From positions 1 to 29,720 of the IMG/VR virus record IMGVR_UViG_3300025127_000174: DNA of 29,720 bases. One strand, 5' to 3'. Positions 1 to 29,720 of this stretch are shown here, in pieces. This stretch comes from a virus. Each line of letters opens with the position of its first letter. Within the stretch, counting starts at the first letter, position 1. The position numbers were made by a program, and so were the translations under genes. The notes beneath the pieces are model-generated. The model saw only the letters and a program-made list of their open reading frames with translations, was not told the DNA's origin and ran no database searches.

Positions 1-21
1 AAGCTTCTTCATTATGTCCAT
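1..21 (-). CDS. Possible first codons of a divergent gene, cut by window edge
   Basis: Read on the minus strand, an ATG at 21 opens MDIMKKL and runs off the left end. Seen: an AAAGGA Shine-Dalgarno-like sequence lies about 6 nt upstream of that ATG (complement of 28-33), a normal spacing. Inference: this is the start of a gene divergent from the helicase at 114. Only seven codons are visible, so no function can be given and the call rests on the start signal alone. Confidence 0.35.
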
Positions 22-63
22 ATATCGTCCTTTCTCTTTCGCGATTAAAAACCTTTTCAGGTC

Positions 64-91
64 TTGACAATTCTATATATATGCGTATATG
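64..91 (+). promoter_or_regulatory. Sigma70-like promoter of the helicase gene
   Basis: A perfect TTGACA (64-69) is followed after 16 nt by TATATG (86-91), a fair -10 hexamer. Transcription would start near 97-100, leaving a very short leader before the ribosome binding site AGAGG (104-108) and the ATG at 114. The in-frame ATG at 81 lies inside this promoter, so it cannot be the start of a message made from it. Reading the other strand, TTGTCA (70-65) overlaps the same -35 box, but its possible -10 is poor. Confidence 0.6.
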
Positions 92-113
92 TTCTTATAG
101 TCAAGAGGTAAAA

Positions 114-1562
114 ATGAAAAAATATAATTTTAAAACGAAACCCTTCGATCATCAGATGAAAGCGCTCCGTGATTCGTGGGACGCAAAGTATTATGCACTA
201 TTTATGGAGATGGGTACAGGTAAATCGAAAGTAGCTATAGACACTATGGGAGCCCTGTATACAGAGGGTAAAATAAACGCAGCTCTAATTATATCACCTA
301 AGGGTGTATATGATAACTGGGTGCAAGGCGAGATACCCACACATCTGTCCGATGACATCAAAATCAACATGGTGCGATGGCAACCATCCAGTGCGCAGTG
401 GTTCCAGAAACAAATGAAAACGTTGGTGTATGAAAAGTTTGATGGGCTCAAGATATTTGTTATGAACACCGAAGCATTGTCCACGCCTCGTGGTACACAA
501 GCGGCTCATACGTTTCTTGAAGCTAACGATGAGAATATAGTTATAGTGGACGAAAGCACCACTATAAAGAATAGAACAGCCAACCGTACAAAGAATATAT
601 TAGAGATGAAAGGTATGTCTAAGTACAGACGCATACTGACAGGGTCACCCGTGACCCGTAGTCCGATGGATTTGTTTAGTCAATGTATGTTTTTGTCGGC
701 TTTGGCATTGAACTTTCAAAGTTTTTATGCGTTTCAAAACCGCTATGCTGTAGTACAGAAGCGTGTCATGGGACCGCGATCCTTCAATGAAGTGGTAGGA
801 TATAGACGATTAGATGAGCTGAATGATAAGCTTGAAGCTTTTAGTAATCGTGTGTTGAAAGAAGATTGTCTGGACCTGCCAGATAAAATGTATGTGCGCC
901 GTCTTGTTCCGTTGTCCGAGGAGCAAAAGCGATCATACACGGAGATGAAACGTTTAGCCCTTACCAAGCTTGACAATGGCGAACTCGCCACGACACAGAG
1001 CGTGCTGACACAGATCATGCGTCTGCAACAGATATGCTGTGGTCACATACAAGATGATGAGGGTAATACAGTGAACTTCACACATGGGCGTTTGAAAGAA
1101 CTGCTCGATATATGTGAGGAAGTACAGGGAAAAGCTATCATTTGGGCGACATATACCTACGACATCCAACAGATAGCGAATGCCCTGCGCGACCGCTTTG
1201 GGCCCGATGCGGTCGCAACCTATTATGGTGAAACCCCACAAGAGGAGCGTCAAGAGATTGTTGAGCGTTATCAAGACCTTGAAGATCCCCTACGCTTCTT
1301 TGTGGGACAACCAAGAACGGGCGGGTATGGTATTACTCTTACTGCCGCAAGCACTGTTATCTACTACAGCAATAGTTATGACTTAGAGATACGCTTGCAG
1401 TCTGAAGATAGGGCGCATCGTATTGGTCAGACCAATAAAGTAACCTATGTGGATATCATTGCCCCAGAAACTATAGATGAGAAGATACTACAGGCCCTGA
1501 GAGAAAAGATAAACCTTGCGCAACAAGTGTTGGGCGAAGATGCTAGGACTTGGCTTTCTTAG
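114..1562 (+). CDS. SNF2-family DNA helicase/translocase
   Basis: A superfamily 2 ATPase of the SNF2 branch, 482 aa with the ATG at 114, chosen because AGAGG sits just upstream and the earlier in-frame ATG (81) lies in the promoter. Motifs seen in order: Q-like PFDHQ near 10-14, Walker A MGTGKS near 33-38, motif II VDEST near 145-149, motif III LTGSP near 175-179, and a C-terminal lobe with RTGGYGITLT and QSEDRAHRIGQ near 429-439, the SNF2 signature. Motif II is DEST rather than DEAH, a variant I associate with phage members. No extra domains fit in this length. Known for the family: ATP-driven translocation along duplex DNA. Inferred roles are replication, recombination or transcription support in the infected cell. 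It is the only plus-strand gene here and is convergent with the late operon, so it probably belongs to an early or middle transcription unit. Confidence 0.93.
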   Translation: MKKYNFKTKPFDHQMKALRDSWDAKYYALFMEMGTGKSKVAIDTMGALYTEGKINAALIISPKGVYDNWVQGEIPTHLSDDIKINMVRWQPSSAQWFQKQMKTLVYEKFDGLKIFVMNTEALSTPRGTQAAHTFLEANDENIVIVDESTTIKNRTANRTKNILEMKGMSKYRRILTGSPVTRSPMDLFSQCMFLSALALNFQSFYAFQNRYAVVQKRVMGPRSFNEVVGYRRLDELNDKLEAFSNRVLKEDCLDLPDKMYVRRLVPLSEEQKRSYTEMKRLALTKLDNGELATTQSVLTQIMRLQQICCGHIQDDEGNTVNFTHGRLKELLDICEEVQGKAIIWATYTYDIQQIANALRDRFGPDAVATYYGETPQEERQEIVERYQDLEDPLRFFVGQPRTGGYGITLTAASTVIYYSNSYDLEIRLQSEDRAHRIGQTNKVTYVDIIAPETIDEKILQALREKINLAQQVLGEDARTWLS

Positions 1563-1668
1563 TTTTCAAGACAGAGCGGAGCGTTTTGGCCTGTCGTGCG
1601 TGCGTCTTAGATGCTTTTTTTAGACCCTTTGCCACTTTTTTTATTTTATTTCGTATTTGCTTAGTCAT
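1543..1668 (-). CDS. Small basic protein, last gene of the late operon
   Basis: A 41-residue product beginning MTKQIRNKIKKVAKG and ending KTKKAKS. About one third of its residues are Lys or Arg and it has no acidic residues, so it is very basic. The ATG lies 5 nt after the stop of the preceding 98-aa gene, in keeping with operon spacing, though its ribosome binding site is weak (AAAAAG). Its last 20 nt overlap, in antisense, the 3' end of the helicase gene. No family is recognised. Nucleic-acid binding or DNA condensation would be a guess from charge alone. It could be spurious because Lys codons dominate this AT-rich stretch. Confidence 0.5.
   Translation of the reverse strand: MTKQIRNKIKKVAKGLKKASKTHARQAKTLRSVLKTKKAKS
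1602..1621 (+). terminator. Possible weak intrinsic terminator after the helicase
   Basis: GCGTC (1602-1606), loop TTA, GATGC (1610-1614) can form a five-pair stem with one G-U pair, followed directly by seven T (1615-1621). It lies 40 nt past the helicase stop on the same strand. The short stem makes it a weak candidate, and the same bases encode part of the small minus-strand gene 1543-1668. Confidence 0.35.
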
Positions 1669-1903
1669 TCTTTTTAGGCCGTCCCCTTTTTCTTTTTATT
1701 TTTGGCTCTGATATCTTCTTTGGCCTTCCTCGCGATTTGGGCTTGTCTGTTTTTTCCTTGAACTTTGGCTCGTTGTTCAAGGACGGTGAGGATTTGGATC
1801 TTCCTAGCAAACGGTTTATTAACTCTTTTAACTTTGCGAACAGTTGCTTCGGCATCTGCCACAGTGGCAAACTTAATAGAGACGGTGTCTTTTGGGTTTT
1901 CAT
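1661..1903 (-). other. Overlapping frame with two AT-hook motifs
   Basis: This frame is shifted +1 relative to the 98-aa gene 1674-1970 and is open for 80 codons. Its C-terminus carries two copies of the AT-hook core (KSRGRPKKI, then KRGRPKKND), encoded at about 1718-1732 and 1673-1687. Its stop overlaps the ATG of the 41-aa gene as ATGACTAA, a translational-coupling arrangement. AT-hooks bind the minor groove of AT-rich DNA. Three readings are possible: an independent overlapping gene, a frameshifted C-terminal extension of the 98-aa protein, or chance in purine-rich DNA. The upstream part of this frame looks less protein-like than the competing frame. Confidence 0.35.
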
Positions 1904-1970
1904 CGGTATATAATCTCCTTCCTGACCCTTTTGGTTTCTTTCCAGTGCCTTTCAGTGGGTCTTTGCTCAT
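1674..1970 (-). CDS. Small basic phage protein, function unknown
   Basis: A 98-aa product opening MSKDPLKGTGKKPKGSGRR and ending in a Lys-rich tail. Its ATG overlaps the stop of the 1257-aa gene by 4 nt (ATGA), which strongly supports the start. The middle, about residues 28-70 (VSIKFATVADAEATVRKVKR onward), is a normal mixed sequence with a predicted helix and no low-complexity bias, so I take this frame as the real gene. An overlapping frame on the same strand (1661-1903) encodes two AT-hook-like motifs and competes with this reading at the 3' end; see that entry. I assign no function; a DNA- or RNA-contacting role would be inferred from charge. Confidence 0.72.
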   Translation of the reverse strand: MSKDPLKGTGKKPKGSGRRLYTDENPKDTVSIKFATVADAEATVRKVKRVNKPFARKIQILTVLEQRAKVQGKNRQAQIARKAKEDIRAKNKKKKGTA

Positions 1971-4900
1971 CCACGCAGGCTTCCTATACCTTCAATGAGG
2001 GCACGGTCCTCTGGAAATAATGCAGCAAAGCGCTTTCTAAGAGGAGCGTTTGCAGACGCGGTGTTTGGCACAGGATTGAGTGTCGGCGATACTTGACCTA
2101 AATTAGTAACAGGAGTTGTAGAAACTGTTTTTGGCGCAACTAATTTCGGTTCAGCCGTCTTAATCTCTTTGTTTGCGGGAGCTCTTGAAAGTAAATCCCT
2201 TAGAGCCGGATCTCCTTTTTCTACAGAAATTTCTTCAGAGGGTTCAAAAATAATATCTTCTAGTTCTTTGACAACTTGTGGAGCTGCTCTACGCAAGGGG
2301 GCGAATCCTAAATCTATAAATTGTTTCTCCAAAACTTTTGCTATTTGTAGTTTTTCTTTGTCATTTCTAGGTTTACTCATCATAGTTGCAAGAAGCTTAG
2401 GGTTTTCCATCAGCTCTGTCATAACATCAATTTTCATTGTTTGAGGCATATTATTAAACAACTGTTGCATATATTTAGAACCTGCGGACCTTGCTATAAG
2501 ATTTTGTCCCCCCGCTATCATAGCACCAACGTTTGAACCAAAAGATCTAAGAGCAAATTCTACCATGGGTCCTGCTGTCTCCACAATATCTCCGACTCGA
2601 CCGGCCGCATCCATGCCCTCTATTCTTGCCATTTCTAGAAGATATTTTCTAAGAGCATTTGATTGAGACTCTTTAATTACATTATTTTTTAACATCCACT
2701 CGTTCAAACTAATATCGGAGTCTGCTCTAGGAACTTTTGCAAAAATTCTGTCGAACATCGTTCTTGGGCTAAACGTTCTACTGTTACCGGCGGCTTCTTC
2801 AAAAGCAAATTCAAGAATACTGTACTTTAATCCCGAGGCTGCTTTTTCTTTAAGAGTTGGGTCATCTACATCATTTATGACTTTCATAAAATTATTTAAA
2901 CTACGCATTGGGAATTTATTACCTTTAGCAAGGGCTAATGCAACAGCGGTAGTAGGGCTCTCGGCACCTATCCTAGGGTTGTTAGGGTCGGGAAAAAGCA
3001 AATTTCTAAAACTAACTTGTGCCTTAAGTATATCTTCTTTGTTCTTAATACTTTCTTCTGTTTCGGTAAGTAATGCGTTTGCTGTTTGTGCATTACTTAA
3101 ATCATCTTTTAAGGCAGGAAAGGCATTAATTATATCTTCGTTTTCCTCTATGTACGTTTTTAATTTTTTTGGATCTACACGACCGGTATCTTTATCAAAA
3201 ATTTTTGTTGCTGCATTTCTTCGGATCATTTCAACAACACCCGTTATGGTATTAACCGTGTTCTCTGCTTCGGGTAAATTGTTTTCTACAGCAAATTTTC
3301 CGATGTCATCTATTTGGGAAACTCTCAAGAATGTGGCATCACCTTTCCCCAACAATGATCGTTCCGCCAATAATTCAGGGGGCAGTTTTTGTCCGCGTAC
3401 CTTATTTTTTTCTAAAATAGATCCTGCAAATGCGCGAGTAAACACATCATTTAAAGAACGACTATACGCTCGTGCTATGTCATATGCAGAGTTAGTTCCC
3501 TCCTCAATAGCATTTAAGTCTTCTAATAATGAGTCTGCAAAACTATAGGCGATCCTAGACATATTAGGTTGTTTTTCAAGCGCCATTTTATTGCCTAGCT
3601 CTAGAGCAAGAGAATACATATCCGTTAATTCTGTAGAGGACAAAGTAACCGGACCTGTTTCAACAGCACTAGGGGCCTGAGCAGCTTCCTCTAAAGCATT
3701 CTTTTCGGCTATAAGTGCTAGTCTTTTTTGTCGTATAAGTTGAACCGCTTTATTTGTATTGCGTAAAGTTTTTGGGGCAAGAAATCTTGTATCAGATTTA
3801 TCGGGGGCATATCTTTTTTCCATCTCACCAAGTCTAAAAATATTTTCTTCGGTAGGTTCAATCCCTTGAATTGCACTTAGCTCACTAATATCTCCCTCGT
3901 CGATTAATTTTTCACGCACAAGATATCGAAAAAACTCTTCTCGCTCTGGACTACCTTGTGCTTTTTTAAGGTTAGTGATAAATTTTGTTACGTCTGGTGG
4001 TGTAATCTCATCCCCTATATCCACACCCTCTGATGTGGTTAATCCAAACTCTTTTCTTTTTCTTTTTACAAAAGCGGTAATTGGACTTAAAAAGCCTTCT
4101 ACTCTTTCTTTTGCTTCCTTTGTTTTTGGTAAATCATTCTTCCAAGCTTTAATAAAATTAGGTACCTCTCCTTCTCCTATTTCAATAGTGTTCTCAGGTA
4201 TGGCTTGATATAAACTTTTTTCTATCGTTCTAGCTTTTTTAAGTTCTAATTGAGCTACTTCAAATAAAGCTAAGGACAAATCTCTGTTTTTTTCTGGGTT
4301 TTCTCCTTGCACACTTCTAAATGCATTCACGACTCTTACAGAAGCATTTTGTAAAGAAGAGGCATGACCTGTATTAAAAGCCTGTTCTGCCAAAGCTGCC
4401 GCTTCTTGAAGCGCAGATTTATCGCCCGTTGCTATAAGCGCCATTATCATTTTTTTCAATGAATCTGTAGCATCATCTACTACTTTCTTTTTACTCTTAC
4501 CTAATTTTTCTGAGGAATATTCTGCTAGTGTCTTTTCTAGACCTAAAAGAGCCGGACTGTTTGCTTTTAATCCCGCTGTTAATTGAATAGGGTTGCCTGC
4601 CTGATCTTTAAAAATGTCTGTATATTCATCAGATGACAATGCCTGAATCACAGCATCAACGTCTTCTCCCTCATTTTCTAAAAGATCAATAATTTTTTTA
4701 ACAGCTTTTGCCTGTCGACTACTGGGATTTACAAAATTACGATAGGCGTTTTGTAATTTTGTTTTAATAGTAGGTATCGCGTTTGCAAGTTTAACGGCAA
4801 CAACAGGTGCGCCTAAACCACCCGCAGTCTCTAAAGCTAATTTTGTAAATTCATCTCCGGGATCAACGTACTCAGCTACCCCTGACATTCCTGTGACTAC

Positions 4901-5740
4901 TGCTCCTGCCGCACTCTCGAGTTTAAGAGTTGCCCCTACATTTTTACGAGCTTCTTTACCTGTTGAACCTAAGAAATTTTCTAAAGCCCTAACAGCTCTA
5001 ATAAACTTTGGACCCCCCTGTTCGACTCCAAGATTTTTTAAATATTGCGCTGCTCCAAAATCAATGTTTTTTCCAACTAGAAAAGGCATAGACATCCATG
5101 TAACTACATTAGGTGCGGTTTTACCCATCTCCCAAGCAAAGCGAGCACCGGGAGTTACTGGTTGTTCCGGACCAAAAGCGATGTCTGTAACTTCTTCCCC
5201 TGCTTTGTAAAAACCCAGAGCACCTGCTATTCCTGTTACAGTGGGTATCGCGGCTTTTGCACCAACCGCAATACTTGCTAACAAAGGATTTACGGGGACT
5301 GGGATGGCTTGTTGTAATTTATAGCCTAATTTTGCTCCTGCATAAAAACCGGCGGGACTTAATAAAGCCGGTGTTGCTTCTCTTTTTGCAGCTTCCAAAG
5401 CAGCACTAAACTTATTAAAAGTTAAAGGCTTATTATTTTCATCAACGGCAAATAAATTAATAATCTCATCGTCACTAAACTGTCTATCTTTCGGTGCCAC
5501 TCCCTTATATTGTTCCATCAAATCTAGAAAGGGTGCCGTTCCATCTTTAAGTCCTTTATAAGTTAATGAATCGGGGTAATTAATTGCTATCCTGTCTACC
5601 AAAGTTTGAGCAATATAAGGCGCCGGACCCTCCTCTTCATTAGAAAAAAGATCTATCATTGAGTTCATTCTTTCGGCTGATATGACAACAGGTTTTAAAT
5701 TTCCTCTAACAGGCTGTAAAGGTTGTGATTCTTCTGCCAT
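1967..5740 (-). CDS. Large internal virion / DNA-ejection protein candidate
   Basis: At 1257 aa this is the largest gene in the window. Seen: a soluble N-terminus, then an Ala/Gly/Pro-rich hydrophobic region around residues 122-180 (NPLLASIAVGAKAAIPTV, GIAGALGF), a second weakly hydrophobic patch around 280-320, long charged helical stretches to about residue 1150, a Pro/Thr/Val-rich linker, and a compact C-terminus with ALFPEDRALI. It has no signal peptide and no recognisable enzyme motif; in particular I see no transglycosylase signature. It starts at a TAATG junction with the 1101-aa gene. Large multi-helical proteins at the end of the tail block in short-tailed phages are commonly internal core/ejectosome proteins that enter the cell envelope during DNA delivery. 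That role is inferred from size, position and the membrane-like segment; a minor tail protein is the alternative. Confidence 0.72.
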   Translation of the reverse strand: MAEESQPLQPVRGNLKPVVISAERMNSMIDLFSNEEEGPAPYIAQTLVDRIAINYPDSLTYKGLKDGTAPFLDLMEQYKGVAPKDRQFSDDEIINLFAVDENNKPLTFNKFSAALEAAKREATPALLSPAGFYAGAKLGYKLQQAIPVPVNPLLASIAVGAKAAIPTVTGIAGALGFYKAGEEVTDIAFGPEQPVTPGARFAWEMGKTAPNVVTWMSMPFLVGKNIDFGAAQYLKNLGVEQGGPKFIRAVRALENFLGSTGKEARKNVGATLKLESAAGAVVTGMSGVAEYVDPGDEFTKLALETAGGLGAPVVAVKLANAIPTIKTKLQNAYRNFVNPSSRQAKAVKKIIDLLENEGEDVDAVIQALSSDEYTDIFKDQAGNPIQLTAGLKANSPALLGLEKTLAEYSSEKLGKSKKKVVDDATDSLKKMIMALIATGDKSALQEAAALAEQAFNTGHASSLQNASVRVVNAFRSVQGENPEKNRDLSLALFEVAQLELKKARTIEKSLYQAIPENTIEIGEGEVPNFIKAWKNDLPKTKEAKERVEGFLSPITAFVKRKRKEFGLTTSEGVDIGDEITPPDVTKFITNLKKAQGSPEREEFFRYLVREKLIDEGDISELSAIQGIEPTEENIFRLGEMEKRYAPDKSDTRFLAPKTLRNTNKAVQLIRQKRLALIAEKNALEEAAQAPSAVETGPVTLSSTELTDMYSLALELGNKMALEKQPNMSRIAYSFADSLLEDLNAIEEGTNSAYDIARAYSRSLNDVFTRAFAGSILEKNKVRGQKLPPELLAERSLLGKGDATFLRVSQIDDIGKFAVENNLPEAENTVNTITGVVEMIRRNAATKIFDKDTGRVDPKKLKTYIEENEDIINAFPALKDDLSNAQTANALLTETEESIKNKEDILKAQVSFRNLLFPDPNNPRIGAESPTTAVALALAKGNKFPMRSLNNFMKVINDVDDPTLKEKAASGLKYSILEFAFEEAAGNSRTFSPRTMFDRIFAKVPRADSDISLNEWMLKNNVIKESQSNALRKYLLEMARIEGMDAAGRVGDIVETAGPMVEFALRSFGSNVGAMIAGGQNLIARSAGSKYMQQLFNNMPQTMKIDVMTELMENPKLLATMMSKPRNDKEKLQIAKVLEKQFIDLGFAPLRRAAPQVVKELEDIIFEPSEEISVEKGDPALRDLLSRAPANKEIKTAEPKLVAPKTVSTTPVTNLGQVSPTLNPVPNTASANAPLRKRFAALFPEDRALIEGIGSLRG

Positions 5741-8700
5741 TACTCTACCTCCTCCTCTGGACGACCGAATAAATATTCCCTAACAGCTTCCATCTTTTTC
5801 TTGGGTTGATAAACCTTTTCAAAAGCGTTTTTCATAACGGTGTAACCAGATTCAATTTGTAATAAAGAGTCCAGATCACTCTTAGCTTCTGTGTAAGCTT
5901 TTGATTCAAGAGGATACTCCTCTAATTTTTTTGTAAGTTTAGCTTTAGCTTCTCCAATTAATCCTAACATAGATTTGGTATATTGATGAGCCTCATCGTC
6001 ACCTACAAAAATACCGGCTAAAGTATTTGCAGGGGATGGAGTAAGTTTAATTAAAAGATTTAACTGTGCCACACTATCTCTTAAATCAGCAGCATCTTGA
6101 AAAACCTGCACTGTTCTTGTGTTTAAAGTTTGCACTGCGGCTAAAGCCTCTTTGGTCTTTTTAAAAGGAGCGCCAAAGTAGCCAAGAGTAGCAAATTCAA
6201 TAAATTTGTTAGTAGCATTAGCTAAAGCAGAGTCAGACCCAAATGCCGCGGACGGATCACGCACACCCTCCATAATTAAACTTCTAACCTCGTTTATTTG
6301 ATCTTGTGATAAATCACCAATCTTTGAAATCTTCTTTTCTTCTTTTTCTTGAAGAGTCGATGGAATGGTTAAACCATTGTTCTTTCGCATCTCTATTGCA
6401 TTTTTCAATTCAGTTGATAGAGGATTACCCGGTTTCATTTCATAAATCTTATACTCGTCATTCCACTTTTGTTTTGGTTGAGTATAATATGCTATTGCCT
6501 GATTAAGTTCTAAGGTTTCTGGTGCACCTAAAGTACCCATTGCATACTCCGTTAAGGTTCTAGGATCACTTATCAGAGTGGTAATTCTAGCATCCGTTGA
6601 GCTACCTAATCGAGACAATCGCGCCGCTTCTGCCTCTATGTCTAGCTTTTTATTTTTATAGTTTTTATCAAAATCTGCTATGTCTCGCTCCAGATCTAAC
6701 TTTTCTTCTTGAAGTTTTATCTTTTGTTGGCCTTGAGCGTTGGCAATCTTTGAATTAACTTGATCTAATTTTAAACGTTTTTCCTGAACAGACGCAGATC
6801 TGTTCTTAATCTCATTATCAAGTAAGGCTAATTCTTTTTTTAAAGCGTTGTTTGTATTATTTATTTCTGTAGCCTGCTCATGTCCTACCTTCATCTCCTC
6901 TATAGCAAAACTACTCTTAACACCTAATTCATTCACACGTAGCTGAGAGTTTATCTCAGCTAATTTAATTTGAAAATCATTCTTAGCTGCTTGTGAAATA
7001 GTATCATTTTCGTTTCTTAGATCTATAAGTTTACGTTCAAAAACGTACTTGGTCCCCTCAAGCACTTTACGATTGGCCTGTTGCTCCTCTTCAAAAAGAA
7101 GCTTTCTATCGTTAGCAATCGTTGCTGCCTCAGCTTCAAGTTCAGCTTTTCTTTCAAGTTCGTTCATACTTAAAACACCTTTAAATTTTTCTAGTGCTTT
7201 AGTGTTTGCTAATTCTTTTTGAGCTAAATTTTCTTTTTTCTTAAATAAATCTGCTTGCACTGTAAGATCTCTTTGAGTATTTAAGGTGTCTTTTAATGTT
7301 AGTTCTTTTAACTTATGTGCGTTTGTTATTTTTAATTCTTCCGCCGCCGCTTCATTTTTCATTTTTTGTAGGGCTAAATTAGCCTCGATTGTTTTTTCCG
7401 CAGATCGCGCGGCCTCTCCTTGCTCAATGGCGGATAACATTATTGCCTTGTCGGCCTGTTTTGCCTGTTGTTCTCTTTCCAACTGAGACTGTGCTCGGGC
7501 ACTAATCCTCTCGGGCAACTGTGTCTTTTGAGCCGCTAACGCTAATCTTTCTGCCGCGCTTAATCCGGGACGCTCTCCTTCCATCGGAGCGGCAAAAGCC
7601 AGTCCTGCACTGGCTATATCAAATAAAATTTGAGCTTTTGTTAAATCTTTTTGTTTTTTTAAATCAGCAGGATCTCCTAGTAAAGAACGTCTTAGATCAA
7701 AAGCTTCTCGAGTTAATTGACCTGTTCTACCTGTAAGATTGGCAAAAGGATCTTCTCCTCCCGAAACCAATCCTGCGTTTTGGAAGTATTGTACCGGGCG
7801 GACTTCACCGCCTTTATTAAAATTTACAGGAGCGGTCCCGCCGGCCTCCATCATCGGTGGTTCGGGAACCGTGGACATTATTCCCTCAGCCATTGGTCCC
7901 TCCATCGGCTGTGTCATCTCTTGCTGTGCAAGCTCGCCTATACCCTGATCTACATTAGCCAACATCATAACGGGCTGCACTAAGGTCAACACGGACTCTG
8001 GTGTCTGGTTCGCGTCACCGGGTCCGACAATTCCGGCTAGTTCTTGCCGTCTTTCTTCTACTGTTGCCTGATCGCCACGCATTGTATTCATCACTTGTTC
8101 GTAGTTCTGTGCTTCATCCAAGTCACCGATACCGCCGGCGGCTTGTGCTAAAGCGCTCTGCACTATGTTTGGATCAAGTTGATCCTGCATGGGCATAGGG
8201 GGCTGTTCTGGTGCCGGCATTGGTGGGGCGCTTTGCGGAGGCATAGGCATTGCCATTCCACCCTCTTGAAAACTCTGTAGATTTTGAACGCCTTTATCTA
8301 AAAACCGCATTTGCTCTTGCATACCCTCTAACTCTGTTCCTTTACTTTCAACATTCTTTTGCAAAGCTCTTGCTCTGCGCATGGTTGCCTCTGCTTCCTG
8401 TCCAAGTTGAAACTGTTCAAATTTTTGTAAAGCCATTTCTCTTTGTTCAGGAGAAAGATCATTTAGTCGAGCAAAAGGTATTCCCGTCACCGCCTCAAAA
8501 ATGTCTCCGCCTTGTGCCATGCCTATTGGACCACCGTATTCTTTAAGCTCAACACCACGTAACTTTAAGACATCGGCTTGTGTAACTTTACCATCTGGTG
8601 GGCCACCACCGGGCCCGGTTACATCTGGAAATGCTGCGCCGCCCTTTTCATACATTTGCACGGCCGGTCTAGCTAGTTGATTAAACATAGGACGTTGGCC

Positions 8701-9045
8701 CACAGAGCCAAGATCCACTCCAAATCGTTGATTTGCCATATCGCCTACCTCTCCTATAAATTCATCTACCTCGCCTTGGTTTTCTTCAGCTAACTCTTGG
8801 TTTATAAATTGACCAAGTCTGTTTAAGGGACCAATGCGTCCTGCTTGTAACATCCCAATTCCAACAGGTCGACCCACTCTAGTCACCTCTTCTAACATAG
8901 GTTGTCTTTCATCTCCAAAAAAACTCCCAAGAGTGTCCAAGGATGGTAAGGAATTTCTATGTCGTTCTTGAGCAAGTTCGTAGCTTGCTTTGTCGCGCAT
9001 ATACTGGTCCATATCGCCCATAAATATTGGTGGAGGAGAGCTCAT
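5740..9045 (-). CDS. Long coiled-coil virion protein with split dockerin-like loop
   Basis: A 1101-aa protein starting at a TGATG junction. The N-terminal third has short motifs: EKGGAA near 133-138; a Ca-binding-loop-like segment near 140-165 (PDVTG, a Gly/Pro insertion, then DGKVTQADVL); several Gly-Gly elements (AQGGDI, QEGGMA, EAGGTA, NKGGEV); and a Pro/Met-rich spacer near 263-288. A hydrophobic patch, ILFDIASAGLAFAAP, lies near 473-487. Residues about 510-810 are a long Glu/Lys/Gln-rich coiled coil, followed by a mixed C-terminal region. It has no catalytic motif. Its position between the 312- and 1257-aa genes suggests an internal virion or ejection protein, or a fibrous tail component. 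The coiled coil is seen directly; the role is inferred. Confidence 0.75.
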   Translation of the reverse strand: MSSPPPIFMGDMDQYMRDKASYELAQERHRNSLPSLDTLGSFFGDERQPMLEEVTRVGRPVGIGMLQAGRIGPLNRLGQFINQELAEENQGEVDEFIGEVGDMANQRFGVDLGSVGQRPMFNQLARPAVQMYEKGGAAFPDVTGPGGGPPDGKVTQADVLKLRGVELKEYGGPIGMAQGGDIFEAVTGIPFARLNDLSPEQREMALQKFEQFQLGQEAEATMRRARALQKNVESKGTELEGMQEQMRFLDKGVQNLQSFQEGGMAMPMPPQSAPPMPAPEQPPMPMQDQLDPNIVQSALAQAAGGIGDLDEAQNYEQVMNTMRGDQATVEERRQELAGIVGPGDANQTPESVLTLVQPVMMLANVDQGIGELAQQEMTQPMEGPMAEGIMSTVPEPPMMEAGGTAPVNFNKGGEVRPVQYFQNAGLVSGGEDPFANLTGRTGQLTREAFDLRRSLLGDPADLKKQKDLTKAQILFDIASAGLAFAAPMEGERPGLSAAERLALAAQKTQLPERISARAQSQLEREQQAKQADKAIMLSAIEQGEAARSAEKTIEANLALQKMKNEAAAEELKITNAHKLKELTLKDTLNTQRDLTVQADLFKKKENLAQKELANTKALEKFKGVLSMNELERKAELEAEAATIANDRKLLFEEEQQANRKVLEGTKYVFERKLIDLRNENDTISQAAKNDFQIKLAEINSQLRVNELGVKSSFAIEEMKVGHEQATEINNTNNALKKELALLDNEIKNRSASVQEKRLKLDQVNSKIANAQGQQKIKLQEEKLDLERDIADFDKNYKNKKLDIEAEAARLSRLGSSTDARITTLISDPRTLTEYAMGTLGAPETLELNQAIAYYTQPKQKWNDEYKIYEMKPGNPLSTELKNAIEMRKNNGLTIPSTLQEKEEKKISKIGDLSQDQINEVRSLIMEGVRDPSAAFGSDSALANATNKFIEFATLGYFGAPFKKTKEALAAVQTLNTRTVQVFQDAADLRDSVAQLNLLIKLTPSPANTLAGIFVGDDEAHQYTKSMLGLIGEAKAKLTKKLEEYPLESKAYTEAKSDLDSLLQIESGYTVMKNAFEKVYQPKKKMEAVREYLFGRPEEEVE
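8551..8628 (-). other. Dockerin/EF-hand-like loop interrupted by insertion
   Basis: Within the 1101-aa protein, residues about 140-165 read PDVTG-[PGGGPP]-DGKVTQADVL. Removing the bracketed six residues leaves D-V-T-G-D-G-K-V-T-Q-A-D, a good match to the 12-residue DxTxDGxxxxxD calcium loop of dockerin-type repeats. The inserted 18 nt (8596-8613) are about 78% G+C in an otherwise AT-rich gene. Whether the interrupted loop still binds calcium cannot be told from sequence. Confidence 0.55.
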
Positions 9046-9983
9046 CAGAATAACCCCGCTTGTTTAGCTCCGCCATAAGCCGATAGACCCGCTATTCCTA
9101 AACCAAACAACTGTTGCGCCGGTGACACATCGGGTCGTTGCACTTGTGATAGTGTCATCTGTGATGTTGGCGCTCCTCTGTATATATCAGATAAGAAACC
9201 AAGGCGTTGATACGGCTCATAAAGTTGCGCCATGTCGCTCTTACGCTTTGCTTCCAACTCAGCTTGTTGCTGCAACTGCTGCTGTTTGCCAAGCTGAAAC
9301 TGTGTTTGTATATCTCTTAACGCACTTTGCTGTGCTAACTCACCAATCCCGGCTCTTTGTACCCCAAGTTGTCCAAGAGTGCTTGCTCCCTGTAAACCAA
9401 GTGTGCCAATACCTTGTGCCGCTTGTAATTGTCTAGCTCTCTCCCGTTCTGCGGCCTGCTGTGCCTGCAAAAAGTTTTGTGCTTGCGCTTGTGCCAAAGC
9501 CTGCGCTCTGTTTCTACCTATCTCTGTCTGCTGTATGCCTGCTCGACTACCTCCAAACGCACCGGCTTGCGCGGCCCGTAGTCCGGCTTGCGCGGCTTGT
9601 GTGTCAAAAGATCTGTTTATTTCATCAAAAACAGCCTGTTGGTAAGGGTTCATGTACTGAGCCATCTGCTCGCCAGTCACACCACTAGCACCTGTTCTAT
9701 ACATAGTGCCGGCGTCACCTACAGCACCTGTTACCATACCCGGAGCGGCGTCCATAGTTGTTTTTGCATCCTGTAAAAACTGTTGATAGCCACCAATACC
9801 ACCACTTTTTGGTGACGCGGCTGCTATTGCTGCATCCTGTAGACCAGACATACCCGCAACCATTTGTTTTGGTACCGTAATTCTCTGATCTGCTAGTTTT
9901 TTAGCGCTTTCCAGTAGCCCCAGTTTATAGGCTTCTACCTCGGGTGCTTCACGTTGTATGACCTGTTGTGTTTCTACTGCCAT
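9045..9983 (-). CDS. Ala/Gln-rich virion protein, DNA-ejection candidate
   Basis: A 312-aa protein with the ATG at a TAATG junction. Residues 106-124 contain MNPYQQAVFDEINR, followed by an Ala/Gln-rich helix and AGAFGGSR near 140-147. I recognise this pair of motifs from many podovirus and marine phage structural proteins. Residues 150-250 are almost entirely Ala/Gln/Arg/Leu helix with low complexity, and the last 25 residues include a Gly-rich hydrophobic helix (LFGLGIAGLSAYGG). The composition resembles small pilot or ejection proteins of the P22 gp7/gp16/gp20 type, but I cannot claim homology. It is co-transcribed with three other large proteins of the same style. A tail assembly role is the alternative. 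Confidence 0.72.
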   Translation of the reverse strand: MAVETQQVIQREAPEVEAYKLGLLESAKKLADQRITVPKQMVAGMSGLQDAAIAAASPKSGGIGGYQQFLQDAKTTMDAAPGMVTGAVGDAGTMYRTGASGVTGEQMAQYMNPYQQAVFDEINRSFDTQAAQAGLRAAQAGAFGGSRAGIQQTEIGRNRAQALAQAQAQNFLQAQQAAERERARQLQAAQGIGTLGLQGASTLGQLGVQRAGIGELAQQSALRDIQTQFQLGKQQQLQQQAELEAKRKSDMAQLYEPYQRLGFLSDIYRGAPTSQMTLSQVQRPDVSPAQQLFGLGIAGLSAYGGAKQAGLF

Positions 9984-11344
9984 TACGCCCTCGCCTTTGC
10001 TTCAAAGTTACGCATCATTGCGTACATATTTTGTATGCCTTTTTCATTATTACCATTACCTGCACCGTTTACAGCGTCTGTTGTCATTACAAACTCACCG
10101 GGCATCAGCATAGCGCGTACACTGTCTTTACCCTGCGTTCCTTCGTCCATACCTATACCACCGGTGCGTCGTGGAAACTCTTTAGCTTCACCGCCATCTG
10201 CCGCATACTGTACTGGTGGGCTTGGATTAAATTTAAACCGTGTTGGCACCATAAACGGAGGTTGTGAAGGTATGACATCTGTACCTTGCACAATATACTT
10301 ACCTCTATTTTCATCTATGAGATCCTGACCTGTCTTAAAGTCCTCGATCTCCTCTTGCTCAGGCGCATCAAAGAAACCACCTGCTGCGGCGACTGTGGTG
10401 GCCGCTGCTGTCGGAGCTGCATATTTTGCTAAAAAGCCGGGATTGACGTCTTTTAATATTTGAGAGCTTAACTCTGGTGTTAATTTATCTGTTATCGTCG
10501 GGTTTGCAGCAGCTAAATCTGAAGCCGTAAAAGTTTTGGGCATTAGTTTATCTATGAACCTTGTCCCTTGTTGTGGAATATTTACTGTGCCCTCTATTCC
10601 GGGAACGGATTGTGCAACAGGGGCTGCTTTTGGAACTCCGTCCGCAGTGAATGATTGTTTCATAGCACCTAAAGTTTCACCAATTTTTCCAAACTGACCA
10701 ACAGGAGTGAAACCTGCTTTAACACCTTCTGTAAAACCCGCGCCACCAAACATTCCAGATATACCTGCACCGATAGTAGAAGTGGCTCCTGCCGTCAAAG
10801 CGCTACCTAACGCCTCTTCAAAACTCTCCCCTTGTATTAAGCCACCAATACCTGCACCTATGGAGGCTCCGACTGTTGGACCAACAAAAGGCGCTAATAC
10901 AACAGCGCCGGCCACAGTCAATACAGGCTTGGCTACCTTACGTATAACATCGCCAACCTTATCAAATATATCTTTTAGAAAAAACTCAGGCAGACCTGTG
11001 TCCGGGTTTATAGAGTTTGCTTCTGTACCAACCACATATCTTTCTGGGTCTTCGATACCCATATCTTTCAAATGATTAAAGATGGAGTCTTTCAGTTTTG
11101 GGTTTTTATCTATAAGTGCTTTCGGGACGACTAGCTCGCCTGTTTCAGCATGGACGAGCTTGTCGTCACCATAACGGCCGTAGGAGGCCATGCGCACTGC
11201 AACATCTTGGATAGCGCCTAAGCCATCAGAGCCGAAGTTTTCTTGCGCCTTTTCTTTGTATAAAGCTTCTTTTTCGTGGTCTTCCAGATAGAAGTCGGCT
11301 ATGCCACCGACTGGAAATGAAAAGGTTTTAAGTGCTTCGCCCAT
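9983..11344 (-). CDS. Virion protein with glycine-zipper membrane segments
   Basis: A 453-aa protein. The N-terminal 120 residues are soluble and include HAETGELVVPKALI near 65-78. Residues about 139-171 (VLTVAGAVVLAPFVGPTVGA onward) and 176-205 are Gly/Ala-rich hydrophobic segments with GxxxG spacing, typical of membrane-inserting or tightly packing helices. A short acidic/Pro linker with ADGGEA leads to the C-terminus, where MPGEFVMTTDAVNGAG (about 414-428) echoes the N-terminal GELVVPKALI; similar 'GE-V-P/T-A' elements occur in tape-measure-like proteins. It starts 2 nt after the stop of the 100-aa gene. A role in forming a conduit for DNA is inferred from composition and neighbours; no family is certain. 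Confidence 0.7.
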   Translation of the reverse strand: MGEALKTFSFPVGGIADFYLEDHEKEALYKEKAQENFGSDGLGAIQDVAVRMASYGRYGDDKLVHAETGELVVPKALIDKNPKLKDSIFNHLKDMGIEDPERYVVGTEANSINPDTGLPEFFLKDIFDKVGDVIRKVAKPVLTVAGAVVLAPFVGPTVGASIGAGIGGLIQGESFEEALGSALTAGATSTIGAGISGMFGGAGFTEGVKAGFTPVGQFGKIGETLGAMKQSFTADGVPKAAPVAQSVPGIEGTVNIPQQGTRFIDKLMPKTFTASDLAAANPTITDKLTPELSSQILKDVNPGFLAKYAAPTAAATTVAAAGGFFDAPEQEEIEDFKTGQDLIDENRGKYIVQGTDVIPSQPPFMVPTRFKFNPSPPVQYAADGGEAKEFPRRTGGIGMDEGTQGKDSVRAMLMPGEFVMTTDAVNGAGNGNNEKGIQNMYAMMRNFEAKARA

Positions 11345-11346
11345 AA

Positions 11347-11649
11347 CTATCCTATTGTTACTGTTACTGATCCTAACCCACTTGTGGCAGAATTACTAGC
11401 GCAATGTGGTCGGTCCACCTTACTTATCTTAATAAATCCGTCAACTTCAAACAAGGCGCCGTTCTCTAAATCTTTGTCATTACCTGACGGTAAGTTCGTA
11501 AAAGTAAGTTTTGTGGCTCGTGATTCGCCGGGATTGCGCTGTTGTTCTACAAACAAAGCAAACGATCTTACTATGTCAGAGAAGTAGCTCGGGTCATATT
11601 GCTGTGGCGGATAAGGAAAAAACGGGGCCGGTATATTACGTGTGCTCAT
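11347..11649 (-). CDS. Small virion-associated protein, unknown
   Basis: A 100-aa product starting MSTRNIPAPFFPYPPQQY, with a Pro/Tyr/Phe-rich N-terminus, a helix near 22-38 and a beta-type C-terminal half (NGALFEVDGFIKISKVDR) ending GLGSVTVTIG. The start is a TAATG junction with the nozzle gene. I recall similar small proteins next to nozzle genes in marine phage contigs, but know no function. The beta-rich tail and position suggest a minor tail or neck accessory protein. Confidence 0.75.
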   Translation of the reverse strand: MSTRNIPAPFFPYPPQQYDPSYFSDIVRSFALFVEQQRNPGESRATKLTFTNLPSGNDKDLENGALFEVDGFIKISKVDRPHCASNSATSGLGSVTVTIG

Positions 11650-13985
11650 TATCTTCGTCCATCTGGTCTTACATCAAGTCTCGGTGTGCCTAGCCTCCAC
11701 ATAACGCCAGTAACGTCACTTTCAACCCGAAAGGCAAAAGATCGACCGCGTAAACGCACATGAAGCTGCTCTGTAAACAACTCTACAGGTGTTGATACAG
11801 ATTGTGCTACCTGATTACTTGATGTTTCGTTAAACGTGACCCCCGGAAAATTACGTGTCTTTACTACCATATTGACCCGTGGTGTCTCATTTGTACTGTC
11901 TCTAAAGGTGATGTCGGGCAGAACACGCCGTACTAGAGTGAATTTATCGCCATCGCCTATGTCCATTTGGCTTGACTCGACGTTGGCAGAGATAGCAGAA
12001 GGAGGATTAGTGCTGCCATCGTCCTGCCCGAACTCGTGGTAATATAATTTATTATCTGTGCTTGCGGCTATTGGATATTGGTTAATACCCCTATCCACCC
12101 ATGCTGTACGCTCTAAAGTGCCAAAGTACCATATCTTCTCCTGATAATTATATATAACATAGCGGTCATTAGTTGTGCTGCTCTTGGATGGATAGAACCA
12201 CCATACTTCACCATAAGAACTATTGTGACCCGAATATACCTTACCTATCTGGTCCCGGTTAAAATCACTAAAGACATAATCCAACACAGTGCAGGGTAAT
12301 CGTTGCACCGTACCACCGTATACATAGAACTCTTTGGAGCCCATCCAGAATACAAAGTCATTCACGGCAACGGCTGCGTTTGGACTTGCTATTGTAATAT
12401 TTCGTGATATCTCGGTTAGACCAAAAGTAAAGGGTGGCCCCAAGAACTGCATACCGTGGAGGGAGACATCTGTAAATACCAGTATTTGTTGCTTGGTTTG
12501 TATGGCCACCACAATCTCCGAACCCGTAGATATTCGAAGCTCTCCCGCTGTGTTTGTGGGGGATGTCTGAAAATCAAGTAAACTTTCCTGTGATCCAAAG
12601 CGTATAAGCAGTGGGTCCTGTGTCCCGATAGATGTCTCGCCGTCACAACCAAACGCTATAACATGACGGTCTTGGTCCGATACCATTATTTGTTTAGCAA
12701 CCGTTGGGGCTAGATTAGACCCGGACAACGATGAAAGGGCCACGGCCCGTGATGAGGTGCCCGAGGTCCGATCCCAATAAAATATACCGCCATTCTTAAT
12801 ATTTAACAGCAGGTCCTCGCCAAAGTTATCGTGTGTCCAGTTTGTTAACACAGCACCCGATACCGTTCCCTCTGCCGGCATACCCCAACCAAAAGCAGCT
12901 TCTATTACAGCATCATTATCAGAATGTGTTGTCGCTGTGGTGCTAAGTGAACCGCGTATTAATCCTGTAAATGTGGTGGATGTTGTGCCTGTGTACTCAA
13001 TAATTTCGTCATTTATCTTAATATAGCCTGAAGAGGCAAAGTTTGCCGCTGAGTCTACCGTCACTGTAGTAGCTGTTGCCGATAAGCCACTACCATCATT
13101 TATTAAAGTTACGGTGTCGTCGGCTGCTGTTGCATTGCCCAAGACCAGTCGTACAAGCTCGCCACTGGAATGAACCGCCGCTGTTGTACCGCCATGTCCT
13201 CGTGTCACAGTCAGTGTATTACTTGATATACCGCTTACCAACATAAGCTCACCACCAACATCTATTACATCAGAGGTAGAGATACCCGTCGCACTTGCTA
13301 CATCAACCCCTGTTTCAGAGACGTCAAGATCTTCTGCTATAGTTGTAGTCAATTCGTCCGTATCCACACCATTCCACACACCGGCACCCCAACCTGTGCC
13401 AAAGAAGTTTGTATCGAGGCCCGTGTTTACTTGATAAGCGCCCACGGCGGAGCTGCCACCGTTCCCAGAATCAGAGCTATTAGCCGTTACACTTACGGTA
13501 ATAGTGTAAATATTATTGTTTGTAACAGAGGTTACTTGATGTTCTGCGTTTAATATTGCGGCGGTAACGTTGCCCCCCAAGGATGCCGCTCCTGAAAAGG
13601 TAACAAAGTCGTTTAGCACGGCACCGTGTGCCGCATCTGTAACTGTAATAACAGAACTACCGTTTGTTGCCGCAAAGGTTACATCACCGGCCCCTGTTGT
13701 GTTACGAATAGGGGTTATATCATTATACTGACCACCATCGGCAATGTAGTATTTAAGGTTTGTGCCTATACCTAAATATTTTGTAGCATCCAAGGCCACC
13801 CAACTAAATAAAGCACGACAGGTGCCCAAGAACGTATTGTCACTGTAGGTAGACCACCCGCCTATCTTTTCTACATTACCAAACCGAAAGCGTATCTTAT
13901 CGCCATTGAACCAACCGCCCTCGTTTGAATAGGACGTTGACTCTCTATTAATACCGGGTTTAAATTTAAGGGCAGTTAAAGGCAT
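11649..13985 (-). CDS. Tail nozzle / packaged-DNA stabilisation protein (P22 gp10-like)
   Basis: A 778-aa protein. The N-terminus (ALKFKPGINRESTSYSNEGG then KIRFRFGNVEKIGGW) is a pattern I recognise from podovirus tail proteins often annotated as packaged-DNA stabilisation protein or tail tubular protein B-like. The segments WTHDNFGEDLLLN (near 383-395) and FWMGSKEFYVYGG fit the repeated blades of a beta-propeller, as in P22 gp10 and T7 gp12. Inserted at about 226-278 and 305-362 are two divergent copies of an Ig-like/SH3-like bead (DVIDVGGELM / GYIKINDEIIEYTG ... TRGHGGTTAAVHSSGELV). Expected role: distal ring of the short tail, holding DNA in and anchoring fibres. The fibre genes directly upstream agree. 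Fold and role are inferred from motifs, so the exact equivalence is uncertain. Confidence 0.82.
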   Translation of the reverse strand: MPLTALKFKPGINRESTSYSNEGGWFNGDKIRFRFGNVEKIGGWSTYSDNTFLGTCRALFSWVALDATKYLGIGTNLKYYIADGGQYNDITPIRNTTGAGDVTFAATNGSSVITVTDAAHGAVLNDFVTFSGAASLGGNVTAAILNAEHQVTSVTNNNIYTITVSVTANSSDSGNGGSSAVGAYQVNTGLDTNFFGTGWGAGVWNGVDTDELTTTIAEDLDVSETGVDVASATGISTSDVIDVGGELMLVSGISSNTLTVTRGHGGTTAAVHSSGELVRLVLGNATAADDTVTLINDGSGLSATATTVTVDSAANFASSGYIKINDEIIEYTGTTSTTFTGLIRGSLSTTATTHSDNDAVIEAAFGWGMPAEGTVSGAVLTNWTHDNFGEDLLLNIKNGGIFYWDRTSGTSSRAVALSSLSGSNLAPTVAKQIMVSDQDRHVIAFGCDGETSIGTQDPLLIRFGSQESLLDFQTSPTNTAGELRISTGSEIVVAIQTKQQILVFTDVSLHGMQFLGPPFTFGLTEISRNITIASPNAAVAVNDFVFWMGSKEFYVYGGTVQRLPCTVLDYVFSDFNRDQIGKVYSGHNSSYGEVWWFYPSKSSTTNDRYVIYNYQEKIWYFGTLERTAWVDRGINQYPIAASTDNKLYYHEFGQDDGSTNPPSAISANVESSQMDIGDGDKFTLVRRVLPDITFRDSTNETPRVNMVVKTRNFPGVTFNETSSNQVAQSVSTPVELFTEQLHVRLRGRSFAFRVESDVTGVMWRLGTPRLDVRPDGRR
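12900..13310 (-). repeat. Two divergent bead-domain repeats in the nozzle protein
   Basis: Residues about 226-278 (13152-13310) and 305-362 (12900-13073) share the order: T-V-D-V-x-S-A, then a strand with I-x-x-G/N-x-E-x-(M/I)-x-V/Y, then T-(V/G)-x-R-G and T-T-A-x-x-H-S-x-x-x-x-V. This looks like an ancient tandem duplication within the protein and probably forms beads projecting from the propeller. Confidence 0.6.
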
Positions 13986-15229
13986 TACCCGGGCCTAAGC
14001 TCTATGGCAGTAAATTTAAAGGCAGTGCTACAAGATAATGTTGCCCCTACGGGTAGTAAAAACTGAATGGAATCAAGTGTTCCACTATCTCCATCAGCCG
14101 TGTCTGCTGATTGAGTAGAACCTCCTACAGTTATTTGAAAAGCAGGATTTCCTGTTGAATTTGTTTTTGCACAGATGAAAGTAGGATATGTGCTTGCTGT
14201 AAAGGAAGTGGTGCTTGAACTGGTGATTATAGCAGAGGAGGTGTTTTGAATAAAATCGTTCTTTATAGATATGGTAGGTGTTGTGCCTCCCGAAGATTCT
14301 ATAGGATCTGTTGCTCCTACCGAGGTCAATCTTGCATTCAACTGGGTCTGTATATTACTCGTTACGCCATCGGTATGGTTCAGCTCCGCAGTCGTTGCTG
14401 TAACTCCGTCCATAATGTTTAACTCATCTTTTGTAGCGGTGACCCCATCCATAATATTAAGTTCAGCCGCTGTGGCGGTAACTAGTGTGCCCCCAAGTTT
14501 CAATCCATTTGAGGTATCGTGCGATGCAATGTCCACATCGGTAGAGCCATCGGCAAATGTCACATTGCCTGTAACAACTAGCTTGTCCGTGCCATCCTCA
14601 TCATACTCAATAGTAGCGTCTTGATCGTTACCAAAGTGTATCTTCTTATCGTCCGCAATATAAATATCGCCAAACTCTGCTGAGGTTGAGCCAATATCTG
14701 CCCCACCAGAAGTATCGGGCAGTATTGATGTCGTTGCTGTAATTGTTGTCCCGGTAATCGCCGCCGGTGTTGTGCCACCAATAACCGCATTGTCTATAGC
14801 CTGACTGTTTACAAACAAAGCTGTAAGATCTGTTACGGCAGCTCCAGAGCCTGCACCATCAGCAAAAATTATCGCGCCTTTACCATTAGCTATAGTAACA
14901 TTTGCTCCGGAGCCTTGTGAAAATACAACAGATTGCCCTGAACCATTTTTGACAAAATAAAGCTTGTCTGCGTTATTTGGACTTATAGTTATAGTGTGCT
15001 CTCCAGAGGGTGAGCCCTCAAGAACAAGAACCTTAAACATACCGTTTGACAAACTGCCATCGCTTGTGGTCAAAGTGCTTGATGTGCCGGACAAGGATAT
15101 TGACCCCACACCGTTTATTAATCTATCTATAATATCAAAGTTATTGTTTGTTGTGGTGCCCCAAGCACCGGCTTGTTCACCAAGACCGATCTTTTCTATG
15201 CCACCATTATCTGTATATGTTGATCCCAT
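13985..15229 (-). CDS. Tail fibre protein with ELNxxDGVT repeats
   Basis: A 414-aa protein preceded by AAGAGG. The N-terminus (TYTDNGGIEKIGLGEQAGAWGTT, near 4-26) is a conserved marine fibre start that probably attaches to the tail. A beta-rich middle follows, with GADIGSTSAEFGDIYIADD (near 176-194) and KKIHFGNDQDATIEYDEDGT, a fibre domain I recognise from marine phages. Three ~13-residue repeats of A-x-x-x-E-L-N-x-x-D-G-V-T lie at 254-290, and a beta-rich tip ends the protein. Expected to be trimeric and to carry or form part of the receptor-binding apparatus. Its position directly before the nozzle gene supports a fibre attached to the tail. Receptor unknown. Confidence 0.85.
   Translation of the reverse strand: MGSTYTDNGGIEKIGLGEQAGAWGTTTNNNFDIIDRLINGVGSISLSGTSSTLTTSDGSLSNGMFKVLVLEGSPSGEHTITISPNNADKLYFVKNGSGQSVVFSQGSGANVTIANGKGAIIFADGAGSGAAVTDLTALFVNSQAIDNAVIGGTTPAAITGTTITATTSILPDTSGGADIGSTSAEFGDIYIADDKKIHFGNDQDATIEYDEDGTDKLVVTGNVTFADGSTDVDIASHDTSNGLKLGGTLVTATAAELNIMDGVTATKDELNIMDGVTATTAELNHTDGVTSNIQTQLNARLTSVGATDPIESSGGTTPTISIKNDFIQNTSSAIITSSSTTSFTASTYPTFICAKTNSTGNPAFQITVGGSTQSADTADGDSGTLDSIQFLLPVGATLSCSTAFKFTAIELRPG
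14360..14470 (-). repeat. Three 13-residue ELNxxDGVT coding repeats
   Basis: Three consecutive copies (ELNIMDGVT, ELNIMDGVT, ELNHTDGVT, spaced 13 residues) correspond to 39-nt units in the 414-aa fibre gene. The same repeat type occurs in the 482-aa fibre at 22916-23026, so these stretches are plausible recombination points between the two fibre genes. Confidence 0.8.
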
Positions 15230-15239
15230 ATCTTACCTC

Positions 15240-15596
15240 TTATGCTACTTCTGTCCAAGTCTGCGAGACGCCCGTGGTTTTTTCGGTCCACGTTGGGCTG
15301 CTCGATGGCGTTATAGCCGTGTAAGACGTTCCCGGAGCAGGAATAATCTTACCCCATACTATAACAGATGTTAATGAAAGTGTAGCAGAAAATCCTGTCA
15401 ACGTCACGTTAGCATCCCCTGTTACTGCTATTGACCCTAAACTTAAAGTACCTGTTACGCCCGTAACGTCTGCTGCACCTTGACCTATCGTGGTAACAGA
15501 CCCTACAGCAGATGTGCCGTTTACTCCAGATAAGGGTACAAAAGCACCGGGAAGTTCTGCAATAGAGACTTCCGATATGGCGTTAAAGCCAAGCAT
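15240..15596 (-). CDS. Small beta-repeat virion protein
   Basis: A 118-aa product with two copies of a ~28-residue beta unit, V-T-G-x-x-G/A-T-L-S-L-x-S-(I/V) (TGVTGTLSLGSIAVTGDANV and LTGFSATLSLTSVIV), followed by VWGKIIPAPGTSYTAI and two TWTE elements at the C-terminus. I have seen this arrangement (Thr/Val/Ser repeats, then VWG-x-I-x-P) in marine phage fibre regions, with varying numbers of repeats. Its start is a TAATG junction with the 56-aa gene upstream. A small decoration or fibre-associated protein is inferred. Confidence 0.75.
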   Translation of the reverse strand: MLGFNAISEVSIAELPGAFVPLSGVNGTSAVGSVTTIGQGAADVTGVTGTLSLGSIAVTGDANVTLTGFSATLSLTSVIVWGKIIPAPGTSYTAITPSSSPTWTEKTTGVSQTWTEVA

Positions 15597-15766
15597 TAGT
15601 CAGCGTCCTTGATGGTCAGTGTGCCTTCCTTTACTTGTTTTAGTATTTCTGCGTAGTGTCTGTTGGCAGGGTCTAGTGGTACACCTACTTTTACTCCGTC
15701 TATGGTGCAAGTTACTGATATATTTTTACCCTCTTCAGCAACATATTTTGCGTCTGATATATTCAT
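15596..15766 (-). CDS. 56-aa conserved phage protein
   Basis: Reads MNISDAKYVAEEGKNIS then CTIDGVKVGVPLDPANRHYA and ends LTIKDAD, 56 aa. The start has AAGGA about 7 nt upstream and the stop overlaps the next ATG (TAATG). The pattern 'NI-x-x-AKY ... x-I-DG-x-x-x-x-VPLDPAN-x-x-YAEI' is one I recognise as a common small protein beside marine phage fibre genes. No function is known to me. The central part resembles a two-strand hairpin plus a helix, as in small fibre-chaperone-like proteins, but this is only an inference. Confidence 0.8.
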   Translation of the reverse strand: MNISDAKYVAEEGKNISVTCTIDGVKVGVPLDPANRHYAEILKQVKEGTLTIKDAD

Positions 15767-15778
15767 AATAATTCCTTT

Positions 15779-16840
15779 TTATAACTCAGCATCTGCTGAC
15801 ATTGCACACTGAAATGAATAAGGTGAAGCAACACCAGTGATGTGAAAGCCGTGTTTTGAAATTCTTGAATATGAAACAGCATCATTGCCCACACCATCAG
15901 TGTCCGTATAACCTGCATTATTTGGATATCCACCAACACCATAAGTAGAAACAGTTGGGTCTGTTCTTTTTTGCGTGTGAAAAGGCAACCAAGCTTTATA
16001 AAGATTGTTGTATCCTGATGCAGGATGAGCGCTAAATGAATCTACATCTGACCATATTTCAAGATATCTTTGACATTTTCGAAGCGTCACATCAAAAGGC
16101 TCACTCTCAAATTCTGTTGGGTTCTGCCCTACTTCTAACTGACAGCCAGTCAAAAACCATTCATTATCAGTACTACTCATAATATTGACATTACTTGAAC
16201 TTACTTTGTTTGCCGCTGTTTCACTTTGCCAAGAACCTGTTCCAAGAGTCCCACTTGTGTAAGAAGAGCCTGCCGCTAACCACCATGATATTTCTAGTCC
16301 TGCTCCATTGTCATCATTAAAACCAGATGCTGTGTCACCTTGTATAGTTATCTTTTTTTGTTCCCATGTGTTAGCTGAGTCTATTGTGTAAGTGGCAGAC
16401 TGGTGTTTACTAGCGTCACTATTGTAGAACAATACTGTATATGTTCCTGTTACATTGCTTTTAACATAAAATGAAAGCGTTATGGGTTTCGCTTCAGATG
16501 TTCCATATTGCAAAATTTGACAATTTTGTGCTTCAATTATTTGATGGGGAAAGACTCTTTGAGCAGAACTTAGAGATGTATCTGCTGTGGTAACATCTAA
16601 CTTGTAGCTATTAGCTAAACCAGAGCCAGTTGGAACAGAGCTATCTTGTGTTATTGTTACTGCTCCGTCTGTAGTTTCACTGATAGTCCATCTATCCAAA
16701 GTATATGCTGATGCTGTTGTGTGACTTGTTCCTCTTTGAGCAACTGCCATTGAGCCATTTATAAGCAAGTTTCTGTTTACTCCACCACCACCTGCATTGA
16801 TGTTGCCTATAAGGTTTGCTAAGTCTGATGCTTTGCTCAT
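15779..16840 (-). CDS. Tail fibre with lectin-like domain
   Basis: A 353-aa protein. It begins MSKASDLANLIGNINAGGGG, then NRNLLINGSMAVAQRGTS (near 22-39) and LDRWTI (near 48-53), the start of a widespread phage fibre module with a jelly-roll carbohydrate-binding-like fold. Strands include ITLSFYVKSNVTGTYTVLFY (near 118-137). The module ends with LEVGQNPTEFESEPFDV then LRKCQRYLEIW, matching the common 'E-x-R-x-x-x-x-E-x-x-x-CQRYY' boundary. A C-terminal tip of about 85 residues follows. The ATG overlaps the previous stop (ATGA) and its ribosome binding site is the GDLA codon run of the adhesin gene upstream. Expected to bind a surface glycan; receptor unknown. Confidence 0.83.
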   Translation of the reverse strand: MSKASDLANLIGNINAGGGGVNRNLLINGSMAVAQRGTSHTTASAYTLDRWTISETTDGAVTITQDSSVPTGSGLANSYKLDVTTADTSLSSAQRVFPHQIIEAQNCQILQYGTSEAKPITLSFYVKSNVTGTYTVLFYNSDASKHQSATYTIDSANTWEQKKITIQGDTASGFNDDNGAGLEISWWLAAGSSYTSGTLGTGSWQSETAANKVSSSNVNIMSSTDNEWFLTGCQLEVGQNPTEFESEPFDVTLRKCQRYLEIWSDVDSFSAHPASGYNNLYKAWLPFHTQKRTDPTVSTYGVGGYPNNAGYTDTDGVGNDAVSYSRISKHGFHITGVASPYSFQCAMSADAEL

Positions 16841-17262
16841 GCTAAATCTCCGTGTGCTGAACCCGTGGTTATTACAGTGTCTAAATTATTACCACTACCA
16901 TTTCCTCCTCGGCTCTCATGGTCATAATGAGTAGAAGCCAGACCACTATTTTGACTATCACCAAAGCCAATCGAACAAACCGTTCCGTTGTAAGTGCCGT
17001 CTGCTCCTTGTGTTAGTGCGTATTCCGAATCAGACATATTATTAGTATAAGCAACCCTATATTGACCAGTAGCATTGTCAGTAATACCAGAAACGTTCAA
17101 ACTATCTTTTATTGCAATAGTACCTGTCCCATCCATGTTAATCCAAACCTTACACAACCCCTGTTGCAGATTAGTCGTGGTGCTATTCCCTTCGCCTGTC
17201 ACAGCGATTGACCCTGCTGTAGTGACACCTGTTAATGTATTTATTTTAAGTGTTGATGCCAT
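16837..17262 (-). CDS. Short adhesin paralogue A (GDLA family)
   Basis: A 141-aa member of the five-protein family in this window. Residues 31-40 NLQQGLCKVW, 53-66 DSLNVSGITDNATG and Y81 align without gaps to paralogues B and C. From about residue 82 on the sequence is unique (Gly/Ser/Asn-rich, one Cys) up to the final GDLA. The K-V-W ... D-S-x-N-x-S-x-I-x-D-x-x-T-G core matches a widespread phage tail domain that I know only as a putative receptor-binding or fibre-tip module. Its own ribosome binding site, GGAG, lies in the last codons of the S74 fibre gene. It has no signal peptide or catalytic motif. Confidence 0.8.
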   Translation of the reverse strand: MASTLKINTLTGVTTAGSIAVTGEGNSTTTNLQQGLCKVWINMDGTGTIAIKDSLNVSGITDNATGQYRVAYTNNMSDSEYALTQGADGTYNGTVCSIGFGDSQNSGLASTHYDHESRGGNGSGNNLDTVITTGSAHGDLA

Positions 17263-18203
17263 TACTTAGACTCCAATGCTGTTACTTTGGCTTCAAGTGT
17301 TTCTATCTTTGTTACTGCTTCTTGTAGTGCTTTTGTGAGAAGTGGCACGAGTTTACTGTGGTCTATTGATTGTGGTTCTATGTTACCATTTTTGTCTACT
17401 GCATCTTTTTCGCCATTAACAGCTTCTGGCACAATACTTGAAACCTCATGGGCTAAAAAACCCTCCTGTGTTTTGTCTGACTCTACTTTAAAGTTAAAGC
17501 GTGAAGGTTTAAGTTGTTTTAATCTAGTGGTCGCATCCCATTCTGTAACTACATTTTCTTTAAGTCTATAATCTGAAGAAGTGGGAAAACTAGTGCTAGT
17601 ATTATTATGTTGAATACCTCCAACAAAAGAACCCCCTGTTGTTCTACACGCTATAGCAGTATTAGTACCACTCGCTCCTGTTGGCATAAAATTGATGCCA
17701 TTTACAGAACCAGAAGTTACACTTATTGATATACGTTCCGAACCACTGCCGTCAGTATGCGTTCCCGGTATCATAATAACACCAGAGCTTTTTATCCTCA
17801 TGCGTTCTGTGTCGGCTGTTGTAAATGTTAAAAAAGGATTTGTGTCACTTGAACCTCTAATCCCCCTAATTGCTGCTCCCCTTTTGTTTGTGCTTGAGTT
17901 TGCTGTATCAGTAAAATTAATTAACCCAAGTATTTCACCTTCTCCACCAGTACACTCAGACGCAAACACTATAGCTCCTCTTTCTGTACCTGCTGATTCT
18001 AATACCAACGTTTGACCGTCACTACCATCAACATATGTGCTTGGTGTTGTGCTATTTATTCCCACATTACCAGTCGCATCAATTATAGCTTTCTGGCTAC
18101 CTGCTATGTTAAACTTGATATTGTCATTAGTCGCAAGGTCAATACCTGAGTCATTATCTCCCCCTGCATTGACGATTGTATCTACTTTAATTTCGCTTGC
18201 CAT
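17262..18203 (-). CDS. Tail fibre with C-terminal Peptidase_S74 chaperone
   Basis: A 313-aa protein. The N-terminus (MASEIKVDTIVNAGGDNDSG then IDLATNDNIKFN) is a typical fibre shaft start. The beta-rich middle has strand repeats, including TTADTERMRIKSSGVIMIPG. From about residue 206 comes a Peptidase_S74 intramolecular chaperone: SSDYRLKENV with the likely nucleophile Ser210 and partner Lys215, GFLAHEVSSIVPEAV near 248-262, DHSKLVPLLTKALQEA near 281-296, and a short C-terminal coiled coil. In known members this domain drives trimerisation and then cleaves itself off before the serine. Expected mature fibre is about 209 residues. Starts at TAATG after adhesin B. Confidence 0.9.
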   Translation of the reverse strand: MASEIKVDTIVNAGGDNDSGIDLATNDNIKFNIAGSQKAIIDATGNVGINSTTPSTYVDGSDGQTLVLESAGTERGAIVFASECTGGEGEILGLINFTDTANSSTNKRGAAIRGIRGSSDTNPFLTFTTADTERMRIKSSGVIMIPGTHTDGSGSERISISVTSGSVNGINFMPTGASGTNTAIACRTTGGSFVGGIQHNNTSTSFPTSSDYRLKENVVTEWDATTRLKQLKPSRFNFKVESDKTQEGFLAHEVSSIVPEAVNGEKDAVDKNGNIEPQSIDHSKLVPLLTKALQEAVTKIETLEAKVTALESK

Positions 18204-18616
18204 TATGCTAAATCTCCTGCAATTAATGTATCATGATATTCAGGGTCAACAGCATTTCCATTTTCAAAAATTTGTAATTTTGCTTGGGCAGTAGTATGTG
18301 TGCCATCAGATTGTTGCAAAGGTGCATTACATCCAGAATCTGAAACTGTGTGTTGATGACCTGCAACTCCACAATAATTTTTATTTGAAAAACCATTTGT
18401 AAAAACTAATCTATAATCACCAGTGCCTTGATCACTTATAGAGGATGCGTTAAAACTGTCATAAAAAGAAGGAGTGCTTCTGCCATCTAAAACACTAAAA
18501 ACTTTTATTAACCCTTGCTGTAAATTAGTAGTCGCAGATGTACCTTCACCCAAGACATTTATACTGCCACCTGTGGTGCTACCTTTTAAATTATCTACTC
18601 TAAGTTCACTGGTCAT
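18203..18616 (-). CDS. Short adhesin paralogue B (GDLA family)
   Basis: A 137-aa protein aligned end to end over its first 81 residues with paralogue A: SINVLGEGTSATTNLQQGL near 18-36, DSFNASSISDQGTG near 53-66 and Tyr81. The C-terminal part (HQHTVSDSGCNAPLQ and onward) is unrelated to the other copies, with two His and a Cys, before the closing GDLA. The ATG overlaps the stop of the 154-aa gene (ATGA). It lies two genes from paralogue A, separated by the S74 fibre. The variable tip is the likely receptor contact, by inference. Confidence 0.8.
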   Translation of the reverse strand: MTSELRVDNLKGSTTGGSINVLGEGTSATTNLQQGLIKVFSVLDGRSTPSFYDSFNASSISDQGTGDYRLVFTNGFSNKNYCGVAGHQHTVSDSGCNAPLQQSDGTHTTAQAKLQIFENGNAVDPEYHDTLIAGDLA

Positions 18617-19077
18617 AATATTGTATAAAATCCATTAACTGTTAGCGTTGCTGATGCACCGACTGTAATAGGTCCTGCTGACAGTGCATTGGTTGTGCTA
18701 CTGATTGTTATGTCAGCACTAATAGTCTGACCATTGGTTCGTATAATACTATCATTACCTAAGAAGGGATAGCGTGTGTCTGACTCAGACTTGGTGTAGC
18801 TGTTGGCTATACTAAACGCATCATATACCACTATCTCGACAACATCGTTGACAGATGCACCTGTAACTAAAACCACTGTCGTGCCTGTTGTGGAGGTATA
18901 ATCTGTGGCAGGTTTGAGTAGTATACCATTCTGATAGACATCAACATACTCCCCATCTGCATATGTAAGCGTATTGGAATTAGCATCCGAGCCAGAGAAA
19001 GAGGTCTGCCCTGCTGTGGCTTGGTATATGAAGCGTGTTCTAACCCCTTGGTTGGGTGCTTTTCCTATGTATGGCAT
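18613..19077 (-). CDS. Fibre-attachment-type protein, MPYIG family
   Basis: A 154-aa protein starting MPYIGKAPNQGVRTRFIY. The segment TLTYADGEYVDVYQNGILL then PATDY (near 36-60) and VEIVVYDAFSIA (near 81-92) are hallmarks of a marine phage fibre domain I recognise, usually N-terminal in longer fibres. SYTKSESDTRY (near 93-103) is a typical trimeric fibre linker. The C-terminal 40 residues form a beta module (ITISSTTNALSAGPITVGAS...LTVNGFYTIL) that recurs in the 149-aa gene at 21956. A tail attachment or short-fibre role is inferred. Confidence 0.8.
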   Translation of the reverse strand: MPYIGKAPNQGVRTRFIYQATAGQTSFSGSDANSNTLTYADGEYVDVYQNGILLKPATDYTSTTGTTVVLVTGASVNDVVEIVVYDAFSIANSYTKSESDTRYPFLGNDSIIRTNGQTISADITISSTTNALSAGPITVGASATLTVNGFYTIL

Positions 19078-19080
19078 ATT

Positions 19081-19356
19081 TTAACCCTTTGCGTATTTGT
19101 CTTTGACTGCTTTGATAGTTTTTTTCCAACCATCAATGCCGTTGTGGTATAAATCATCTAATTGGTCTGCTGTTGATGGATAGGCTTCTGCTCTATCTCT
19201 TTTATACTTTACAGCTTCCCATTCTTTTTTTAGAGTAGCCATATGTTTTAATCTTTTTGTTTCATCATCATAATCTGACTGACCAAAGCGAGAAACTATT
19301 TCTTTCCAAACAGAGTGGTGTTCATCTTTCCATGTTTTTAATTCTAAAAATTTCAT
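19081..19356 (-). CDS. Small tail-fibre-assembly-like protein
   Basis: A 91-aa protein, mostly charged helix, with the signature RAEAYPSTADQLDDLYHNGI (near 55-74) and ending IKAVKDKYAKG. The element R-x-x-x-YPS-x-x-DQLD-x-x-YH is shared by many small phage proteins beside fibre genes, some classed as XkdW- or tail-fibre-chaperone-like. Such proteins are thought to help fold or attach fibres. I infer that role here from the motif and its position between fibre genes. The ribosome binding site is weak (AAGAAAG). Confidence 0.78.
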   Translation of the reverse strand: MKFLELKTWKDEHHSVWKEIVSRFGQSDYDDETKRLKHMATLKKEWEAVKYKRDRAEAYPSTADQLDDLYHNGIDGWKKTIKAVKDKYAKG

Positions 19357-19365
19357 GTTACTTTC

Positions 19366-19872
19366 TTATGCCAAACGGCAACCTCCCCATTGTGAGTGCG
19401 CCCTATAATACTCTGAGTCAGTAAGAGTAGCACAAACTGCCATCGTATCTCCACTTGTTAAAGGAATAACTATTGTTGCTGTTTGACTATGTTCATCGTC
19501 TGAATAAGCAACAGTAAAATGTCTTGAAGCTGACCTTTGAAAATCAACTTTTGCAGAATTTTTTAAAAAACCAAAGCAGTTACTGGTATCAGTATTATGT
19601 GTATATACAGCAAACCAAAACAAATATACACCCGTTGCAGGTGCAGTATATTTATAAGTTGATGTGTTATAATTACTACCTGTGTCAAAACTATCGCCAT
19701 CGGAATCGTTATCAAAAGCAAGTATGCCCTCATTAGCAACTACAGCCCACTGACTAAGGTCAGACCTAGCAGAAAATGCAGCACTTCCACTTGGAAGACC
19801 ACTTACAGTGCCAGTAAAGGCAAAGGTATCTGTTAAATTTACTCCCTCTGCTTGTACTTTAGTTAAAGCCAT
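19366..19872 (-). CDS. C1q-like jelly-roll adhesin
   Basis: A 168-aa protein. After a short fibre-type leader (MALTKVQAEGVNLTDTFAF then GTVSGLPSG) residues about 32-168 follow the C1q/TNF-like order: AFSARSD, a strand ending AFDNDSDGDSF, DTGSNYNTSTYKYTAP (the C1q 'N-x-x-x-x-x-Y-x-AP' core), TGVYLFWFAVYT, a middle with FLKNSAKVDFQR, then TATIVIPLTSGDTMAV, ending with a WGGCRLA strand in place of the usual F-x-G-x-L-L. C1q-like domains form trimeric heads and are used by phages and bacteria as adhesion modules. A receptor-binding head on a short fibre is therefore likely. The fold assignment rests on pattern only. Confidence 0.8.
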   Translation of the reverse strand: MALTKVQAEGVNLTDTFAFTGTVSGLPSGSAAFSARSDLSQWAVVANEGILAFDNDSDGDSFDTGSNYNTSTYKYTAPATGVYLFWFAVYTHNTDTSNCFGFLKNSAKVDFQRSASRHFTVAYSDDEHSQTATIVIPLTSGDTMAVCATLTDSEYYRAHSQWGGCRLA

Positions 19873-19881
19873 TTATTTACC

Positions 19882-20253
19882 TCATGCGTAAGGGCTGTCA
19901 CCCAATGTGCTTGTATCCCAAGCAGCTTTTAGTTTAGCTATTGTGTCTGCATCATCTATAGCTTTTGCAGCAGGAGCATCTCTCAATGCTTTCTTCTTGT
20001 TTACAGATGCTGTTTTAGCCGATGCGTCATCAGCTTCCAATGCTTTCATGTAGGTTACATCTTCAGCTTCTAACAAAGGCTTTCTGACTTCTCTGATCTT
20101 GTCTTTGAATATCTTCTTAGCTTCTATCATGTCTTCGGATATCACGGAGCCACTAAGCTTCCATGCGTTTCTAAAATGTCTGTCAGATGGCACAGTTGCA
20201 GTAGACGCATCTATGGTTGCCCCATCCTTATCTGTTATAAATGTTTTGGTCAT
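19882..20253 (-). CDS. Tail-fibre-assembly-like protein with RNAWK motif
   Basis: A 123-aa protein with the ATG at 20253, chosen over a longer in-frame start because GGAG sits 6 nt upstream and the longer version would reach into the preceding gene. Residues 21-35 read VPSDRHFRNAWKLSG, followed by a charged helix (DMIEAKKIFKDKIREVRKPL) and an Ala/Asp/Lys-rich tail ending WDTSTLGDSPYA. I recognise the P-x-D/S-R-x-F-R-x-AW plus helix layout from marine phage proteins near fibres, thought to act in fibre assembly. The preceding gene ends with a similar motif. Confidence 0.78.
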   Translation of the reverse strand: MTKTFITDKDGATIDASTATVPSDRHFRNAWKLSGSVISEDMIEAKKIFKDKIREVRKPLLEAEDVTYMKALEADDASAKTASVNKKKALRDAPAAKAIDDADTIAKLKAAWDTSTLGDSPYA

Positions 20254-20261
20254 CGTATCTC

Positions 20262-20720
20262 CTATGCCACTTGTTGATCTATTTTCCAAGCGTTACGCCA
20301 TGTTCGATGTGACGGTAACTGCTCCTTCTTTACTATAAGCAAACGCTTTCTATTTGCTTGCTCATAATCTTTCCACACTCTCTCAGGTATGTCTTTCATA
20401 ATCAAGTATTCTATTGCCTGTTCCTCTGTCATTGATTCTACTGGCTTTGTATTATGGAGTAAATACCCTCGTGTATGCTTTACAAAATCTGGTTGTGCTT
20501 CGTCCTTCTTGAGTTCCCAATACACCCACACAGGTGGTAGTATGCCACCATTCAATGCACACGCCATCCAATTAGGGTCAGGGTGTGTTATCTTTGCAGG
20601 TTCATCTAGGCTATCTGGGTCTTCCCATACAATGCAATATTCACTTCTGTATGGCTGTAGGTTTTGCTTTGCCCACCCTAGTCTATCCCATAAATGTGTT
20701 CCTTGAAATTCTGGTGTCAT
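20262..20720 (-). CDS. Fibre-region protein ending in an RNAWK motif
   Basis: A 152-aa soluble protein rich in Trp and Pro (WDRLGWAKQNLQPYRSEYCI near 11-30, PPVWVYWELKKDEAQPDF near 62-79). The C-terminal part has EEQAIEYLIMKDIPERVWKD followed by RKRLLIVKKEQLPSHRTWRN and AWKI. The final P-S-x-R-x-x-RNAWK matches residues 22-32 of the next gene's product. Its ATG overlaps the previous stop (ATGA) and uses the GDLA codon run of adhesin C as ribosome binding site. It is likely a fibre-assembly or accessory protein by motif and location; no enzymatic signature is seen. Confidence 0.75.
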   Translation of the reverse strand: MTPEFQGTHLWDRLGWAKQNLQPYRSEYCIVWEDPDSLDEPAKITHPDPNWMACALNGGILPPVWVYWELKKDEAQPDFVKHTRGYLLHNTKPVESMTEEQAIEYLIMKDIPERVWKDYEQANRKRLLIVKKEQLPSHRTWRNAWKIDQQVA

Positions 20721-21121
20721 GCTAAATCTCCTATTCCTGCAAAAGAGTTTTTGTCTACGTCAATCGTAGTTCCATCAGTCTCTCTAACTTGATACCCACA
20801 AGTAGTTGTTGCGTGTGTGTCTTGAGAGCAACAAACACCATATACATTATTTTCTCCTGACATATTACCTAAAGCAGAGTAAAATGCGTTACCCATCGCA
20901 TTTGTAAAGGTAACAGTAAAGTCCCCTGTGGCATTATCTGTTACACCAGAAACATTAAAAGAATCTCTTATAATGTTGTCAGTCTTACTATCCCATACAC
21001 CAGAATATTTAGCCAAACCCTGTTGCACATTCGTAGTGGTAATATTCCCTGCACCTGCAACAATAGTGATGCTGTTCTTTGCGTCTACTCCCTCTAGGGC
21101 ATTTGTTCTTAGTGTGCTCAT
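20717..21121 (-). CDS. Short adhesin paralogue C (GDLA family)
   Basis: A 134-aa protein from the ATG at 21121, which overlaps the previous stop (ATGA) and has GGAGA upstream; a longer reading with six extra residues is less likely. Conserved landmarks: TTTNVQQGLAK near 28-38, DSFNVSGVTDNATGDFTV near 53-70, FTNAM near 72-76, Tyr81. The unique tip (GNMSGENNVYGVCCSQDTH and onward) is the most Cys-rich of the family, with three Cys, and ends GIGDLA. Its GQ-for-GE change and GAGN segment make it the second most divergent copy in the N-terminal half. Confidence 0.8.
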   Translation of the reverse strand: MSTLRTNALEGVDAKNSITIVAGAGNITTTNVQQGLAKYSGVWDSKTDNIIRDSFNVSGVTDNATGDFTVTFTNAMGNAFYSALGNMSGENNVYGVCCSQDTHATTTCGYQVRETDGTTIDVDKNSFAGIGDLA

Positions 21122-21549
21122 GCCAAGTCTCCGTGACAACTCAATGATAAATAAGCATAGTCAGAAACACCACATGCTGTATCTGTATTGTAAATATTAA
21201 CTATTTGAACAGATGTAGTGAGAACTGTGTCATCTTGTAATGGTTGTATTTGATAACTTGCTGTTGTAACATCACTTGCATTTGCTGCTGCTCCTCCAGT
21301 TGTATATGCCTTGTTAGCACGAAAAGCATTAGTATGATTATGCGTTTGATTACCTGTTCCATTGTCTCCAACAGAGGAGACATTAAAACTGTCGTTTGTA
21401 GCAGTAGAGGAGGTTGCATTACTGTATGATATCCATGTTTTAGCCAACCCCTGCTGTAAGTTAGTAGTTGTAGAGTTACCCTCTCCTGTGACGGCAATAG
21501 ACCCTGCTGTTGATGTGCCTGTGAGTGTGTTTGTTTTGAGTGTTGCCAT
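21118..21549 (-). CDS. Short adhesin paralogue D (GDLA family)
   Basis: A 143-aa protein. Its first 35 residues are almost the same as paralogue A (TAGSIAVTGEGNSTTTNLQQ at 14-33, versus 15-34 in A), while the tips are unrelated, which suggests recent duplication or exchange of the N-terminal half. The core DSFNVSSVGDNGTG lies near 53-66. The tip contains His-Asn-His and a Tyr/Thr-rich segment with two Cys, ending CHGDLA. The start is a TAATG junction after paralogue E, with GGAGAC as ribosome binding site. Confidence 0.8.
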   Translation of the reverse strand: MATLKTNTLTGTSTAGSIAVTGEGNSTTTNLQQGLAKTWISYSNATSSTATNDSFNVSSVGDNGTGNQTHNHTNAFRANKAYTTGGAAANASDVTTASYQIQPLQDDTVLTTSVQIVNIYNTDTACGVSDYAYLSLSCHGDLA

Positions 21550-21959
21550 TATGCCAAGTCTCCAAACGCTACACTACCAAATTCGTTATCTGTATATGAT
21601 CCAGAATGGTAAGAATTTTGTTGCCATTTGGTTACAGTCAAAGCATCACACCAGTGCGTTAAGTCCGTTTGATTTTCAATATAAGAACATAAAACAGAAT
21701 AATTGGCATTAGCCATGTCATTTGCAATATTTATCTGCTGTTTACCTGTTCCTATATCAGTTATACCTGATGCGTTAAAACTATCACTCAAAGCCGTTCC
21801 ATCTACCGTTGAGTGCGCCCAAACTTTAGCCAACCCCTGTTGTAAGTTAGTCGTAGTAGCACTGCTCTCACCACGAACACTTACTTGACCAGAGCTATCC
21901 ACAGTCATACTTGTGGTATTATTTGTATGCTTTATATTTTGTACTAGGAGATTGCTCAT
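21549..21959 (-). CDS. Short adhesin paralogue E (GDLA family)
   Basis: A 136-aa protein and the most divergent N-terminus of the family: MSNLLVQNIKHTNNTTSMTV then SGQVSVRGESSATTTNLQQG, about seven residues longer than the others before the conserved NLQQGLAKVW (38-47) and DSFNASGITDIGTG (59-72). The tip includes HWCDALTVTKWQQNSYHSGS and ends FGDLA. Its ATG overlaps the stop of the 149-aa MPYIG gene (ATGA). In transcription order it is the first of three consecutive copies (E, D, C). Confidence 0.8.
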   Translation of the reverse strand: MSNLLVQNIKHTNNTTSMTVDSSGQVSVRGESSATTTNLQQGLAKVWAHSTVDGTALSDSFNASGITDIGTGKQQINIANDMANANYSVLCSYIENQTDLTHWCDALTVTKWQQNSYHSGSYTDNEFGSVAFGDLA

Positions 21960-22405
21960 AGTATTGCCACGTTCCCTCCAGAGTTAATCGTCAGTGTTAC
22001 ACCACTTGCTATGGTCAACGGACCTGTGACGTTAGCGTTTTCTGTAGCTTCTATCGTTGTGTTTACATCAAGTGTCTGAGCATTGGTTCTAAACATACCA
22101 CCATTTTTAAATGTGCCTTTGTTCTGTGTGGGTATTGTAATGCTTGTATCTGTTGCACCAAGATAAATTACAAAGATATTACCTGTGCCAGTTGATGGAG
22201 CTTCTGTAAACGTAAGGCTTGTACCATTGGGTACAGTAAATGCGTCTACACTCTCTTGTATTACACCGTCAACGCTTACTACGATGTCCTCTTGAGCAAC
22301 AGTTTGATTTAAGGTAAAGACCGTTGTAGAGTTATCTCCGTTAAACTCCTGCGTTGCAGGTCTTGATGAAAAACTAGAACCAACTTGACTACCAATATAT
22401 GGCAT
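21956..22405 (-). CDS. Fibre-attachment-type protein, second MPYIG copy
   Basis: A 149-aa protein starting MPYIGSQVGSSFSSRPATQE. The first 85 residues differ from the 154-aa MPYIG protein but have the same beta-type layout: FTLNQTVAQEDIVVSVDGVI near 30-49, then SLTFTEAPSTGTGNIFVIYL. The C-terminal ~45 residues (MFRTNAQTLDVNTTIEATEN, then VTGPLTIASGVTLTINSG) match the C-terminal module of the 154-aa protein (IIRTNGQTISADITISSTTN...). This makes it a mosaic: shared start and tail, different middle. A short fibre or attachment protein is inferred. Confidence 0.8.
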   Translation of the reverse strand: MPYIGSQVGSSFSSRPATQEFNGDNSTTVFTLNQTVAQEDIVVSVDGVIQESVDAFTVPNGTSLTFTEAPSTGTGNIFVIYLGATDTSITIPTQNKGTFKNGGMFRTNAQTLDVNTTIEATENANVTGPLTIASGVTLTINSGGNVAIL

Positions 22406-22413
22406 AACTCCTC

Positions 22414-22740
22414 CTATGTGCTAATGGCATCCACCACAGAAACCCAAACATCTGCACTGCTTGCCGTATTGCTTTTTACTTTTAGTGCATCACCAGACTG
22501 CATTACAACCTTTGCTCCACCGTCTAATATTTGTAGTGCTGATCCTGCAGGTATGGGTGCATCCTTAATTAGATGAATATCGTTTGAACTATCGTTGATA
22601 TATACCTCAACCGTAATTTGCGATGAAGTTACATTTGCTACCATGATCCCAACTATAGCGTCATCTGAGTTTGCTGTTCGTAAAGTTACGGCACTTGTGC
22701 CTACACCGTTGGCTGTATTTCGTTCAAAATCTTGTGCCAT
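22414..22740 (-). CDS. Small conserved beta-type virion protein
   Basis: A 108-aa protein: MAQDFERNTANGVGTSAVTL, then AIVGIMVANVTSSQITVEVY (near 28-47), HLIKDAPIPAGSALQILDGG (near 55-74) and a C-terminal SADVWVSVVDAIST. It is an all-beta, Ig-like pattern conserved in marine phage contigs, as far as I recall, always near fibre genes. No Cys and no charge bias. A structural or fibre-collar role is inferred from neighbours; no experimental function is known to me. Confidence 0.8.
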   Translation of the reverse strand: MAQDFERNTANGVGTSAVTLRTANSDDAIVGIMVANVTSSQITVEVYINDSSNDIHLIKDAPIPAGSALQILDGGAKVVMQSGDALKVKSNTASSADVWVSVVDAIST

Positions 22741-22750
22741 ATATTCTCCT

Positions 22751-24199
22751 TTACAATGCTATCGCCATTGCTGTGGCAAAACCTTTAGAAGCTGAGTCTG
22801 CCGATGCGTAGGTTTTAACATCAGAGGCAGGAACAGATTTCATTGTACCACCATCATTAACGATTATACCATCACTGTCAGCTATAGTTATAGAACTACC
22901 TACAGACGTTCCACCGTCTAGTAAATTTATTTCCGTAGTCGTCGCTGTTACTCCGTCTAAAATATTTAACTCTGAAGCTGTAGATGTGACCCCGTCTAAA
23001 ATATTTAACTCTTCTGGTGTGGATGTGATCTGTGTGGTACTCGCTGCTGCAAGAACCGGCAAAGTTCCAGACTGGTTTGGCAGACTTATTGTTCTATCGG
23101 CTGTAGGATCAACTGTTGTTAATGTTGTCTCGTGATCGTTAGCTGTAGAACCCTCAAAAACTAAGGTGTTCTGAACATTTATAGTTGTACTATCTACCGT
23201 TGTGGTTGTGCCACTAACTGTAAGATTACCTGTAACTGTGAGATTATCGTTCACTGTTGTTTCTGAAGTCGTATGCCCTATAGATATCGCAGTCCCCGAT
23301 ATGCCTGTGCCTATCGCTACAGACTCACTACTATTCGCTGTATCAACTACAAGGTAATTATCTGACCCTTGCTTTATTGTGAACGCTGTAGCTGAGTTGT
23401 CGGACACCGCTACATTTATATCTGTCCCGTCTGGACTTATAGAGTCTACAGCTATATCACCTACATTTGTGATATTATTGTCACCAAAACTTACGTTATC
23501 GCCAAAGGTTTTATTTGTTAAGGTGGCAGTCGAGGCTGTTGATACTAAACGAGCATTACCCCCTGTACTGGGTAGAGTTAGTGTATTATTAGCACTCTCT
23601 GAGTGAGGGGCTGCCGTTACTATCTGACCATGACTATTGTTTTCGCAGTTAAACTGTATGGCTCCCTGATTGTCATTACCTTTGACCGTAACGTGTCCTG
23701 TTCCGTTTGGAGCTAACTCTAAGTCTGCATTTGATGTCGTTACGATGTCATTACCATTTAGGTCTAAATTACCACCAAGCTGTGGTGACGTATCGTTTAC
23801 TACATCAACACCTGTAAGAGATGCACCACTACCACTAAAGGCTGTAGCTGTTACTGTGCCCCCTATGGCAACATTATTACTACCATCCTCCACAACAATC
23901 TTGCTTGCAGGCACTGTGATAAACACATCTTTGGTTCCTGCACCAAAATCTACCAAATTATTACTGTTAGAACTCGCTATAACTGATCGTGCTAGTGTTG
24001 TGCCAGAGGATGTAAATGTTCCTAAACCAACCTCAAAGGCACCATTTGTATTGTCAACAATAGCATAATAGGTTGTATCAGAATTAGATAGATTAGCAGT
24101 AAAAGTTTCAAAATTCGTGACTGCACCGGCCAAGGTGATTGTGCCTGTGCCTGTTGTCGTTGTCGTTTCACGAACTCTATCTGCTATCACAAAGGCCAT
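22751..24199 (-). CDS. Long tail fibre protein with ELNILDGVT repeats
   Basis: A 482-aa protein starting MAFVIADRVRETTTTTGTGT then ITLAGAVTNFETF, an attachment-type N-terminus common in marine phage fibres. The shaft is Thr/Asn/Val-rich beta with LNGNDIVTTSNADLELAPNG and NVSFGDNNITNVGDI segments and NLTVTGNLTVSGTTTTVDST near 320-340. Three 13-residue ELNILDGVT-type repeats lie near 392-428, and the C-terminus is short and ends KGFATAMAIAL. It has no chaperone or catalytic domain. It is probably a main trimeric fibre, with the separate short adhesin genes just downstream as candidate tips or alternates (inference). Confidence 0.86.
   Translation of the reverse strand: MAFVIADRVRETTTTTGTGTITLAGAVTNFETFTANLSNSDTTYYAIVDNTNGAFEVGLGTFTSSGTTLARSVIASSNSNNLVDFGAGTKDVFITVPASKIVVEDGSNNVAIGGTVTATAFSGSGASLTGVDVVNDTSPQLGGNLDLNGNDIVTTSNADLELAPNGTGHVTVKGNDNQGAIQFNCENNSHGQIVTAAPHSESANNTLTLPSTGGNARLVSTASTATLTNKTFGDNVSFGDNNITNVGDIAVDSISPDGTDINVAVSDNSATAFTIKQGSDNYLVVDTANSSESVAIGTGISGTAISIGHTTSETTVNDNLTVTGNLTVSGTTTTVDSTTINVQNTLVFEGSTANDHETTLTTVDPTADRTISLPNQSGTLPVLAAASTTQITSTPEELNILDGVTSTASELNILDGVTATTTEINLLDGGTSVGSSITIADSDGIIVNDGGTMKSVPASDVKTYASADSASKGFATAMAIAL
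22916..23026 (-). repeat. ELNILDGVT coding repeats in the 482-aa fibre
   Basis: Three tandem units read EELNILDGVT, SELNILDGVT and TEINLLDGG at 13-residue spacing. The first two 39-nt units share a long identical stretch at the DNA level. The final unit is degenerate and ends the array. Confidence 0.8.
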
Positions 24200-24630
24200 T
24201 ATGCTATCCTTATTATCGCGTTACTTGCATCAGCCGCAGGAAAAACTATAGTAAAATCACCCGATGATGCTGACTTATCAGAACCAAAATCTAAGACACA
24301 CACCGCCGGATCACCAGAAGCACTATCATTAAATATTAAGGCTCCTCTAGCTGTAAGAGTTACATTACTAAAGGTTTCATCCGTAAAATCTGTCAAAGCA
24401 GTCGTGCTAGATGATGTTGGCGTTACATTAGTAAGCGCCTGTCCTTTTGCGGTATAATTTGTACCAGACACTTCATTACTTGTAGTATACGCTGTAGTCC
24501 CCGCTCCTAGACTAGCACTAGAGGTGTACAGCGCTATATTAAAAGTATTACCGGAACTATTTGTAAAATTGTGAACACCTTGTAGAAGCTCTACCTTAAA
24601 TGATGTGCACATTGCCTGTGATATCGCCAT
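24199..24630 (-). CDS. Conserved marine phage virion protein
   Basis: A 143-aa beta-rich protein: MAISQAMCTSFKVELLQGVH, FNIALYTSSASLGAGTTAYT (near 29-48), GTNYTAKGQALTNV, then TLTARGALIFNDS (near 91-103) and FGSDKSASSGDFTIVFPAAD (near 114-133), ending AIIRIA. The 'TARGALI-x-N ... LDFG-x-DK-x-x-x-x-GDFTI-x-FPAA' pattern recurs widely in marine phage contigs next to adaptor genes. I know no proven function. It lies between the neck genes and the main fibre, so a tail-hub or fibre-adaptor role is possible. Confidence 0.82.
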   Translation of the reverse strand: MAISQAMCTSFKVELLQGVHNFTNSSGNTFNIALYTSSASLGAGTTAYTTSNEVSGTNYTAKGQALTNVTPTSSSTTALTDFTDETFSNVTLTARGALIFNDSASGDPAVCVLDFGSDKSASSGDFTIVFPAADASNAIIRIA

Positions 24631-24914
24631 TATAATCTCCTTATCATTTCTGCAAGCTTTTCGTGTCCTGCATTTTTAATCGCGTTGCAAACAGTAGTTC
24701 TATCTGATTTTATTGCTTCTTTCATATAAAATGTAATTACTTTTTCTAAATGTGCTTTGAAAGCATGGGCCTGATCCCTAATCTCAGGGGCAGCGTTGTC
24801 GCCAACCTCTACAATTTTATCTACACAACGAGCTGCCACTTCTTCTGGAGTGAAGCCCCTGTTGTTTGTAGTTTGTATATCTACTATTGGTGTTTTTGGT
24901 AATTCCATCAACAT
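24630..24914 (-). CDS. Small helical protein in the neck gene group
   Basis: A 94-aa, mostly alpha-helical protein: MLMELPKTPIVDIQTTNNRG, then FTPEEVAARCVDKIVEVGDN and a helix with AHLEKVITFYMKEAIKSDR. The start at 24914 forms a TAATG junction with the adaptor gene and has GAGGG upstream; a second Met two codons on is possible. It is a soluble protein with no motif of known function. Similar proteins follow adaptor genes in marine phages as I recall them, which suggests an assembly or connector accessory. Confidence 0.78.
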   Translation of the reverse strand: MLMELPKTPIVDIQTTNNRGFTPEEVAARCVDKIVEVGDNAAPEIRDQAHAFKAHLEKVITFYMKEAIKSDRTTVCNAIKNAGHEKLAEMIRRL

Positions 24915-25564
24915 TATTGCTTATCCCTCATAACCATGCCTGTTCTGTAATAATCACTAACCTCTTTTGCCTCGCCATACAGTTTAAGCGATTGCACTGC
25001 TTCAGTAAACCTTTGTGCATAATTCTGCATAACATCGGGCTCACCTTTCATAAACGTGTATGCTTCCATTAAACTGCCGTACAACAAAGCATTAGGTGCA
25101 TTTGTGCTCAACCACGTAGAACCCGAATCAGCTCCCGCTGTAAGACTATTTGGTCTGTAATAATAATGCAACTCTACTGCAAAACTACTGCTAGGCGTGG
25201 GTGCCACAATAAAGTTGTCGGTATCAAATAAAGCATAAAAACGTGGCGATCCTGTGGTGGAAGAGTTTGGCGTGAAGGTTTGTATAAAATTTACATCTTT
25301 GTAATCAAGAAAAACCTTATTGCTACTTGCATCGGTAAAACTTAGAGAAAAAGGTGTAAGAAAATCTGTTGGACACGCTAAAAACTCACTGCTTGAAGTG
25401 AAAGCGGCTGTTGCATTTTTTCTAAATATACTGAGCTGCACGTTTTTAAGTATGCGCTCCTCTGCAATCTTAATAAAATTAGATAGATTATTTGTAAACG
25501 TCGTCTCTGTATTTTCAGAATAATCCTGTATCGCAGTCTTTAGTGTGGCAAAAGTAAAACTCAT
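24914..25564 (-). CDS. Head-tail adaptor protein (SU10-type)
   Basis: A 216-aa protein. The N-terminal helix MSFTFATLKTAIQDYSENTE and IKIAEERILKNVQL (near 31-44) are followed by a beta insertion (FRKNATAAFTSSSEFLACPT, FLTPFSLSF), then NFIVAPTPSSSFAVELHYYY (near 116-135) and the conserved block WLSTNAPNALLYGSLMEAYT (near 150-169) with FMKGEPDVMQNYAQRF. This is the layout of the phage SU10-type adaptor family, ring proteins between portal and tail tube. The ATG overlaps the preceding stop (ATGA). Domain recognition is by pattern, and I am fairly confident. Confidence 0.86.
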   Translation of the reverse strand: MSFTFATLKTAIQDYSENTETTFTNNLSNFIKIAEERILKNVQLSIFRKNATAAFTSSSEFLACPTDFLTPFSLSFTDASSNKVFLDYKDVNFIQTFTPNSSTTGSPRFYALFDTDNFIVAPTPSSSFAVELHYYYRPNSLTAGADSGSTWLSTNAPNALLYGSLMEAYTFMKGEPDVMQNYAQRFTEAVQSLKLYGEAKEVSDYYRTGMVMRDKQ

Positions 25565-25860
25565 GTTGTCACCGTAACCTCTCCGACAGATGCAATAGCG
25601 CGTATAGCCACACCTCTGTCTGGAAAACCACCGGGACCAACAGTAACTGTCTGTGGCTCTGTTCTATCTGGTCTAGCGTCTTTTAATGCCAAGGCATCGA
25701 CTACAGTAGGAAAAGGCTCAAGCTGTGGTTGCTTTGCCTCAAACTCGTCTTTGCCCACAAGAGATCCATTCCACTCTTTACGCATATCTTTATATTTATA
25801 ACGAAAACCTGATCTATCTGATATGGCGTAAGCGTGTTTACCTTGTGCAAATCGAGCCAT
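25561..25860 (-). CDS. Small conserved neck-region protein
   Basis: A 99-aa protein starting MARFAQGKHAYAISDRSGFR then YKYKDMRKEWNGSLV (near 21-35), with FEAKQPQLEP and an all-beta C-terminus, VGEVTVTT. The R-S-G-F-x-Y-x-Y-x-x-M-x-x-EWNG pattern is familiar from marine phage contigs, where the C-terminus is often longer and ends in a repeated V-T-V element; this copy looks like a short version. The start is a TGATG junction with the neck gene upstream. No function is established to my knowledge; a connector accessory is inferred. Confidence 0.78.
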   Translation of the reverse strand: MARFAQGKHAYAISDRSGFRYKYKDMRKEWNGSLVGKDEFEAKQPQLEPFPTVVDALALKDARPDRTEPQTVTVGPGGFPDRGVAIRAIASVGEVTVTT

Positions 25861-26528
25861 CAGGAACTCCTAAAATATTCATACTGAGGCACTACGTTAA
25901 AAGAAGCTCTGTCTCTATCCTCAGTCATCGCGCGTTGAAACTCCTCTTCGTATACTGCTTTAAGCATTTGTGTTCTATTAGGCGCTCTTTTCATACTAAT
26001 ATAGTAAGCCAGTCCTGCTGCCAAACATGGGAAAAACCGAAAGGGCATATCCATAGTATTTATAAACGTGTCTGCATCGTCCATACGGGTGAGTGCATCA
26101 AATATTATAGTGTCTGTGCTGTTTTCTGGAGTAGGCCATATTTTTAAAACAGGTGTAATTTGTCTATCCAAAAAGAATTGGTTAGGTCGTCCTGTTGTGC
26201 TCTTAGTAGGTATGCCTAAATATGTGGATCGGCTTATTCGCTCCATGGCAAAATCTGTACTGCTACGTCGTACTACAACAGATAAGATATCAATCACATT
26301 TGTATTAAGATTATACGTCGCTGTACCAGAGGTAAGTGCTTGTGTGGTTTGTGTAATAGTCCACTGATTAAGACCACGATTAGCCCATTCGGCTAACATC
26401 AAGTTAAGAGAACGCTTGGCAGATTTAAGATCGTAACCTGTTCTGACCTCTAAACCACAACGTTCAAACGCTTCTTCAATGTACTCCGCAACGTCGAGTT
26501 CAAAGTCTGTGCTATCTGATACGGCCAT
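25860..26528 (-). CDS. Head-tail connector / tail accessory protein candidate
   Basis: A 222-aa, mostly helical protein: FELDVAEYIEEAFERCGLEV (near 8-27), then TGYDLKSAKRSLNLMLAEWA then NRGLNQWTI (near 30-58), a beta insertion (TSGTATYNLNTNVIDILSVV), and PFRFFPCLAAGLAYYISMKR with EEEFQRAMTEDRDRAS at the C-terminus. The two-helix start plus 'A-x-R-SLNL-x-x-x-EWANRG' is widespread in podovirus-like marine phages and is usually placed with P22 gp4-like or T7 tail tubular A-like neck proteins. It starts without a gap after the His-rich gene, and the SU10-type adaptor lies two genes downstream. Confidence 0.8.
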   Translation of the reverse strand: MAVSDSTDFELDVAEYIEEAFERCGLEVRTGYDLKSAKRSLNLMLAEWANRGLNQWTITQTTQALTSGTATYNLNTNVIDILSVVVRRSSTDFAMERISRSTYLGIPTKSTTGRPNQFFLDRQITPVLKIWPTPENSTDTIIFDALTRMDDADTFINTMDMPFRFFPCLAAGLAYYISMKRAPNRTQMLKAVYEEEFQRAMTEDRDRASFNVVPQYEYFRSS

Positions 26529-27206
26529 TTACTCATCCTTGTTTGCGTACATATTATCAAAAATTTGGTTTACGTCCAACACATAATCTAAATCAGACTT
26601 CGAGTAATGTATATGTTGCGATGGTTTAAAGTCCGGAGGTCCATCACCAGTCTCAAACCATGCGGGATGAGTAACACGAACACGATTGTTTGGCAAGGCT
26701 ACAATATTACCTGTGTAATCGCCGGCATCGAGTAAGGTAAGAACGTGACTTTGCTTATGCTGTGCGGGGTCATCGGCAATTTCGCTTTCAGTATAATCAA
26801 CAGTAAAATGATATTTAGCAGGAAAAAACTCACTGCCTATTTTTGCCATCCACGGACAAGGAGTTGCTCTATTTAAGGTATACACAGCGTGATGATGCGA
26901 AGCACAGTCCCAAGGTTGTGCTAAATAGGTCTCCATAGGATCAGGCCAACCCTCAAAATCAAAATCACCAACGAGAGCAGTTATGGGCATACGCGCCCAC
27001 ATAGCACCACCATGCACATTAGGCTCATCGTCATCGTTTTCACAGCCGGTAAATATTACTTGAAACGACAAACACCTGTTTGGCATTGTTGTAACAGCGA
27101 TAGCCATCGCGTGCAAAAACTCCCCATGATATTTTTCATGGTTGTGTGTATACTCTCTTCGCACCCAACATTTAAAATGTGGGATGTTACTCTGTAAGTA
27201 GGGCAA
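26529..27206 (-). CDS. Conserved His/Trp-rich phage protein, TTG start
   Basis: A 225-aa protein. I place the start at a TTG (27204-27206) because it gives the conserved opening MPYLQSNIPHFKCWVRREYT; the first ATG is 33 codons further in and would remove it. A weak AAAAGG lies about 11 nt upstream. Segments: HNHEKYHGEF (21-30), MPNRCLSFQVIFTGCENDDD (41-60), HGGAMWARMPITALVGDFDF (65-84), ASHHHAVYT (102-110), and HPAWFETGDGPPDFKPSQHI (180-199). It is rich in His, Trp and Pro. I recognise it as a protein conserved in marine phages beside neck genes, without known function. Metal binding is possible, given the clustered His/Cys/Asp, but not shown. Confidence 0.8.
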   Translation of the reverse strand: MPYLQSNIPHFKCWVRREYTHNHEKYHGEFLHAMAIAVTTMPNRCLSFQVIFTGCENDDDEPNVHGGAMWARMPITALVGDFDFEGWPDPMETYLAQPWDCASHHHAVYTLNRATPCPWMAKIGSEFFPAKYHFTVDYTESEIADDPAQHKQSHVLTLLDAGDYTGNIVALPNNRVRVTHPAWFETGDGPPDFKPSQHIHYSKSDLDYVLDVNQIFDNMYANKDE

Positions 27207-27207
27207 G

Positions 27208-27513
27208 TTATCTTGGGCCTTTTGTCTTCTTTGTTACGTTAAAACCTTTACCCGCTAAAAACTTTTTAGCTTTAGCAACTGTCATTCCTGCCATCGCTCC
27301 GGCACCTGCTCCCATGGCTGCTCCCGCCATTTTTGCCGGAGAGGCGGTCACTTTTCCACCCGGCTTAAATTTTTTCACAGCGCCACCTTTTTTCATCATC
27401 TTCTTAACGGCACCACCTTTTTTCATCATTCTTTTAACAGCACCACCTTTTTTCATCATTCTTTTAACAGCACCGCCTTTACGCTTCATTGCATATGTTT
27501 TCTTTTTTCTCAT
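27208..27513 (-). CDS. Lys/Gly repeat protein with small hydrophobic segment
   Basis: A 101-aa protein. The N-terminal half has four copies of a decapeptide KKGGAVKRMM or close variants (near 10-50), with net charge well above +20. Then come FKPGGKVTAS, a Gly/Ala/Met-rich helix (AGAAMGAGAGAMAGMTVA, near 62-79) and a basic tail. The repeats correspond to 30-nt DNA units. Very basic, small-residue-rich proteins in structural operons may bind packaged DNA or insert in membranes. Function unknown; expression is supported by the overlap-rich operon context and a normal ATG. Confidence 0.72.
   Translation of the reverse strand: MRKKKTYAMKRKGGAVKRMMKKGGAVKRMMKKGGAVKKMMKKGGAVKKFKPGGKVTASPAKMAGAAMGAGAGAMAGMTVAKAKKFLAGKGFNVTKKTKGPR
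27381..27470 (-). repeat. Three 30-bp tandem repeats, plus a partial copy
   Basis: Units at 27381-27410, 27411-27440 and 27441-27470, with a partial fourth beginning at 27471. Units two and three are identical; unit one differs at four positions. Each encodes ten residues (KKGGAVK-K/R-MM). Identical adjacent units imply recent duplication, so copy number probably varies between related phages. Confidence 0.9.
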
Positions 27514-27522
27514 AAGGTTCTC

Positions 27523-27819
27523 CTAAGTATACAAAGTTTTTTTACGCCTGTTAGACATCACTGCCCCACACCCTCGTGCGATAAATCGTTTACCTTTTAA
27601 ATTTACATCATCTTTTTCAACTTTACCACCTTTATCGTAGCCCAAAGGCAAACCTTGCAGTTTTTTTCCTGTGACAGTAAACGTGTCTCTAACGCGTCTG
27701 CTAACGTTTTTAAGAGGCATAGTTTTGTCTAAGAACTGAGAATAACTTATTCTTTTGGACGTATAGTCATCTATGGCTTTAATATATTTTCTTTCATCTG
27801 AATTATACGCTTGTCCCAT
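27523..27819 (-). CDS. Small basic protein with DKGGKV and ARGCGAVM motifs
   Basis: A 98-aa protein starting MGQAYNSDERKYIKAIDDYT, a helical N-terminal half, then LGYDKGGKVEKDDVNLKG (near 59-76) and the C-terminal block RFIARGCGAVMSNRRKKTLY (near 78-97). The C-terminal block is one I recognise from several unrelated small proteins in marine phages, where it seems to be a portable module. Starts at a TAATG junction. The single Cys is in ARGCG. Function unknown; virion or DNA association is a guess from the basic charge and location. Confidence 0.75.
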   Translation of the reverse strand: MGQAYNSDERKYIKAIDDYTSKRISYSQFLDKTMPLKNVSRRVRDTFTVTGKKLQGLPLGYDKGGKVEKDDVNLKGKRFIARGCGAVMSNRRKKTLYT

Positions 27820-28079
27820 TATCGAATATAACCTCCGTTACCAAGACGCACTACGGCTTGTTTTGTATTTTTAACTACTGTCTTGCCTTTTGCACCTGCA
27901 CGTTTTTTCTTTTTGGCCGTAGCTGCACGCTCTTTTTTACTTAAAGACTGCGCCTTGCTACGTGGTAAACATCTGTCTGGGTTCTTCTTATCTTTAGAGG
28001 TACCGCATTTACCTTTAATCTTGCCGTCCGTACCAATACGAACCCAGTCTTGCTTAAGCCATTTTTTAAGTTCACCCAT
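27819..28079 (-). CDS. Small basic Cys-containing phage protein
   Basis: An 86-aa protein: MGELKKWLKQDWVRIGTDGK, then GKCGTSKDKKNPDRCLPRSK (near 23-42) and SLSKKERAATAKKKKRA, ending LGNGGYIR. Two Cys twelve residues apart flank a GTSKDKKNPDR loop, a pattern I know from cyanophage and pelagiphage small basic proteins, possibly related to the DUF6321 group. A small zinc-binding or disulphide loop is conceivable but not shown. The ending NGGYI fits the x-GG-x-[V/I/A] motif found in neighbouring proteins. Confidence 0.78.
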   Translation of the reverse strand: MGELKKWLKQDWVRIGTDGKIKGKCGTSKDKKNPDRCLPRSKAQSLSKKERAATAKKKKRAGAKGKTVVKNTKQAVVRLGNGGYIR

Positions 28080-28327
28080 TATGTTTTCTTCTTTTTCTTT
28101 TTACCTTTTGCGCCTTTTGCGTAATTCGGATCTTTACAGTACTTACTTGCAGCAAGATTTGCATAAGCGCTTGGATATGTATCAAAGGTACGCTTTGCCC
28201 ATGCCTTACCTTCAGGACAAATCTTACCGCCCTTTTTCATTTTAACAACACCACCCTTAGCCATCTTTACTACAGGACACGCCCCGCGTCCTAGATTTAC
28301 TTTACTTCTTGATTGCGGCCTGCTCAT
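28079..28327 (-). CDS. Small basic protein with Cys and KGG motifs
   Basis: An 82-aa protein from the ATG at 28327, preferred over an upstream GTG (28336) because AAGGAG lies about 8 nt before the ATG and directly against the GTG. It reads MSRPQSRSKVNLGRGACPVV, then AKGGVVKMKKGGKICPEGKA (near 23-42), WAKRTFDTYPSAYANLAASK (near 43-62) and YCKDPNYAKG with a Lys tail. Three Cys. The 'YPSAYAN-x-x-AS-KYCKDP' block is shared by other marine phage small proteins as I recall. It overlaps the end of the membrane protein gene by 26 nt. Confidence 0.78.
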   Translation of the reverse strand: MSRPQSRSKVNLGRGACPVVKMAKGGVVKMKKGGKICPEGKAWAKRTFDTYPSAYANLAASKYCKDPNYAKGAKGKKKKKKT

Positions 28328-28508
28328 ATCTTGCACTCCTTTTAATAAAGTCTTCCCACAAAGGTTTTAACATTTCATTGTTTTGTTCAATCTTAACAGA
28401 CATAACGGCGGTGCGCTTATCCACACTAATCAGCGTCACAGTCATCCAAGTAATTGCACCCAAGGATAGCGTAGTAATACTACCAACTAATGCTTGCTTA
28501 ATTAACAT
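28302..28508 (-). CDS. Small single-pass membrane protein, holin-like candidate
   Basis: A 68-aa protein starting MLIKQALVGSITTLSLGAIT then WMTVTLISV (residues about 5-29 hydrophobic), followed by a charged, helical C-terminal half, VKIEQNNEMLKPLWEDFIKR. The ATG at 28508 is preferred because GGAG is 9 nt upstream; an ATG two codons earlier is closer than usual to it. One N-terminal membrane span plus a soluble helix fits a small holin, an envelope-docking protein or a virion membrane protein. No endolysin is visible in the window to support a lysis cassette. Confidence 0.68.
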   Translation of the reverse strand: MLIKQALVGSITTLSLGAITWMTVTLISVDKRTAVMSVKIEQNNEMLKPLWEDFIKRSARYEQAAIKK

Positions 28509-28789
28509 CGCCATCTTCTCCTTGCCTGCCGTAAACGACTATTTGGATTTTTAGCCGCCTTTGGAAACTTTTTCATCTGTCCGGCGCTTCGTGCACAAAA
28601 TGACTTACGCCTTGCTTTTTCTTTTGCTGTTAGGTTTTTCTTCTTTGTAACAGCAGTTTTTAATTTACTGCCCGGATTATCGCGTCTGTATTTAGCGACA
28701 CCGGCGGCAGTCATTCCCGCCCCAGACTTTGTGGAGCGGAAATACTTTTTAGTTTTAGGCGGTTGCTTATCTCGCCTACGTTTAGTCAT
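28502..28789 (-). CDS. Conserved basic 'SGAGMTAAG' phage protein (DUF6321-like)
   Basis: A 95-aa, strongly basic protein: MTKRRRDKQPPKTKKYFRST, SGAGMTAAGVAKYRRDNPGS (near 22-41), KLKTAVTKKKNLTAKEKARR, then KSFCARSAGQMKKFPKAAKN and SRLRQARRRWRC. This full-length pattern is familiar from T4-like cyanophages and other marine phages, where I believe it is assigned to a family of unknown function (DUF6321-like; the label is from memory). One internal Cys and a C-terminal Cys. A DNA-binding or virion role is inferred from charge and its place in the late operon. Confidence 0.82.
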   Translation of the reverse strand: MTKRRRDKQPPKTKKYFRSTKSGAGMTAAGVAKYRRDNPGSKLKTAVTKKKNLTAKEKARRKSFCARSAGQMKKFPKAAKNPNSRLRQARRRWRC

Positions 28790-29186
28790 AATTCTTACGC
28801 ATCATCAGAATGACGGTATACGTATCTGCACTAGAGTGTCCTACTGTGGTAAAATCAATGTCGCCAGTCACACCAGACCCTGCATTGTTTTTAAGACCAC
28901 CAAACTCACTGTAGTCGTGGTGACCACTTTGGTTTTCACCTAACTCTATTATAAAAGCATCCGATGTAGCGTCAAAAAACATTCTAACTTTCATGCCAAT
29001 GCACTGCCACCATATTTTATCTATAGTAACATTTGTGCAGGTCTGACCATGACCGTTAGTGTTTAAAGCGCTAACATCAACCTTTTTTACCGCAGATTCA
29101 CCAGTTCCATCTGAAATGTTCGTAAACTTCATCACAAGTGTTTTGTCATTATCGACAAGTGTTTGTGAGGTTACTGCATCAGCCAT
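28782..29186 (-). CDS. Virion-type beta protein, unknown
   Basis: A 134-aa protein with a strong ribosome binding site, GGAGG, 6-7 nt before the ATG. It reads MADAVTSQTLVDNDKTLVMK, then FTNISDGTGESAVKKVDVSA (near 21-40), IDKIWWQCIGMKVRMFFDAT (near 55-74) and GHHDYSEFGGLKNNAGSGVT, GDIDFTTVGHSSADTYTVIL, MMRKNYD. It is an all-beta pattern that I recognise as conserved in phages next to capsid and neck genes. It probably is a minor capsid or head-decoration-type protein by position; no firm family. Confidence 0.8.
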   Translation of the reverse strand: MADAVTSQTLVDNDKTLVMKFTNISDGTGESAVKKVDVSALNTNGHGQTCTNVTIDKIWWQCIGMKVRMFFDATSDAFIIELGENQSGHHDYSEFGGLKNNAGSGVTGDIDFTTVGHSSADTYTVILMMRKNYD

Positions 29187-29195
29187 GTTACCCTC

Positions 29196-29720
29196 CTAGA
29201 ATACTGAGTATTCTAATTCTACTGTAAATCTTCCCGCAGTTGCGTCTGCATTAAGTGTTGTTGTAGCGGCTGCGTACAGATGTTTACTTGCAATAGCTAC
29301 TGCCACATTTGGTTCAAACACATGAAAATTACCGGCAGAATTATTGAAGTTTATATCAATCTCTGTGACAGATAGAGCTGCTGATAGTGTGGGTGAGAAA
29401 GCAGCTACACCTGCACCAACAATTTCTGTACCAGAAGATACCGCTGCATTAGTAGCTGTACCAGAGGTAGCACTTAGCTGAAGAGATCCAACAAGAGTTT
29501 GACCTGCCGCAGTGGTTATACCTACAACAGCCTTATGTATGAAAAACTTAGTAGCTGTTACCAAATCATCAGGATGATCTGTGTTAAGTGTCCCTAATTC
29601 AACAAGAACGTCTCCGTCAGCATATTGTGTGCTTGTGTCTGTTCCGGCTAATGTACCTGCAAATGTTTGTATTTTTCTGGTTCCCAAAGAAATAAGCTGA
29701 CCTGTTGAATTTACAGAAAA
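29196..29720 (-). CDS. Beta-rich virion protein, 5' end missing
   Basis: The reading frame is open through the right edge with no Met in the first 11 codons, so the true start lies beyond the window. The visible 174 residues include GTRKIQTFAGTLAGTDTSTQ, LVELGTLNTDHPDDLVTATK, FFIHKAVVGITTAAGQTLVG and a C-terminal strand, RFTVELEYSVF. Ala/Thr/Ser-rich, all-beta and acidic, the opposite of the basic proteins that follow. A capsid-decoration or minor head protein is plausible because head genes should lie upstream. I do not recognise a family. A TTG at 29687 is possible but has no good ribosome binding site. Confidence 0.72.
   Translation of the reverse strand, partial: FSVNSTGQLISLGTRKIQTFAGTLAGTDTSTQYADGDVLVELGTLNTDHPDDLVTATKFFIHKAVVGITTAAGQTLVGSLQLSATSGTATNAAVSSGTEIVGAGVAAFSPTLSAALSVTEIDINFNNSAGNFHVFEPNVAVAIASKHLYAAATTTLNADATAGRFTVELEYSVF
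29197..29215 (-). other. Perfect inverted repeat beside a ribosome binding site
   Basis: TAGAATA-CTGAG-TATTCTA gives a seven-pair stem with a five-nt loop. On the minus-strand message it covers the stop of the partial gene and is followed directly by GGAGGG, the ribosome binding site of the next gene. There is no U-run after it, so it is not an intrinsic terminator. It could modulate translation or mark RNA processing. Confidence 0.5.

Follow-up and report, generated by a model that had tools for sequence, protein, structure and literature searches.

Recombination among tail-fibre genes is well known. In phages K1-5 and SP6, a short adaptor, gp37, holds two tailspikes via short conserved N-terminal peptides (PMC6872550, PMC6966330). 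In marine phages, the host-recognition genes of metaviromic islands (tail fiber, C1q) are hypervariable among related phages, with a conserved N terminus and a variable C terminus (PMC3909814). The stretch of DNA analyzed here in full, referred to as the window, is a 29,720-base virus record from IMG/VR, and it carries an array of short fibre genes.

An earlier note on this DNA had listed five short paralogues, here genes A to E. All five ORFs are present at the coordinates that it gave, on the minus strand, and the shared motifs, the Tyr, and the identical GDLA end were recovered in their alignment. A window-wide search identified these five members of the GDLA family and no others. The count of five falls short of the array itself, which has seven slots, slot 4 being occupied by a C1q head and slot 6 by an S74 protein (Table 1). 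In the order of transcription, adaptor alpha is followed by slots 1 to 3 (genes E, D, and C), two small proteins, and slot 4; adaptor beta, slots 5 to 7 (gene B, the S74 protein, and gene A), and a 353-aa fibre then complete the array. Dozens of IMG/VR contigs share this layout, as does HMO-2011, a cultured SAR116 phage. Multi-copy arrays, which had been taken for the unusual part of the locus, are thus usual among these phages, HMO-2011 included. In the common gene order, the closing fibre starts with MSKAAELA. Slot 4 of relatives carries GDLA or other heads. Pfam and PHROG searches with the 152-aa small protein returned no match; it is possibly a fibre-assembly helper.

Table 1. Features of the array in the window, listed in order of transcription
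Feature	Coordinates	Strand	Description
Adaptor alpha, 149 aa, MPYIG...	21956..22405	-	Headless, T7-gp17-N-like, precedes slots 1-3; homologous to adaptor beta
Slot 1 (gene E)	21549..21959	-	Arm nt 21828-21959; GDLA head nt 21549-21827
Slot 2 (gene D)	21118..21549	-	Arm nt 21442-21549; GDLA head nt 21118-21441
Slot 3 (gene C)	20717..21121	-	Arm nt 21011-21121; GDLA head nt 20717-21010
Small protein, 152 aa, TPEFQGTHLW...	20262..20720	-	Between slots 3 and 4; position conserved in relatives
Small protein, ∼120-135 aa, VPSDRHFRNAW...	19882..20289	-	PHROG 20196, unknown function, E = 1.6e−31; position conserved in relatives
Slot 4, arm MALTKV..., C1q-like head	19366..19872	-	Pfam C1q, E = 1.3e−5, 25.8 bits (cut-off 23.7)
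Adaptor beta, 154 aa, MPYIGKAPNQGVRTRF...	18613..19077	-	Headless, precedes slots 5-7; Foldseek: podovirus fibre N-domains
Slot 5 (gene B)	18203..18616	-	Arm nt 18506-18616; GDLA head nt 18203-18505
Slot 6, arm MASEIKVDTIVNAGG..., Peptidase_S74 chaperone-ended fibre	17262..18203	-	Pfam S74, E = 8.3e−8, 32.9 bits (cut-off 22)
Slot 7 (gene A)	16837..17262	-	Arm nt 17152-17262; GDLA head nt 16837-17151; AlphaFold2 head model
Closing fibre, 353 aa, MSKASDLANLIGNINAGGGG...	15779..16840	-	PHROG 4492 tail fiber, E = 1.7e−61; after slot 7 in relatives too

Alignment of genes A to E revealed 25 invariant columns; the motifs TTN.QQGL.K and DS.N.S...D..TG, the Tyr, and the GDLA end are among them. As all five genes matched PHROG 11355 (tail fiber) over most of each protein (E values, 1.2e−10 to 2.7e−18), the likeness within the family is not due to chance. 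Across 386 homologues, K38 (99%), D62 (100%), D128 (97%), and the GDLA end (99%) were retained; S54, N56, and G66 were also conserved, and signals of strands and turns in the C-terminal half were weak yet clear. The impression that the C-terminal halves are unrelated holds when the copies are compared in pairs, but not at the level of the 386 homologues, where D128, a conserved T-T-S turn, and the GDLA end are kept. AlphaFold2, run with 104 family members, predicted residues 1 to 36 to be without secondary structure and residues 37 to 137 to form one eight-strand beta domain (mean pLDDT, 78.7). Because residues 37 to 137 are placed together, the previously proposed constant half of ∼80 residues would end inside a single domain, and the border lies near residue 37 instead. 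In the predicted model, the constant half spans the arm and continues through the first half of the head, whereas the variable tip makes up the rest of the head.

Folds like that of the GDLA head recur in phage fibre and spike proteins, but no close relative of solved structure was found. Searching PDB sequences with the GDLA profile gave nothing credible, a Pfam scan of the 104 members produced scattered single matches only, and Foldseek found nothing below 1e−3 in the PDB for the head. The best Foldseek match, the phiAB6 tailspike (E value, 0.058), was weak and was not used as family evidence. The PHROG annotation and the fold similarity suggest that GDLA heads bind receptors.

To compare the two parts of the protein, a nonredundant set of 196 GDLA proteins from six slots was used, leaving out 20 of the 261 GDLA slot proteins in which arm and head were not separable. 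The nearest arm from another locus came from the same slot for 191 of the 196 proteins (shuffles: mean, 35.1; maximum, 58), whereas the nearest head did so for 45, a value reached by 123 of 2000 shuffles (34.9 ± 6.2). An earlier, overlapping cut scored by triplet position had given 209/228 for arms and 97/228 and 99/228 for two parts of the head. With near-identical arms excluded, the first 14 residues pointed to the right slot for 49 of 56 proteins of trio beta and 31 of 41 of trio alpha; slots 1 to 3 separate less sharply than slots 5 to 7 under this exclusion. Since arms and adaptors co-vary by lineage, the arm signal partly reflects shared descent. Same-slot pairs with an arm identity of at least 85% had a median head identity of ∼0.34 to 0.37, against 0.33 in unrelated pairs. 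The DNA of slots 2, 3, 5, and 7 was 90 to 100% identical to that of same-lineage relatives over the first 90 nt and then ∼60% identical until the last codons; slot 5 of contig L178 had a divergent arm, and in slot 1 the high identity was confined to the first 30 nt. Overall, the N-terminal ∼37 aa form a slot-specific arm in the six proteins that stand in two sets of three, and the rest of the protein is one beta-domain head without slot memory.

Heads have been swapped between viruses and even between slots. Four kinds of head were found in the slots, the non-GDLA classes being told apart by their terminal residues and backed by Pfam in examples only. In 14 pairs, heads at least 80% identical occupied different slots. 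On a slot 2 arm in L183/L243 (one contig), a head shares 92% identity with that of gene E, and the DNA of the shared head is 87 to 100% identical. The gene E head was also found in slot 1 of L242, and other contigs have a related head in slot 2 and in slot 6. Heads shared across slots were 87 to 100% identical in DNA over most of their length. The slot 1 arm carried either a GDLA or a C1q head, and the slot 6 arm either a GDLA head (L040 and L099) or S74, which are unrelated folds. For nine pairs of moved heads, dN/dS was ∼0.08 to 0.28. Diversity therefore arises through the exchange of cassettes, and a head, once in existence, is conserved. A diversity-generating retroelement was considered and rejected, as no template/variable repeat pair lies near the genes; direct repeats in the array region were at most ∼78% alike over at least 24 nt and matched the shared protein motifs.

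These data also bear on whether the genes arose by ordinary tandem duplication, with the tips then diverging fast under positive selection and no exchange taking place. The copies are homologous and clustered, and the arms of A and D are alike in protein sequence, from which the earlier note had derived a duplication followed by tip replacement. That derivation is not borne out by the DNA, in which A and D were 73/77/67/57% identical over the first 120 nt and only ∼72% identical over the first 90 nt. For each of the two, the corresponding slot of other phages holds an arm with 90 to 100% DNA identity over its first 90 nt, and A and D are therefore old separate slots rather than a recent duplicate. 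Near-identical heads on different arms in different slots, purifying selection on the moved heads, and the sharing of one arm by unrelated folds likewise count against divergence in place, which we regard as highly improbable. The suggestion of a repertoire of alternative receptor-binding tips encoded in one operon is supported, in that related phages vary in copy number and exchange tips, a check that the note itself had named.

An unfused adaptor beta was followed by exactly three genes before the closing fibre in 86 of 89 loci, counting ORFs of at least 100 aa. The exceptions were L071, with three genes of which the first was truncated to 81 aa, L051, and L174, in which the closing-fibre ORF was only 101 aa. 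Where the adaptor exceeded 200 aa and was fused to its own head, the trio was missing (7/7). Genes within a trio overlap, with spacings of −1 and −4 nt dominating, and trio beta of HMO-2011 contains an extra 81-aa gene. The slot tables omit sixteen alpha segments for which the counting rule yielded no clean set of four slot genes, mostly owing to inclusion of a small helper gene.

Neither adaptor carries a head. PF03906 (T7 gp17 N-terminal domain) matched alpha below the cut-off (E value, 0.002) and gave no match to beta; 17 of 37 adaptor family members were matched (best E value, 5.1e−6), and P0008 (adaptor) had no Pfam match. Foldseek placed the fibre N-domains of LME-1 (E value, 1.2e−4), HRP29, Kp7, P-SCSP1u, and T7 gp17 at the top of the matches to adaptor beta; E values of the adaptor matches ranged from 1e−4 to 1e−1, with modest TM-scores of 0.34 to 0.40. 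The adaptor model was moderately confident (pLDDT, 70; pTM, 0.45) and weak in its C-terminal part; Pfam gave no match to a T4 gp10-like D2/D3 docking domain in the 37 adaptors. Antibody light chains returned from the PDB by the adaptor profile were set aside as composition artefacts. In P-SCSP1u, the tail has six sites at which the T7-like fibre N-domain sits as a homotrimer (PMC10575957). The long fibres of pelagiphages and CRP-2 also contain adaptor-like domains in their interior, so that these domains are not confined to N termini, and a hub could possibly be part of a fibre instead of sitting at the tail.

We consider it likely that the locus encodes a fixed-slot array, in which each of two hubs would carry a set of three short receptor-binding proteins, all different, with their arms serving as addresses for docking. 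This reading draws on the slot layout, the arm specificity, the head exchange, the purifying selection on moved heads, and the complementarity of trios and fused adaptors, all shown by sequence comparison. The hubs would be the two headless adaptors, in both of which a T7-gp17-like fibre N-domain forms the core, a proposal based on the analogy with the K1-5/SP6 adaptor, with arms docking in place of the peptides. Each adaptor gene is followed by three overlapping, probably translationally coupled genes for short, putative receptor-binding proteins, with slot 4 sitting between the two trios. Each short protein has a ∼37-aa slot-specific arm, which would serve as its address, and a self-contained head, which would serve as its grip. 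By analogy, the arms may dock to their own adaptor or to neighboring arms. Recombination at two places, inside the arm and at the 3′ end that the genes share, would bring heads from a common pool into the slots, drawing on the same slot in other phages, on other slots, and on heads of unrelated fold. The heads would then bind receptors on the host surface.

Alternatively, each trio could make up one hetero-trimeric fibre of three distinct chains, each from its own slot, with a 1:1:1 stem on a trimeric adaptor, arms that recognize each other, and three different heads at the tip. Exactly three genes accompany each adaptor, whose fold is trimeric in T7-like phages; the gene overlaps suggest matched expression, the arms are slot-specific, and one head-fused adaptor takes the place of a whole trio. 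However, unrelated head folds mix freely within a trio (GDLA, S74, and GDLA in the window), S74 and C1q heads act as homotrimers in other systems, and homotrimers are the known form of phage tail fibres. Because folds mix within a trio and S74 and C1q heads are homotrimeric, the heads must fold independently, and we consider a hetero-trimeric fibre unlikely. Under the fixed-slot array, each head would instead form a separate homo-oligomer, likely a trimer given that C1q and S74 heads are known as trimers.

Relatives of the window differ in what they carry at the array site. L095 (98% identity in the 778-aa tail protein) has all seven slots, none with a GDLA head; L089 (99% identity) has two adaptors fused to S74-type fibres; and in L104 (81% identity) a single 1,356-aa fibre replaces the array. 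The last arrangement, together with the conserved gene order, would fit copies that serve as structural segments in series along one long fibre, like gp34-gp35-gp36-gp37 of T4, rather than as alternative receptor binders. In such a fibre, each arm would have to recognize the preceding head, yet heads of differing folds and the constant GDLA end interchange between positions, and domains similar in fold to the head are part of phage fibre and spike proteins. We therefore hold a serial fibre to be very unlikely.

If the seven addressable sockets with interchangeable heads are real, host range would become a combination of cassettes readable from sequence, and the arm sequence would tell the location of any unknown head. 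One virus could present many exchangeable grips to its bacterial host. The arms would also supply orthogonal docking peptides of natural origin, and the array a clear place to ask how receptor specificity changes without remaking the tail. Should the trios instead be hetero-trimeric, the virion would bear two combinatorial three-headed tips with heads from a shared pool.

For this phage group, the literature searched, which covered few subscription journals, yielded no description of slots that are fixed, arms specific to them, trios of genes per adaptor, or heads that cross slots. The study of metaviromic islands (PMC3909814) addresses how long fibres and C1q genes vary in populations, not fixed slots, address arms, or head movement between slots. 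Puniceispirillum phage HMO-2011, a cultured relative, has the same layout, adaptors, and five GDLA proteins in its tail-fiber cluster (gp28-gp41), the genes of which are annotated only as separate tail fiber proteins; unlike in the window, its slot 2 carries an EIAG head and its slot 6 a C1q head. As in K1-5, K1E, and SP6 (gp37 with gp46 and gp47), an adaptor without a receptor-binding domain of its own is found together with several proteins that have conserved short N termini and unrelated C termini. In contrast to those phages, there are three proteins per adaptor and two adaptors rather than two proteins on one, the arms are ∼37 aa rather than 7 and 11 aa, the heads are small beta domains that move between slots rather than enzymatic spikes, and a T4 gp10-like domain is not recognized in the adaptors. 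The Ackermannviridae (TSP1-4 of CBA120) and G7C likewise have several receptor-binding proteins per site, with conserved N termini and exchanged C termini. In CBA120 and G7C, however, the spikes themselves contain the T4 gp10-like domains at which branching occurs, whereas the proposed hub of the present array is a separate headless protein and the array proteins measure 130 to 310 aa.

At the left end of the window, the only large plus-strand gene is oriented towards the virion genes, and its product, judging from motifs recognized by eye, is apparently an SNF2/DEAD-like helicase. The small, very basic proteins, one of which (27208-27513) consists mostly of MMKKGGAVK repeats, are possibly packaged or DNA binding.

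Features of the window and their coordinates
Feature	Position	Strand	Location
Only large plus-strand gene	81-1562	+	left end
778-aa tail protein	11649-13985	-	
Pair of small proteins (TPEFQGTHLW type and VPSDRHFRNAW type)	19882-20720	-	
Run of small, very basic proteins	27208-28789	-	

Proteins of the TPEFQGTHLW and VPSDRHFRNAW types, which may be fibre-assembly chaperones, also lie between slots 3 and 4 of the receptor-binding array in relatives. Tail-fiber and baseplate PHROGs matched residues ∼298 to 360 of the 778-aa tail protein, the length of which varies among relatives. One relative, the L089 contig, carries a 99% identical tail protein, and at L089:3047-6171 the arrangement of an adaptor (a short, headless T7 gp17-N-like protein) followed by a trio of short slot genes gives way to two adaptors fused to Peptidase_S74-type fibres (402 and 638 aa). 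In a second relative, L104 (tail protein identity, 81%), one 1,356-aa fibre replaces the whole array (L104:3569-7639), and its N-terminus is common to the product of window 22751-24199.
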